The position numbers and the translations under genes were made by a program. From NCBI RefSeq assembly GCF_014083985.1, contig NZ_CP046907.1:3324501-3388500 (forward strand): a DNA stretch of 64,000 nt. The letters are read 5' to 3'. This DNA comes from Streptomyces sp. SCUT-3. GTDB lineage: Bacteria; Actinomycetota; Actinomycetes; Streptomycetales; Streptomycetaceae. Positions 1-64,000 of the stretch are shown here, one piece after another. Each line of letters begins with the position of its first letter. Positions within the stretch are counted from its first letter, which is position 1. The notes under the pieces are model-generated. The model ran no database searches. It was not told the DNA's origin and was given only the letters and a program-made list of their open reading frames with translations.

Positions 1-22
1 CACCGAGGGGGTGCTCGCTTAA
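1..22 (+). CDS. nuoF: NADH-quinone oxidoreductase subunit F, last codons (partial)
   Basis: The first 22 bases read in frame 2 as six codons (TEGVLA) and a TAA stop, ending two bases before the start of nuoG. nuoF always precedes nuoG in 14-gene complex I operons, so this is taken as the 3' end of nuoF. The assignment rests on position only; six residues are too few to prove the family. Confidence 0.5.
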
Positions 23-24
23 CC

Positions 25-2574
25 ATGACCGTCACCACACAGCCCCCCGCCGGAGGGCAGGCGCCGGTACCGCCCGAGGACCTGGTCACCGTCACCATCG
101 ACGGCGTCGAGGTCAGCGTGCCCAAGGGAACGCTCGTCATCCGGGCCGCCGAGCTCGTCGGGATCGAGATCCCGCGCTTCTGCGACCACCCGCTGCTCGA
201 CCCCGCCGGCGCCTGCCGGCAGTGCATCGTCGAGGTCGAGGGGCAGCGCAAGCCCATGGCCTCGTGCACCATCACCTGCACCGACGGCATGGTGGTGCGC
301 ACCCAGCTCACCTCGCCGGTCGCCGAGAAGGCGCAGCGCGGCGTGATGGAGCTGCTGCTCATCAACCACCCGCTGGACTGCCCGGTCTGCGACAAGGGCG
401 GCGAGTGCCCCCTGCAGAACCAGGCCCTCTCCCACGGGCAGGCCGACAGCCGCTTCGACGGCACCAAGCGCACCTACCCCAAGCCGGTGCCGATCTCCAC
501 CCAGGTCCTGCTGGACCGCGAACGCTGCGTGCTGTGCGCGCGCTGCACCCGCTTCTCCCAGCAGATCGCCGGCGACCCGTTCATCGACATGGTCGAGCGC
601 GGCGCGCTCCAGCAGATCGGCACCGGGGAGGGCGACCCGTTCCGGTCCTACTTCTCCGGCAACACCATCCAGATCTGCCCGGTCGGCGCCCTGACCTCGG
701 CCGCCTACCGGTTCCGCGCCCGCCCCTTCGACCTGGTCTCCACACCGGGCGTGTGCGAGCACTGCGCCGGCGGCTGCGCCACCCGCACCGACCACCGGCG
801 CGGCAAGGTCATGCGGCGCCTGGCCGCGAACGACCCCCAGGTCAACGAGGAATGGATCTGCGACAAGGGCCGCTTCGCGTTCCGCTACGCGCAGCAGCAC
901 GACCGGATCACCGCCCCCCTGGTCCGCGACCCGGCCACCGGCGAGCTGGAACCGGCCTCCTGGCCCGAGGCGCTGGAGCTCGCGGCCCGCGGGCTGACCG
1001 GCGCCGTCGGCGGCGCCGCGGTCCTGACCGGCGGCCGGCTCACCCTCGAGGACGCCTACGCCTACGCCAAGTTCGCCCGCGTCGTCCTGCGCACCAACGA
1101 CGTCGACTTCCGCGCCCGGGCGCACAGCGCCGAGGAGGCCGACTTCCTCGCCGCCCGCGTCGCCGGCCGCGGCGTCGGGATCGACGGGCAGGGCGTGACC
1201 TTCACCGACCTGGAGAACGCCCCCGCCGTCCTCCTCGTCGGGCTGGAGGCCGAGGAGGAGGCCCCCGGCGTCTTCCTGCGCCTGCGCAAGGCTCACCGGA
1301 AGAAGCGGCAGGCCGCCTTCGCGATCGCACCCTTCGCCACCCGGGGCCTGACCAAGGCCGGCGGCACCCTGCTGCCCGCCGCCCCCGGCACCGAGCCCGA
1401 GTGGCTGGACGCCCTCGCCTCCGGCTTCGGCCTGGAGGGCGAGGGGGTCCGGGCCCACGAGGCGCTGCACGCCGGCGGCGCGGTCGTCCTGGTCGGGGAG
1501 CGGCTCGCCGCCGTCCCCGGCGCGCTCACCGCCGTGCTGCGGTTCGCCACCGCCTCCGGCGCGCGGATCGCCTGGATCCCCCGCCGCGCCGGGGAGCGCG
1601 GCGCCGTCGAGGCCGGCGCCCTGCCCGGCCTGCTGCCCGGCGGCCGCCCGGCCACCGACCCGCAGGCCCGCGCCGAGACCGCCGCGGCCTGGGGGATCGG
1701 CGCACTGCCGGTGCGCACCGGCCGCGACACCGGCCAGATCCTCGACGCCGCCGCCCGCGGCGAGGTGGGCGCGCTGCTCGTCGGCGGCGTCGACCCCGAC
1801 GACCTGCCGGACCCGGCCCGGGCCCTGGAGGCACTGGAGTCGGTCGGCTTCCTGGTCAGCCTGGAGCAGCGGCCCTCGGCCGTCACGGAGCGCGCCGACG
1901 TCGTCCTGCCGGTCGCCGCGGTCGCCGAGAAGCCCGGCACCTTCCTCAACTGGGAGGGCCGCCCCCGCCCGTTCGAGGCCGCGCTCGGGCCCGACCGGTC
2001 ACCCGGCCGGTACGTCCAGCCCGACCTGCGGGTGCTCGACATGCTCGCCGACGCGGCCGACGCCCACCTGGGCCTGCCCGACACCGACGCCGCCCGCCGG
2101 GAGCTGGAACGCCTCGGCGCCTGGACGGGCGGCCGCTGCGCCGACCCGTCCGAGCAGACCCGCCCCGTGCCGCGCCCCGCCAAGGGCGAGGCGGTCCTCG
2201 CCGGCCACCGGCTGCTGCTGGACGACGGCCGGCTCCAGGACGGCGACCCGCACCTGGCCGGCACCCGCCACCCGGCGGTGGTCCGGCTCTCCGCCGCCAC
2301 CGCCGCGGAGAACGGGCTGGCCGACGGCGCGCCGGTGCGCGTCACCGGGCCCGCCGGCGGGGCCGTGCGGCTGCCGCTGGAGGTCACGCCGATGCCGGAC
2401 CGGGTGGTCTGGCTGCCCCTGCGCTCCACCGGGCGCGGGGCCGCGGCCGAACTCGGCGTCCTGCCCGGCCAGGTGGTCCGCCTCACCGCCGACACCGCCG
2501 ACACCGCCGACACCGCCGACACCGGCACCGCCGGCACCGGCACCGTCACCACCGCCCCGGAGGTGCAGGCATGA
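25..2574 (+). CDS. nuoG: NADH-quinone oxidoreductase subunit G
   Basis: 849 aa. The large iron-sulfur subunit of the NADH-dehydrogenase module of complex I, carrying electrons from NuoF towards NuoI. The N-terminal [2Fe-2S] domain shows C53, C64, C67 and C81. It is followed by H115/C119/C122/C128 (N5 type), C168/C171/C174 with C218 (N4 type), and C244/C247/C251/C279 (CX2CX3CX27C), which matches the optional N7 cluster. The C-terminal part is the molybdopterin-oxidoreductase-like domain and ends in a low-complexity TAD/TGT tail. ATG at 25 follows a purine-rich GAGGGGG. The stop overlaps the nuoH start (ATGA), so the two are translationally coupled. Confidence 0.97.
2491..2526 (+). repeat. 9-bp tandem repeat inside the nuoG 3' end
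   Basis: Four consecutive copies of gacaccgcc (the last is gacaccggc) encode a Thr-Ala-Asp tail at the C-terminus of NuoG. The adjacent bases to about 2550 are a decayed extension of the same pattern. It probably varies in copy number between strains without affecting function. Confidence 0.85.
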
Positions 2575-3926
2575 ACACCCTCGCCGCCGACCTTTCGCTG
2601 TTCGGCCGCGACCCCTGGTGGCTCGTGGCCGTCAAGGCGGTCTTCGTCTTCGCCTTCCTGATGCTGACGGTCCTGTTCTCCATCGTGTGGGAGCGCAAGG
2701 TCGTCGCCTGGATGCAGCTGCGCATCGGCCCCAACCGGCACGGCCCCTGGGGCATGCTCCAGTCGCTCGCCGACGGCGTGAAGCTGATGCTCAAGGAGGA
2801 CGTGGTCGTCAAGGGCGCCGACAAGGCGGTCTACGTCCTGGCGCCGATCGTCGCCGCGATCCCCGCCTTCATGGCCTTCGCCGTCATCCCGTTCGGCCCG
2901 GCCGGCCACGAGGTGTCGATCTTCGGCACCCGCACCACGATGCAGCTCACCGACCTGCCGGTGGGCATCCTGTACATCCTGGCCACCGCCTCGGTCGGCA
3001 TCTACGGCATCGTGCTGGCCGGCTGGTCCTCCGGGTCCACCTACCCGCTGCTGGGCGGCCTGCGCTCCACCGCGCAGATGATCTCCTACGAGATCGCGAT
3101 GGGCCTGTCCTTCGCCGCCGTCTTCCTCTACTCCGGCTCGATGTCCACCTCGGCCATCGTGGAGTCGCAGACCGACCGCTGGTACGTGCTGCTGCTTCCG
3201 GTGTCCTTCCTGGTCTACATCGTCGCCATGGTCGGCGAGACCAACCGGGCGCCCTTCGACCTCCCCGAGGCCGAGGGCGAGCTGGTCGGCGGCTTCAACA
3301 CCGAGTACTCGTCGATCAAGTTCGCGATGTTCATGCTCGCCGAGTACGTCAACATGGTCACCGTCTCCGCGGTGGCCGTCACCCTCTTCCTCGGCGGCTG
3401 GCGGGCCCCCTGGCCGATCAGCGGGGTGTGGGAGGGCGCCAACCACGGCTGGTGGCCGATGCTGTGGTTCACCCTCAAGCTCCACCTGCTGCTGTTCTTC
3501 TTCATCTGGCTGCGCGGCACGCTCCCGCGCATGCGCTACGACCAGTTCATGAAGCTGGGGTGGAAGGTCCTCATCCCGGTCTCCATGGTCTGGCTGATGC
3601 TGGTCGCCACCGTGCGGGCCCTGCGCAACGCGAACCACGCCCTGCCGACCGTCGCCTTCTACGTCCTCGGGGGAGCGGCCGCGGTGCTGCTGCTCGCCGC
3701 CGTCGTGGACGTCTTCCGCGACCGGGCGGAGAAGCGGGCCGAGGCGGAGCGCGGAGCCGGACCGGAGCCGGAGTTCGATCCGATGGCCGGCGGCTTCCCC
3801 GTGCCGCCGCTGCCCGGGCAGAGCCTGCCACCGGTGCCCCGCCGGCGGTCCCGTTCGGAGCGGCAGCTGGTCGGCACGGCCGGCGACGCCGACACCACCG
3901 AAGGCAAGGAGAGCGACGATGCCTGA
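2571..3926 (+). CDS. nuoH: NADH-quinone oxidoreductase subunit H
   Basis: 451 aa. Multi-spanning membrane subunit at the junction of the peripheral and membrane arms, forming part of the quinone chamber. Signature segments are visible: [20 protein letters not shown] near the N-terminus, and [20 protein letters not shown] plus a conserved acidic loop further on. After the last helix there is a hydrophilic tail of about 70 residues rich in Pro, Arg and Glu, common in actinomycete NuoH and absent from E. coli NuoH. The start is the ATG overlapping the nuoG stop, with ggagg 8 bases upstream. The 3' end overlaps nuoI by 8 bases. Confidence 0.97.
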
Positions 3927-4536
3927 GTTCCTCGACCCGGTCGCGGGCTTCGGCGTGACCTTCAAGGCCATGTTCAAGAAGCGGCTGACCGAGCAGTACC
4001 CGGAGGAGAAGAAGCCCACCGCGCCCCGCTTCCACGGGCGCCACCAGCTCAACCGGCACCCCGACGGGCTGGAGAAGTGCGTCGGCTGCGAACTGTGCGC
4101 CTGGGCCTGCCCGGCGGACGCCATCTACGTCGAGGGCGCCGACAACACCGACGAGGAGCGCTACTCGCCCGGTGAGCGCTACGGCCGCGTCTACCAGATC
4201 AACTACCTGCGCTGCATCCTGTGCGGGCTGTGCGTCGAGGCCTGCCCGACCCGCGCGCTGACCATGACCAACGAGTACGAACTGGCCGACCGCACCCGCG
4301 AGTCGCTCATCTACACCAAGGAGGAGCTGCTCGTCGGCCTGGAGGACGGCATGGTCGCCGCGCCGCACGCGATGCACCCCGGCACCGACGAGACCGACTA
4401 CTACCGGGGCCTGGTCACCGCGGCCGCCCCCGGCACGGTCACCCAGCCGCGCACCACGGGCGGGGAGCCCGAGGCCGAGGACGACGCCGTCGCCGCCCCG
4501 GTCCGCCCCGGAGCCGACGCGGAGGTGCACAAGTGA
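3919..4536 (+). CDS. nuoI: NADH-quinone oxidoreductase subunit I
   Basis: 205 aa. Peripheral-arm subunit with two [4Fe-4S] clusters (N6a, N6b) that pass electrons to the N2 cluster in NuoB. Ligand sets are C54/C57/C60/C64 and C99/C102/C105/C109, each in the CxxCxxCxxxCP ferredoxin pattern. The hydrophilic C-terminal 60 residues are not conserved. The start lies inside the 3' end of nuoH and the stop overlaps the GTG of nuoJ. Confidence 0.97.
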
Positions 4537-5510
4537 GCGCCCTCGCCACGGCCCACCTGGCCGCCGCGGGCCCCGCGGCCGACCTGGCCGCCGCGGCCTC
4601 CACCGGCGAGGCCGTCCAGTTCTGGGTCCTGGGCACCGTCGCCGTGATCGGCGCGCTGGGCACCGTGCTGATGAAGCGGTCCGTGCACAGCGCCCTGTGC
4701 CTGGCCGCCACGATGATCGTCCTGGCCGTCTTCTACCTGGCCCAGGGCGCCTACTTCCTCGGCATCGTGCAGATCGTCGTCTACACCGGCGCCGTGATGA
4801 TGCTCTTCCTCTTCGTGCTGATGCTGGTCGGCGTCACCGCCGCCGACTCGCTGAAGGAGACGCTCAAGGGGCAGCGGTGGATGGCCGCGGCGTGCGGCCT
4901 CGGCTTCGGCGTCCTGCTGGTCGCCGGCATCGGCAACGCCTCCCTGGACACCTTCACCGGCCTCGGGGAGGCCAACGCCGGCGGCAACGTCGAGGGACTG
5001 GCCGCGCTGCTGTTCACCCGCTACGTCTGGGCGTTCGAGCTCACCGGCGCGCTGCTGATCACCGCGGCGGTCGGCGCGATGGTGCTCACCCACCGCGAGC
5101 GGACCGCCCCGCGGGCCACCCAGCGCGAGATGTCCGAGCGCCGCGTGCGCGAGGGCCTCCAGGTCACCCCGCTGCCCGCGCCCGGCGTCTACGCCCGGCA
5201 CAACGCGGTCGACGTCCCCGGCCTGCTGCCCGACGGCTCGGTCTCCGAACTGACCGTCAACCCCACGCTGCGCGCCCGCGGCCAGATGCGCGACGTCTCC
5301 CGGGAGGCGGGCGCCGTCGCCGAGCTCGAGCGCCGCACCGAGACGGCGCTGGGGCACCGTCCCCGCGGCCCGGTGGGCCCCGCCGGGGCACCGCGCCCGG
5401 GAACGGCCCGCACCGCCGAGGTCGCCCGCACCGAGCCGGACCGCACCCAGGTCGCCGGCGCCGAGACGGCCCGCACCGGTGCCGAGCACGCAGAGGAGGG
5501 GGCCGAGTGA
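4533..5510 (+). CDS. nuoJ: NADH-quinone oxidoreductase subunit J
   Basis: 325 aa. Membrane-arm subunit J, with the conserved helix segment around [20 protein letters not shown]. It starts at the GTG overlapping the nuoI stop. The first five hydrophobic helices cover about 190 residues. The remaining ~135 residues are a hydrophilic, Arg/Ala/Glu-rich cytoplasmic tail, so the protein is much longer than E. coli NuoJ (~184 aa). Nothing in the tail is a recognisable domain. Confidence 0.95.
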
Positions 5511-5806
5511 ACCCGGTCAACTACCTGTACCTGTCCGCCCTGCTCTTCACCATCGGCGCCGCCGGGGTGCTGGTGCGGCGGAACGCCATCGTCGTCTTCA
5601 TGTGCGTGGAGCTGATGCTCAACGCCTGCAACCTGGCGTTCGTCACCTTCTCCCGGATGCACGGCAACCTCGACGGCCAGGTCGTCGCCTTCTTCACCAT
5701 GGTCGTCGCCGCCGCGGAGGTCGTCGTCGGCCTGGCGATCATCGTGGCCGTCTTCCGCACCCGCCACTCGGCCTCGGTCGACGACGCAAGCCTGATGAAG
5801 AGTTGA
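5507..5806 (+). CDS. nuoK: NADH-quinone oxidoreductase subunit K
   Basis: 99 aa, the normal length for NuoK. Three membrane helices with two buried glutamates: one in the segment [16 protein letters not shown] and one in [16 protein letters not shown]. These acidic residues belong to the first proton channel of the membrane arm. The start is the GTG that overlaps the nuoJ stop, preceded by gaggaggggg. Confidence 0.97.
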
Positions 5807-5815
5807 GGGGCTGAC

Positions 5816-7699
5816 GTGAACAACCTCATCGGACTCCTGGTCGCGGCGCCGCTGCTGGGCGCGGCCGTGCTCCTGACCGGCGGCCGGCGGCTCGACCGCG
5901 TCGGCCACTGGATCGGCACGGCCCTGGCCGCCGCGTCCTTCGTCGTCGGAGCCGTCCTCTTCGCCGAGCTCCTCGGGCGCGACGGGGACGACCGGACGAT
6001 GATCCAGCACCTGTACAGCTGGGTCCCGGTCGGCGGCTTCCAGGCCGACGTGGCGTTCCGGCTGGACCAGCTGTCGATCGTCTTCGTGCTGCTGATCACC
6101 GGGGTGGGCACGCTCATCCACCTCTACTCGGTCGGCTACATGGAGCACGACGAGCGCCGCCGCCGCTTCTTCGGCTACCTCAACCTCTTCCTCGCGGCCA
6201 TGCTGCTGCTGGTCCTGGCCGACAACTACCTGCTGCTGTACTTCGGCTGGGAGGGCGTCGGCCTCGCCTCCTACCTGCTCATCGGCTTCTGGCAGCACAA
6301 GCCGAGCGCGGCCACCGCAGCGAAGAAGGCGTTCCTGGTCAACCGGGTCGGCGACATGGGCCTGGCCATCGGCATCTTCCTGATGTTCACCACCTTCGGG
6401 ACCTTCGCCTTCGGCCCGGTCCTCGGCGGGGCGGAAGCCGCCTCCGAGGGCACGCTGACCGCGATCTCCCTGATGCTGCTGCTGGCCGCCTGCGGCAAGT
6501 CCGCCCAGGTGCCGCTGCAGTCCTGGCTCGGCGACGCCATGGAGGGCCCGACCCCGGTCTCCGCCCTCATCCACGCCGCCACCATGGTCACCGCCGGCGT
6601 CTACCTGATCGTCCGCTCCGGCGCGATCTTCAACGGCGCGCCCGACGCCCAGACGGTGGTCGCCGTCGTCGGCGCGGTCACCCTGCTGTTCGGTGCGATC
6701 GTCGGTTGCGCCAAGGACGACATCAAGAAGGCCCTGGCCGGCTCCACGATGTCGCAGATCGGCTACATGGTGATGGCCGCCGGCCTCGGCCCGGTCGGCT
6801 ACGCCTTCGCGATCATGCACCTGGTCACCCACGGCTTCTTCAAGGCCGGCCTCTTCCTCGGCGCGGGCTCGGTCATGCACGGCATGAACGACGAGGTCGA
6901 CATGCGCCGCTACGGCGGGCTGCGCAAGCTGATGCCGGTCACCTTCGCCACCTTCGGCCTCGGCTACCTGGCGATCATCGGCTTCCCCGGCCTGTCCGGC
7001 TTCTGGTCCAAGGACCGCATCATCGAGGCGGCCTTCGCCAAGGGCGGCACCGAGGGCTGGATCCTGGGCGCGGTCGCCCTCCTCGGCGCCGGCATCACCG
7101 CCTTCTACATGACCCGCGTGATGCTGATGACCTTCTTCGGCGAGAAGCGCTGGGACCCGGCCGAGGTCCACCCGCACGAGTCCCCGCGCACCATGACCGT
7201 GCCGATGGTCGTCCTGGCCTTCGGCTCGGTGTTCGCCGGCGGCCTGTTCAGCCTGAACTCCTCCTTCGTGAACTGGCTGGAGCCGGTCACCTCCTACGAG
7301 CACGGCCACCCGCCGGTCAGCGCCGCCGTCGTCACCGGCGCCACCGTCGTCGTCCTGTTGGTGGGCGTCGCACTGGCCTGGGCGGCCTACGGGCGCCGCC
7401 CCGTGCCCGTCACCGCGCCGCGCGGCTCGCTGCTCACCCGGGCCGCCCGCCGCGACCTGCTCCAGGACGACTTCAACCACGCGGTGCTGGTCAAGCCCGG
7501 CGAGTACCTCACCCGCGGCCTGGTCTACCTCGACCACACGGTCGTCGACGGCGCGGTCAACGGAACGGCGGCCGCGGTCGGCGGGCTGTCGGGCCGGATG
7601 CGCCGCCTGCAGAACGGCTACGTCCGCAGTTACGCGGTCTCGATGTTCGGCGGCACAGCGGTGCTGGTCGCCGCGACCCTGCTGATGAGGGCGGTCTGA
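5816..7699 (+). CDS. nuoL: NADH-quinone oxidoreductase subunit L
   Basis: 627 aa. The distal antiporter-like proton-pumping subunit with the long lateral helix at its C-terminus. Family hallmarks are visible: [16 protein letters not shown] (with the functional Glu), the broken-helix region [17 protein letters not shown] and a Lys-bearing [22 protein letters not shown] start at 5816 after gagggg. It lies 9 bases downstream of nuoK and 5 bases upstream of nuoM. Confidence 0.97.
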
Positions 7700-7704
7700 C
7701 AACG

Positions 7705-9303
7705 ATGAGCTTCCCCCTGCTGACAGCGACCGCCCTGGTTCCGGCGGTCGGCGCGGTGGCCACGGCGGCCGTGCCCGCCGCCCGGCGCACCGCCGCCAAG
7801 TGGCTCGCCCTGGCCTTCTCCCTGGCCACCCTGGTCCTGGCCGGCGCGGTCCTGGCCCGCTTCGACCCGGGCGGCGACCGCTACCAGCTCACCGAGTCGC
7901 ACGCCTGGATCAGCTCCTTCGGGGTGCGCTACGAACTGGGCGTCGACGGCATCGGCGCGGTCATGGTCGCCCTGACCGCCCTGCTGGTCCCGTTCGTGAT
8001 GCTCGCCGGCTGGCACGACGCCGACCCCCTGGAGGAGCCCGAGCCCAACCGGCGCTGGCGCCCCACCCAGGGCTTCTTCGCCCTGGTCCTGCTGGTCGAG
8101 GCGATGGTGGTGATCTCCTTCGAGGCCACCGACGTCTTCCTCTTCTACGTCTTCTTCGAAGCCATGCTGATCCCGATGTACTTCCTCATCGGCGGCTTCG
8201 GGGACCGGGCCGGGGAGCGCGGGGAGGACGAGGCCGCCAAGCAGCGCAGCTACGCGGCGGTCAAGTTCCTGCTGTACAACCTCGCGGGCGGACTGGTCAT
8301 GCTGGCCGCCGTCGTCGGCCTCTACGCCGTCACCGCCGGCCAGCTCGGCGAGGGCACCTTCTCCCTGGCACGGATCGCCGAGGCCCGCGCCGCCGGCGAC
8401 CTGGCCTTCGACCCGACGGTGGAGAAGCTGCTGTTCCTCGGCTTCTTCCTCGCCTTCGCGGTGAAGGCCCCCCTGTGGCCGCTGCACACCTGGCTGCCCA
8501 ACGCGATGGGGGAGTCCACCGCCCCGGTGGCCGTGCTGATCACCGCGGTGGTCGACAAGGTGGGCACCTTCGCGATGCTCCGCTTCTGCCTCCAGCTCTT
8601 CCCCGGGGCCAGCGAGTGGGCCACCCCGGTGGTCCTGGTGCTCGCCGTGGTCAGCATCCTCTACGGCGCCCTGCTGGCGGTCGGCCAGCGCGACATCAAG
8701 CGCCTGATCGCCTACGCCTCCGTCTCGCACTTCGGCTTCATCGTCCTGGGCATCTTCGCGATGACCAGCCAGGGCCAGACCGGCGCCACCCTCTACATGG
8801 TCAACCACGGCATCTCCACCGCCGCGCTGATGCTGGTGGCGGGCTTCCTGATCTCGCGGCGCGGCTCCCGGCTGATCGCCGACTTCGGCGGGGTGCAGAA
8901 GGTCGCCCCGGTCCTGGCCGGCACCTTCCTGATCGGCGGCCTGGCCACCCTGTCGCTGCCCGGACTCGCCCCGTTCGTCAGCGAGTTCCTCGTGCTGGTG
9001 GGCACCTTCAGCCGCTACCCGGTCCTGGGGATCGTCGCCACCTTCGGCATCGTCCTGGCCGCCCTGTACGTCCTGGTGCTCTACCAGCGCACCATGACCG
9101 GGCCGGTGCGGGACGGGGTGCGGGGCATGCCCGACCTGAGGGCCCGTGAACTGGCGGTGGTCGCCCCGCTGATCGCCCTGCTGCTGTTCCTCGGCGTCTT
9201 CCCCCGCCCGGTCACCGACATCGTCGACCCGGCCGTGCGGCAGACCCTGAGCGACGTCCACAAGACCGACCCGAAGCCCGATCTGACGGAGGCTGCCAAG
9301 TGA
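7705..9303 (+). CDS. nuoM: NADH-quinone oxidoreductase subunit M
   Basis: 532 aa. Antiporter-like membrane subunit of complex I. The key Glu lies in FYVFFEAMLIPMYFLIGGFG and the Lys in FAVKAPLWPLHTWLPNAM; QRDIKRLIAYASVSHFGFI carries the second conserved Lys region. ATG at 7705. The stop overlaps the GTG of nuoN. Confidence 0.97.
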   Translation: MSFPLLTATALVPAVGAVATAAVPAARRTAAKWLALAFSLATLVLAGAVLARFDPGGDRYQLTESHAWISSFGVRYELGVDGIGAVMVALTALLVPFVMLAGWHDADPLEEPEPNRRWRPTQGFFALVLLVEAMVVISFEATDVFLFYVFFEAMLIPMYFLIGGFGDRAGERGEDEAAKQRSYAAVKFLLYNLAGGLVMLAAVVGLYAVTAGQLGEGTFSLARIAEARAAGDLAFDPTVEKLLFLGFFLAFAVKAPLWPLHTWLPNAMGESTAPVAVLITAVVDKVGTFAMLRFCLQLFPGASEWATPVVLVLAVVSILYGALLAVGQRDIKRLIAYASVSHFGFIVLGIFAMTSQGQTGATLYMVNHGISTAALMLVAGFLISRRGSRLIADFGGVQKVAPVLAGTFLIGGLATLSLPGLAPFVSEFLVLVGTFSRYPVLGIVATFGIVLAALYVLVLYQRTMTGPVRDGVRGMPDLRARELAVVAPLIALLLFLGVFPRPVTDIVDPAVRQTLSDVHKTDPKPDLTEAAK

Positions 9304-10958
9304 GCACGACGGCTGACGTCCACAGCCTGTGGACAGCGGCGGCGGACATCCACCTCGCCGCGGACGCCATCCAGGCCCCGAAGATCGAGTACGCCCAGCT
9401 GTCGCCGACGCTGATCGTCCTCGCCGCCGCGATCATCGGCGTCCTCGTCGAGGCGTTCGTGCCCCGCCGGGCCCGCCACGGCACCCAGCTCGCCCTGTCG
9501 GTGACCGGCCTGGCCGCGGCGTTCGCCGCCGTGGTCACCCTCGCCGCCGGCGGCCACGCCACCACGAAGGCGCAGCTCGCCGCCATGGGGGCCGTCGCCG
9601 TCGACGGCCCGGCGCTCTTCCTGCAGGGCACGATCCTGCTGGTCGGCATCCTCGGCGTCCTCACCTTCGCCGAACGCCGCCTGGAGCCCGCGGAGAAGGG
9701 CGGGACGCTCGACAGCTTCACCGCACAGGGCGCGGCCGTGCCCGGCAGCGAGGACGAGAAGCAGGCCGTGCGGGCCGGGTTCACCACCACCGAGGTCTTC
9801 CCCCTCGTCCTCTTCGCGATCGCGGGCATGCTGGTCTTCCCCGCCGCGGCCGACCTGCTGACCCTCTTCGTGGCCCTGGAGATCCTCTCCCTCCCGCTGT
9901 ACCTGCTGTGCGCGCTGGCCCGGCGCCGCCGCCTCCTCTCCCAGGAGGCCGCGGTCAAGTACTTCCTGCTGGGCGCCTTCTCCTCCGCCTTCTTCCTGTT
10001 CGGCGTCGCCCTGCTCTACGGCTACGCCGGCACCCTCAACCTCGGCGGCATCGCCTCGGTGATCGAGGGCGGCGCGCAGCTGACCCCGGCCCTGGCCGAC
10101 ACCACCGGCAACGACGCGCTGCTGCTCATCGGCGGCGCCATGGTCGTCACCGGCCTGCTGTTCAAGGTCGGCGCCGTGCCGTTCCACTCCTGGACCCCGG
10201 ACGTCTACCAGGGCGCCCCCACCCCGGTCACCGGCTTCATGGCCGCGGCCACCAAGGTCGCCGCGTTCGGCGCCCTGCTGCGCCTGCTGTACGTGGCCCT
10301 GCCCGGGCTGCGCTGGGACTGGCGGCCGGTGATGTGGGGCGTGGCCATCCTGACCATGGTCGTCGGCGCGGTCGTCGCGGTCACCCAGACCGACGTCAAG
10401 CGGCTGCTGGCCTACTCCTCCATCGCCCACGCCGGTTTCATCCTGGCCGGTGTCGTCGCCACCTCCCCCGAGGGCGTCTCCTCCGTCCTGTTCTACCTGG
10501 CGGCCTACTCCTTCGTGACGGTCGGCGCCTTCGCCGTGGTCACCCTGGTCAGGGACGCCGGCGGGGAGTCCACGCACCTGTCCGGCTGGGCCGGCCTGGG
10601 ACGCCGCTCGCCGCTGGTGGCCGCGGTCTTCGCGGTGTTCCTCCTGGCCTTCGCGGGCATCCCGCTGACCTCCGGCTTCGCGGGCAAGTTCGCCGTCTTC
10701 AAGGCCGCCGCCGAGGGCGGCGCGGGCGTCCTGGTCGTGGTCGGCGTGATCGCCAGCGCGGTCGCCGCGTTCTTCTACATCCGCGTCATCGTGCTGATGT
10801 TCTTCAGCGAGCCGAAGGCCGAGGGCCCCACGGTGGCGGTGCCCAGCGTGCTGACCTCGACGGTCATCGCGGCCGGCGTCGTGGTGACCGTGGTCCTGGG
10901 GATCCTGCCGCAGTACTTCCTCGACCTGGCCGGCCAGGCGGGGGTCTTCGTCCGCTGA
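9300..10958 (+). CDS. nuoN: NADH-quinone oxidoreductase subunit N
   Basis: 552 aa. Third antiporter-like proton-pumping subunit and last gene of the 14-gene operon. Characteristic segments are FVALEILSLPLYLLCALARR, FKVGAVPFHSWTPDVYQGAP and QTDVKRLLAYSSIAHAGFI. The N-terminal ~35 residues before the first helix are hydrophilic. The GTG start overlaps the nuoM stop. The following hairpin at 11021-11086 closes the operon. Confidence 0.97.
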   Translation: MSTTADVHSLWTAAADIHLAADAIQAPKIEYAQLSPTLIVLAAAIIGVLVEAFVPRRARHGTQLALSVTGLAAAFAAVVTLAAGGHATTKAQLAAMGAVAVDGPALFLQGTILLVGILGVLTFAERRLEPAEKGGTLDSFTAQGAAVPGSEDEKQAVRAGFTTTEVFPLVLFAIAGMLVFPAAADLLTLFVALEILSLPLYLLCALARRRRLLSQEAAVKYFLLGAFSSAFFLFGVALLYGYAGTLNLGGIASVIEGGAQLTPALADTTGNDALLLIGGAMVVTGLLFKVGAVPFHSWTPDVYQGAPTPVTGFMAAATKVAAFGALLRLLYVALPGLRWDWRPVMWGVAILTMVVGAVVAVTQTDVKRLLAYSSIAHAGFILAGVVATSPEGVSSVLFYLAAYSFVTVGAFAVVTLVRDAGGESTHLSGWAGLGRRSPLVAAVFAVFLLAFAGIPLTSGFAGKFAVFKAAAEGGAGVLVVVGVIASAVAAFFYIRVIVLMFFSEPKAEGPTVAVPSVLTSTVIAAGVVVTVVLGILPQYFLDLAGQAGVFVR

Positions 10959-11020
10959 CCGTGCCGGCCGCCCCGCCCGCGAAGGCGGGGGACAGCGGCC
11001 ACCGACGTACGACCCCGGAG

Positions 11021-11086
11021 CGGGCGAGGGCCTTCCGGCCCGGTGCGGACAGTGACATCCGCGCCGGACCGGAAGGCCCTCGCCCG
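11021..11086. terminator. Long hairpin between nuoN and the HxlR gene
   Basis: Arms 11021-11043 and 11064-11086 are complementary over 23 bp with one mismatch, and the loop contains a further GCGGA/TCCGC stem. It sits between two convergent genes, so it can terminate both nuo and the minus-strand regulator. No U-tract is present, as is usual in Streptomyces. Confidence 0.8.
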
Positions 11087-11098
11087 TCCCGGCCGCGC

Positions 11099-11512
11099 TC
11101 AGCGCGGGCGGCCGAGCGCCTCGTCGTGCCCGCCGCGCCCGTCGTGCCCGTCGTGCTCGTTGCGCCCGTCGTGCCCGCTCCGCCCGCCTTGCCTGCCGAG
11201 GAGGTGCTCCCTGCCCCACGCGCCCAGGGGGGCCAGCGCCTCGTTGAGGGAGACGCCCAGCGGGGTGAGGGCGTAGGTGACGCGGCGCACCGCTCCCTCG
11301 AGGGCCTCCTCCCGGGAGACGATGCCGTCGGCCTCCAGCTCGCGCAGGTGCGAGGTGAGGACCTTCTCGGTGACGCCGGGGATGCCGCGCCTCAACTCAC
11401 CGAAGCGGCGGGGGCCTCCGCCCAGTTCCCACAGGACGAGCACCTTCCACTTGCCGCCGACCACGTCGATCGCCGCGTCGATGCCGCACACGTACGTGTC
11501 ACGCCTGGTCAT
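11099..11512 (-). CDS. HxlR-family winged-helix transcriptional regulator
   Basis: 137 aa. HxlR/MarR-like DNA-binding protein. It starts with the family pattern CGIDAAIDVVGGKWKVLVLW (Cys9 at the position of the redox-sensing cysteine of YodB/HypR-type members), followed by a winged helix with the recognition region around TEKVLTSHLRELEADGIVSR. The last ~25 residues are a low-complexity Gly-His-Asp-Arg tail. It is transcribed divergently from the imine-reductase-like gene at 11589, the usual arrangement for a regulator and its target. ATG at 11512 follows aggtgag. Confidence 0.9.
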   Translation of the reverse strand: MTRRDTYVCGIDAAIDVVGGKWKVLVLWELGGGPRRFGELRRGIPGVTEKVLTSHLRELEADGIVSREEALEGAVRRVTYALTPLGVSLNEALAPLGAWGREHLLGRQGGRSGHDGRNEHDGHDGRGGHDEALGRPR

Positions 11513-11588
11513 CCGCTCACCTTAGGGTAACCACCCACAAAACAGTGCGTAATTGATCATGGCTCGGTCCCGTACGAGCCTGATCGGC
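11513..11588. promoter_or_regulatory. Divergent promoter region with likely HxlR operator
   Basis: 76 bases separate two head-to-head starts. The stretch 11522-11552 is AT-rich for this genome and contains ggtaacc near 11526 and taattg near 11549. I infer that it holds both promoters and the autoregulatory operator; no exact palindrome identifies the binding site. Confidence 0.5.
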
Positions 11589-12473
11589 ATGAACATTCCT
11601 TCCAAGACTCACGTCACCCTCCTCGGCCTCGGCGACATGGGCACCGCACTCGCCCGCGCCTGGCTCGCCGCAGAACACCCGCTGACCGTCTGGAACCGCA
11701 CCCCGGAGAAGACCGGACCGCTGAGGGGCGAGGGCGCCCGCGCGGCGGCCACCCCGGCCGAGGCCGTGGCGTCGGCCACCGGCCCCGTCGTCCTCTGCCT
11801 GCTCGACGACGCCTCCGTGGGCGAGGTCCTGGACGGCGCCGACCTGAACGGCAAGGACGTGGTCAACCTGACCACGAGCACCCCCGCACAGGCCCGGCTG
11901 CGCGCCCGCTGGGCCGAGGAGCGCGGGGCCCGTTTCCTCGACGGCGGAATCATGGCCGTCCCCCCGATGATCGGCCGGCCCGGGACCGGCGGCTACGTCT
12001 TCTACAGCGGCGACCGCGAACTGTTCGAACGCCACCGCGGAGTACTGGAGGCCCCCGCCGGGGCGGAGTTCGTCGGCGAGGACCCCGGCCACGCGGCCCT
12101 GCACGACATCGCCCTGCTCAGCGCGATGACCGGCATGTTCGCCGGCATCACCCACGCCTTCGCCCTGGTGCGCCCGGAGAAGGACCTCGACCGGACCCGG
12201 TTCGCCACCCTCCTCGCCGAATGGCTCGGCGCCATGGCCGGCACCGCCCGTCAGATGGCCGCCCAACTGGTCAGCGGCGACTACACCGAGGGGGTCACCT
12301 CCAACCTCGCCATGATGACGGCGGCCAACGACGCCTTCCTGGCCACGGCGGAGGAGCAGTCCGTCGACCCCCGACTCCTCGCCCCCTACATGGAACTGAT
12401 GAGCCGCCGGGTGGCCCAGGGCCACGGCGACGAGGGCCTGGCGGGCACGGTCGCGCTGCTCGGAGGCGAGTGA
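11589..12473 (+). CDS. NAD(P)-dependent imine-reductase-like oxidoreductase
   Basis: 294 aa from ATG 11589. The N-terminus is a Rossmann fold with GLGDMGTALARAWL and NRTPEK, as in the 6-phosphogluconate/3-hydroxyisobutyrate dehydrogenase superfamily. The C-terminal helical domain has the ALHDIALLSAMTGMFAG pattern and the length of bacterial imine reductases. The substrate cannot be told from the sequence. In-frame starts also exist at 11553 and 11559; 11589 is preferred because the fold begins a few residues later. The divergent HxlR gene suggests induction by a redox-active or toxic compound. Confidence 0.8.
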   Translation: MNIPSKTHVTLLGLGDMGTALARAWLAAEHPLTVWNRTPEKTGPLRGEGARAAATPAEAVASATGPVVLCLLDDASVGEVLDGADLNGKDVVNLTTSTPAQARLRARWAEERGARFLDGGIMAVPPMIGRPGTGGYVFYSGDRELFERHRGVLEAPAGAEFVGEDPGHAALHDIALLSAMTGMFAGITHAFALVRPEKDLDRTRFATLLAEWLGAMAGTARQMAAQLVSGDYTEGVTSNLAMMTAANDAFLATAEEQSVDPRLLAPYMELMSRRVAQGHGDEGLAGTVALLGGE

Positions 12474-12521
12474 CGCCCCACGCCCCGCCCGCACTCCCGC
12501 ACGACGGCTCCCGCCCCACCG

Positions 12522-12539
12522 GGGACGGGAACCCGTCCC
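12522..12539. terminator. Short GC hairpin after the imine-reductase-like gene
   Basis: GGGACGGG and CCCGTCCC lie two bases apart, giving a 7-bp stem with a 4-base loop. It lies between convergent genes. There is no U-tract, so this is only a candidate. Nothing else is evident in 12474-12654. Confidence 0.35.
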
Positions 12540-12654
12540 GCAGCGACGGGGAAGCCACTGCGCGGCCGGCGCTGCCGCTTCCCGGCCGCCGCACAGCCCC
12601 GGACACCACGCACGGGAAGCCCCTGGTGATCGGGGCCGATGCGGGACGCAGCCG

Positions 12655-13785
12655 TTACGGCAGACGCAAGGACGCGCCGGTGGGCTTGTCCAGCCACAGG
12701 GTCCGCTCGCCGTCCGGGGAGATGGTCAGCCCGTACCGTTCGGGCCCGGGCCGACCGTTCTCGGACCAGTGGGTGAGCATCGGCTCCCGCTCGTCCCACA
12801 GGTTCCGCGGGCCCTTGTGCTCCAGGTGGGCGGTGCCGTCCGGCCGGGGGCTGATGCAGGCCCACGAGTCGGTGACCGGGTCGACCAGGCCGTAGGTGTA
12901 CTCCCCGGCGCCCTGGGTGAAGCAGACCTGGAGAACGTCCGGCTGCACGAGGAAGGTGAAGAACGGCACCATGGGGTCGGCGAGGTCGACCGGGAGCGTG
13001 ATGCTGCGGGTGCGGCCGATGGCGGTGGCCAGGGTGCCGGCGTATTGGCAGGCTCGGGTCATCACCTGGCCGGGGGAGTGCCGGGCGCGCATGAACGCGG
13101 CCAGGGTCGGCATGAAGCGGCCGGTGGCGCTGCGGTCGGCGTGCACGGTCAGCCGGGCCAGGCCGCAGCCGACGTTGGAGACGATGACGCCGCCCGGCTC
13201 GACCTGGTGGCGCCAGGCGTCGGGGACGCCGATGCCGCAGGTCGCCAGGATCCTGTCGTAGGGGCCGTGCTCAGGGCACCCGGCGGTTCCGTCGCCGGTC
13301 ACGAGGGTCGGCGTGTGGCCCAGGCCGTTCAGCCGGGCCCGGGCGGTGTCGACCAGGGCGGGGTCGATGTCCACCGAGACGACTTGGCCGCTGCCCAGTC
13401 GGTGGGAGAGGAGCGCGGCGTTGTACCCGGTGCCGACGCCGATCTCCAGCACCCGGTGCCCGTCGGCGACGTCCAGGGCCTCGAGCATGCGGGCCATCAG
13501 CCCGGGCTCGGTCGAGGAACTGGTGGCCGTGCCGCCCTCGTCCCACTGGGTGAGGAGGGCGCGGTCGCTGTAGACCGCGGGCAGCCAGTCGTCGTCACCG
13601 CAGCGAACCCGGCGCATGCTGTCGGGGCCGCGCACGTCGAACTCGGGGACGAACGCCTCCCGCGGCACCGCGGTGAACGCCTCGATCCACGAGGGGGTGC
13701 GCAGGGCGCCCGCGGTGGTGAGCCGGTCGACCATCTGCCGCCGCAGTTCCTCGGCCGGCGGGTGGGGTGGTGCTGTGGTGCTCAT
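12655..13785 (-). CDS. PCMT-like methyltransferase of an ATP-grasp RiPP system
   Basis: 376 aa. S-adenosylmethionine-dependent O-methyltransferase related to protein-L-isoaspartate methyltransferase. SAM motif I is VLEIGVGTG at residues 112-120, preceded by SSSTEPGLMARMLEAL, which corresponds to the isoaspartyl-substrate region. The ~150 extra C-terminal residues are typical of the methyltransferases paired with ATP-grasp peptide maturases in actinomycetes. The ATG at 13785 has a strong aaggaagaag ribosome site. It overlaps the end of an ATP-grasp fragment (13782-14060), so the methyltransferase is now an orphan of that pair. No precursor peptide gene was found nearby. Confidence 0.85.
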   Translation of the reverse strand: MSTTAPPHPPAEELRRQMVDRLTTAGALRTPSWIEAFTAVPREAFVPEFDVRGPDSMRRVRCGDDDWLPAVYSDRALLTQWDEGGTATSSSTEPGLMARMLEALDVADGHRVLEIGVGTGYNAALLSHRLGSGQVVSVDIDPALVDTARARLNGLGHTPTLVTGDGTAGCPEHGPYDRILATCGIGVPDAWRHQVEPGGVIVSNVGCGLARLTVHADRSATGRFMPTLAAFMRARHSPGQVMTRACQYAGTLATAIGRTRSITLPVDLADPMVPFFTFLVQPDVLQVCFTQGAGEYTYGLVDPVTDSWACISPRPDGTAHLEHKGPRNLWDEREPMLTHWSENGRPGPERYGLTISPDGERTLWLDKPTGASLRLP

Positions 13786-14060
13786 CGGCTTCTTCCTTCC
13801 AGCAGGTCGGCCAGTGCACGGGTGACGGGCTCTTGCAGGTCCGGGACGAAACCGAACTGCCCGTTGGGGTTCACGTCGACCAGGAACCACTCCCCGTCAC
13901 CGTCAACGAGGAAGTCCAGCGCGGCGTAATGGAGTTTGAAGGTGTCCGCGAGACCGCGCACGCCTTGCGCGATCTTGTCCGGGACCCGGCACACCTTGTA
14001 GGTGAGCGAGTCGTAGTCGGCGCGGAAGCCGTTCCGGGACGCTTCGGACCCGGCGTGGAC
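13782..14060 (-). pseudogene. Truncated ATP-grasp RiPP maturase (C-terminal end only)
   Basis: About 92 codons remain open from around 14060 to the stop at 13782. The reading includes HAGSEASR, then DYDSLTY, and near the end FLVDVNPNGQFGFVPD, the metal-binding Asp/Asn segment that closes the ATP-grasp fold of the TgmB-type maturases. The N-terminal two thirds, with the ATP-binding and peptide-recognition parts, are missing; upstream sequence in this frame has no similarity to the family. There is no start codon with a ribosome site. The stop overlaps the methyltransferase start, which preserves the original operon join. A gene fragment left by deletion is the best reading. Confidence 0.75.
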
Positions 14061-14415
14061 CCTGTCGGCGGTGCGGGGTCCTGGTGCCCGCCGGCCACCG
14101 ACCGGCAGCCGCCCGGCCGCCGTACCCGTGACGGCTCCTGCCCGGTGCGCGCCCTTCGCGGGCGTGCGCCGGGGGGCGCGGCGCGGGCGGCGTGCGACCC
14201 TCCGGGGGTGCCGTAAGGTCTGAACTGATCCTGTACCTGTCAGAACGCCGGAGCCGTACGCCCACGTGGGAGGGGATGCGGCTCCTCCTCGGAGGCGGCC
14301 GGCCCGCCGCGGGGGCCGCGGACGCCCCCGCCGTGATCGACGAGCGACCGGATACCCTGCAACCGAGAAAGCACCACGCCGAGGCCGCGTGATCGAGCAG
14401 CGACAGGAGAACCCC
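14061..14415. other. Non-coding stretch upstream of the polyprenyl synthase
   Basis: No convincing gene on either strand. It lies between the broken ATP-grasp end and the synthase start and probably carries the synthase promoter, but I see no hexamers strong enough to name. The left part is presumably the deletion junction that removed the maturase 5' end. Confidence 0.4.
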
Positions 14416-15423
14416 GTGACCGTCGTCGGGCCCTTCGGGCTGAGCGTTCGGGACGAGTCCCTCGAGGCCGACGTGCGGGCCGGGATGGCCGCCGTCGAAC
14501 AGGGGCTCCTCGAGGCCACGAAGAGCGACGTACCGTTCGTCACCGAGGCCGCCCGCCACCTGATGGCCGCCGGTGGCAAGCGGTTCCGCCCGCTGCTGGT
14601 ACTGCTGGCCGCCCAGTTCGGCGACCCCGACGCCCCCGGCGTCGTCCCCTCGGCGGTGGTCGTGGAACTCACCCACCTGGCGACGCTCTACCACGACGAC
14701 GTCATGGACGAGGCCGCCGTCCGCCGCGGGGTGCCCAGCGCCAACGCCCGCTGGGACAACTCGGTCGCCGTACTGACCGGCGACTTCCTGTTCTCCCGCG
14801 CCTCCAGCATCCTGGCCGGGCTGGGCCCCGACGCCGTCCGCGTGCAGGCCGACGCGTTCGAGCGACTGGTCACCGGGCAGATCCTGGAGACCGTCGGCCC
14901 GCAGGACGGCACCGACGCGATCGACCACTACCTCGACGTCATCGCGGGCAAGACCGGGTCGCTGATCGCCGTCTCCGGGCGCTTCGGCGCGATAATGGCC
15001 GGCGCCGACGGGAAGATCGTCGACACCCTCACCCAGTACGGCGAGCGGATCGGCACCGCCTTCCAGCTTGCCGACGACTACCTGGACATCGCCAGCGACA
15101 GCCACGAGTCGGGCAAGACCCCCGGCACCGACCTGCGCGAGGGCGTCGCCACCCTGCCGGTGCTCCACGTCCTGGCCTCCGAGGACCGCGGCGCCGACGA
15201 CCGCCGCCTGCGTGAACTCCTCACCGGCCCGCCCCTGACCGACGACGCCCTGCACGCCGAGGCCCTGGCCCTGCTGCGGGTCCACCCGGCCATGGAGCAG
15301 GCCCGCCGCGACACCCTCCGCTTCGCCGACGAGGCCCGCGCCATCCTGGCACCCCTCCCCGACTGCCCGGCGAAGGAGGCCCTCGCGGGCCTGTGCGACT
15401 CCGTCGTCCACCGCGCCGGCTGA
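14416..15423 (+). CDS. Long-chain trans-polyprenyl diphosphate synthase
   Basis: 335 aa. Condenses isopentenyl diphosphate units onto an allylic primer to make the isoprenoid tail, most likely that of menaquinone. It shows GGKRFRPLLVL, the first Asp-rich motif DDVMD at residues 94-98, GDFLFSRAS, and the second motif DDYLD at 219-223. Residues just upstream of the first motif are small or aliphatic, which fits a long-chain product. The GTG at 14416 is preceded by aggaga 5 bases upstream. In Streptomyces this gene lies near the nuo operon, which feeds electrons into the menaquinone pool. Confidence 0.93.
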   Translation: MTVVGPFGLSVRDESLEADVRAGMAAVEQGLLEATKSDVPFVTEAARHLMAAGGKRFRPLLVLLAAQFGDPDAPGVVPSAVVVELTHLATLYHDDVMDEAAVRRGVPSANARWDNSVAVLTGDFLFSRASSILAGLGPDAVRVQADAFERLVTGQILETVGPQDGTDAIDHYLDVIAGKTGSLIAVSGRFGAIMAGADGKIVDTLTQYGERIGTAFQLADDYLDIASDSHESGKTPGTDLREGVATLPVLHVLASEDRGADDRRLRELLTGPPLTDDALHAEALALLRVHPAMEQARRDTLRFADEARAILAPLPDCPAKEALAGLCDSVVHRAG

Positions 15424-15713
15424 CCCGGCGCCGCCGGTACCGCCCGGGCCTCCCCGCGCAGCCGGGGCCGTCCGGCCGGTTCGGCCGGTTCGGGTGGCCC
15501 GGCCGGTCCGGGCCCCCGCGCTCCTGGGGCAGGGGGCGTCTCGGGGTCGGTCATCCCCTGGTCGTACACGGAGTTGATGCCGCGGGCTGACGCCCCGGGC
15601 GGGTCCTGCTGATGGGATGGGAGACACCACCGGGAGAGCGTTCGGCATCGGACGCCCCCTCCCGGTGGGCCAGTTCACCCATGATGCCCGTCGCCCGACC
15701 CGGAGGTACCGCA

Positions 15714-17054
15714 ATGGCTCCGACCCGACCGACCCGAGACCGGGAGCAGGCCCAGGACGGCGCACCGCGCCGCCGCGCCGCCCGCTACGCGGTCCCCGTC
15801 GCCCTCGCCGGAGTGGTGGCGGCGACCGTCGGCCTCGTCCCGGCGCTCGCCGCCGGTGACCCCGAACTCCCCGACATCACCGCGGAGAAGCTGCTCGCCA
15901 AGATGGCCGGCGCCGACGTGGAGACCGGCTCCGGCACGGTGCGCGTCACCGTCGACCTCGGCCTGCCCGCCGCCTTCGGCGGACTGGCCGGCTCGGCGGG
16001 CCCGTCCGCCGGGACGGACGGCGAGGGCGGCTCCGGGAGCACCCCCGGACCGGGGGAGAAGATCGGCGGGCTGCTGTCCGGCTCGCACACCCTGCGGGTG
16101 GCCGCCGACGGCCCCGAGCGGCAGCGGCTGACGATCGTCGAGGACGGCACCGAGTACAGCGTGATACGCAACGCCGACGACGTGTGGGCCCACGACGGCC
16201 GCAGCGGTCAGGCACTCCACACCACCCTCCCCGAGCACGAGCACGAGCACGAGCACGGCGCCGGCAAGGACGGCAAGGGCGGCAAGGACGGTGCCGGCAA
16301 GGGCGGCAGCGGGGAGGACGGCCTCCCCGGGGACCTCCCGGTCACCCCCGACGCCGCGGTGAAGAAGGCGCTGGAGGCCGTCGGCGACACCACCTCGGTC
16401 ACCGTCGACGGCACCACCACGGTCGCCGACCGGGACGCCTACCAGCTGGTGGTCGAGCCGAAGCAGAAGAACTCCACCGTCGACTCGATCCGCGTCGCGG
16501 TCGACGCGGAGACCGGCGTGCCGCTCAACTTCCGCCTGATGCCCTCCGACGGAGGGAAGGCCGCGGTCGACATCGCCTTCACCAAGGTCTCCTTCGAGCG
16601 GCCCGCCGCCTCGCTCTTCGAGTTCGCCCCGCCGAAGGGCACGAAGGTCGAGGAGGCCGACCCCGAGAGCTTCGACGGGGACGCCCTGCTCCCGGACCTC
16701 GCCCCCGAGGAGCTCCTCCCCGGCCTCGGCTCCGCCGACGGTCCCGCGCCCGGCGCCGGGCCGAAGGTGCGGGGCGAGGGCTGGACGCAGATCGCCGAGC
16801 TGAAGCTCCCCGGCGGCCTGCCCGGCTCCTCCGCCGGGGACGGCGGGAAGAACACCGGTGCCCCCGGTGCCCCGGGCGGCTTCGACCCGCAGGCCCTGCT
16901 GGACAGCCTCGGCGAGAAGGTGAAGGGCGACTTCGGCACCGGCACGCTCTTCGGCAGCCGCCTGGTCAACGCCCTCGTCACCGAGGACGGCACCGTCTAC
17001 GTCGGCGCCGTCACCCCCGCCGGCCTCACCGCCGCCGCGAACGCCGCCCACTGA
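15714..17054 (+). CDS. Secreted LolA/DUF2092-like protein
   Basis: 446 aa. A signal peptide or anchor lies at about residues 25-47 (RRRAARYAVPVALAG, then a hydrophobic run ending in LAAGDPELP). The mature part begins with the alternating pattern of the LolA/LppX-like half-barrel (SGTVRVTVDLGLPAAFG). In the middle is an unusual hydrophilic insert with HEHEHEHEHG followed by Gly-Lys repeats; C-terminal segments are Pro/Gly-rich. Such proteins bind lipids or lipoproteins at the cell envelope; the actinomycete members have no proven substrate. ATG at 15714 is preceded by cggagg. A strong hairpin follows. Confidence 0.8.
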   Translation: MAPTRPTRDREQAQDGAPRRRAARYAVPVALAGVVAATVGLVPALAAGDPELPDITAEKLLAKMAGADVETGSGTVRVTVDLGLPAAFGGLAGSAGPSAGTDGEGGSGSTPGPGEKIGGLLSGSHTLRVAADGPERQRLTIVEDGTEYSVIRNADDVWAHDGRSGQALHTTLPEHEHEHEHGAGKDGKGGKDGAGKGGSGEDGLPGDLPVTPDAAVKKALEAVGDTTSVTVDGTTTVADRDAYQLVVEPKQKNSTVDSIRVAVDAETGVPLNFRLMPSDGGKAAVDIAFTKVSFERPAASLFEFAPPKGTKVEEADPESFDGDALLPDLAPEELLPGLGSADGPAPGAGPKVRGEGWTQIAELKLPGGLPGSSAGDGGKNTGAPGAPGGFDPQALLDSLGEKVKGDFGTGTLFGSRLVNALVTEDGTVYVGAVTPAGLTAAANAAH

Positions 17055-17059
17055 CCCCA

Positions 17060-17103
17060 CCCGCCCCGCCCGGACCGGACCCGATCCGGCCCGGGCGGGG
17101 CTC
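17060..17103. terminator. Perfect hairpin terminator, copy A of a 44-bp direct repeat
   Basis: Arms 17063-17079 and 17085-17101 (17 bp, one mismatch) surround a cccga loop. It follows the LolA-like gene directly. Bases 17060-17103 occur again unchanged at 17930-17973 after the toxin-antitoxin genes. Confidence 0.9.
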
Positions 17104-17164
17104 TCTCCGCCTCACTGGCGCATCACCTCACTCTTTTCGGTGACGGTGCGAAGAGCCGACTCCG

Positions 17165-17187
17165 GATATACCCTGTGGGTTATACGT
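17165..17187 (+). promoter_or_regulatory. Imperfect inverted repeat before the toxin gene
   Basis: tataccc tgt gggttatac forms an inverted repeat just upstream of the toxin ATG at 17196 and contains TATA-like hexamers. Toxin-antitoxin operons are usually autorepressed by the antitoxin at such a site. The exact promoter is uncertain; if tatacg near 17181 is the -10, the transcript would have almost no leader. Confidence 0.45.
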
Positions 17188-17195
17188 TGCCGGTT

Positions 17196-17558
17196 ATGAG
17201 CTGGGAGATCATCCTCACGTCCGAGGTCCACGACTGGTTTCTCGGGCTTTCCGATCCCAGCGCGTCTCTTGTGAGGGACTCCGTCGAGTTGCTCGCGAGA
17301 CAGGGGCCCGCGCTGGGACGGCCGGCTGTCGACCGGATCCACGGATCGCAACTTCACAACCTCAAGGAACTCAGGCCGGGATCGTCGGGGCGCAGCGAGA
17401 TCCGCATCCTGTTCGTTTTCGACCCGACTCGCCGGGCAATTCTGCTCGTGGCGGGGGACAAAGCGGGGAACTGGCAGAGTTGGTACACCGAGGCCGTCAA
17501 ACTCGCCGAAGAACGTTACGCCCGTTACCTCGACAGCCGGCCGGAGGAGATCGAATGA
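17196..17558 (+). CDS. RelE/HigB-type toxin (phage Gp49-like)
   Basis: 120 aa. Small basic protein of the RelE/HigB superfamily, probable mRNA interferase acting on the ribosome. The family pattern is visible: a first strand and helix with EVHDWFLGL, the core HNLKELRPGSSGRSEIRILF with basic residues, then FDPTRRAILLVAGDKAGNWQ. The toxin-first order with a downstream HTH antitoxin is the HigBA arrangement. Codon use is less GC-rich than the neighbours, a sign of acquisition. The stop overlaps the antitoxin ATG. Confidence 0.88.
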   Translation: MSWEIILTSEVHDWFLGLSDPSASLVRDSVELLARQGPALGRPAVDRIHGSQLHNLKELRPGSSGRSEIRILFVFDPTRRAILLVAGDKAGNWQSWYTEAVKLAEERYARYLDSRPEEIE

Positions 17559-17908
17559 GCAAGCACTACCGGTGGCAGACGACGTTGGACGCACGCCGGG
17601 CCGCGGATCCCGGCATCGACGCTCCCGAACGGATCGCCGCCGCACGCGAGACGCGCGAGAAGGCGGTGCTGGGGCACCTGCTGGGCGAACTCCGCAAGGA
17701 GAGGGGACTCACCCAGGCGGACGTCGCAGCGGCCATGGGTGTCTCGCAGGTCCGAGTGTCCCGCATGGAAAACGGTGAGATCGACCGCATGCAGGTCGAC
17801 TCGATCGCCTCCTACATTGCCGCGCTCGGCGGTCACCTCCGTCTGGTGGCCGACTTCGGCCCCACCAGCACGACCTTCGCCGACTACACGGACCGGCTCA
17901 GCGCCTGA
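17555..17908 (+). CDS. XRE-family HTH antitoxin (HigA-like)
   Basis: 117 aa. The helix-turn-helix domain covers about residues 50-105 (RKERGLTQADVAAAMGVSQVRVSRMENGE, read in pieces), followed by IASYIAALGGHLRLVADF, the C-terminal pattern of HigA-type antitoxins. It is expected to bind and neutralise the adjacent toxin and to repress the operon. Translationally coupled to the toxin through ATGA. A second copy of the 44-bp hairpin follows. Confidence 0.88.
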   Translation: MSKHYRWQTTLDARRAADPGIDAPERIAAARETREKAVLGHLLGELRKERGLTQADVAAAMGVSQVRVSRMENGEIDRMQVDSIASYIAALGGHLRLVADFGPTSTTFADYTDRLSA

Positions 17909-17929
17909 CCCGCCTCCACCGGACCGCTT

Positions 17930-17973
17930 CCCGCCCCGCCCGGACCGGACCCGATCCGGCCCGGGCGGGGCTC
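17930..17973. terminator. Perfect hairpin terminator, copy B of the 44-bp direct repeat
   Basis: Identical over 44 bases to 17060-17103. The hairpin now terminates the toxin-antitoxin operon. The pair brackets the module with an 870-bp period. Confidence 0.92.
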
Positions 17974-18080
17974 CGGCGTGTCGTGCCCTCGCGTGTCGTG
18001 ACTGCGGGCGGTGCGCCGCGAATCCGGCGGTGTGCCGGAAAACCGGTTGCCCGTGCGGGCGCCCCGTGCCACCGTTCTTA

Positions 18081-18098
18081 GTGCAACTGTTGTCGCAC
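18081..18098 (+). promoter_or_regulatory. Inverted repeat upstream of the ABC-F leader peptide
   Basis: GTGCAAC and GTCGCAC are separated by four bases and complementary at six of seven positions. It ends two bases before the aaggag of the leader peptide. It may be an operator or a leader hairpin; no regulator gene lies next to it. Confidence 0.35.
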
Positions 18099-18187
18099 CA
18101 AGGAGTGGCCGATGCTCTTCCGACGTGTTCCCCAGGCTCTGCGGCCCCAGACGGCCGCCCCGTCCTCGAACACCTCGGAGCGCCCGC

Positions 18188-19951
<1,764 letters not shown>

Positions 19952-20060
19952 CCGGGTGCCCCGGCCCTCGCTCCGCCGTCCCACCGTCCTGCCGTCCCAC
20001 CGTCCCACCGCCGGACTGCCGGGCCGCCGTGTCCGCCCGTCCGAACAGGAAGGAGACCCT

Positions 20061-20966
20061 GTGCACCGCACTTCGGCCCGAGAGGTCGGGCAGACCGTCG
20101 TCGCCGGCCCGGGGGAGGGGCCGTACTCCCTGACCGCCGGTCCCGACGGGGCCCTGTGGATCACCCTGGTCCACGCCGGGGAGATCGCCCGGCTGGCTCC
20201 CGGCGGCCGGCTCGACCGGTACCGGCTCGATTCCGCCGACTGCGGTCCGTCGGTGATCACCGCCGGCCCCGACGGGGCCCTGTGGTTCACCCGGGCCCGT
20301 GACCACCGCATCGGGCGGATCACCACCGACGGGCGGGCCGGGTCGTTCCCCCTGCCCACCCCGGGGTGCGGCCCGTTCGGGATCGCGCCCGGTCCCGACG
20401 GGGCCCTGTGGTTCACCCAGATGCACGCCGACCGGGTGGGCCGCATCACCACGGACGGCACGGTGACGGAGTTCCCGCTGCCCACGAGCGGCGCCTTGCC
20501 GTCGTTCGTCGCCGCGGGGCCCGACGGCGCGTTGTGGTTCACCCTGAACAGGGGCGGCGCGATCGGCCGGATCGCGCTCGACGGCGAGGTCGCCCTCCAT
20601 CCCCTGCCCACCGCGGACGCGGCCCCGGTGGGCATCGCCTGCGGCGGGGACGGGGCCCTGTGGTTCGTCGAGATCGGGGCCGGTCAGGTCGGCCGCATCA
20701 CGACGGACGGGCGTGTCGAGGAGTTCCCCCTCCCGGACCGGGCCTGCCGGCCCCACGCGATCGCAGCCGACGCCTCCGACGCCTCCGGCACCTGCTGGTT
20801 CACCGAGTGGGGCGGCAACCGGGTCGGCTCCGTCACGCCCGGCGGCCGCATTAAGGAGTACGACCTGCCGGCCTCCTCCTCGGAGCCGCACGGCGTCGTG
20901 GTGGGCCCGGACGGGACCGTCCATGTCGCGATGGAGAGCGGGGCGGTCGCGCACCTGCGGCCGTGA
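20061..20966 (+). CDS. vgb: Virginiamycin B (streptogramin B) lyase-like protein
   Basis: 301 aa. Seven-bladed propeller made of repeats of the form GPDGALWFT...GRITTDG. In staphylococcal Vgb the lyase opens the streptogramin B ring using two His and Glu residues with Mg2+. The equivalents are present here: H232 in CRPHAIA, E275 and H277 in EPHGVV, and E292 in AMESG. Length and repeat order match the family. GTG at 20061 follows aaggag. Same strand as the ABC-F gene, 109 bases apart without a hairpin, so probably one transcript. It could also act on another cyclic depsipeptide. Confidence 0.9.
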   Translation: MHRTSAREVGQTVVAGPGEGPYSLTAGPDGALWITLVHAGEIARLAPGGRLDRYRLDSADCGPSVITAGPDGALWFTRARDHRIGRITTDGRAGSFPLPTPGCGPFGIAPGPDGALWFTQMHADRVGRITTDGTVTEFPLPTSGALPSFVAAGPDGALWFTLNRGGAIGRIALDGEVALHPLPTADAAPVGIACGGDGALWFVEIGAGQVGRITTDGRVEEFPLPDRACRPHAIAADASDASGTCWFTEWGGNRVGSVTPGGRIKEYDLPASSSEPHGVVVGPDGTVHVAMESGAVAHLRP

Positions 20967-21002
20967 GGCGTCCCGCCCGGCCGTGTGGCGTCCCGCCCGG
21001 CC
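20963..21002. repeat. Two 20-bp direct repeats after vgb
   Basis: The unit gtgaggcgtcccgcccggcc is repeated once with one change (a to t). Non-coding, in the short gap between convergent vgb and rarD. No hairpin is evident. Confidence 0.7.
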
Positions 21003-21058
21003 GTGCGGCGGCCGGTGCGAACCGCCCGCGCGGAGGCCGCTCCGGCGGGGTGTGCGGG

Positions 21059-22063
21059 TCAGCCGGTCCGGGGAGCCGGGCCGGCCTCGGCCCGCGCCTC
21101 GGCGGCGGTGGCGTCGGGCAGGAGCGCGGCGGCGGCCTCCGCCTCGGCCGCGGCGGCCTCCGCGCGGGCGGTGCGCAGGGCCGCCCGGCTGCGGCGGCCG
21201 GTGCGCAGCGCGTCCCAGGTCAGCAGGGCCAGGGCCAGCCACACCAGGGCGAAGCCGGCCCAGCGCTCGGGCGGCATGGCCTCGTGGAAGAGCAGGATTC
21301 CCAGCAGGAACTGGAACATCGGGGCGAGGTACTGCAGCAGTCCGATGGTGGTCAGCGGCACCCGCACGGCGGCCATGCCGAAGCAGACCAGGGGGATCGC
21401 GGTGACCAGGCCGCAGAGGACGAGCAGCAGGGTGTGCCCGGTGCCCTCGGTGGTGAACGTGCCGCTGCCGCGGGAGGAGAGCAGCAGCAGGAAGCCCAGG
21501 GCGGGCAGGAACTGGATCGCGGTCTCGGCGGCCAGGGACTCCAGCCCGCCCAGGTCGACCTTCTTCTTCACCAGCCCGTAGACGGCGAAGGAGAAGGCGA
21601 GGGTGAGGGCGATCCACGGCAGGCGCCCGTATCCGACGGTCAGGACCACGACGGCCGCCGCGCCGGTGCCGACCGCGGCCCACTGGGCGGGGCGGAGCCG
21701 CTCCCGCAGCAGCAGCACGCCGAAGGCGATGGTGACCAGGGGGTTGATGAAGTAGCCGAGCGAGGTCTCCACGACGTGCCCGCTGTTGACGCCCCAGATG
21801 TACAGGCCCCAGTTGACGGATATCACCGTGGCGGCGAGCGCGACGAGCCCCAGCCGCTTCGGCTGCCGCACCAGCTCGCGCACCCACGCCCAGCGGCGCA
21901 GCACCAGCAGGATGGCGGTGACGGCGGCGAGCGACCACACCATGCGGTGGGCGAGGATCTCGGCGGCGCCGGCGGGTTCGAGGAGCGGCCAGTAGAGGGG
22001 GAAGAGCCCCCACATGCCGTAGGCGGCGAAACCGAACCAGAAGCCCGAGCGCTGCTCGTTCAA
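21059..22063 (-). CDS. rarD: EamA-family transporter RarD
   Basis: 334 aa, about ten membrane helices in two EamA halves. The N-terminus FAAYGMWGLFPLYWPLLEP and the segments LLAHRMVWS-like and NWGLYIWGVNSGHVVETSLG identify the RarD branch of the drug/metabolite transporters. Substrate unknown; E. coli RarD was first described in connection with chloramphenicol sensitivity. The last 45 residues are an Ala/Glu-rich cytoplasmic tail. Confidence 0.92.
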   Translation of the reverse strand: MNEQRSGFWFGFAAYGMWGLFPLYWPLLEPAGAAEILAHRMVWSLAAVTAILLVLRRWAWVRELVRQPKRLGLVALAATVISVNWGLYIWGVNSGHVVETSLGYFINPLVTIAFGVLLLRERLRPAQWAAVGTGAAAVVVLTVGYGRLPWIALTLAFSFAVYGLVKKKVDLGGLESLAAETAIQFLPALGFLLLLSSRGSGTFTTEGTGHTLLLVLCGLVTAIPLVCFGMAAVRVPLTTIGLLQYLAPMFQFLLGILLFHEAMPPERWAGFALVWLALALLTWDALRTGRRSRAALRTARAEAAAAEAEAAAALLPDATAAEARAEAGPAPRTG

Positions 22064-22231
22064 CGGACCCTCCCAGGTACGGCCCCCGCGCGGCGGCCTC
22101 GAATGCGGCTGGTGGCTGGTGCGGCTTCGGTGGCGACGGCCGCGGACCGTCCGAAGGTAACGCCCGGCGGCCCGTAAGTCATTCCCGTCCCCGGTTACGG
22201 TCCTGACTCGTGGGGGCGTGCGGGGTCGTAC

Positions 22232-22287
22232 GGCCGCTCCGCGTCGCGGGGGCGCGCGGCCGCACGCCCCCGCGACGCGGAGCGGCC
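22232..22287. terminator. Terminator of the kor operon
   Basis: Perfect 23-bp arms 22232-22254 and 22265-22287 around a 10-base loop. It lies just downstream of korB on the minus strand and upstream of rarD, so it separates the two transcripts. Confidence 0.88.
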
Positions 22288-22346
22288 CGGGCGCCGCCCG
22301 GAGGCGGGGCCCGGGCCGCTCGGCGCGTTCCGGGAGGGGTCGGGCG

Positions 22347-23442
<1,096 letters not shown>

Positions 23443-23450
<8 letters not shown>

Positions 23451-25362
23451 CGGCGCTCTCCTCGAGGATGGCGGCAGCGAGCTGCTCGGCCTTGAACGGC
23501 AGGCCGGTGACCTGCGTGTGGGAACGGGCGTCCACCAGGTACTTCGCCCGGAGCAGGGTGGCCAGCTGCCCCAGGTTCATCTCCGGCACGACCACCCGGT
23601 CGTAACGTGCCAGGACCTCGCCCAGATTCCCGGGGAAGGGGTTGAGGTGCCGCAGGTGGGCCTGGGCGACGGACCGGCCGGCGGCCCGCAGGCGGCGCAC
23701 CGCGGCGGTGATCGGGCCGTAGGTCGAGCCCCAGCCGATCACCAGCACCTTCGCGTCGCCGTCGGGGTCGTCCACGGCCACGTCCGGCACCCGGACGCCG
23801 TCGATCTTGGCCTGGCGGGTGCGGACCATGAAGTCGTGGTTGGCCGGGTCGTAGGAGATGTTGCCGGTGCCGTCCTGCTTCTCGATGCCGCCGATCCGGT
23901 GCTCCAGGCCCGGGGTGCCGGGCACGGCCCACGGCCGCGCCAGGGTCTGCGGGTCGCGCAGGTAGGGCAGGAAGGACTCGGTGCCGTCGTCGGCGGTGTG
24001 GTTCGGGCCGGTGGCGAACTGCACCCGCAGGTCGGGCAGGTCGGCCGTCTCCGGGACCCGCCACGGCTCGGAGCCGTTGGCCAGGTAGCCGTCGGAGAGC
24101 AGGAAGACGGGGGTGCGGTGGGTGAGGGCGATCCGGGCCGCCTCCAGTGCCGCGTCGAAGCAGTCCGCCGGGGTGGACGGTGCCACGATCGGCACCGGGG
24201 CCTCGCCGTTGCGCCCGTACATCGCCTGCAGCAGGTCGGCCTGCTCGGTCTTGGTGGGCAGGCCGGTCGACGGCCCGCCGCGCTGGATGTCCACGATCAG
24301 CAGCGGGAGCTCCAGGGAGACCGCGAGCCCGATCGTCTCCGACTTCAGCGCCACGCCGGGGCCGGAGGTCGTGGTCACGGCCAGGGCGCCGCCGAAGGCC
24401 GCGCCCAGGGCCGCGCCGATGCCGGCGATCTCGTCCTCGGCCTGGAAGGTGCGCACGCCGAAGTTCTTGTGGCGGCTCAGCTCGTGCAGGATGTCCGAGG
24501 CCGGGGTGATCGGGTACGAGCCCAGGTACAGCGGCAGCTCCGCCTGGTGGGCGGCGGCGATCAGCCCGTAGGACAGGGCCAGGTTGCCGGAGATGTTGCG
24601 GTAGGTGCCGGCCGGGAACGCCTTGGCGGCCGGGGCGACCTCGTAGGAGACGGCGAAGTCCTCCGTCGTCTCGCCGAAGTTCCAGCCGGCCCGGAAGGCG
24701 GTCACGTTCGCCTCGGCGATCTCGGGCTTCTTGGCGAACTTCTTCCGCAGGAACTTCTCGGTGTTCTCGGTCGGCCGGTGGTACATCCACGACAGCAGTC
24801 CGAGGGCGAACATGTTCTTCGCCCGCTCGGCGTCGCGCCGCGCCAGCCCGGTGTCCTTGAGCGCCTCGATCGTCATCGAGGTCAGCGGCACCTTGTGGAG
24901 CCGGTAGGCCTCGAGCGAGTCGTCCTCCAGCGGGTTGGCCGCGTAGCCGACCTTGGCCAGCGCCCGCTTGGTGAACTCGTCGGTGTTGACGATGATCTCC
25001 GCGCCCCGCGGCAGGTCGGGCAGGTTGGCCTTGAGCGCCGCCGGGTTCATCGCCACCAGCACGTTGGGCGCGTCGCCGGGGGTGAGGATGTCGTGGTCGG
25101 CGAAGTGGAGCTGGAAGCTGGAGACGCCCGGCAGCGTCCCTGCGGGGGCGCGGATCTCGGCCGGGAAGTTGGGCAGCGTCGACAGGTCGTTGCCGAACGA
25201 GGCCGTCTCCGAGGTGAAGCGGTCTCCTGTCAGCTGCATGCCGTCACCCGAGTCCCCCGCGAACCGGATGATGACTCTGTCGAGCCGCTTCGTCTCCTTG
25301 ACCGCGGCGCGCGTGCCTGCCTCCGCGGTCTGCGGCTCGGCGCTGTTGACCTGGCTGGTCAC
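23443..25362 (-). CDS. korA: 2-oxoacid:ferredoxin oxidoreductase, alpha subunit
   Basis: 639 aa from GTG 25362. A fusion of the gamma domain (N-terminal, with RFAGDSGDGMQLTGDRF, CoA side) and the alpha domain (YPITPASDILHELSRH, which contacts TPP), the layout of two-subunit actinobacterial KorAB. An upstream in-frame ATG at 25395 exists, but the GTG has ggagg 8 bases upstream and is preferred. The first ~30 residues are a non-conserved extension. Expected to form a heterodimer or heterotetramer with KorB in the cytoplasm and to supply reduced ferredoxin. Confidence 0.95.
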
Positions 25363-25498
25363 TGAACGGACCTCCCTCGACGGCGTGTCCCTCACTGCAT
25401 CGTACGTTGGTGAGGGTGCCCTACTTGAGAGATCTCGTATGGTGGACCCGGATATGGACGCCTGTCGCCGGGGCCGCTCCGCGGGGGACGACGGCGGA

Positions 25499-25529
25499 GG
25501 GCCCGGGGACCGTTGCGGTCCCCGGGCCC
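25499..25529. terminator. Terminator of the small secreted-protein gene
   Basis: Perfect 13-bp arms 25499-25511 and 25517-25529 with a gttgc loop. It lies 31 bases past the stop of the minus-strand gene at 25561 and upstream of korA, so korAB has its own promoter within about 25363-25498. Confidence 0.85.
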
Positions 25530-25560
25530 CTCACAGTGCAGACGGCTCCGTCGCTCTTCC

Positions 25561-25998
25561 TCAGAAGTTGATGAAGATGCCGTCGAGGCGGTAGCCGAAG
25601 CTGCTGAAGTCGTACTTGTTGTAGTCGTACTTGTTCACGTCGTACTTGTCGACGTCGTAGTGGCGCTTGTCGTTCCGGTGACCCTCGTTCTTGTGGTCGT
25701 CCCTCCTGTCGTGCTTCTTGTAGTCGTCCTTGCCGTAGCCCTTGTCGTGGTCCCTGCCGTGGTCCCTGCCGTGGTCCTTGTGGTCGTAGCCCTTGTCGTG
25801 GTCCCTCTTGTGACCGTGGTGCCTGTGGTGGCCCTTGCACTTCTTGCCGTGCTTGTCGTGGTCCTTGTGGCCCCAGTCCTTGTCGTAGGAGCCGGAGTAG
25901 GAGGACGGCGAGGCTGCGGCGGTGCCGGCCAGCGGGGCGACGGCCGCGGCGGCGGCCAGGGAAGCGACGGCGACGGCCTGCGCGATGCGCTTGGACAT
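25561..25998 (-). CDS. Small secreted His/Asp/Lys/Tyr-rich protein
   Basis: 145 aa, unrecognised. A signal peptide is clear: MSKRIAQAV, an Ala/Val hydrophobic run, and a likely cleavage after GTAAA (about residue 29). The mature protein is almost wholly low-complexity: a His/Asp/Lys/Gly region of about 70 residues (DHDKGYDHKDHGRDHGRD and similar), then short Tyr repeats of the form YDVDKYDVNKYDYNKYD, ending in the hydrophobic FGYRLDGIFINF. The His/Asp content suggests metal or surface binding, but this is not shown. ATG at 25998 with gaggtg upstream. It has its own terminator. It lies between korAB and the second nuo operon. Confidence 0.75.
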   Translation of the reverse strand: MSKRIAQAVAVASLAAAAAVAPLAGTAAASPSSYSGSYDKDWGHKDHDKHGKKCKGHHRHHGHKRDHDKGYDHKDHGRDHGRDHDKGYGKDDYKKHDRRDDHKNEGHRNDKRHYDVDKYDVNKYDYNKYDFSSFGYRLDGIFINF

Positions 25999-26402
25999 GG
26001 GTGTTTCACCTCGTGTTCGAGCGGGTCCCCCCTGCGGCTCAAACGCTAGGAACGCCCCCTGCACCCCGCACTTCCGGCGGACCGCCGCCGGGCTCCCGGC
26101 GGGCGGCCGTTCGGACGCGTCCGCCCGTGCGCGGACCCCGTGCCGACGCCCCTCCGCGGCCGGGCTGACACACCGGCGGGTGAATCGCCTTCCGTGCACC
26201 CGTGTGTACCCCCGGTGAGGTCCGCGGACCCCGCGAGGGAGCCGGCACCGGGACGCCCGCGGGAGCCGGCACAGGGCCGCCCGCGCGGCGGGGGACCGGA
26301 CGGGGCTGGTCCCGGGGGAGGGGGCAGGGCCTAGACTCCCCGGGTACAGATCGCACGGGGAACAGTGGGAAGACGTGCGAGCCGAGTGATCGAGGGGCTG
26401 AC
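25999..26402. promoter_or_regulatory. Divergent intergenic region before the second nuo operon
   Basis: 404 bases without a supported gene. The right part should hold the nuoA2 promoter: TAGACT at 26332-26337 resembles a -10 box about 65 bases upstream of the start, but no good -35 is seen. gaggggctgac before 26403 is the ribosome site. The left part carries the leader of the secreted-protein gene. Confidence 0.4.
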
Positions 26403-26774
26403 GTGCCTGAGTACTTCGACGGATACTCCGTCGTCGGCCTGGTCGCGGTGGTGGGCGTGCTCTTCGTCGCCGCCGCCTTCGCCGGCGGCCGGCTGCTGCG
26501 TCCGATGGTCCCCACCCCCGAGAAACTGCTGACCTACGAGTGCGGCGTGGACCCTGTGGGGGAAGGCTGGGCGCACACTCAGATCCGCTACTACGTCTAC
26601 TCCTTCCTGTACGTGATCTTCGCGGTCGACGCGATCTTCCTCTTCCCCTGGGCGACGGTCTTCGCCGCCGACGGGTTCGGCGGGACGACACTGGCCGAGA
26701 TGTTCGTCTTCATCGGCTTCCTCGCCGTCGGCCTGCTCTACGCCTGGAAGAAGGGTGTCCTGGAATGGACGTGA
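26403..26774 (+). CDS. nuoA: Complex I subunit A, second operon
   Basis: 123 aa, three membrane helices. The conserved loop [25 protein letters not shown] is present (seen as adjacent pieces); in canonical NuoA the Cys here is at the interface with the quinone chamber. First gene of the ten-gene operon A-B-C-H-I-J-K-L-M-N. GTG at 26403. The 3' end overlaps nuoB. Confidence 0.93.
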
Positions 26775-27394
26775 ACCGGACCCCGCAGGCCGCCGGGGAG
26801 GCGGCCGAACCCCTGCTCCTGCCCGAGCCCCGCCGACTGGGCGCCCTGTCCCGGCTCGCCCCGGAACCGATGAAGGTGGTCCTCAACTGGGGCCGCCGCT
26901 ACAGCCTGTGGGTCTTCAACTTCGGGCTCGCCTGCTGCGCCATCGAGTTCATCGCGGCCTCCATGTCCCGCCACGACTTCATGCGGCTCGGCGTCATCCC
27001 GTTCGCGCCGGGGCCGCGGCAGGCCGACCTGATGGTCGTCTCGGGCACCGTGACGGACAAGATGGCCCCGGCGGTCAAGAGGCTCTACGAGCAGATGCCC
27101 GAGCCGAAGTACGTCATCTCCTTCGGCGCCTGCTCCAACTGCGGCGGCCCCTACTGGGACTCCTACGCCGTCACCAAGGGCGTAGACCAGATCATCCCCG
27201 TCGACGTCTACGTCCCCGGCTGCCCGCCGCGCCCCGAGGCGCTGCTGCAGGGCATCCTCAAACTCCAGGACCGGATCGCCCGCGAATCCCTCGGCGACCG
27301 CTACGGCCGCGCGACGGGCCCCGCGCCCTCCCCGGCCGCGCTGCGCAGCGGGCTCGTCGCCGGCCCCGGGACACCGGAGGCGGAGAAGAAGTGA
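26765..27394 (+). CDS. nuoB: Complex I subunit B, second operon
   Basis: 209 aa. Carries the terminal N2 [4Fe-4S] cluster that reduces quinone. The ligands C57-C58 (LACCAIEF), C123 ([10 protein letters not shown]) and C153 (PGCPPRPE) are all present, so the cluster should assemble. ATG 26765 overlaps nuoA by ten bases; GTG 26771 is an alternative start two codons later. The C-terminal ~35 residues are not conserved. nuoD, normally downstream, is missing. Confidence 0.94.
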
Positions 27395-28461
27395 CCGGCA
27401 CCCCGCCCCCCTCGTCCTCCCCCTCTCCCTCCCCCGACCGGTTCCTCCTGCTGCCCGACGGCGCCGCGATGCTCTTCGGCGAGGGCGCCACCGCGACCGA
27501 GGCGTACGACCTGCTGACCGTCGACGTCCCCGCCGCGACGTGGACCGACGCCCTGCGCACCGCCCGCGACGAACTGGGCTGCACCTTCTTCGACTGGCTC
27601 AGCGCCGTCGACGAGCCCGGCGAGGGCTTCAAGGTCGCCGCCCACCTCGTCGCCCTGGGCGGGCCCGGGGCCGGGACGGCCGCGGGCCCCGCCGCCCCGC
27701 GGCGCCTGCTGCTGCGCACCACGGTCCCGCACGACGCCCCGTCCCTGCCGAGCGCGGTCGGCGTCTACGCCGGGGCGGCCTGGCACGAGCGCGAGACCCA
27801 CGAGATGTTCGGCATCGGCTTCACCGGCCACCCCGGCCTCGCCCCGCTGCTGCTCCCCGAGGAGTTCGAGGGCCACCCGCTGCGCAAGGACTTCGTCCTG
27901 GCCGCCCGGGTGGCCAAGGCGTGGCCGGGCGCGAAGGAGCCGGGGGAGTCCGAGCACGCCGGGCCGAAGCGGCGCCAGATGCTGCCGCCGGGCGTCCCCG
28001 ACCCCAACGAGTGGGGGCCGCTCAAGGGACAGCTCCCGCCGGCCCCGACGCGTGAGCGCGCCGCCCGAGGCACCCGCACGGCGGGTGCCGCCGGGGAACG
28101 GCCTCCCCGCCGCACCCGCAGCGCGAGTGAGGGCTCCGCGAGCCAGGCCGCGCCCGGCGGTGCGGCCCCGGCACGCCGCACCCGCAGCGCGAGTGAGGGC
28201 TCCGCGAGCCAGGCCGCGCCCGGCGGTGCGGCGGCCCCGGCCGAGCCCCCCGCCGCCCCGCGCAGGCGCGCCTCCGACGCCCCCTGGGCACAGCCCGCGG
28301 AGCCCGCCAAGTCCGCGGAGCCCGCCGAGCCCGCGGAACCCGCCGAGCCCGCCGAGCCCGCGGAACCCGCACAGCCCGCGGAGCCTGCCGAACCCGCACA
28401 GCCCGCCGACGGCCGGGCCGCCGGCGGGACCACCGACGAAACCCCGGAGGACGACGCGTGA
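27391..28461 (+). CDS. nuoC: Complex I subunit C, second operon, with long Pro/Ala tail
   Basis: 356 aa. Residues ~20-190 form the 30-kDa-subunit domain, with [17 protein letters not shown] and GHPLRKDF (the conserved loop and end). The rest is disordered: about 165 residues rich in Pro, Ala, Arg and Ser, with a 20-residue unit repeated twice and a run of Glu-Pro-Ala triplets. GTG at 27391 overlaps the nuoB stop, and its own stop overlaps the nuoH GTG. In complex I, NuoC binds NuoD; there is no NuoD here, and NuoC is not fused to one. Confidence 0.9.
28108..28232 (+). repeat. 59-bp direct repeat within nuoC2
   Basis: 28108-28166 and 28174-28232 are identical over 59 bases and encode the unit [20 protein letters not shown] twice. 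A recent in-frame duplication in a disordered tail. Confidence 0.92.
28297..28411 (+). repeat. Degenerate 9-bp repeat encoding Ala-Glu-Pro
   Basis: About a dozen copies of units like cccgcggag/cccgccgag give a Pro-Ala-Glu run near the end of NuoC2. Such sequences form stiff extended linkers; here nothing follows them, so they end the protein as a free tail. Confidence 0.85.
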
Positions 28462-29420
28462 ACGACGTGCTCGACGTCGCCCTGCGCCTGGCCGCCGTCC
28501 TCGTGGCGTTCCTCGTCCTGCCGCTGGTCGTCGGCCAGGCCGAGCACAAGACCATGGCCCACATGCAGGGCCGGCTCGGCCCCATGCACGCGGGCGGCTT
28601 CCACGGCTGGGCGCAGCTCGTCGCCGACGGCGTGAAGTTCGCGCAGAAGGAGGACGTGGTCCCGGCCGGCGCCGACCGCAGGATCTTCCGGCTCGCGCCC
28701 GCCGTCGCGCTCCTGCCGTACCTGGTCGTGATGCTCGTCATCCCGGTCGGGCCCGGCGGCTTCGTCGGGCAGGTCGTGGACGCGGGCCTGTTCTTCGTCC
28801 TGGCCGTGATGGGTGTGGGCGTCCTCGGTTCGCTGATGGGCGGCTGGGCCTCGGCGAACAAGTACTCCCTCCTCGGCGGCCTCCGCACCGCGGCCCAGCT
28901 GATGTCGTACGAGCTGCCGATGCTGCTGGCCGCCGCCTCGGTGGCGATGGCCGCCGGCACGCTGTCGCTGCCCGGCATCGTGGAGGCGTACCAGTGGTGG
29001 TGGACGCCGTGGCAGCTCGTCGGCGGCCTGGTCTTCTTCACCGCCGGCCTCGCCGAGCTGCAGCGCCCGCCGTTCGACATGCCGGTGGCCGACTCCGAGA
29101 TCATCTTCGGCGCGTACACCGAGTACACCGGGCTGCGGTTCGCGTTCTTCCTGCTCGCCGAGTACGCGGGCATCGTCGTCCTGTGCGGTCTGACCACCGT
29201 GCTGTTCCTCGGCGGCTGGCACGGCCCGTTCGCCGACACCCTCGGCTGGGTGTGGACGCTGCTCAAGACCGCGGCCCTGGCCTTCGTGGTCATCTGGCTG
29301 CGGGTCACCTACCCCCGGATGCGGGAGGACCAGCTGATGAAGCTCGCCTGGACCGTCCTGATCCCCCTCGCTCTCGCACAGATCGCGCTCACCGGCGTCG
29401 TCAAGGTGGTGTTCCTGTGA
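28458..29420 (+). CDS. nuoH: Complex I subunit H, second operon
   Basis: 320 aa, without the long tail of the first copy. Hallmarks: [20 protein letters not shown], the [12 protein letters not shown] segment and [20 protein letters not shown] with the acidic loop. Part of the membrane side of the quinone chamber. GTG at 28458 overlaps the nuoC stop. Confidence 0.94.
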
Positions 29421-30055
29421 GCCTTCCCGGCCGCGGCCTGGCCAAGGGCCTGGCCGTCACCCTGCGCACGATGACCAGGAGGACGGTCACCCAGCAGTAC
29501 CCGGAGACCCCGCCCGAACTGGTCCCGCGCTCGCGCGGGGTGATCGCGCTGTTCGAGGAGAACTGCACGGTCTGCATGCTGTGCGCCCGCGAGTGCCCGG
29601 ACTGGTGCATCTACATCGACTCCCACAAGGAGACGGTGCCGGCGGCCGCCCCCGGCGGGCGGGAGCGCAGCCGCAACGTCCTGGACCGCTTCGCCATCGA
29701 CTTCTCGCTGTGCATGTACTGCGGGATCTGCGTCGAGGTGTGCCCGTTCGACGCGCTGTTCTGGTCCCCGGAGTTCGAGTACGCCGAGGAGGACATCCGC
29801 GACCTCGTCCACGAGCGCGACAGGCTGCGCGAGTGGATGTGGACGGTGCCCGCCCCGCCGGCCCTCGACCCGCGGGCCGAGGAGCCCAAGGAGGTCGCCG
29901 CGGCCCGCAGGACCGCGGACAAGCTCGCCGCAGCCCAGGCCGCGGAGGCCGCGGAGGCCGCCCAGGCTGCCCAGGCCGAACGGACCGCGCAGGAGCAGGC
30001 CGCGCAGGGGCGGGACGCCGCCGGGCGGCCCCGTGACGGGGAGGCCGGCGCATGA
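29417..30055 (+). CDS. nuoI: Complex I subunit I, second operon
   Basis: 212 aa. Two [4Fe-4S] motifs: C50/C53/C56/C60 and C99/C102/C105/C109. With NuoEFG absent, this subunit is the outermost cluster carrier of the complex, so it is the likely entry point for electrons from ferredoxin. The C-terminal ~70 residues form a charged Ala/Glu helix-like tail. GTG 29417 overlaps the nuoH stop. Confidence 0.94.
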
Positions 30056-30642
30056 CGACCCCTCACGCCGCCGTCCTCGCCGCGTCCTCCGCGCCCGGGT
30101 TCCTCTCCCCCACCGGGGTGGAGGTCGTCTTCGTCCTCGTCGGCCTGGTCACCCTCGGCGCGGCCGTGGTCGCCGTGACCACCCGCCAGCTGGTGCACGC
30201 CGCCATGTGGCTGGTCCTCGCGCTCGGCGGCCTGGCCGTGGAGTACCTGCTGCTGACCGCGGAGTTCATCGCCTGGGTGCAGGTGCTGATCTACGTCGGC
30301 TCGGTCGTCGTCCTCATCCTGTTCGGCCTGATGCTCACGAAGGCGCCCATCGGCCGGTCCCCGGACGCCGACTCCGGCAACCGCCCGGCCGCCCTGGTCG
30401 CGGCGCTCGCCGCGGCCGCCGCCCTGGTCGCCCTCGTGGTCGACGCCTTCCGCACGGCCTGGATCGACCTGGAGGAGGTGCAGGGCTCCACCGAGGTGAC
30501 CGGCGAGATCCTCTTCCGCCACTGGGTGCTGCCCTTCGAGGCCCTGTCGGTCCTGCTCCTGGCGGCCCTCGTCGGCGCCGTCGTCCTCTCCCGCCTCCGC
30601 CGGGCCGCCGCCGGCGACCGGCCCGACCGCCAGGGGGACTGA
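30052..30642 (+). CDS. nuoJ: Complex I subunit J, second operon
   Basis: 196 aa, five membrane helices; [20 protein letters not shown] is the conserved third helix with its characteristic bulge region. It lacks the long cytoplasmic tail of the first-operon copy. Overlaps nuoI by ATGA and nuoK by one base. Confidence 0.93.
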
Positions 30643-31033
30643 TGCACCTCGCCTACCCCGCGGTGCTGGCAGCGCTGCTGTTCTGCACCGGCCTGTACGG
30701 GGTCCTGGCCCGCCGCAACGCGATCCTCGTCCTGATGTCGGTCGAGCTGATGCTCAACGCGGTCAACCTCAACCTCGTCGCCTTCGACGTGTGGCTGCGC
30801 GACACCCTCCACGCGGGCCAGGCGCTCACCCTGTTCACCGTCGCGATCGCCGCCGCCGAGATCGGCATCGGACTGTCCGTCGTGCTGCTGGTGTACCGCA
30901 ACCGCGGCTTCGCCGACATCGACCGGCTGACCGACCTGGCCGACGACGACGCCCGCGCCCGCACCGGCGCCCCCGCATCCGTACCCGCCCCCGCCCCCGC
31001 CGCCGAGCGCCAGACCACGGGAGACGCCGCCGC

Positions 31034-31037
<4 letters not shown>
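30642..31037 (+). CDS. nuoK: Complex I subunit K, second operon
   Basis: 131 aa. Three helices with the buried glutamates in [17 protein letters not shown] and [16 protein letters not shown]. About 30 extra residues at the C-terminus (Ala/Pro/Thr-rich) distinguish it from the 99-aa first copy. ATG 30642 shares one base with the nuoJ stop. Confidence 0.93.
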
Positions 31038-33049
<2,012 letters not shown>

Positions 33050-33052
33050 GCC

Positions 33053-34777
33053 GTGAACGACACACTCCTGCAGTACGCCCTGATCGGCGCCGTCGTCCTC
33101 CCGCTGCTCGGGGCCGGGGCGGCCCTGCTGCCCGCACCCCCCGGGCTGCGCGGCCGCGACCCCGAGCAGGCCGTCCTGCGGCACGGCGTCACCGTCACCG
33201 GCGCCGTCCTGGCCCTGACCCTCCTCCTGGCCGCCGGCTTCGACCACGACGACCCCGCCCGCATGCAGGCCGTCACCGACGCCGACTGGATCCCCGCGCT
33301 GGGCGTCCGCCTCCACCTGGGCGTCGACGGCATCTCCCTGCCGCTGCTGGTGATGACCGCGCTGCTCACCTTCCTGTGCGCGCTGTACAGCTACTTCCGG
33401 ATGCCCGCCGGGCCCAGCACCGCCGGCTTCGTCGCGCTGCTGCTCCTCCTGGAGGCCGGCACGCTGGCCACCTTCGCCGTGCTCGACCTGGTGCTGTTCT
33501 TCCTCGCCTTCGAGACGGTCCTGGTCCCGATGTACTTCCTGATCGCCCGCTGGGGCGAGAAGGGACGCGAGCGGGCGGCCTGGCGGTTCGTCCTGTTCAC
33601 CGTCGCCGGCTCCGTGGTGATGCTCCTCGGCCTGCTGCTGGTCGGCGTCGAGGCCGGCACCTTCGACATGGTCCGCCTCGCCGAGCAGCACGGCGACGGG
33701 CTCAGCCGCACCGTGCAGGTCGTCGCGGTCGCGGCCATCGGCATCGGCCTGGCCGTCAAGGCCCCCATGTGGCCGCTGCACAGCTGGCTGCCCGACGCGC
33801 ACACCGCCGCCCCCACGGTCGGCTCGGTGCTGCTGGCCGGCGTGCTGCTGAAGATGGGCACCTACGGCCTGGTCCGCATCGCCCTGCCGATCGCCCCCGA
33901 CGGCGCCCACGTCCTCGCCCCCTACCTGGCGGCCTTCGCCACCGTCGGCATCGTCTACGGGTCGCTGGCCTGCCTGGCCCTGGCGCGCCCCGGCGCCCGC
34001 GGCGACCTCAAGAGGCTGATCGCCTACTCCTCCGTCGGCCACATGGGCTTCGTCCTCCTCGGCATTGCCACCCTCACCCCGACGGGCGTCAACGGCGCCC
34101 TGTTCGCCAACATCGCCCACGGACTCATCACCGGCCTGCTGTTCTTCCTGGTCGGCGCGGTCAAGGGCCGCCTGGGCACCGCCGACCTCGACGCCCTGGC
34201 CGGCACCACCGGCGCCGCCCTCTACGCCCGCGCCCCGCGCCTGGGCGCCCTGCTGGCCTTCGCCGCCGTCGCCTCCCTCGGCCTGCCCGGCCTGGCCGGC
34301 TTCTGGGGCGAGATGCTCGCCCTCTTCGGCGCCTTCGCCCCCGCGGAGGGGCTGCACCGCGGCGCCTACCTGACCTTCATGGCCCTCGCCGCCCTCGGCA
34401 CCCTGCTGACCGCCGCCTACCTGCTGACGGTCGTCCGCCGCGTCTGCATGGGCGACCCCGCCGAACGGGCCGCCGAAGGGCGGCCGGCGGGCGGCGCGGG
34501 CACCCCCCACGGCGCGGGCACCGCCCACGGCGGAGGTGCCGCCGCGCCCGCCGGGACCCGGCCCGCGGCGGCCGCCGCCACCGCGCTCGCCCTCCCGCCC
34601 GCCGGCGGGCCCGCCCCCGGGACGGCGGTCGGCGCCGCCGCCCTCCCCGACGTGCGCGGGTACGAGTTCGCCGCCTGGGTCCCGCTGGTCGTCCTCACCG
34701 TCCTCGCGGGCCTGTGGCCCGCAGTGCTGCTGGGCCTGACCGACCCCGCCGTGCGCACCCTCCTCGGAGGCAGCTGA
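33053..34777 (+). CDS. nuoM: Complex I subunit M, second operon
   Basis: 574 aa antiporter-like subunit. Key segments are FFLAFETVLVPMYFLIARWG (Glu) and LAVKAPMWPLHSWLPDAHTA (Lys). A Gly/Ala/Pro-rich insert of about 60 residues (near 470-530) separates the last two helices and is not conserved. GTG start three bases after the nuoL stop. Confidence 0.94.
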   Translation: MNDTLLQYALIGAVVLPLLGAGAALLPAPPGLRGRDPEQAVLRHGVTVTGAVLALTLLLAAGFDHDDPARMQAVTDADWIPALGVRLHLGVDGISLPLLVMTALLTFLCALYSYFRMPAGPSTAGFVALLLLLEAGTLATFAVLDLVLFFLAFETVLVPMYFLIARWGEKGRERAAWRFVLFTVAGSVVMLLGLLLVGVEAGTFDMVRLAEQHGDGLSRTVQVVAVAAIGIGLAVKAPMWPLHSWLPDAHTAAPTVGSVLLAGVLLKMGTYGLVRIALPIAPDGAHVLAPYLAAFATVGIVYGSLACLALARPGARGDLKRLIAYSSVGHMGFVLLGIATLTPTGVNGALFANIAHGLITGLLFFLVGAVKGRLGTADLDALAGTTGAALYARAPRLGALLAFAAVASLGLPGLAGFWGEMLALFGAFAPAEGLHRGAYLTFMALAALGTLLTAAYLLTVVRRVCMGDPAERAAEGRPAGGAGTPHGAGTAHGGGAAAPAGTRPAAAAATALALPPAGGPAPGTAVGAAALPDVRGYEFAAWVPLVVLTVLAGLWPAVLLGLTDPAVRTLLGGS

Positions 34778-36339
34778 TGACCCCGCTCGTCCAGTCCGTC
34801 GACTGGGTGGCGATCGCCCCGCCCACGATCACCGCGCTGGCCGGCCTCGCCGCCCTCGTCGCCGACCTGTTCCTCCCCGAGAGACGCAAGCCGCTCCTCG
34901 GCGGCATCGCGATCACCGGCCTGCTCCTGGCCGGCCTGGCCCTCCTGCCCCTCGCCGACGGCGACCGCTCCACCTTCTGCCTCACCACCGGCAGCGGGGC
35001 CTGCTCCTACGAGGCCGACGCCTTCACCCTGGTCATGCAGCTCCTCGTCCTCGGCGGAGCCCTGCTGACCGCGGTCCTGTCCCTGCACGCCACGCCCGCC
35101 CTGCCCGCGGGCGAGTACTGGTTCCTGCTGCTCTCCTCGGCGGCCGGCGCCGCACTGCTGCCCGCCTCCCGCGACCTGGCCACCCTCGTCGTCGCCCTCG
35201 AGGTCGTCTCGCTCCCGGCCTTCGCCCTGGTCGGGCTGCGCCGCGGGGACCGGCTGTCCTCCGAGGCGGCCCTGAAGTTCTTCCTCTCCTCGGTCACCGC
35301 GACCGCCGTCATGCTCCTCGGCATCAGCTTCGTCTACGCCGCCACCGGCAGCATGCACCTGACCGACGTCGCCGACGGGCTGCGGGAGACCCCCGGACAG
35401 CTGGCCGCCGTCGCCCGCACCGGCGTCGCCCTGACCCTGGTCGGCTTCGCCTTCAAGATCGCGGCTGTCCCGTTCCACTTCTGGGTCCCGGAGACCTACG
35501 TCGGGGCCCCGCTCCCGGTCGCCGCCTACCTGTCCGTGGTCGGCAAGGCCGCGGGGCTCTCCGGCCTGGCCGTCGTCACCGTGGTCGCCTTCCCGGCCCA
35601 CTCGCACGTGTGGGGCCCGGTCCTGGCCGTGCTCGCCGCACTCACCATGACCGCCGGCAACGTCGCCGCGCTGCGCCAGGACCCCACCGGCGCGCACAGC
35701 GCGGTGCGGCTCCTCGCCTGGTCCTCGGTGGGCCAGGCCGGCTACCTGCTCGTCCCGCTCGCCGCAGCCGCGTACACCGGGACCGCCGGGGTGACGGTGG
35801 GCGCCGCCGTCGCCTACGCGCTGATGTACGCCGCCGTGAACCTGGGCGCCTTCGCCGTCGCCGCCGTCGTGGGCCGGGAGAGCACCGAGAACCGGATCAC
35901 CGACTACCGCGCCCTGTACGCCCGCCGCCCGTTCGCCGCCCTGGCCCTGGGCTTCTTCCTGCTCTGCCTGGCCGGCCTGCCGCCGGGCGTGATCGGCCTG
36001 TTCGCCAAGGTCGTCGTCTTCTCCAGCGCCGTGGACGCGGGCCTGGGCTGGCTGGCCGCGGTGATGGCGCTCAACGTCGCCGTCGCCCTCGTCTACTACC
36101 TGAAGTGGACGGCCCTGCTCTTCGCCCGCCCGGCCGAGGCCGAGGGTGCTCCCGGGACACCCGGGGCGGCGCCCGCGGACCGGCCCGCCGCCCCGTCCCC
36201 GGTTCCGGCTCCGTCCCCGGTTCCGTCCCCGGTTCCGGTGAGCCTCACCGCGGCCGTCGCCCTCGCCGCAGTGGCTGCCGTCGCCCTCTCCGGCGCGCCC
36301 CAGGCCGTCATGCGCTTCGCCTCCGCCGCCCTCCTGTGA
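34777..36339 (+). CDS. nuoN: Complex I subunit N, second operon
   Basis: 520 aa antiporter-like subunit and last gene of the operon. LVVALEVVSLPAFALVGLRR and FKIAAVPFHFWVPETYVGAP are the conserved segments. A Pro/Ser/Val repeat (PSPVPAPSPVPSPVP) lies before the last helix. ATG overlaps the nuoM stop. Confidence 0.94.
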   Translation: MTPLVQSVDWVAIAPPTITALAGLAALVADLFLPERRKPLLGGIAITGLLLAGLALLPLADGDRSTFCLTTGSGACSYEADAFTLVMQLLVLGGALLTAVLSLHATPALPAGEYWFLLLSSAAGAALLPASRDLATLVVALEVVSLPAFALVGLRRGDRLSSEAALKFFLSSVTATAVMLLGISFVYAATGSMHLTDVADGLRETPGQLAAVARTGVALTLVGFAFKIAAVPFHFWVPETYVGAPLPVAAYLSVVGKAAGLSGLAVVTVVAFPAHSHVWGPVLAVLAALTMTAGNVAALRQDPTGAHSAVRLLAWSSVGQAGYLLVPLAAAAYTGTAGVTVGAAVAYALMYAAVNLGAFAVAAVVGRESTENRITDYRALYARRPFAALALGFFLLCLAGLPPGVIGLFAKVVVFSSAVDAGLGWLAAVMALNVAVALVYYLKWTALLFARPAEAEGAPGTPGAAPADRPAAPSPVPAPSPVPSPVPVSLTAAVALAAVAAVALSGAPQAVMRFASAALL

Positions 36340-36385
36340 ACCCGCGGGCCCCGGCCCGGCCCCGCGGCCGCCCGGGAGCCCGCCC

Positions 36386-36416
36386 GCGGCCCGCACCCGC
36401 GCCCGGCACGGGCCGC
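36386..36416 (+). terminator. Candidate terminator of the second nuo operon
   Basis: 8-bp arms GCGGCCCG and CGGGCCGC around a 15-base loop in a very GC-rich gap. Weak evidence; the rest of 36340-36539 shows only the ribosome site ggaggg of htpX. Confidence 0.4.
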
Positions 36417-36539
36417 CCCCGCCCGCCCGGCCGCGCCGGCCCCTCCGGGGAACCCGCCCGCCCCGCACCGCGTTGACCCCAGCAGGAGGGTCCACCGGAA
36501 ACGAGGGTTCCCCTGCACGTCAGTCATGGAGGGCGCACC

Positions 36540-37397
36540 GTGCACCGCCGGCACAACGGGCTCAGGACCGCCGTACTCCTCGGGGGACTGTCCGCAATCG
36601 TCATGGTCATCGGCAGTTTCTTCGGCCGGACCGGTCTGCTCGTGGCACTCGTGGCCGCCGTCGGCACCAACGCCTACGCGTACTGGTACAGCGACCGCAT
36701 CGCGCTACGCGCGATGCGTGCCCGCCCGGTCGGCGAGTTCGAGGCCCCGGTGCTCTACCGGATCGTCCGCGAGCTCTCCACCGCCGCCCGCCGCCCCATG
36801 CCCCGCCTGTACATCTCGCCCACCGCCGCGCCCAACGCCTTCGCCACCGGCCGCAACGCGCGCAACGCCGCCGTGTGCTGCACCGAGGGCATCATGCGGC
36901 TGCTGGACGAGCGGGAGCTGCGCGGCGTCATCGGCCACGAGCTGGCCCACGTCCACAACCGCGACATCCTCGTCTCCTCCGTCGCCGGCGCCCTCGCCTC
37001 CGTGGTGATGTTCCTGGTGAACTTCGCCTGGCTGGTCCCCTTCGGCCGCTCGGACGACGACGACGGCCCCGGCCTGTTCGGCATGCTGCTGATCATGATC
37101 CTCGGCCCGCTCGCCGCCGCCCTCGTCCGGCTGGCCGTCAGCCGCTCCCGCGAGTACCGGGCCGACGCCGACGGGGCCCGGCTCACGGGCGACCCGCTCG
37201 CCCTGGCCGACGCCCTGCGCAAACTGGAGTACGGCACGCAGCGCGCGCCCCTGCCGCCCGAGCCCAGACTGGAGACGGCGAGCCACATGATGATCGCCAA
37301 CCCCTTCCGGCAGGGCGACGGCACGACCCGGCTCTTCTCCACCCACCCGCCCATGGCCGAGCGCATAGCCCGGCTCCACGAAATGGCAGGTCGCTGA
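36540..37397 (+). CDS. htpX: Membrane zinc metalloprotease HtpX-like
   Basis: 285 aa. Two N-terminal membrane helices (about 11-27 and 32-48), then the M48 catalytic domain: zinc motif HELAH at 133-137, and the third ligand Glu in [13 protein letters not shown]. Ends with the family pattern [14 protein letters not shown]. In E. coli HtpX degrades misfolded membrane proteins. GTG at 36540 with ggaggg 6 bases upstream. yccF starts two bases after its stop. Confidence 0.93.
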
Positions 37398-37399
37398 CG

Positions 37400-37792
37400 A
37401 TGAAGACCCTCCTGAACATCATCTGGCTCCTGCTCAGCGGCCTGTGGCTGGCCATCGGCTACGTGATCGCCGGGATCGTCTGCTGCGTCCTGGTCGTCAC
37501 GATCCCGTGGGGCATCGCGAGCTTCCGCATCGCCTCCTACGCCCTGTGGCCCTTCGGGCGCACCACCGTCGTCCGCCGGGACGCCGGCACGGGCTCCCTG
37601 CTCGGCAACGTCGTCTGGATCGTCGTCGCCGGGATCTGGCTCGCGCTGGCCCACATCACCACCGGCATCGCCCTGTGCCTGACGATCATCGGCATCCCCC
37701 TGGGCATCGCCAACTTCAAGCTGGTCCCGGTCTCCCTGATGCCCCTCGGCCGCGAGATCGTCCCCACCGACGCCCCCTTCGCCACCCGCTGA
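37400..37792 (+). CDS. yccF: YccF-domain membrane protein
   Basis: 130 aa made of two YccF repeats, each with a hydrophobic segment followed by TIPWGIASFRIA or IIGIPLGIANFKLV. Four predicted membrane segments. Function unknown. Directly behind htpX and probably co-transcribed. Confidence 0.92.
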   Translation: MKTLLNIIWLLLSGLWLAIGYVIAGIVCCVLVVTIPWGIASFRIASYALWPFGRTTVVRRDAGTGSLLGNVVWIVVAGIWLALAHITTGIALCLTIIGIPLGIANFKLVPVSLMPLGREIVPTDAPFATR

Positions 37793-37883
37793 CCGCCCCC
37801 GCCACGCGGGCGCTTCCGCCTGGACCGCGCCACGCAACAGAGCCGACCGTGGTGGCAAAGCGTAGAAAACCTGTCCGTTTTGT

Positions 37884-38354
37884 TCATTTCTCTTTGCGGT
37901 TTGCCGCCGCGGTTCGTCTGCTCCGGAGGAGGGCGGGCGGGGGATGCGGTGTTCGTGGGAGGGGGCGGGGGGTGGGGGTGGGGGTGGGGGTAGCCCGCGG
38001 CACGTAGAGGGGGCGGGCGGTGACCGCGTACCGCACGCCGTCGTCCCCCACCGAGAACCGGTACCGCTCACCGCCGAGCAGCCGCTGCACGGCCTCCGCG
38101 CCCGCGCCCGCATCGCCCCGCCACGCCCGCACCGCCCGCCGGCAGGCCGGGTGCAGCTGCTCGGCCAGTTCGACGGCCCGGCCGTGCAGCCACGCCACCG
38201 CCGACCGCGCGGTCCGCTCCCGCCCCCACCCGAGCCACCACACACATCCGGCCCCCGGCGCGCGGGCGGTGCTCGTGCACCAGAATCCGCACGGCTCCGG
38301 CAGCGTCCCCGCCCCCGCGCAGGCGACGAGGAGCACCCTGCCCGCGCGGCTCAC
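37884..38354 (-). CDS. Hypothetical protein with Trp/Cys-rich N-terminus
   Basis: 156 aa, unrecognised. The N-terminal part (VLLVACAGAGTLPEPCGFWC, GCVWWLGWGRERTARSAVAW) has four Cys and several Trp; the middle is helical; the last 40 residues are a Thr-Pro repeat and a basic end, probably disordered. GTG at 38354 overlaps the stop of the next gene by GTGA, a strong sign that both are real and coupled. Such pairs recur beside HTH/DUF397 genes in Streptomyces. Confidence 0.6.
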   Translation of the reverse strand: MSRAGRVLLVACAGAGTLPEPCGFWCTSTARAPGAGCVWWLGWGRERTARSAVAWLHGRAVELAEQLHPACRRAVRAWRGDAGAGAEAVQRLLGGERYRFSVGDDGVRYAVTARPLYVPRATPTPTPTPRPLPRTPHPPPALLRSRRTAAANRKEK

Positions 38355-38674
38355 CGACCCCGCCGGCTTTCGGCGTTGGCCTCCCGCACCCGCGCCCGCA
38401 GCTCGTCCGCCCGGTCCGCGGGCCGGACCCTCCCCGGGTTCGCGTCCCACTCGCGTCCGCCGCCGAGGGGCCGCAGGTTCACCCTGCCGCCCACGTGGTC
38501 CATCACCACCCCCACGCGGTCCCGGGCCGTGTCCACGGCGAGGGTTCCGACCGGGAGCCGCCCCGCGCCGCCGGGCGCCGGGAGGCGCTCCCCGGCTTCC
38601 GTTCCGCGCCCCCGCGCCGCGCCCTCCGCCCCCTCCCGGGGGTCCGCTCCCGCGCCGTCCGTGATTCGTTCCAT
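38351..38674 (-). CDS. Small conserved Streptomyces hypothetical protein
   Basis: 107 aa. A Gly/Ala-rich start is followed by VGTLAVDTARDRVGVVMDH, VNLRPLGGGREWDANPG and RADELRARVREANAESRRG, a pattern seen in many streptomycete small proteins that accompany XRE/DUF397 regulators. No catalytic motif. ATG at 38674. Transcribed divergently from the XRE gene at 38802, with about 127 bases between them. Confidence 0.7.
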   Translation of the reverse strand: MERITDGAGADPREGAEGAARGRGTEAGERLPAPGGAGRLPVGTLAVDTARDRVGVVMDHVGGRVNLRPLGGGREWDANPGRVRPADRADELRARVREANAESRRGR

Positions 38675-38801
38675 GTGGTGCCCGCCCTGGTCGTGCGACT
38701 GCTTCAATGACCTTCCGTGTCCACATGATTTCCCTCCGGAGTCGACTCCGGGAGGGGGAGACGGCTTACCGCGAGAGCCGTAAGCCGGAGGAAGTGAACC
38801 C

Positions 38802-39746
38802 TTGGCCAGCGAAATCGACCCCTCGGCATCGACGGCCGCCCTGTTCGGGGCCAGGCTCCGGCGGCTGCGCACGGCCGCAGGGCTGACGCAGGCGGAACTG
38901 GGGCGGGCCGTGCACGTGGTCAGCACCCGCATTACCCAGATCGAGCGCGCATCGGGCCACCGGCCGACCCGCGAACTCGCCCGGGCACTGGACGACGCCC
39001 TGGGCGCGGACAACCTGCTCGTGGACCTGTGGCCCCACGTCCACCGCGAGACGTTCCCGGACTGGTCGCGCGCGTTCATGGAACGCGAGGCGCGAGCCGT
39101 CGCCATCCGGTCCTACATGGCGCACACGGTTCACGGTCTCCTGCAGACCCCGGACTACGCCCGCTCTCTTCTGCGCCTCGGCCGCTCGCTCAAGGGCGAG
39201 GAGCAGCTGGAGGAACGCCTGGCGGCCCGCATGGCGCGGCAGGAGCGGCTCGGCTCACCGGACGGCCCCGCCCTGTGGGTCGTCCTGGACGAGGCGGTCC
39301 TCATGCGCCCGGTCGGCGGTGCGGCCGTCATGCGCGCCCAACTGGCCCGTCTGCTGCGCACGGCGACGGAACCGCGGATCACTGTCCAGGTCATGCCGTT
39401 CCGCCAGGGAGAGCATCGCGCCATGGGCGGCTCCCTCACCGTCCTGACGCTGCCGGACGGCTCGGAAGCGGCCTACACCGAGGGCGCGGACTCTGGTCAA
39501 CTCGTAGAGGAACCAGGGGAGGTGAAGGCATATGCGGAAACGTACGATCTCCTGCGGTCCCACGCTCTTCCCCCTGACATGTCTCTCGACATGATCCGAA
39601 CCGCGATGGAGGGAACCCACCGTGCCGCGCGTGTCCCGTCCCGTTCCGAACGCCGTCGTCTGGCGCAAGAGCAGCTACAGCAACCAGGAGGGTGGCGAGT
39701 GCGTCGAGGTCGCCCAGGGCCTCCCCGGCGTCGTCCCCGTCCGTGA
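38802..39746 (+). CDS. XRE-family HTH regulator with DUF5753 domain
   Basis: 314 aa. The helix-turn-helix lies at about residues 12-65 (LRRLRTAAGLTQAELGRAVH) and the DUF5753 domain follows (VHGLLQTPDYARSLLRLG, PALWVVLDEAVLMRPVGG, ITVQVMPF). TTG at 38802 is the only start that fits ggagg upstream; it is unusual. The normal end of the family would be near MIRTAMEG, but the frame stays open 125 bases into the DUF397 gene, adding an Arg/Pro/Gln-rich tail. Such genes often control development or antibiotic production with their DUF397 partner. Confidence 0.87.
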   Translation: MASEIDPSASTAALFGARLRRLRTAAGLTQAELGRAVHVVSTRITQIERASGHRPTRELARALDDALGADNLLVDLWPHVHRETFPDWSRAFMEREARAVAIRSYMAHTVHGLLQTPDYARSLLRLGRSLKGEEQLEERLAARMARQERLGSPDGPALWVVLDEAVLMRPVGGAAVMRAQLARLLRTATEPRITVQVMPFRQGEHRAMGGSLTVLTLPDGSEAAYTEGADSGQLVEEPGEVKAYAETYDLLRSHALPPDMSLDMIRTAMEGTHRAARVPSRSERRRLAQEQLQQPGGWRVRRGRPGPPRRRPRP

Positions 39747-39837
39747 CAGCAAGGACCCTCAGGGCCCGGCCCTGCGCTTCTCCGCCGAAGCCTGGTCCGC
39801 GTTCGTGGCCGAGGTGAAGTCCGGCCGCCTGGGCTGA
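39622..39837 (+). CDS. DUF397 protein
   Basis: 71 aa. It has the DUF397 signature WRKSSYSNQEGGECVEVA and VPVRDSKDPQGPALRFSAEAW. These small proteins pair with XRE/DUF5753 regulators, probably as antagonists. GTG at 39622. It overlaps the end of the upstream regulator by 125 bases, in another frame. Confidence 0.9.
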   Translation: MPRVSRPVPNAVVWRKSSYSNQEGGECVEVAQGLPGVVPVRDSKDPQGPALRFSAEAWSAFVAEVKSGRLG

Positions 39838-39844
39838 CACGCCA

Positions 39845-39893
39845 GGGCCCGCGCCCCGACCGGCCGATGACAGGCCGGGCGGGGCGCGGGCCC
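39845..39893. terminator. Bidirectional terminator after the DUF397 gene
   Basis: Perfect 14-bp arms 39845-39858 and 39880-39893, with a GGCC/GGCC stem inside the loop. It lies between convergent genes. Confidence 0.88.
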
Positions 39894-39910
39894 GGGGCGT
39901 GAACCGTGCC

Positions 39911-40837
39911 TCAGCGCCGCACGGCCCGGTCCTCCGCCGCCGCGCCGGTCCGCGTACGGAATCGACGGACCGTGACCGCTGCGAGCGCGGCCGCGCCGCA
40001 CAGCACTGCGGCCACCACGGCGAGGTCGTACGCGTACGCCTCGGCCGCGACGCGCCCCAGGTGCAGCGCCACCGCCACCAGCACGCCGGCCGCCCGGAAG
40101 CGGGCCGCGGCCCCCTCCTGGCGGAGTACTGCGAACAGGGCGGCCGCCAGCACCACCAGGGCCCACCACCCGCGGTCGGCGCCCGGCAGTCCGGGCACCC
40201 CGGCGTACATCGCCGCCCCGGGCACGAACATCGCCGTCGCCACGGCCGCAGTCGCCGCACGGTCCCGCCGGCCGGTCGGCGGGAGGTCGGGCGGGCAGCC
40301 CAGGACCACCAGCGCGACGGCCACGACCGCCGGCACCCGGAGCGCCCCGTTCACGTAGAGGTCGAGCGCCGCCAGGTGGTGGACGAGCAGCGCGACGGCG
40401 CCGGCCAGGAACAGCGCCCTGCCGCTCCGCCACCGTCCCGCCGCCGCGCAGACCGCCGCCACGGCCGTCGCGGCACCTGCGATCAGCAGGAGCAGCCGCG
40501 CTGGGTCCAGGAGCGGAACGGCCGCCCCGCCCCAGCCGCCGCGCGACTCCGCGGCGATCCGGACGACCGCGAGCGCCGCCCAGGCCGCGGAGCCGGCCAC
40601 GGCGTAGGGCGCGGCGGCGGCCAGCAGCCGCCCGGCCGGGTCCGTGGACGTGACGCGCAGCCGCACCCGCAGGGCGTGCGCGGCGACGTCCGCGTCCTCC
40701 CGCAGACGGCCGACGGGCCCGGCCCCGGCGGTGGCCTCGGCGTGGATCGCGGCGATCTCGTCGCCGTGCGCCTGCCGGTACGCCGCCGGGTACAGCCGCA
40801 GCAACCGTGCGGTCCGTCCCCCGTCGGTGGAGGTCAT
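39911..40837 (-). CDS. Membrane protein paired with PadR
   Basis: 308 aa with about seven hydrophobic helices. The N-terminus RLLRLYPAAYRQAHGDEIAA resembles the short prefix domain found before membrane proteins controlled by PadR regulators. No transporter motif or ATPase is seen. ATG overlaps the stop of the padR-like gene, so the two form one operon. Confidence 0.75.
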   Translation of the reverse strand: MTSTDGGRTARLLRLYPAAYRQAHGDEIAAIHAEATAGAGPVGRLREDADVAAHALRVRLRVTSTDPAGRLLAAAAPYAVAGSAAWAALAVVRIAAESRGGWGGAAVPLLDPARLLLLIAGAATAVAAVCAAAGRWRSGRALFLAGAVALLVHHLAALDLYVNGALRVPAVVAVALVVLGCPPDLPPTGRRDRAATAAVATAMFVPGAAMYAGVPGLPGADRGWWALVVLAAALFAVLRQEGAAARFRAAGVLVAVALHLGRVAAEAYAYDLAVVAAVLCGAAALAAVTVRRFRTRTGAAAEDRAVRR

Positions 40838-41181
40838 GCCAGGGCTCCCTTCGGGTTCGGGACGAGGAGGGCGAGCCGGCGCTCGGCCTCTGCGGCGGTG
40901 GCGCGCAGCCGCTCGGCCTCCGCCGCCAGGACGGTGCGCCCGTCACAGGTCAGGGCGTAGCTGCGTCGCAGGCGGCCGTCGACGACCTCCTCCCGGTGGA
41001 CTTCGATCAACCCCTGCTGCACCAGGCGTTCCAGCGCGCCGTAGAGGGTGCCGGTGCGCATCCGGACGCGGCCGCCGGAGATGGCGTCCACCTCCTGGAC
41101 GATCGCGTAGCCGTGGCGCGGCCGGTCCGCCAGCGCGGTCAGGAGCAGCAGGGTCGGTTCCTGCAGAGGGCGTTCCGTCAT
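40834..41181 (-). CDS. PadR-family transcriptional regulator
   Basis: 115 aa. Winged-helix with the PadR pattern LLLLTALADRPRHGYAIVQEV and TGTLYGALERLVQQGLIEV, then a short C-terminal helix for dimerisation. ATG at 41181. First gene of a two-gene operon with the membrane protein; a palindrome lies about 23 bases upstream. Confidence 0.92.
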   Translation of the reverse strand: MTERPLQEPTLLLLTALADRPRHGYAIVQEVDAISGGRVRMRTGTLYGALERLVQQGLIEVHREEVVDGRLRRSYALTCDGRTVLAAEAERLRATAAEAERRLALLVPNPKGALA

Positions 41182-41203
41182 GCCGGAACCATAGGACGCT
41201 GGG

Positions 41204-41215
41204 CGACATATGTCG
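41204..41215. promoter_or_regulatory. Palindrome upstream of the padR-like gene
   Basis: cgacatatgtcg is a perfect 12-bp palindrome in the promoter region. PadR operators are typically dyads built around ATGT/ACAT, which this contains, so autoregulation is likely. Confidence 0.5.
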
Positions 41216-41292
41216 AGCGACGACCTATGAGGGTGGAGAGAGCCGCGGCGGGGGAGCGGCACCCGCCTGCGGGCAAGGGGAAGGAGTGCGCC

Positions 41293-41601
41293 CTACCGGC
41301 CCTCGGCGGCGCCCCCGGAGGAGGTCCTGGCTGCGGCGCCGGCTGCCCGGCGACGATGCCCGGCCAGTTCGAACCCGGCGAGACACCAGCCGGCCAGGTT
41401 CAGGGGGAAGGCGAACCACTCCGCCGGCCAGGTGATACCGACCGACCGCAGCAGACTCAGCGCGGCCGCCGTCGCGAACAGGCATGCGGGCAGGGCCCTG
41501 CGGAACGCCGGCAGCCCGGCGATCCGCCACACCAGCACGGACAGCCGGACGTCGAGTGCGACCAGCCCCAGTAGCAGGACTGCGACCAGCAGGATCTCCA
41601 C
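41293..41601 (-). CDS. Small membrane protein
   Basis: 102 aa, unrecognised. Three hydrophobic segments (residues ~2-25, ~35-52, ~57-75) and a basic Ala/Arg/Gly tail. GTG 41601 has gagg upstream; GTG 41613 is an in-frame alternative. Lies alone between padR and yajQ, on the minus strand. Confidence 0.65.
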   Translation of the reverse strand: MEILLVAVLLLGLVALDVRLSVLVWRIAGLPAFRRALPACLFATAAALSLLRSVGITWPAEWFAFPLNLAGWCLAGFELAGHRRRAAGAAARTSSGGAAEGR

Positions 41602-41686
41602 GGCACACCTCACAGGCCCGGGCGGGCCCCGATCGGCCGGTGGTGATCGTACCGGGGCGCCGGGCGGAGTGCCGGAACGGCCGGGG

Positions 41687-41731
41687 CCGGGGCGGGGGCG
41701 GGGTGCGGGGGAAACCCCGCCCCCGCCCCGG
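41687..41731. terminator. Terminator downstream of yajQ
   Basis: Perfect 17-bp GC arms 41687-41703 and 41715-41731. It lies 41 bases after the yajQ stop (minus strand). Confidence 0.85.
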
Positions 41732-41771
41732 CGGGACTCGCCGTCGGCCGCCGGCCGCCGGCCGCCGAAGG

Positions 41772-42260
41772 TCAGCGGTAGTTGACGAACTGCACCGCGA
41801 AGTCGAGGTCCTTGCCCTTGAGCAGGGCGATGACGGCCTGGAGGTCGTCACGGCTCTTGGAGCTCACCCGGAGCTCCTCGCCCTGGATCTGCGCCTTGAC
41901 GCCCTTGGGGCCCTCGTCGCGGATGATCTTCGAGACCTTCTTGGCGTTCTCCTGGGAGATGCCCTCCTGGATCGACGCGAAGATCTTGTACTCCTTGCCG
42001 GAGGCCTGCGGCTCCCCGGTGTCCAGCGCCTTCAGCGAGATCCCGCGCTTGACCAGCTTGGTCTCGAAGACGTCCAGGACGGCCTTGACCCGCTCCTCGG
42101 AGTTGGCCCGCATCTCGATCTTCTCGCCCGACCAGGCGATGGAGGCGCCCACGTTCTTGAAGTCGTAGCGCTGGGAGATCTCTCGCGCCGCCTGGTTGAG
42201 GGCGTTGTCGACCTCCTGCCGCTCGACCTTCGAGACGATGTCGAAACTGGAGTCGGCCAT
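41772..42260 (-). CDS. yajQ: YajQ-family nucleotide-binding protein
   Basis: 162 aa, the normal length. [20 protein letters not shown] and the two repeated RNP-like halves are well conserved ([16 protein letters not shown] and [20 protein letters not shown]-like). Family members bind RNA or, in Xanthomonas and Pseudomonas, cyclic di-GMP. ATG at 42260 with gaggag upstream. Confidence 0.95.
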
Positions 42261-42437
42261 GTGAACTTGGCTCCTCGCTCGTAGTAGTCAGGGGCGGCCC
42301 GGGACACGGGACGCCGGAGCAAGCCTAGCCATCGCGGTCATGATCGACCTGTGATCAACAGGGTGGCGGAGCACCCCCCGGGATCGGGTATCGTTTACGT
42401 CGTTGCCACGGAGCACCACGCACCGAGCAGCGTCCCC

Positions 42438-42520
42438 GGCGGGTTGCCCGAGCGGCCAAAGGGAGCAGACTGTAAATCTGTCGGCTTACGCCTACGCAGG
42501 TTCGAACCCTGCACCCGCCA
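42438..42520 (+). tRNA. tRNA-Tyr (GTA)
   Basis: 83 bases with a long variable arm (class II). Acceptor GGCGGGT pairs with ACCCGCC; anticodon GTA at 42472-42474; T arm GCAGG-TTCGAAC-CCTGC. CCA is not encoded. Streptomyces tRNA-Tyr is a known integration target (SLP1 of S. coelicolor), and a second copy of the 3' end is found downstream at 43381. Confidence 0.95.
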
Positions 42521-42531
42521 CACCAGGGAAG

Positions 42532-42574
42532 CGCCCCTGACCAGCAGAAATGCGGTCAGGGGTGTTTCTTTTCG
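42532..42574 (+). terminator. Terminator of tRNA-Tyr
   Basis: 11-bp arms 42532-42542 and 42554-42564 (one G-T pair) followed by the T-rich run tttcttttc, a classical intrinsic terminator and one of few with a T-tract in this window. Confidence 0.9.
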
Positions 42575-42914
42575 TGCCCGCGGGAGGGGTGGTCGCGCCC
42601 GCGTCGTCCCATCCGCGTCGTCCCACCCGGTGCCGCCCGGATCGAGGTCCGGAACGGCCTGCCGTCCGGCGCCGCGCCGTACCGTCCGGCTCGCCCCGTG
42701 CTTCCGGCCCGCGCCGGTCCTCGGCCGTGTCTCCCGCAGCCGCAGTCGCGGCACGCCCCGGCTCCGGCGGGTCGCGTCGCAGTCCCGGACCTGAGGCCGG
42801 ATTTCGCCTCACCGGGTCTCGAAACACCAGGTCAGTGACGTGATTTGGTTGTTCCCGTCCCGATCTGTGCCGACGGCCACAGCGAATGCGGTACGCATGG
42901 GCTCATACTGAGCC
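42575..42914. other. 340-bp stretch without a gene
   Basis: Open frames here are short, with unlikely composition, and none has a ribosome site. The right end shows CATACT at 42904-42909, a -10-like box five bases before the ATG at 42915. Nothing else is evident. Confidence 0.4.
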
Positions 42915-43136
42915 ATGACAAAGCCCGCGGCACCGAAGCGTCATCTGCCCACCAGCCCCTTCAAAGCCCCGGTCGCGCCGGCTCCCAAGCACTTCGCCGT
43001 GGGCGACCAGGTCACCCATGACGTGCACGGCCTCGGCCGGGTGATCGGCATCGAAGACGGAGTCGCGGTGCTTGTGGATTTCGGCCCGGCACAGATGCGG
43101 ATCCTGAGCCCGTACGCCAAGATGACCAAGCTGTAG
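42915..43136 (+). CDS. Small CarD/SH3-like protein
   Basis: 73 aa. After a basic, Pro-rich start, the core FAVGDQVTHDVHGLGRVIGI, EDGVAVLVDFGPAQMRIL is an SH3-like barrel of the CarD/CdnL/TRCF type, which in larger proteins contacts RNA polymerase. No DNA-binding part is attached. There is no clear ribosome site; a -10-like CATACT lies five bases upstream, so the mRNA may be leaderless. Confidence 0.8.
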   Translation: MTKPAAPKRHLPTSPFKAPVAPAPKHFAVGDQVTHDVHGLGRVIGIEDGVAVLVDFGPAQMRILSPYAKMTKL

Positions 43137-43181
43137 GACCGCTGTGCCCGGTCACGGCACACCAGGTCCCGTCAGGGACCT

Positions 43182-43385
43182 GTGACGAAAGGCAGACCCC
43201 TCATCGACTCGACGTCGCTGTTCTCCGCCCTGGAAGGGCAACCCCGCCGTTCCGCCGCGGTGTCACCGCCTCCGACGACGCAACCCTTCCGGGCCCCGGA
43301 CTTCGGAGAGGACGAGTTCCTCTGGTCCGAGGACGAACAGGTACCCGCCCCGAGCGCGCGTGCGACGCGGCACAGGGCCGCCTAG
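43182..43385 (+). CDS. Small hypothetical protein
   Basis: 67 aa, unrecognised. GTG 43182, 45 bases after the CarD-like gene. It reads PLIDSTSLFSALEGQPRRSA, then an acidic FGEDEFLWSEDEQ segment. Its stop codon lies within the decayed copy of the tRNA-Tyr 3' end. Coding potential is plausible but weak. Confidence 0.45.
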   Translation: MTKGRPLIDSTSLFSALEGQPRRSAAVSPPPTTQPFRAPDFGEDEFLWSEDEQVPAPSARATRHRAA

Positions 43386-43410
43386 CGCGGGTTCGAACCC
43401 GCCCCCGCCA
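43381..43410 (+). pseudogene. Decayed second copy of the tRNA-Tyr 3' end
   Basis: This 30-base stretch runs from CCTA through GGGTTCGAACCC to CCCGCCA, as 42491-42520 of tRNA-Tyr runs from CCTA through GGTTCGAACCC to CCCGCCA. Both are followed by a hairpin whose stem contains CCCCTGACC/GGTCAGGGG. The D and anticodon arms are absent, so it is not a functional tRNA. It may be an attachment site left by an integrated element. Confidence 0.65.
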
Positions 43411-43420
43411 TGCTGGGGCA

Positions 43421-43455
43421 ACGGCCCCTGACCGGTGCAAACGGTCAGGGGCCGT
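43421..43455. terminator. Second copy of the tRNA-Tyr-type terminator
   Basis: Perfect 14-bp arms 43421-43434 and 43442-43455 with a gtgcaaa loop. The stem core matches the tRNA-Tyr terminator at 42532. The remainder to 43689 includes two 13-bp gcgcgggccgcat repeats (43567-43592) and the ribosome site ggaggc of the next gene. Confidence 0.88.
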
Positions 43456-43689
43456 TCGCATGCCCGACAACCCCGGCGCCCCGGGATACCCCGGTGTTCC
43501 CCGCGGGACCGGGCACGATTCCCGGTAGGCCGGCGGAGCGGCTCCGGCCGCCGTGCCGTGCCGCGTGCGCGGGCCGCATGCGCGGGCCGCATGCGGGCCG
43601 GGCGGACGGCACCGGCCACCGGGACACGCCGCCCTTGCCGGGCATAGCCTGAAAGTGTCCTTTATTGCCCGGATTCTTCGGGAGGCGTC

Positions 43690-44385
43690 ATGACGTTCGT
43701 CCAAGTCATCGACTGCAGGACCAACAAGGTCGACGAGTTGAACAAGCTGATGGACCACTGGGTCGAAGCGACCCGGGGCAAGCGGACGGCCACCCACTCC
43801 ATGGTGGGCCGGGACCGCTCCGACCCCACGCACGTCGTCGAGATCGTGGAATTCCCCTCGTACGAGGAGGCGATGAGGAACTCGCACCTGCCTGAGACCG
43901 ACCGGATCTTCCAGGAGCTGGTGGCGGCCTGCGACGAGGCGCCCAGGTTCACCGACCTCGAAGTCCTCCGCGACGAGCAGCTGAACAAGGCCGTGGTCCG
44001 TCGCTTCTTCGAGAAGGTCGCCAACGAGCGGGACCTCGACGCGGTGGACGACCTGTGCACCGCCGACTACAGGCACCACGACCCCTCCATGTCCTCGTAC
44101 GACCTCGGGGCCGAGCAGGCCAAGCAGGAGTACCGGGAGTTCCTGGAGGCGTTCGAGCAGACCTTCACCGTCGAGAGCCTGACGGCCGAGGGGGACACGG
44201 TGTGCGCGCGGCTGACCTACGAGGGCCGCCACGTCGGGGCGTACCGGGGCATGCAGCCCACCGAGCGGGAGATCTCCAGCACCTGCCAGGCCACCTTCCG
44301 CCTCGAGGGAGGCAGGATCGCGGAGAGCTGGTGGAACTCGGACGACCTGGGTGTGATCAAGCAGTTGGGCGTCTACGCGAGCTAG
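43690..44385 (+). CDS. Fusion of dimeric-barrel and SnoaL/ester-cyclase-like domains
   Basis: 231 aa. The first ~95 residues (MTFVQVIDCRTNKVDELNKL, VVEIVEFPSYEEAMRNS) resemble ferredoxin-like dimeric barrels of antibiotic-monooxygenase type. The rest is a SnoaL-like domain of the ester-cyclase/NTF2 fold: KAVVRRFFEKVANERDLDAV, CTADYRHHDPSM, EGGRIAESWWNSDDLGVIKQLG. The substrate is unknown. Strong gggaggc ribosome site. Ends 4 bases into the convergent gene. Confidence 0.82.
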   Translation: MTFVQVIDCRTNKVDELNKLMDHWVEATRGKRTATHSMVGRDRSDPTHVVEIVEFPSYEEAMRNSHLPETDRIFQELVAACDEAPRFTDLEVLRDEQLNKAVVRRFFEKVANERDLDAVDDLCTADYRHHDPSMSSYDLGAEQAKQEYREFLEAFEQTFTVESLTAEGDTVCARLTYEGRHVGAYRGMQPTEREISSTCQATFRLEGGRIAESWWNSDDLGVIKQLGVYAS

Positions 44386-44693
44386 CCCCGCGGCCCGGCG
44401 GTCCGGCAGGCGAGCCGCCGGACCGCCGGGTCGTCCGCGGCCGCCCGGAGCAGGTCGCGCGGTGACGCGTCGGGCGGGACGACGAGGCCGAAGGGCAGGT
44501 GGGCGTCGTCCGGACGGTCCGTCACCTGTCCGGCGCAGGCCAGCGGGTCGTGGGCGATGTGGGCGGCGGTCCGCAGGCAGTTCCACTCCAGCGGGCCGGC
44601 CCGGACCCGCCGGTCCCGGGAGGCGAGCGGGCCGAGTACCCGCAGCGACTCGGCCACTGCCCGGCCGACGTCCCGGTGGTCCACGGAAGGCAT
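44382..44693 (-). CDS. Maleylpyruvate-isomerase/DinB-like helical protein (short)
   Basis: 103 aa. The helix pattern VGRAVAESLRVLG, WNCLRTAAHIAHDPLACAGQV resembles the start of the mycothiol-dependent maleylpyruvate isomerase N-terminal (DinB-like) bundle, including the His of its metal site. It is much shorter than the ~200-aa family, so it is either a minimal or a truncated member. ATG at 44693. Confidence 0.6.
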   Translation of the reverse strand: MPSVDHRDVGRAVAESLRVLGPLASRDRRVRAGPLEWNCLRTAAHIAHDPLACAGQVTDRPDDAHLPFGLVVPPDASPRDLLRAAADDPAVRRLACRTAGPRG

Positions 44694-44920
44694 GCGAGAA
44701 CTCTTCCGGCGGCGCGGGCCGTCGGCAACCCCGCCCGCGGGCACGCGCCTTGCCGCCGGGCGGCCCCTCGGGCACGCGCCGGACCGTCGGGGGAGTAGTC
44801 CGAATGGTTCCCTTTGATCAGCTGTGCAAGGGTTTGGGCGAGGCGGTGCGGAACGGGCGACGGCGGCCCGTCCGCAGCGGGCCCCGGGAACAACTTCTTG
44901 TCACCGTTCGGAGGATGGAC

Positions 44921-45490
44921 ATGAGTCGGAACACGGTTGCACGGGCGATGCACGACGTGGGGCTGGCCGCGTGGTTCGGCGGCTCGCTGATGGGCGCGGT
45001 CGGGCTGAACGGCGCCGCGGCGCGCGTGGGCGACCCCGAGCAGCGCGCGGGGATCGCCGCCGACGGCTGGGCGTGCTGGACACCGTGGAGCGCGGTCGCG
45101 ATCGCCGTCCACCTGGTGGGCGCGAGCGGGCTGACGGGGGCCAACCGGCACCGGATCGTCGGGCAGCGGGGCGTGGCCGCCAACACCGCGGCCAAGGGCG
45201 CGCTGACGGCGGCCGCGCTGGTGGCCACGGCCGTCAGCAGGGTCAAGGGCAAGGTGGTCGAGAAGGGCGCCGAGGAGGGCGGAGGCTTCCCCGCCGAGGG
45301 CGTGACCGAGCCGGACGCGCTGACGCCCCGCCCGCAGGCCCAGTCGCAGCAGGCGCTGAAGGTGCTGCAGTGGACCGTGCCCGCGCTGACCGGCGGGCTG
45401 CTGGTGCTCTCGGCCCTCCACGGCGAGCAGCAGCGCCCCTCCGAGGTGGTGCGCGGCATGGCCCGCCGGGCGACGCACGTCCTGCACTGA
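44921..45490 (+). CDS. Hypothetical membrane protein
   Basis: 189 aa, unrecognised. Hydrophobic segments at about residues 10-28, 42-62, 75-97 and 145-165; a hydrophilic loop between the last two. Conserved-looking pieces are VGLAAWFGGSLMGAVGLN and VGASGLTGANRHRIVGQRGV. The ATG at 44921 has ggagg seven bases upstream; ATG 44915 overlaps the site and is less likely. Stand-alone gene. Confidence 0.7.
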   Translation: MSRNTVARAMHDVGLAAWFGGSLMGAVGLNGAAARVGDPEQRAGIAADGWACWTPWSAVAIAVHLVGASGLTGANRHRIVGQRGVAANTAAKGALTAAALVATAVSRVKGKVVEKGAEEGGGFPAEGVTEPDALTPRPQAQSQQALKVLQWTVPALTGGLLVLSALHGEQQRPSEVVRGMARRATHVLH

Positions 45491-45552
45491 GGCGCCGGGC
45501 GGAACGGTCCCGGACGACGACGGCGGCAGCGGGGGAGAAGGGGAGGCCGGGC

Positions 45553-46041
45553 GTGCAGACGTTCCTGCCGTACGCGGACTTCGCCGAGACGGCCCGGGTG
45601 CTCGACCCCGGGCGCCTGGGCAAGCAGCGCGTGGAGGCGCTGCAGGTGCTGCGCGGCCTGGTCGTCCCCGGCTACGGGTGGCGCCGCCACCCGGCGGTGC
45701 TGATGTGGACCGGGTACGAGGAGGCGCTGGTGCGCTACGGCCTGGACATCTGCGCCCGCTGGTGCGAGGAGGGGCGGCGGGACACCTGCGCCGCCACCCT
45801 GCGCGCCGACCTCGCCGCGCACGTCGGCCTCACCGAGGTGCGCGGCCGGGCCGCCCTCGCCCGCGCCGGCGAACTGCCGCCGTGGCTGGGGGACCCCGGC
45901 TTCCACCTCAGCCACCGGTCGTCGCTGGTCCGCAAGGCCCCGGAGCACTACCGCCGGTTCTTCCCCGACGTGCCGGACTCCCTGCCGTACGTGTGGCCCG
46001 TCTCCGACCGCCCGGGGCGCGTCCGGCCGAACGGGCGGTGA
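45553..46041 (+). CDS. MSMEG_6728 / pyrimidine-dimer-glycosylase-like protein
   Basis: 162 aa. MQTFLPYADFAETARVLDPG, RLGKQRVEALQVLRGLV and GYGWRRHPAVLMWTGYEEAL match the actinobacterial MSMEG_6728-type family related to the Pyr_excise fold of T4 endonuclease V. The catalytic capacity of these proteins is not established. HLSHRSSLVRKAPEHYRRFF closes the fold. GTG at 45553 with ggaggc upstream. Confidence 0.83.
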   Translation: MQTFLPYADFAETARVLDPGRLGKQRVEALQVLRGLVVPGYGWRRHPAVLMWTGYEEALVRYGLDICARWCEEGRRDTCAATLRADLAAHVGLTEVRGRAALARAGELPPWLGDPGFHLSHRSSLVRKAPEHYRRFFPDVPDSLPYVWPVSDRPGRVRPNGR

Positions 46042-46144
46042 ACTCCCGGCGCCTTCGATGAACCTTCAATTGCCGGTGGGCGAAGGGGGCTCCGCCCCGC
46101 GCCGGCCGCCGCTACCTTCCTCGCACCGAGCATCCGTTCGAGAA

Positions 46145-47674
46145 GTGGGGTCGGCCGCCGCAGTGGACACCGCCAACACGCTCCTGTCCTTCCTCACCGG
46201 GCTGGTGGGCCTCCTCACGGCCCTCCAGGCGTACGGGGGGCTGCGCAAGAAGATCGCCTTCCGGGTGCAGCTGGACGCACCCGTCGTCCCCCACGAGGCC
46301 CGCGGCCTGGTGAAGCTGTCGCTGCTGCAGGACGGCCAGGAACTGCCCCGCGTCTCGCAGGTCCTGCTCCGGGTGGAGAACACCAGCCTCTTCGACATCG
46401 AGCGGGGCGACTTCCAGGAGCGGCTGGGCTTCACCTTCCCCGGCCGGACGGTCGTCGGCGTCAGCGTGACGGAGGGAGCCTCCAGGGAAAGGGTCGGCCG
46501 GGAGCTGCACTTCTCCGGGGACCAGCTGTGGCTGCCCGAGATGCAGCTCAACCGGCGCGACCACATCAAGCTCCTCGTCCTCGTCACCGGCGAGGGGAAC
46601 GAGGTGGAGGCCAGGGGCCACATCGCCGGGGGCACGGTGGTCCGTGACAACCGGCGCCGCGACTCGCGGCGCCGCTGGCCGCTGGCGGTCGGCGCCTGCC
46701 TGGTGGTCCTGTCCGTGGTGGCGCTGTTCGTGCCGGGGCTCGGCCGCGGCCGGACGGCGGAGGCGGCCGGGCCGTGCGCCGCGGGCCGCCTCAAGATCAC
46801 CGGTTCCAGCGCGTTCAGCCAGGTGGCCGAGGAACTCGCCGAGGAGTACCGGGCCGTCTGCCCGGAGGCGCAGGTCGAGATCGAGCCCACCGGCAGCCTG
46901 GACGGGCTGCGCGGGCTCGAGGAGCTCGGCGGTTCGGACGCCGACCCCTCCGGCCGGATCTCCGTCTCCGACGGCCCGGCGGCATCCGGATTCCACCTCA
47001 ACGGCCACCCGGTCGGGGTGGCCATCTTCAGCGTCGTGGTGAACCAGGGGACGGGCGTCCACGACCTCACCCTGGACCAGATACGGGGCGTCTACTCGGG
47101 GAAGTGGACGAACTGGAACCAGCTCGGCGGCAACAACCAGCGGATCTCGGTCGTCAGCCGGGGCTCGGAGTCGGGGACCCGCCGGGTGTTCGAGAACAAG
47201 GTGCTCGGCGGGGTGGAGCCCGCCGTCTCCTCGGACGACTGCGACCGGCGGGACCGCAGCCCGCGGGCCGCGGTGCTGCGCTGCGAGCGCGGCGGGACCG
47301 GGAAACTGCTCACGGAGATCAACGGCAACCCCGGGGCCGTCGGCTACACCGAGATGTCCTCCGCCCACCGGTACCCCAACGTCTCCCCGGTGCAGATCGA
47401 GGGCCGCGACCCGGCGATCGAGCCGATCAGGCAGGGCGCCTACCCCTACTGGACGGTGGAGTACTTCTACACCTACGGCACCCCGGAGGAGGACTCCCGG
47501 GCCGGGGCGTTCCTCGCCTGGACGAACACCGACACGGCCAAGAACATCCTGCGCAGCTACGGCTACGTCCCCTGCGTCGACCGCGACACCGACCTGACGG
47601 AGAGCCTGTGCCGGCCGGAGAGCGAGAAGCCCGACCCTGGACAGGAGGCGCAGGGGGCGCAGGGGGAGGAGTAG
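46145..47674 (+). CDS. Membrane-anchored PstS-like substrate-binding protein
   Basis: 509 aa from GTG 46145 (GTG 46163 is an alternative). Two membrane segments: residues ~13-30, and ~180-200 (PLAVGACLVVLSVVALFV). Between them is a ~150-residue domain with beta-strand character. After the second segment comes a PBP-like domain of the PstS family: ITGSSAFSQVAEEL, DQIRGVYSGKWTNWNQLGG, VSRGSESGTRRVFENKVLGG, NPGAVGYTEMS. No pstCAB genes adjoin, so it may sense rather than transport phosphate or a similar oxyanion. Confidence 0.78.
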   Translation: MGSAAAVDTANTLLSFLTGLVGLLTALQAYGGLRKKIAFRVQLDAPVVPHEARGLVKLSLLQDGQELPRVSQVLLRVENTSLFDIERGDFQERLGFTFPGRTVVGVSVTEGASRERVGRELHFSGDQLWLPEMQLNRRDHIKLLVLVTGEGNEVEARGHIAGGTVVRDNRRRDSRRRWPLAVGACLVVLSVVALFVPGLGRGRTAEAAGPCAAGRLKITGSSAFSQVAEELAEEYRAVCPEAQVEIEPTGSLDGLRGLEELGGSDADPSGRISVSDGPAASGFHLNGHPVGVAIFSVVVNQGTGVHDLTLDQIRGVYSGKWTNWNQLGGNNQRISVVSRGSESGTRRVFENKVLGGVEPAVSSDDCDRRDRSPRAAVLRCERGGTGKLLTEINGNPGAVGYTEMSSAHRYPNVSPVQIEGRDPAIEPIRQGAYPYWTVEYFYTYGTPEEDSRAGAFLAWTNTDTAKNILRSYGYVPCVDRDTDLTESLCRPESEKPDPGQEAQGAQGEE

Positions 47675-47720
47675 GCGCCGCGAAGGAGCAGCGCAGCGGT
47701 GCGCCCCGGCTGCACCGCCC

Positions 47721-47805
47721 CCGGCCCCCGGCGCGCCCCGGCCCCCGGCGCGCCCCGGCCCCCGGCGCGCCCCGGCCCCCGGCGCGCCCCGGCCCCCGGA
47801 GCGCC
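47721..47805. repeat. Five tandem 17-bp repeats
   Basis: Unit ccggcccccggcgcgcc; copies 1-4 (47721-47788) are identical, and copy 5 (47789-47805) has one change. Non-coding, between convergent genes. Confidence 0.93.
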
Positions 47806-47841
47806 CCGGGTGCCGGCGGGGGCCGGCGTCCGGGGCGCTCC
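47798..47841. terminator. Bidirectional terminator
   Basis: 12-bp perfect arms 47798-47809 and 47830-47841. It uses the end of the last repeat unit as its left arm and separates the PBP-like gene from the convergent oxidoreductase. Confidence 0.8.
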
Positions 47842-47849
47842 GCAGCGGG

Positions 47850-48521
47850 TCAGCCGCGTCCGGAGCCCGCGGCGGCCACGGCATCGGCCACCGGGACGTC
47901 GCCGCCGACCAGTTCCAGCGTCAGGCCCGCCGAGGCGCCCCCGTCGGCGAGCAGCGCGGCGAGCACCGCGGCCACGTCGTCGCGCGTGACCTCGCCGTAC
48001 CCGGTGTGCCCGGCCAGCGCCACGCGGCCCGTCCCGGGGTCGTCGGTGAGCCGCCCCGGCCGCAGCACGGTCCAGTCCAGGCCCTCGCGGGCCCGCACGT
48101 CGGCGTCGGCCTCGCCCTTGGCCCGCAGGTAGGCGGCGAAGACGGCGTCGGTGCCGGCCGACGGGTCGGTGTCCGCTCCCATGGAGGAGACGATCACGTA
48201 CCGCCGCACCCCGGCGCGTTCCGCCGCGTCGGCGAAGAGCACCGCCGCGCCGCGGTCCACGGTCTGCTTGCGTTCCGCCCCGCTGCCGGGCCCGGCCCCC
48301 GCGGCGAAGACGACGGCGTCCGCGCCCTCCAGGTGGCCGGCCACCTCCTCCACGGAGGCCTTCTCCAGGTCGCACACCACCGGTTCCGCACCGGCGGCGC
48401 GCAGGTCGTCGGCCTGGTCCGGGTTGCGGATGATCCCGGCCGCCTCGTCCCCGCGCCCGGCGAGCAGCCGCTCCAGCCGAAGCGCGATCTGTCCGTGTCC
48501 TCCAGCGATCACAATGCGCAT
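47850..48521 (-). CDS. NAD(P)-binding atypical SDR
   Basis: 223 aa. MRIVIAGGHGQIALRLERLL is the NAD(P)-binding Gly motif; VVFAAGAGPGSG and YVIVSSMGAD follow in the order of the atypical (YwnB/NmrA-like) SDRs. WTVLRPGRLTDDPGTG is the usual later motif. The classical YxxxK active site is not clear, so a redox-sensing or reductase role cannot be chosen. ATG at 48521. Confidence 0.88.
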   Translation of the reverse strand: MRIVIAGGHGQIALRLERLLAGRGDEAAGIIRNPDQADDLRAAGAEPVVCDLEKASVEEVAGHLEGADAVVFAAGAGPGSGAERKQTVDRGAAVLFADAAERAGVRRYVIVSSMGADTDPSAGTDAVFAAYLRAKGEADADVRAREGLDWTVLRPGRLTDDPGTGRVALAGHTGYGEVTRDDVAAVLAALLADGGASAGLTLELVGGDVPVADAVAAAGSGRG

Positions 48522-48607
48522 GCTTCCGACGGTACGTGACGGTGCGTCCCGGGCGCGTGCCGAGACGTGGCGGGCCCCGCCCGGGCGGCGCCCGGCCGGG
48601 GCCGGCC

Positions 48608-49870
48608 TCAGTCGGCGGGCTCCTCTCCGGTGCGGACCTGCCTCGGCAGGTCCAGGCCGGTGGTGTCGGTGTACTCCCGGACCGCGCTGGTACGGCTGAC
48701 CACCCGCCCCCGGTGGACGACGACCCTGCTGTACGCGGGCGCGAGAGCCTCCCCCAGGCCGGTGGCCCGGACGGCGAGCAGCTCCGCCGGGAAGCCCGCC
48801 TCCACCCGCACCCGCGGCAGTCCCATGACCTCCCTGGCGCGGGTCGACACCGCCTCGTAGGCCCGCGCGGGGTCCAGCCCGCCCCAGGAGGCCAGCAGGA
48901 ACGCCGCCTCCAGCGGGTCGCCGCGCCCCACCGGGTTGGCCGGGTCGCGCACCGCGCCGCTGCCGGCCGCCACCCGCACGCCCGCCGCGTGCAGCAGCCG
49001 CACCGGCAGCAGCGGGCCGCCCACCCCGTGCTCGGTGCCGCCGCAGCCGCCCTGCGGAAGGCAGACGACCGAGACGCCCGCCGCGGCCAGCGCGTCCGCG
49101 GCCCGGGCCGCCTGCTCGCCCGTCATGCGGCCCAGCCCCCCGCACGGCCCCACCGTCACCCCGGGGCGCAGGCCGCCGGCCATCGCCGCCAGGCGGGAGA
49201 GGCGCCCGGGCTCCCCGGCGTCGGTGTGCAGGTCCACCGGGCAGCCGAACTCCGCCGCCACGCCCAGGACGGCCTCGGTGTACCCGGAGGGGTCGGGGTC
49301 CACGTCGGGGCAGCCGCCGACCACCGTCGCGCCCATCTTCAGCGCGTCGCGGAGCAGGGCCAGGCCCTCGGCGCCGGCCGAGCCGGTGAGCAGCCTGGGG
49401 ACGGCCACGGCGGTGAGGTCGACCAGGCCGTGCAGCTTCCGCCGGGCCTGCAGGACGGCCTCCATGGTTCGCAGCCCCTTGACGTCGCCGATGCGCACGT
49501 GGGTGCGGACGGCGGTGGCGCCGTGGCCGAGCTGGAGCAGCGCGGCCTCGGTGACCCGCCGCTGCACGGCCGTGGCCGTCTCGGACGGCGGGCCGTCCCC
49601 GTGGGCGGTGAAGGCGCTGTCGAGGTGGGCGTGGGGCTCGGCCGGTGCGGGCAGGAGCAGGTAGCCCCGCAGCCCGACGAGTGCCTGCCGCCCCTCGGCG
49701 GCCAGGCTGCCGGCCGTGCCCACGGCTTCGATCCGGCCGCCCCCCAGCCGCACGTCGACGGTCCGCCCGTCGGCGAGCCGGGCGCCGGAGAGCACCAGGG
49801 TCCCGGTCTCGGGAAGGTCCTGCCCCGGGCTGCGTTCCGAGGGGTCGTCGGACCGCCGGCTGTCGGGCAT
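48608..49870 (-). CDS. Amidohydrolase, cytosine-deaminase-like
   Basis: 420 aa. Composite domain LSGARLADGRTVDVRLGGGR at the start and the TIM-barrel metal motif PAEPHAHLDSAF (HxH). VDLHTDAGEPG is the position of the second metal ligand, and AGSGAVRDPANPVGRGDPLE the equivalent of the Asp/Asn loop, where the canonical Asp of deaminases is not obvious. The CodA-type outline is clear, but the substrate is not. ATG 49870. Confidence 0.82.
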   Translation of the reverse strand: MPDSRRSDDPSERSPGQDLPETGTLVLSGARLADGRTVDVRLGGGRIEAVGTAGSLAAEGRQALVGLRGYLLLPAPAEPHAHLDSAFTAHGDGPPSETATAVQRRVTEAALLQLGHGATAVRTHVRIGDVKGLRTMEAVLQARRKLHGLVDLTAVAVPRLLTGSAGAEGLALLRDALKMGATVVGGCPDVDPDPSGYTEAVLGVAAEFGCPVDLHTDAGEPGRLSRLAAMAGGLRPGVTVGPCGGLGRMTGEQAARAADALAAAGVSVVCLPQGGCGGTEHGVGGPLLPVRLLHAAGVRVAAGSGAVRDPANPVGRGDPLEAAFLLASWGGLDPARAYEAVSTRAREVMGLPRVRVEAGFPAELLAVRATGLGEALAPAYSRVVVHRGRVVSRTSAVREYTDTTGLDLPRQVRTGEEPAD

Positions 49871-50098
49871 CGCGCTCCTCCGGGTCGGTTCGTCGGGCGG
49901 CGCGCGGTGTCGCGCGTGATCACGCTGAGTGAGCCTAGGGCGCGGCGGCCCGGTCGGCGCGCAGGAGCCGATTAGTCGTACCAACGTGGTCCGGGGGCGG
50001 GCCGGGCGGCCCCGCCGGGCCCCTGCCGGGGAGCGGGCGGGGAGCGGGCGGAACGGATTTCACGTTCGGCGGGGAACCGTGTAATGTCTTCCTCGCTC

Positions 50099-50171
50099 GC
50101 CCCAATAGCTCAGTCGGCAGAGCGTCTCCATGGTAAGGAGAAGGTCTACGGTTCGATTCCGTATTGGGGCT
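50099..50171 (+). tRNA. tRNA-Thr (GGT)
   Basis: 73 bases. Acceptor GCCCCAA/TTGGGGC, anticodon loop ATGGTAA with GGT in the middle, T loop TTCGATT. CCA not encoded. 45 bases upstream of tRNA-Met. Confidence 0.95.
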
Positions 50172-50216
50172 CTGGTGGATCGTGATCCCGCCGAAAGGCG
50201 GGGGATCGCCCACCGT

Positions 50217-50289
50217 GGCGGTGTAGCTCAGTCGGTAGAGCAAGCGGCTCATAATCGCTGTGTCACCGGTTCAAGTCCGGTCACCGCTA
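50217..50289 (+). tRNA. tRNA-Met (CAT), elongator type
   Basis: 73 bases. Acceptor GGCGGTG/CACCGCT, anticodon loop CTCATAA with CAT at 50250-50252, T loop TTCAAGT. It lacks the mismatched 1-72 pair and three G-C anticodon-stem pairs of an initiator. A gatcccgcc-gaaa-ggcggggatc-like hairpin lies between it and tRNA-Thr (50184-50207). Confidence 0.95.
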
Positions 50290-50295
50290 CCCCGC

Positions 50296-50336
50296 GTAGC
50301 CGATTGTGGGGTTACACTCCCGATCGGCTACTCTTG
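50296..50336 (+). terminator. Hairpin between tRNA-Met and rpmG
   Basis: 9-bp perfect arms gtagccgat (50296-50304) and atcggctac (50323-50331) followed by tcttgtc. A terminator for the tRNAs or an attenuator for rpmG. Confidence 0.65.
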
Positions 50337-50371
50337 TCTGCGTTCATCGTCTTTTCCAGGAAGGCACTCCA

Positions 50372-50536
50372 GTGGCTGCCACCGACGTTCGCCCCAAGAT
50401 CACGCTGGCCTGCGTGGAGTGCAAGGAGCGGAACTACATCACCAAGAAGAACCGGCGCAACGACCCGGACCGTCTTGAGATGAAGAAGCACTGCCCGCGC
50501 TGCAACTCGCACACGGCGCACCGCGAAACGCGCTGA
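50372..50536 (+). CDS. rpmG: 50S ribosomal protein L33, zinc-ribbon form
   Basis: 54 aa. C14, C17, C41 and C44 form the zinc ribbon (C+ paralogue), the housekeeping form in Streptomyces when zinc is sufficient. GTG at 50372 with aggaagg upstream. Followed by a hairpin. Confidence 0.96.
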
Positions 50537-50552
50537 TCCAGGCCCTACTGTG

Positions 50553-50580
50553 AGGCCGTCCCCGTACCGGGGGCGGCCTT
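50553..50580 (+). terminator. Terminator of rpmG
   Basis: 11-bp stem aggccgtcccc/gggggcggcct (one G-T pair) with a gtacc loop, 16 bases after the rpmG stop. Confidence 0.85.
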
Positions 50581-50702
50581 GCGGTGTTGCTCCGGCTCCG
50601 GATTCGCGCCGCGGCCCCGGGCCCGACCGCGCCGAGCCGCCCCCGCCACCCGCCGTCAGTACCCGCCGGTGACGAGCACCGGCCACGTCGAGGAGCGCAG
50701 CC

Positions 50703-51155
50703 ATGCCGCTGGACCAGTCCTTCGTGGGGCGGAGCTACCCGCCCACCGCCCCCTACGAGGTGGGCCGGGAGAAGATCCGGGAGTTCGCCGAGGCCGTGGG
50801 GGATGCCAACCCCGCGTACACCGACGCGGAGGCGGCCAAGGCCCTCGGCCACCCGGACGTGATCGCCCCGCCCACCTTCCCGTTCGTCATCACCTACCGC
50901 GCCGCCGGACAGGTCGTCGCCGACCCCGAGCTGGGGCTGGACTACAGCCGGGTGGTGCACGGGGACCAGAGGTTCGCGTACACCCGCCCGGTGCGGGCCG
51001 GCGACCGCCTGTCGGTGACGGTGACCATCGACTCCATCAAGTCCCTGGCGGGCAACGACGTCCTCTCCGTCCGCGGGGAGGTCCACGACGACTCGGGCGA
51101 GCACGTGGTGACCGCGTACATGACGCTGGTCTCCCGCGCGCCGGAAGGGGAGTGA
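50703..51155 (+). CDS. hadA: (3R)-hydroxyacyl-ACP dehydratase subunit HadA-like
   Basis: 150 aa. Single hot-dog domain of the MaoC N-terminal (UPF0336) type: FAEAVGDANPAYTD, VIAPPTFPFVITY, VVHGDQRFAYTRPVRAGDRL. It lacks the catalytic Asp/His and acts as the substrate-binding partner of HadB. In mycobacteria HadAB works in FAS-II; in Streptomyces it probably serves the fatty-acid dehydration step. ATG with gaggag upstream. Confidence 0.92.
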   Translation: MPLDQSFVGRSYPPTAPYEVGREKIREFAEAVGDANPAYTDAEAAKALGHPDVIAPPTFPFVITYRAAGQVVADPELGLDYSRVVHGDQRFAYTRPVRAGDRLSVTVTIDSIKSLAGNDVLSVRGEVHDDSGEHVVTAYMTLVSRAPEGE

Positions 51156-51157
51156 CC

Positions 51158-51586
51158 ATGGCCGCGAGGATCGCCTTCGACGACGTCGAGGTCGGCACCG
51201 AACTGCCCGCGCAGACGTTCCCGGTGACCCGCGCCGCACTGGTGCGGTACGCGGGCGCGTCCGGGGACTTCAACCCCATCCACTGGAACGAGCGGTTCGC
51301 CCGGCAGGTCGGACTGCCCGACGTGATCGCCCACGGCATGTTCACCATGGCCGAGGCGGTCCGCGTGGTCACCGACTGGACCGGCGACCCGGGCGCGGTC
51401 GTCGAGTACGGGGTGCGCTTCACCAAGCCGGTCGTGGTCCCGGACGACGACGCCGGCACCGCGGTCGAGGTCTCCGCCAAGGTCGCCGCCAAGCTGGAGG
51501 ACGGCCTGGTCCGCGTGGACCTCCTGGCCACCTGCGGCGGGCAGAAGGTCCTGGGGATGTCCCGCGCCGTCGTCCGGCTGGCCTGA
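51158..51586 (+). CDS. hadB: (3R)-hydroxyacyl-ACP dehydratase subunit HadB-like
   Basis: 142 aa MaoC-type hot-dog protein. The catalytic pair is D37 and H42 in GDFNPIHWNERFA; GLPDVIAHGMFTMAE is the following family motif. Starts two bases after the hadA stop, so the heterodimer is made from one message. Confidence 0.93.
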   Translation: MAARIAFDDVEVGTELPAQTFPVTRAALVRYAGASGDFNPIHWNERFARQVGLPDVIAHGMFTMAEAVRVVTDWTGDPGAVVEYGVRFTKPVVVPDDDAGTAVEVSAKVAAKLEDGLVRVDLLATCGGQKVLGMSRAVVRLA

Positions 51587-51591
51587 CCCCG

Positions 51592-51710
51592 CCTGCCGAG
51601 GCCGCCGACCTGCCGAGGCCGCCGACCTGCCGAGGCCGCCGACCCGCCGAGGCCGCCGACCCGCCGAGGCCGCCGACCCGCCGAGGCCGGCGAGCCCGCG
51701 AGGCCGACGA
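51592..51710. repeat. Seven tandem 17-bp repeats after hadB
   Basis: Unit cctgccgaggccgccga from 51592. Three copies have cctg and two cccg; the sixth and seventh (51677-51710) are degenerate. They start five bases after the hadB stop. Non-coding. Confidence 0.93.
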
Positions 51711-51771
51711 TCCGCCCCGCTGCCCGTCCGGTGCCGCGCACCGGGCGGGTAGCGCGGTGTGAGGGGGCCCG

Positions 51772-51785
51772 TACTCTTGAGCGCG
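51772..51785 (+). promoter_or_regulatory. murB -10 box
   Basis: TACTCT at 51772-51777 ends seven bases before the GTG start at 51785, so transcription should begin at or next to the start codon. No ribosome site lies between them. Confidence 0.6.
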
Positions 51786-52840
51786 TGCAGGAACTCCACG
51801 ACGCCCCGCTCGCCCCGCTGACCACCTTCCGGCTCGGCGGCCCGGCCGCCCGCCTGATCACCGCCACCACCGACGACGAGGTCGTCGCCGCAGTCCGCGA
51901 GGCGGACGCGGCGGGCACCCCGCTGCTGGTCGTCGGCGGCGGCAGCAACCTCGTCGTCGGGGACGACGGCTTCCCCGGCACCGTCCTCAAGGTCGCCACC
52001 ACCGGCTTCGAGCTCGACGGCACCTCCCTCGAGCTCGCCGCCGGCGAGGTGTGGACCGACGCCGTCGCCCGCACCGTCGAGGCCGGACTGGCCGGCGTCG
52101 AGTGCCTGTCCGGCATCCCTGGGTCGGCCGGCGCCACCCCGATCCAGAACGTGGGCGCCTACGGCCAGGAGGTCTCCTCCACCGTCACCGAGGTCGTCGC
52201 CTGGGACCGCAGGGAGGGCGAGAAGGTCGTCGTCGCCGGGGCCGACTGCGGCTTCGCCTACCGCCACAGCCGCTTCAAGGCCGACCCCTCCCGCTACGTC
52301 GTGCTGCGGGTCCGCTTCGGGCTGGAGGACGCCGACGGGATGTCCGCCCCGGTCCGGTACGCCGAGGTGGCGCGCGTCCTCGGCGTGGAGCCCGGCGACC
52401 GCGTCCCGGTCGCCACCGCCCGCGACACCGTCCTGAAGCTGCGCGCCGGCAAGGGCATGGTGCTCGACCCCCACGACCACGACACCTGGTCGGCCGGCTC
52501 CTTCTTCACCAACCCGATCCTCGAACCGGAGCAGTACGAGGCGTTCCTCGCCCGCGTCCGGGACCGCCTCGGCCCCGGGACGGTGCCGCCCGCCTACCCG
52601 GCGGGCGACGGCCGGACGAAGACCTCCGCGGCCTGGCTCATCGACCGGGCCGGCTTCACCCGGGGGTACGGCACCGGGCCGGCCCGCATCTCCACCAAGC
52701 ACACCCTGGCGCTGACCAACCGCGGCGGCGCGACCACCGCGGACCTGCTGGCACTCGCCCGCGAGGTCCGCGACGGCGTCCGCGCCGCCTTCGGCGTGAC
52801 CCTGGTCAACGAACCGGTGATGGTCGGCGTCACCCTGTGA
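51785..52840 (+). CDS. murB: UDP-N-acetylenolpyruvoylglucosamine reductase
   Basis: 351 aa. NADPH/FAD enzyme reducing UDP-GlcNAc-enolpyruvate to UDP-MurNAc for peptidoglycan. FAD region VVGGGSNLVVGDDGFPG and SGIPGSAGATPIQNVGAYGQ; active-site Arg in YRHSRFK, Ser in SAGSFFTNPI and Glu in VNEPVMVG. Type I length. GTG 51785 begins the conserved part at once and has no ribosome site (see the -10 box). Confidence 0.96.
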   Translation: MQELHDAPLAPLTTFRLGGPAARLITATTDDEVVAAVREADAAGTPLLVVGGGSNLVVGDDGFPGTVLKVATTGFELDGTSLELAAGEVWTDAVARTVEAGLAGVECLSGIPGSAGATPIQNVGAYGQEVSSTVTEVVAWDRREGEKVVVAGADCGFAYRHSRFKADPSRYVVLRVRFGLEDADGMSAPVRYAEVARVLGVEPGDRVPVATARDTVLKLRAGKGMVLDPHDHDTWSAGSFFTNPILEPEQYEAFLARVRDRLGPGTVPPAYPAGDGRTKTSAAWLIDRAGFTRGYGTGPARISTKHTLALTNRGGATTADLLALAREVRDGVRAAFGVTLVNEPVMVGVTL

Positions 52841-53004
52841 CGGAGCCCACCGGCCGCACCCCCCGATGACCCGCCCCCGGCGACCCGCTCCCGGCGACCG
52901 GCGTCCCCGTATGCAGGGCCGCCGGGAGGCCGGGCCGCCGGGAGGCCGGGCCCGGGTCCGTAGGGAGACGGAGCCCACCGGGGCGGGTCACTCGGGAGGG
53001 CGGG

Positions 53005-54159
53005 TCACAGGGAGGTGCCGTCCGCCGCCGTCACCCGGCCCGCGCGCGGGCCGCCGGTACGGCCGTCCGCGCGCTGCCCGGGCACCGGCTCCCCCGCGGA
53101 CGCACCGGAGGCACCGCGCGCACCGGACGCCCCGGGCTCCCGTGCCAGCCAGTCGTCGATCCCGGTCAGCAGCCGGTCCCGCACGTCCTGCGGCGCCCTG
53201 GAGGCGCGCACCGACTGCCGCGCCAGCTCCGCCAGCTCCTCGTCGGTGAAGGCGTGGTGCTCCCGCGCCAGCCCGTACTGGGCGGCCAGGCGCGACCCGA
53301 ACAGCAGCGGGTCGTCCGCGCCCAGGGCCATCGGCACCCCGGCGTCCCACAGGGTCCGCAGCGGCACGTCCCCCGGCTTCTCGTAGACGCCCAGGGCGAC
53401 GTTGGAGGCCGGGCACACCTCGCAGGTGACCTGCGCCTCGGCCAGCCGCTCCAGCAGCCGCGGGTCCTCCGCCGCCCGCACGCCGTGCCCGATCCGGTCG
53501 GCGCCCAGGTCGTCCAGGCAGTCGTGCACGCTCGGCGCCCCCGCCAGCTCCCCGCCGTGCGGGGCGGCCAACAGCCCGGCGTCCCGGGCGATCGCGAACG
53601 CCCGGTCGAAGTCCCGCGCCATCCCGCGGCGCTCGTCGTTCGACAGCCCGAAGCCGATCACGCCGCGGTCGGCGTAGCGTGCCGCCAGGCGTGCCAGGGT
53701 GCGCGCCTCCAGCGGGTGCTTGGTCCGGTTCGCCGCGACCACCACGCCGATCCCCACCCCGGTGGCCCGCGAGGCGTCCTCCACCGCCTCCAGGACGGTC
53801 TCCAGCGCCGGGATCAGCCCGCCCAGCCGGGGCGCGTACGAGGTCGGGTCCACCTGGATCTCCAGCCAGCCCGAGCCGTCCGCCGCGTCCTCCTGGGCGG
53901 CCTCCAGCACCAGCCGCCGGATGTCCTCGGGGGTGCGCAGCACGGACCGCGCGACGTCGTACAGCCGCTGGAAGCGGAACCAGCCGCGCTCGTCGGTGGC
54001 CCGCAGCCGGGGGGGTTCCCCGGACGAGAGGGCCTCCGGCAGGTGCACGCCGTGGTGGTCGGCCAGCTCCAGCAGGGTGCCCGGGCGCATGGAGCCGGTG
54101 AAGTGCAGGTGAAGGTGGGCCTTGGGCAGCAGCCTCACATCGCGGTGGGGTCGTTCCAT
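53005..54159 (-). CDS. add: Adenosine-deaminase-family protein
   Basis: 384 aa. The TIM-barrel metal motif is KAHLHLHFTGS (family: ELHxHLxG), with HGGELAG (HxGE), the CPASNVALGV segment and GADDPLLFG (family: TDDP). All metal and catalytic residues appear present, with the usual Leu/Val replaced by Ala before the first HxH. The last ~35 residues are Gly/Ala/Arg-rich and not part of the fold. It deaminates adenosine or a related aminopurine. ATG 54159. Confidence 0.9.
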   Translation of the reverse strand: MERPHRDVRLLPKAHLHLHFTGSMRPGTLLELADHHGVHLPEALSSGEPPRLRATDERGWFRFQRLYDVARSVLRTPEDIRRLVLEAAQEDAADGSGWLEIQVDPTSYAPRLGGLIPALETVLEAVEDASRATGVGIGVVVAANRTKHPLEARTLARLAARYADRGVIGFGLSNDERRGMARDFDRAFAIARDAGLLAAPHGGELAGAPSVHDCLDDLGADRIGHGVRAAEDPRLLERLAEAQVTCEVCPASNVALGVYEKPGDVPLRTLWDAGVPMALGADDPLLFGSRLAAQYGLAREHHAFTDEELAELARQSVRASRAPQDVRDRLLTGIDDWLAREPGASGARGASGASAGEPVPGQRADGRTGGPRAGRVTAADGTSL

Positions 54160-54363
54160 GAACGGATACTGCCGCATGCCGGCGGCGCGCGGGTACCGGC
54201 ATGCCGTGCGGCGCCCGGTCCGCGGGCGGGCTCGGGGCCCCGGACCCCGGGTCCGGCGCCTTCCGGCGCGCCCGCCGCCCGCCGGGGCGGTGCCCGGCCC
54301 GCGGACGCGGCCCGGCGCGCCCGGCGCGTCCCCCCGGCGCGCGGCGCGCGGAACGGACGCGGA

Positions 54364-54394
54364 GGAGCCCCCGGCCGCGGCGGCCGGGGGCTCC
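54364..54394. terminator. Terminator of aspC
   Basis: 14-bp perfect arms 54364-54377 and 54381-54394, 42 bases past the aspC stop on the minus strand. Confidence 0.85.
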
Positions 54395-54435
54395 CCGTGC
54401 GGCCCCCGGTCCCGGGGGCGGGGCGGACGGCGGGG

Positions 54436-55674
54436 TCAGTCCCGCGCCTCGCCCAGCAGCTTCTGCAGCCGCGACACGCCCTCGACCAGGTCCTCGTCGC
54501 CCAGCGCGTAGGACAGCCGCAGGTATCCCGGGGTGCCGAAGGCCTCGCCGGGCACCACCGCGACCTCGGCCTCCTCCAGGATCAGCTCGGCCAGCTCCAC
54601 CGAGGTGGCCGGGCGGCGGCCCCGGATCTCCTTGCCCAGCAGGCCCTTCACCGACGGGTACGCGTAGAAGGCGCCCTCCGGCTCGGGGCACTGCACGCCG
54701 GGGATCTCGTTGAGCATCCGCACGATCGTCTTCCGCCGCCGGTCGAACGCGGTGCGCATCTCCGCGACCGCCTCCAGGTCCCCGGAGACCGCCGCGAGCG
54801 CCGCGGCCTGCGCCACGTTGCTGACGTTGGAGGTGGCGTGGGACTGCAGGTTGGTGGCGGCCTTGACCACGTCCTTGGGGCCGATCACCCAGCCCACCCG
54901 CCAGCCGGTCATCGCGTAGGTCTTGGCCACGCCGTTGACCACGATGCACTTGTCGGCCAGCTCGGGCACGAGCACCGGCATCGAGTGGAACGAGGCGTCG
55001 CCGTAGACCAGGTGCTCGTAGATCTCGTCGGTGAGCACCCACAGGCCGTGCTCGGCGGCCCAGCGGCCAACGGCCTCGATCTGCTCCCTGGAGTAGACCG
55101 CGCCGGTCGGGTTGGACGGGGAGACGAACAGCAGCACCTTGGTGTTCTCGGTGCGCGCGGCCTCCAGCTGCTCCACGGAGACGCGGTAGCCGGTGGTCTC
55201 GTCGGCGACCACCTCGACCGGCACGCCGCCGGCCAGCCGGATCGACTCCGGGTAGGTGGTCCAGTACGGGGCGGGCACGATGACCTCGTCGCCCGGGTCC
55301 AGGATCGCGGCGAAGGCCTCGTAGATGGCCTGCTTGCCGCCGTTGGTCACCAGCACCTGGGACGGCTCGATCTCGTAGCCGGAGTCGCGCCGGGTCTTCT
55401 CGACGATGGCGGCCTTCAGCTCGGGCAGGCCGCCGGCGGGGGTGTAGCGGTGGAACTTCGGGTTGCGGCACGCCTCGACCGCCGCCTCGACGATGTAGCC
55501 GGGGGTCGGGAAGTCCGGCTCGCCGGCACCGAAGCCGATGACGGGACGGCCGGCCGCCTTGAGCGCCTTCGCCTTGGCGTCCACGGCGAGCGTCGCGGAC
55601 TCGGAGATGGCGCCGATGCGGGCCGAGACCCGGCGGTCGGTGGCTGACTTGGGGGAGGGGGTAGCAGCGCTCAT
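54436..55674 (-). CDS. aspC: Aspartate aminotransferase, PLP-dependent
   Basis: 412 aa, class I aminotransferase (Igamma). PLP lysine K251 in [14 protein letters not shown]188 in [12 protein letters not shown]216 and Y219 in LTDEIYEHL. Transfers the amino group of aspartate to 2-oxoglutarate. ATG at 55674. Divergent from tRNA-Trp. The ~294-bp gap 55675-55968 has GC hairpins on the left and TACACT/TAGGTT boxes (55881, 55952) that could drive the tRNA-Trp-secE transcript. Confidence 0.93.
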
Positions 55675-55968
55675 GACTGCATCGTCCCAGACCCGGGCCC
55701 GCACGGCCGCAGGGGTTTGCGAAGAGTCCGGGGAAGGGCGGCGGGGGACCTCGGGGAGGCGGCGGAGGGAGGCTCCGGGGGCCTCCGGAGGGGCTTCCCG
55801 GGAGTCCTCCCGAGGGTCCTTCGGAGGGCTCGGGGAGATCTTGTGCAGCAACCTGTTCGACGGGCGGGCCCGGAACCACGTACACTCACACGTCGTTGGC
55901 CCCGACCAACAGCGTGGTGCCCGCGTACGGCGTGCGAGGGTGCGGATGCGGTAGGTTGGGGAAAGCAA

Positions 55969-56041
55969 AGGGTCGTAGCTCAATTGGTAGAGCACCGGTC
56001 TCCAAAACCGGCGGTTGGGGGTTCGAGTCCCTCCGGCCCTG
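55969..56041 (+). tRNA. tRNA-Trp (CCA)
   Basis: 73 bases. Acceptor AGGGTCG/CGGCCCT, anticodon CCA at 56002-56004, T loop TTCGAGT. Just upstream of secE-nusG, the common bacterial location. Confidence 0.96.
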
Positions 56042-56145
56042 CTACACGCATCTTCACCAGGGTGCGTGCACGTGTTCGACATGCACACCGCCGTGCGGCT
56101 GCCCCGGGCGCGGCACGGTCACGACCCGGATTCAGGTGAGGACGA

Positions 56146-56445
56146 GTGACGGAAGCCACGGGCTCCACCGCGACGCCTGAGAGTGGTCGGCCCGACGACG
56201 ACCTCGAGCCGGACGCGCCCAGGAAGGCCCGCCGCGGCGGCAAGCGCAAGAAGAAGGGCCCGATGGCCCGCCTTGCCACCTTCTACCGCCAGATCGTCGC
56301 CGAGCTCCGCAAGGTCGTCTGGCCCACGCGCAGTGATCTGGTCACGTACACCACCGTGGTGATCGTCTTCGTTGTGATCATGATCGGCCTCGTGACTGTG
56401 ATTGACTTGGGATTCAGCAAGGTCGTTTCGTACGTATTCGGCTGA
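56146..56445 (+). CDS. secE: Preprotein translocase subunit SecE
   Basis: 99 aa. A charged, Lys/Arg-rich N-terminal half, the amphipathic helix FYRQIVAELRKVVWPTRSDL and a single membrane helix (YTTVVIVFVVIMIGLVTVI). It clamps SecY in the translocon. GTG at 56146 with aggtgaggac upstream. Confidence 0.95.
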   Translation: MTEATGSTATPESGRPDDDLEPDAPRKARRGGKRKKKGPMARLATFYRQIVAELRKVVWPTRSDLVTYTTVVIVFVVIMIGLVTVIDLGFSKVVSYVFG

Positions 56446-56488
56446 TCCCACTCGTTCCACCCCTTGAAGCCAGGAAGAAGCAGCCACC

Positions 56489-57301
56489 GTGTCTGACCCG
56501 AACCTGTACGACGACGCCGAGACCGTCGAGCAGACGGCCGAGGCCGCGGACGAGCAGGCGGCGGCTGTGGAGCCGGCGCAGGAGTCCCTCTCCACCGACG
56601 AGACCGGTCCGGAAGCGGCCGAGGACGTCGAGCAGGACGAGGACGCAGAGCAGGCCGAGGACGAGGGCGAGCAGGAAGAGGCGCCCGCCGCCGACCCGGT
56701 CGCGGAGTTCCGCGAGTCGCTGCGCAACAAGCCCGGCGAGTGGTACGTGATCCACACCTACGCCGGCTACGAGAACCGCGTGAAGTCCAACCTGGAGTCG
56801 CGCGCCGTCTCGCTCAACGTCGAGGACTACATCTTCCAGGCCGAGGTGCCGCAGGAGGAGGTCGTCCAGATCAAGAACGGCGACCGCCGCACCGTCCGCC
56901 AGAACAAGCTCCCCGGCTACGTGCTGGTCCGCATGGACCTGACGAACGAGTCCTGGGGCGTGGTGCGCAACACCCCCGGCGTCACCGGCTTCGTGGGCAA
57001 CGCCTACGACCCGTACCCGCTGACCCTGGACGAGGTCGTCCGGATGCTCGCGCCCGAGGTCGAGGAGCAGGCCGCGGCCGCCGGCGAGGGCGGCGAGGCC
57101 GCACCGAAGCGCAAGGTCGAGGTCCAGGTACTGGACTTCGAGGTCGGCGACTCGGTCACCGTCACCGACGGCCCCTTCGCCACCCTCCAGGCGACGATCA
57201 ACGAGATCAACGCCGACTCCAAGAAGGTCAAGGGTCTCGTGGAGATCTTCGGCCGGGAGACGCCGGTGGAGCTCTCCTTCGACCAGATCCAGAAGAACTG
57301 A
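56489..57301 (+). CDS. nusG: Transcription termination/antitermination protein NusG
   Basis: 270 aa. NGN domain from about residue 85 ([29 protein letters not shown]), KOW domain at the end ([29 protein letters not shown]). The acidic N-terminal ~80 residues are the extension typical of Streptomyces NusG. GTG at 56489, 43 bases after secE. A hairpin follows. Confidence 0.96.
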
Positions 57302-57320
57302 TCGAACCCCCTCTTCCGTC

Positions 57321-57355
57321 CAGGTCAGACAGGCTCCCGAGCCCTGTCTGACCTG
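57321..57355 (+). terminator. Hairpin between nusG and rplK
   Basis: 13-bp perfect arms caggtcagacagg (57321-57333) and cctgtctgacctg (57343-57355) followed by ctcggtttct. It separates secE-nusG from the ribosomal-protein operon. Confidence 0.88.
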
Positions 57356-57465
57356 CTCGGTTTCTGGCCGCACCGGTATACCCGTTATCGTTGTGCGGTA
57401 TGCCTTCGTCCGGGAGAAATCCGGCGAGGGCGGAACACCTCTCGACACAGGACCCGGAGAGAGTC

Positions 57466-57900
57466 ATGCCTCCCAAGAAGAAGAAGGTCACGGGGCTCAT
57501 CAAGCTCCAGATCAACGCCGGCGCGGCCAACCCGGCCCCGCCGGTCGGCCCGGCGCTGGGCCAGCACGGCGTCAACATCATGGAGTTCTGCAAGGCCTAC
57601 AACGCCGCGACCGAGTCGCAGCGCGGCATGGTCGTGCCGGTGGAGATCACGGTCTACGAGGACCGCTCCTTCACCTTCGTGACGAAGACCCCGCCGGCCG
57701 CCAAGCTGATCCTCAAGGCCGCGGGCGTGGACAAGGGCTCCGGCGAGCCGCACACCAAGAAGGTCGCGAAGATCACCCGCGACCAGGTGCGCGAGATCGC
57801 CACCACCAAGATGCCCGACCTGAACGCCAACGACCTGGACGCCGCGGAGAAGATCATCGCGGGTACCGCCCGGTCCATGGGCGTCACCGTCGAGGGCTGA
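57466..57900 (+). CDS. rplK: 50S ribosomal protein L11
   Basis: 144 aa. [20 protein letters not shown] with the flexible Pro-rich region that binds the GTPase-centre RNA (thiostrepton site), then the [10 protein letters not shown] segment and the RNA-binding C-terminal domain. ATG 57466 with ggagaga upstream. Confidence 0.97.
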
Positions 57901-57979
57901 ACCAGCCCCGCAGGCATCCCGTGGCAGGGCCATGCGCGGCCCGGACCACGACTCCGACACGAAAAAACCTGGAGCAGTT

Positions 57980-58699
57980 GTGAAGCGCAGCAAGAGCCTC
58001 CGCGCCGCGGACGCCAAGATCGACCGGGCGCGTCTGTACGCCCCGCTCGAGGCCGTCCGCCTGGCCAAGGAGACCGCCACCACCAAGTTCGACTCCACCG
58101 TCGAGGTCGCCATGCGTCTGGGTGTGGACCCGCGCAAGGCCGACCAGATGGTCCGCGGCACCGTGAACCTCCCGCACGGCACCGGCAAGACCGCCCGGGT
58201 CCTGGTCTTCGCGACCGGTGACCGTGCTGCGGCCGCGGAGGCCGCCGGAGCCGACATCGTCGGCTCGGACGAACTGATCGACGAGGTCGCCAAGGGCCGT
58301 CTCGACTTCGACGCCGTCGTCGCGACCCCGGACCTCATGGGCAAGGTCGGCCGCCTGGGCCGCGTGCTCGGTCCGCGTGGCCTGATGCCGAACCCGAAGA
58401 CCGGCACCGTGACCCCGGACGTGGCCAAGGCCGTGACCGAGATCAAGGGCGGCAAGATCGAGTTCCGCGTCGACAAGCACTCGAACCTGCACTTCATCGT
58501 GGGCAAGGTGTCCTTCGGTGAGCAGCAGCTCGTCGAGAACTACGCGGCGGCGCTGGAGGAGATCCTCCGTCTGAAGCCGTCCGCCGCCAAGGGCCGCTAC
58601 ATCAAGAAGGCCGTCATCTCCACCACGATGGGTCCGGGCGTGCAGATCGACCCGAACCGCACCCGCAACCTCCTCGTCGAGGAGGAGGCCGGCGTCTGA
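57980..58699 (+). CDS. rplA: 50S ribosomal protein L1
   Basis: 239 aa. Family motifs: [38 protein letters not shown] and [20 protein letters not shown]. Also the expected translational repressor of its own operon. GTG 57980 after ggagc, 79 bases from rplK. Confidence 0.97.
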
Positions 58700-58917
58700 C
58701 GACGCCGTCCCGCCGCAGGCATCACGGGCCGGGCTCGACTCCCCCAGGGGAGCCGGGCCCGGCCCCTTGCGTGTCCCCGGGGCGTTCCCGGCGCCCTCGT
58801 GCGCCCGACCGGCAGTCGGGTGCCCTTCCCGGGCCTTCCCGGGGACCCCGCGAAGGCCTCCCGAGGGCCTTCCGGGGCGCCGGGGGGCGGGCCGGGGACG
58901 GCCCGGCACGGGCGGAT

Positions 58918-58947
58918 TTGCCTGTTCGCGGGTCGTCCGCCTACTCT
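58918..58947 (+). promoter_or_regulatory. Promoter of the rplJL operon
   Basis: TTGCCT at 58918-58923 and TACTCT at 58942-58947 with an 18-base spacer; transcript start expected near 58954. The left part of the gap (58700-58910) shows only GC-rich sequence. Confidence 0.75.
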
Positions 58948-58953
58948 TGCCGA

Positions 58954-59228
58954 CGAAGCCAAAGACCGCTGGTCGTTGCTGGGTGCCCTCGGGCGCACAG
59001 TGGCCGAAGGATCCGTTTTACGCGGGCGACCTGCGCAGGTTCACAGAGGCACCTCCCGGAGCGCGTCCATCCAGGACGTTCCGGTCGAGCTCCAGCCCCG
59101 TGCGCCTGCGCCGGGGCGTTTCGTTTTTCCCGGCCCCTTCCTTGCGTGCCCGACGTGGGCGGTCCGGCGCACGCGGCCGATCGAAAGTTCGGTCGAGGAT
59201 CGCATCACCCGGAAGGAGGCCGAGGCTC
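58954..59228 (+). ncRNA. L10-type ribosomal leader with attenuator
   Basis: The ~275-base leader before rplJ is where L10(L12)4 binds to control rplJL. Near its end, 59095-59117 forms GCCCCG/CGGGGC with an inner GCGC/GCGC stem, followed by the T-run gtttcgttttt (59118-59128): an intrinsic attenuator. Position and form match the Rfam L10-leader class; I cannot fold it here. Confidence 0.7.
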
Positions 59229-59789
59229 ATGGCGAGGCCCGACAAGGCTACCGCGGTTGCCGAGCTGACGGACAAGTTCCGCAGCTCCAATGCCGCCGTG
59301 CTGACCGAGTACCGCGGTCTCACCGTGGCGCAGCTGAAGCAGCTGCGACGCTCGCTCGGTGAGAACGCCCAGTACGCCGTGGTGAAGAACACGCTGACCA
59401 AGATTGCGGCCAACGAGGCCGGGATCAACGAGCTCGACGACCTGTTCCAGGGTCCGTCGGCCGTCGCCTTCGTCACCGGTGACCCGGTCGAGGCGGCGAA
59501 GGGTCTGCGCGACTTCGCCAGGGAGAACCCGAATCTCGTCATCAAGGGCGGTGTCCTTGAGGGCAAGGCGCTGTCCGCCGACGAGATCAAGAAGCTCGCG
59601 GACCTCGAGTCCCGCGAGGTGCTGCTCGCCAAGCTGGCCGGTGGCATGAAGGCGTCCATGGCCAAGGCCGCGGCGACCTTCCAGGCCCCGCTCTCGAAGT
59701 TCGTCCGCACCGCGGACGCCCTTCGCAGCAAGGTCGAGCAGGGCGGTGCCGGTACGCCGGCTCCCGCCGAGGCCGAGTCCGCCGAGTAG
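59229..59789 (+). CDS. rplJ: 50S ribosomal protein L10
   Basis: 186 aa. [40 protein letters not shown] and [19 protein letters not shown] are conserved; the C-terminal helix region binds L7/L12 dimers. ATG 59229 with ggaagg upstream. Confidence 0.97.
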
Positions 59790-59876
59790 TTCCCGCTCGC
59801 GCACCGGTCGCAGCGGGCCCGTACGCCCGCCGACATGTACATCCGGCACCAGCCGACTTAGTGGAAGGACGCCATC

Positions 59877-60266
59877 ATGGCGAAGCTCAGCAACGACGAG
59901 CTGCTCGAGGTCTTCGGTGAGATGACCCTCATCGAGCTCTCCGAGTTCGTGAAGGCCTTCGAGGAGAAGTTCGACGTCGAGGCCGCCGCCCCCGTCGCCG
60001 TCGCCGCCGCCGGTGGCGCCGCCGGTGGCGCTGCCGCCGAGGCCGTCGAGGAGAAGGACGAGTTCGACGTCATCCTCACCGGCGCCGGCGAGAAGAAGAT
60101 CCAGGTCATCAAGGAGGTCCGCGCGCTGACCTCCCTCGGCCTGAAGGAGGCCAAGGACCTGGTGGACAACACCCCGAAGCCGGTCCTGGAGAAGGTCAAC
60201 AAGGAGGCCGCGGACAAGGCCAAGGCCGCCCTCGAGGGCGCCGGCGCCTCCGTCGAGGTCAAGTGA
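59877..60266 (+). CDS. rplL: 50S ribosomal protein L7/L12
   Basis: 129 aa. N-terminal dimer helix ([20 protein letters not shown]), Ala/Gly-rich hinge and the factor-binding C-terminal domain ([36 protein letters not shown]). 87 bases after rplJ. Confidence 0.97.
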
Positions 60267-60321
60267 CCCCTGCGCCGTCCACGGCGCACTGAGTCGCTGT
60301 GCGCCTCCTCAAGGCGCGCAC

Positions 60322-60365
60322 ACGGCCGAAGGCGGCCACCCTCAGGGGTGGCCGCCTTCGGCCGT
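60322..60365 (+). terminator. Terminator between rplL and rpoB
   Basis: Perfect 20-bp arms 60322-60341 and 60346-60365 with a tcag loop. A smaller hairpin (tgtgcgcct/aggcg..caca, near 60299-60320) precedes it. Confidence 0.9.
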
Positions 60366-60623
60366 TCGTGGGGGGCGTGGAGGCGCGTTGACGCATCCTT
60401 TGGGTATGGTGATCAGCGCCCGTCCGACGGCCGGCGGCTGCCGGCTGTGAGCTTCTCCCGCAGACGGGCCCTTGACGAACGGGACGCAGCGCGCAATTCT
60501 CAGGACGCGTCGTTACATCGGTTCACCGCCCCAGGCATGGATCGAGGCGGAAGTGGGAATGCCCACGTCAGCAACGCAGGCTCGGAACCGAGGCCCGGGC
60601 CGACAACAGGTAGAGGGGATGAC

Positions 60624-60640
60624 GATTCGGACTCCGAATC
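60624..60640. promoter_or_regulatory. 17-bp dyad upstream of the rpoB promoter
   Basis: GATTCGGA C TCCGAATC: 8-bp arms perfectly symmetric around one base. It ends seven bases before the -35 box. An activator or repressor site is inferred; no regulator is known to me for it. Confidence 0.55.
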
Positions 60641-60647
60641 CTTCATC

Positions 60648-60676
60648 TGGACATCAGTGTGCCGAGTGGCTACACT
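60648..60676 (+). promoter_or_regulatory. rpoB promoter
   Basis: TGGACA (60648-60653) and TACACT (60671-60676) with a 17-base spacer match the principal sigma consensus. The expected start near 60683 gives a leader of about 158 bases. Confidence 0.8.
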
Positions 60677-60840
60677 GACCCTTTGCGCTGCCTGTTAGCT
60701 GCTTCCAGGCCCGTCACCGGAAGCAAGCCCGAGCTCGGTTCATGGTCGGAAACCACCCCTCATCAGGGGATTTCCCTCTCCGTGTGCAGGGCGGGACCGG
60801 TACGCGCGTAGTGAGTCCGAGCCCTCGGAAGGACCCCCTC

Positions 60841-64000
<3,160 letters not shown>

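What the first reader, a model, noticed from the sequence alone, without database searches (positions are those of the whole stretch)
42438..43455. Second, decayed tRNA-Tyr 3' end with its terminator: a likely scar of an SLP1-like element
Bases 43381-43410 repeat the last 30 bases of tRNA-Tyr in outline and are followed by a hairpin sharing CCCCTGACC/GGTCAGGGG with the tRNA terminator. Integrative elements that enter tRNA genes rebuild the 3' end and leave such copies. In S. coelicolor, SLP1 uses a tRNA-Tyr gene. Here only two small genes lie between the copies, so the element would be largely lost.
Basis: partly seen in the sequence, partly recalled or inferred. Interest (0 to 1): 0.55.

Follow-up and report, generated by a model that had tools for sequence, protein, structure and literature searches.

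The report
Relic two-gene element in tRNA gene
Next to a tyrosine tRNA gene in a Streptomyces-like bacterium lies a decayed second copy of that tRNA's end, and the two tiny genes caught between the copies turn out to be a module found behind several different tRNA genes in related bacteria, so this looks like the remains of a very small mobile element rather than a simple scar.

Summary
Bases 43379-43451 match the 3' end plus terminator of tRNA-Tyr (42438-42521): alignment score 56, against 26 for the best unrelated place in 64 kb. tRNA-Tyr is the best source among 68 tRNA ends of the own genome. The copy is closest to an orphan tRNA-Tyr 3' copy bounding an integrase-bearing element in another genome (score 88; best of 112 tRNA-Tyr genes 66; own 56). 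Of 73 named relatives, 1 has anything comparable.

The two genes (CarD-like, 73 aa; orf67) form a sharply bounded ~0.5-0.6 kb module. In 87 loci its flanks fall into 29 contexts by my criterion, while a control flank is one group in 72 of 74. tRNA genes lie upstream on the same strand: 30 left, 1 right, 0 of 31 on the opposite strand. At tRNA-Ser, -Val and -Gly the module is bracketed by tRNA 3'-half repeats of 36-124 nt, 94-100% identical. Best reading: a relic of a miniature, integrase-less, CIME-like element. SLP1 membership fails; movement is inferred.

The parts
42438..42521 (+). tRNA-Tyr (gta), intact left end (attL equivalent)
   Evidence: ARAGORN; Rfam tRNA 54.3 bits
42532..42567 (+). 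terminator hairpin of tRNA-Tyr
   Evidence: sequence; aligned with the second copy
42788..43386 (+). recurrent module: leader, CarD-like gene, orf67
   Evidence: best matches in other genomes begin at 42788-42815 and end at 43383-43403 (top nine); sharp edges
42915..43136 (+). 73-aa CarD-like protein, one small Tudor/RID-type beta fold, without the CarD C-terminal domain
   Evidence: Pfam CarD_TRCF_RID 22.3 bits, just under the cut-off of 23; AlphaFold2 model, mean pLDDT 75, with UvrD/PcrA Tudor domains and the CdnL N-domain among the top Foldseek hits; codon differences 686/295/1456 at positions 1/2/3 over 84 loci
43182..43385 (+). orf67, small protein without Pfam or NCBIfam match, conserved motifs TSLFSA and PF-APDFG
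   Evidence: found within 200 nt downstream of the CarD-like gene in 80 of 87 loci
43379..43387 (+). junction CGCCTAGCG: the end of orf67 in related loci (CGCCTAGCG in 3 of 11, TGCCTAGCG in 2 of 11) and tRNA-Tyr (CGCCTA-CG) share it apart from one gap
   Evidence: alignment with 11 orthologous loci and with tRNA-Tyr
43381..43410 (+). second, decayed tRNA-Tyr 3' end (T-arm, acceptor 3' strand, CCA), attR equivalent
43420..43456 (+). terminator hairpin of the second copy
43440..43517 (+). right flank, 72-79% identical over 71-78 nt to flanks of orphan tRNA-Tyr copies (own genome at 3562 kb, G010, G007); also 73% to the flank of the G007 tRNA-Tyr gene and 74% to a tRNA-Ser flank (L013), so not specific to orphans

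Best explanation
The interval 42438-43517 is the relic of a site-specific integration into tRNA-Tyr. A small element carrying its own tRNA-Tyr 3' part inserted at the 3' part of the gene, restored the tRNA on the left and left a tRNA 3' end with a terminator on the right, where it has decayed. The element's cargo is the CarD-like/orf67 module. The same module lies behind tRNA-Ser(gga), tRNA-Arg(acg), tRNA-Val(tac), tRNA-Gly(ccc) and tRNA-Arg(cct) genes in other genomes; at Ser, Val and Gly it is in some cases still bracketed by near-perfect tRNA 3'-half repeats with no full integrase found between them. It therefore works like a miniature cis-mobilizable element (CIME): att sites plus cargo, moved by the integrase of a neighbouring or co-resident actinomycete ICE (AICE). 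Shown: the repeats, the module's recurrence, its side and strand bias behind tRNA genes, and integrase C-terminal fragments in two loci. Inferred: that integrase action moved the units, that a partner AICE supplied it, and that the window's right end was trimmed to the orf67 stop by recombination at CGCCTAGCG. The CarD-like protein probably binds RNA polymerase (inference from fold).
For: Second copy real and tRNA-Tyr-derived. It is closest to orphan copies: G010 orphan 88, two G007 orphans 71 and 69, best of 112 tRNA-Tyr genes 66, own 56; its downstream 120 nt score 62-78 against 4 of 5 orphans, where the current tRNA-Tyr downstream scores 31-38. Integrases lie between tRNA-Tyr and the second copy in G010 and G007, with RepSA and FtsK-type Tra in G007. 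No hit for the module beside tRNA-Tyr in 80 named loci, as far as their contigs reach. In 87 module loci, 30 tRNA genes are left and 1 right, all 31 on the module's strand. Bracketing tRNA 3' repeats: L325 124 nt 100%, L331 56 nt 96%, L333 44 nt 98%, L381 36 nt 94%, and L328 70 nt 90% over 3' end and terminator. A tRNA 3'-end panel finds right-hand orphan copies in 4 of 87 and left-hand ones in 3 of 87, none in a control stretch and none on the other strand. Integrase C-terminal fragments between left repeat and module in L325 and L331. G307 order: tRNA-Ser, integrase, att copy, integrase fragment, module, att copy. Flank groups 44 and 49 against 3 for the control.
Against: The window's right copy starts at the edge of the T-arm, not at the anticodon as the fresh repeats do, and is missed by blastn. 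No integrase trace is in the window. 64 of 87 module loci have no tRNA gene within 2.1 kb upstream, and 82 of 87 have no tRNA-type bracketing repeat by blastn (81 if the window's is counted), so the module may often persist as an ordinary chromosomal pair. 13 of the 23 tRNA-linked loci share one tRNA (Ser-gga) and are not independent. 112 tRNA-Tyr downstream flanks do not tell which window flank is ancestral (copy side better in 45, current side in 62, tie 5). The module was not seen within an intact AICE in the 87 loci; phages gave none and plasmid records two.
Confidence: 0.72

Rival explanations
1. A normal AICE at tRNA-Tyr decayed to its right att site, and the CarD-like/orf67 pair, an ordinary chromosomal gene pair, was later joined to it by unrelated recombination at the shared CGCCTAGCG.
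For: The junction lies in a short shared stretch at the orf67 stop; 64 of 87 module loci lack a near tRNA gene and most lack repeats; tRNA-Tyr is a frequent element site.
Against: The module is bracketed by tRNA 3' repeats at three other tRNA genes and lies behind tRNA genes on one side and one strand, which chance joining would not give.
Confidence: 0.2
2. Remnant of an old tandem duplication of tRNA-Tyr, with no mobile element.
For: Only the T-arm and acceptor remain, and both copies have terminators of one type.
Against: 1 of 73 named relatives has a comparable copy; the copy is closer to orphan copies than to any of 112 tRNA-Tyr genes; the interval holds a module that recurs elsewhere.
Confidence: 0.05
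3. Chance: a hairpin after orf67 plus a common Streptomyces terminator that together look like a tRNA end.
For: Like terminators follow tRNA-Ala genes and others; some orf67 orthologues have other hairpins after the stop (read by eye).
Against: Score 56 against 26 for the next place; colinear over about 73 nt with a like spacer; none of 11 orthologous loci continues into a T-arm, nor do those.
Confidence: 0.03

Closest known systems
SLP1 (Gi11) of S. coelicolor, an AICE in tRNA-Tyr
   Same: Same target gene; integration restores the tRNA at attL and leaves a repeat at attR (PMC3009677, passages seen).
   Different: SLP1 is 17.1 kb with a 112-bp repeat and its own genes; here 0.86 kb between the copies, a decayed repeat, no int, rep or tra found.
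CIME (cis-mobilizable element), e.g. XSAM1 beside pSAM2 and TR1 in scab Streptomyces
   Same: att sites kept, integration and transfer genes lost, tandem next to an ICE possible (PMC5704250, PMC4891641, PMC8369830, passages seen).
   Different: The two Streptomyces examples seen are 42 and 20 kb; these units are about 0.9-1.6 kb, share one module and occupy several tRNA genes.
AICE accretion and remnants at tRNA genes
   Same: Several elements and traces stacked at one tRNA gene with shared direct repeats (PMC9513070, PMC3218068, passages seen).
   Different: The passages seen do not describe a recurring two-gene cargo across tRNA sites.
CarD/CdnL and UvrD/PcrA Tudor domains; CrsL
   Same: The 73-aa protein models as a fold of the RNA-polymerase-interacting kind; CrsL is a small disordered CarD partner in actinobacteria (PMC12709188, abstract and passages), a lead for orf67.
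   Different: No CarD C-terminal domain; orf67 was not compared with CrsL.

Membership tests
SLP1-type AICE | insertion at tRNA-Tyr with the 3' end repeated at the far end | tested here: met
SLP1-type AICE | long direct repeat (112 bp in SLP1) | tested here: not met
   homology starts at 43379 at the edge of the T-arm and is decayed; orphan copies in other genomes start near the anticodon with the full tRNA as query
SLP1-type AICE | integrase, replication and Tra genes | tested here: not met
   no tblastn hit below E 0.1 in the window for Int, Rep, Tra, primase-like and GntR queries
CIME | flanked by attL- and attR-like repeats | tested here: met
   decayed in the window; near-perfect in L325, L331, L333, L381
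CIME | no own integration or transfer genes | tested here: met
   window; 87 loci (integrase fragments in L325 and L331 only; a weak, distant integrase match in L275, E 2e-6)
CIME | derived from an ICE | tested here: inconclusive
   integrase C-terminal fragments in two loci only
CIME | moves in cis with an accreted ICE | not testable with these tools
   tandem with an integrase gene at the same tRNA seen in G307; movement not tested
CarD (full-length transcription factor) | N-terminal RID plus C-terminal domain | tested here: not met
   73 aa, RID part only, below the Pfam cut-off

The most novel reading that the evidence does not exclude
The CarD-like/orf67 module is itself a miniature non-autonomous integrative element family of this bacterial family: units of about 0.9-1.6 kb made of a two-gene module and two tRNA-derived att sites, picked up and moved in trans or cis by AICE integrases of several tRNA specificities (Ser, Val, Gly, Tyr and perhaps Arg), spreading a small RNA-polymerase-binding protein with its partner.
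Probability: 0.35. Interest if true: 0.8.

Novelty: new variant of a known kind. Interest (0 to 1): 0.6.

Why it matters
If right, tRNA-gene hot spots in Streptomyces and kin carry, besides large ICEs, about 1-kb integrase-less units with a conserved two-gene cargo of the RNA-polymerase-binding kind. Two questions become testable: how units without an integrase reach several different tRNA genes, and whether a mobile CarD-like protein tunes host transcription. It also gives a way to read such scars: the retained genes, not only the repeats, identify the element.

Tried and rejected
Tandem tRNA duplication and chance resemblance were tested and set aside. Integrase, Rep or Tra remnants were sought in the window and not found. 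The CarD-like protein gave no phage record and two plasmid records; orf67 gave no plasmid record and was not searched in phages. The tRNA-Tyr 3' part in plasmids gave only partial tRNA-type matches in other genera. Which flank of the window is ancestral could not be decided from 112 tRNA-Tyr flanks. Divergence: module 77-88% nt against MurB 81-84% in the same 12 genomes, not decisive. In the orphan list (23 rows) four (L071, L088, L089, L106) sit beside YajQ and may be tRNA-Tyr genes that ARAGORN missed; also, its query began two bases before the anticodon region, so where orphans start is taken instead. The L325 repeat first looked tRNA-free and turned out to be a pair of tRNA-Ser 3' copies. 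Terminator-type repeats (L349, L370) and a 45-nt repeat in L332 were not counted as att pairs. Names such as YajQ, amidohydrolase, MurB and primase are my readings; Pfam supports YajQ as DUF520 and gave nothing for the amidohydrolase-like protein.

Full report
Observation. The window belongs to a 6.08-Mb single-contig genome of a Streptomyces-like organism whose genus holds one genome in the collection. tRNA-Tyr(gta) lies at 42438-42521. From 43379 on, the sequence matches the tRNA-Tyr 3' part (CGCCTA, T-arm, acceptor 3' strand, CCA), then a spacer of like length and a terminator hairpin with the same CCCCTGACC/GGTCAGGGG stem, to 43451. Local alignment of 42470-42572 gives 56; the best place outside the copy gives 26. 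Among 68 distinct tRNA ends plus 60 nt of the own genome, tRNA-Tyr is best for the whole copy (56; next tRNA-His 47, carried by its terminator) and for the T-arm part (36; next tRNA-Leu 30).

The site is an element hot spot. In 200 family genomes (four candidates scored in each), several hold two to four tRNA-Tyr 3' matches, some 4-29 kb apart on one contig. In G010 a tyrosine recombinase (Pfam 27.2 bits, cut-off 27.1) lies next to tRNA-Tyr, an FtsK-like protein (below its cut-off) further in, and a second copy 22 kb away; in G007 RepSA, an FtsK-type protein and a tyrosine recombinase lie between tRNA-Tyr and a second copy 10 kb away. With the full tRNA as query, orphan copies match from about position 27-33 on, near the anticodon. 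The window's copy scores 88 against the G010 orphan, 71 and 69 against two G007 orphans, at most 66 against 112 tRNA-Tyr genes and 56 against its own tRNA-Tyr. Its 120-nt downstream stretch scores 62-78 against four of five orphans, where the current tRNA-Tyr downstream scores 31-38; the fifth gives 31 and 26. Against this, 112 tRNA-Tyr gene flanks do not prefer the copy's flank (45 against 62), and 43440-43517 also matches the flank of the G007 tRNA-Tyr gene and of one tRNA-Ser gene. SLP1 is reported to restore tRNA-Tyr at attL and to leave a 112-bp repeat at attR (PMC3009677, passages).

It is not general. 80 named loci around YajQ were fetched, the nearest by that protein. None has a hit for the CarD-like gene, orf67 or the SnoaL gene beside tRNA-Tyr, though about ten contigs end within 0-3.4 kb. 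In 74 loci with at least 1 kb downstream (the window and 73 named), a second tRNA-Tyr-type copy above 50 was seen in the window (56) and in L049, Streptomyces sp. NEAU-Y11 (80, 5.3 kb downstream); L075 gave 48 forward and 52 on the reverse strand, as a palindromic terminator does. The usual order is YajQ, tRNA-Tyr, a variable stretch, an amidohydrolase-like gene, tRNA-Thr, tRNA-Met; the finding lies in the variable stretch. No integrase, Rep, Tra, primase-like or GntR remnant reaches E below 0.1 in the window.

The two genes are a module. The CarD-like protein (73 aa) matches Pfam CarD_TRCF_RID at 22.3 bits, just under the cut-off; orf67 has no Pfam or NCBIfam match. In 394 family genomes, 261 match 42522-43480 at E 1e-12 or better, many over the CarD-like gene only; the nine best cover from 42788-42815 to 43383-43403 at 84-88%. 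Of eleven such loci, nine end orf67 in GC(C/T)GCCTAG and two in other stops; all then diverge from the window, and none continues into a T-arm. In the window the tRNA copy starts exactly there, within CGCCTAGCG; CGCCTAGCG itself is present in 3 of the 11 and tRNA-Tyr has CGCCTACG. I read this as a recombination junction (inference).

I compared 87 loci: the window, 8, 40, and 38. They were taken mostly from the top of the list, so they are not a random sample, and two genomes (G365, G209) are in twice. All 87 have the CarD-like gene and 80 have orf67 within 200 nt. With five loci as references, homology is shared by 84-86 of 86 others through most of the CarD-like gene and by about 77-81 through most of orf67, falls off at its end, and is down to 15 or fewer 25 nt past the module and to 0-6 at its start (in L331 and L325 the tRNA-Ser repeats add matches further out). 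By blastn over at least 250 nt, left flanks fall into 44 groups of 86 and right flanks into 49 of 87, 29 contexts when linked by either flank; the control, the YajQ flank in another set of genomes, is one group in 72 of 74, and the tRNA-Tyr downstream side one group in 63 of 70. Codon-position differences (686/295/1456 for the CarD-like gene in 84 loci; 1000/923/1457 for orf67 in 79) point to purifying selection, weaker in orf67.

The module lies behind tRNA genes. Of 31 tRNA genes in these loci, 30 lie left of the module, 22 of them within 1 kb, one lies right, and none is on the opposite strand, with 456 kb searched left and 459 kb right. 23 of 87 loci have one within 2.1 kb upstream: nearest tRNA Ser-gga 13, Arg-acg 4, Val-tac 2, Gly-ccc 2, Arg-cct 1, Tyr 1. 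Bracketing direct repeats of a tRNA 3' half are present in L325 (124 nt, 100%, Ser), L331 (56 nt, 96%, Ser), L333 (44 nt, 98%, Val) and L381 (36 nt, 94%, Gly), and of the Ser 3' end plus terminator in L328 (70 nt, 90%). A panel of 95 tRNA 3' ends finds right-hand orphan copies within 1.5 kb in 4 of 87 loci and left-hand ones in 3 of 87, none in a control stretch 2-3.5 kb away and none on the other strand; the window's decayed copy is not found by it. In L325 and L331 an integrase C-terminal fragment lies between the left repeat and the module; L275 has a weak integrase match several kb away (E 2e-6). In G307 the order is tRNA-Ser, an integrase gene, att copy, integrase fragment, module, att copy. 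Distances between repeats are about 1.1 to 1.6 kb, and 0.86 kb in the window (computed).

Interpretation. The window holds the tRNA-Tyr version of this arrangement, older and trimmed. The architecture equals that of a CIME (definition in PMC5704250, passages), but is far smaller than the two Streptomyces examples seen (XSAM1 42 kb, PMC4891641; TR1 20 kb, PMC8369830). Movement is inferred, not shown, and most module loci carry no repeat today. The AlphaFold2 model of the CarD-like protein (mean pLDDT 75) is a small fold of five strands; the top PDB matches are UvrD1/PcrA Tudor domains (best E 9e-4, the only one at 0.001 or less in the printed text besides a tied chain), with the CdnL N-domain (0.03) and CarD (0.14) further down, so RNA polymerase binding is a reasonable guess. 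CrsL, a small disordered CarD partner (PMC12709188, abstract and passages), is a lead for orf67, untested.

What is in print. Searches of open-access full text listed, among the 8-15 titles shown each time at most, no paper on this module; several lists were cut (29,427 papers, 471), subscription papers are not held, and of the papers cited only the passages named were read.

Noticed in passing
own genome G000:C1:3552000-3571999 (L036): An AICE-like set (Int, RepSA-type Rep, FtsK-type Tra by tblastn; GntR and Nudix by Pfam) follows tRNA-Arg(cct), and an orphan tRNA-Tyr 3' copy (L036:10207-10304, minus) plus a second GntR fragment, 96% identical over 167 aa, lie in the same stretch, 195 kb from tRNA-Tyr: perhaps stacked elements of two specificities.
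   Followed up: partly
window 45550-46017: A stretch whose homologue (71%), inverted, lies directly downstream of the module in G176 and G184 (L271, L272) near tRNA-Ser(gga); its presence about 2.2 kb from the module here is unexplained.
   Followed up: no
L049 (Streptomyces sp. NEAU-Y11), 5.3 kb downstream of tRNA-Tyr: A second tRNA-Tyr 3' end with terminator, 85% over 62 nt, with no hit for the module: another old att-like scar.
   Followed up: partly
G007:C76:135893-154134: Three tRNA-Tyr 3' matches in a row within 18 kb, a fourth on contig C55 and one on C34: heavy stacking of tRNA-Tyr elements.
   Followed up: partly
L071, L088, L089, L106 beside YajQ: ARAGORN calls no tRNA-Tyr where a tRNA-Tyr-like 3' end lies beside YajQ; possibly an atypical or altered gene.
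   Followed up: no
L345 and L373: Left-flank orphan tRNA-Arg(cct) and tRNA-Gly(ccc) 3' copies next to the module without a right-hand partner: perhaps half-lost units.
   Followed up: no
window 54227-54325: ARAGORN reports a tRNA-??? with a four-base anticodon; probably a false call.
   Followed up: no
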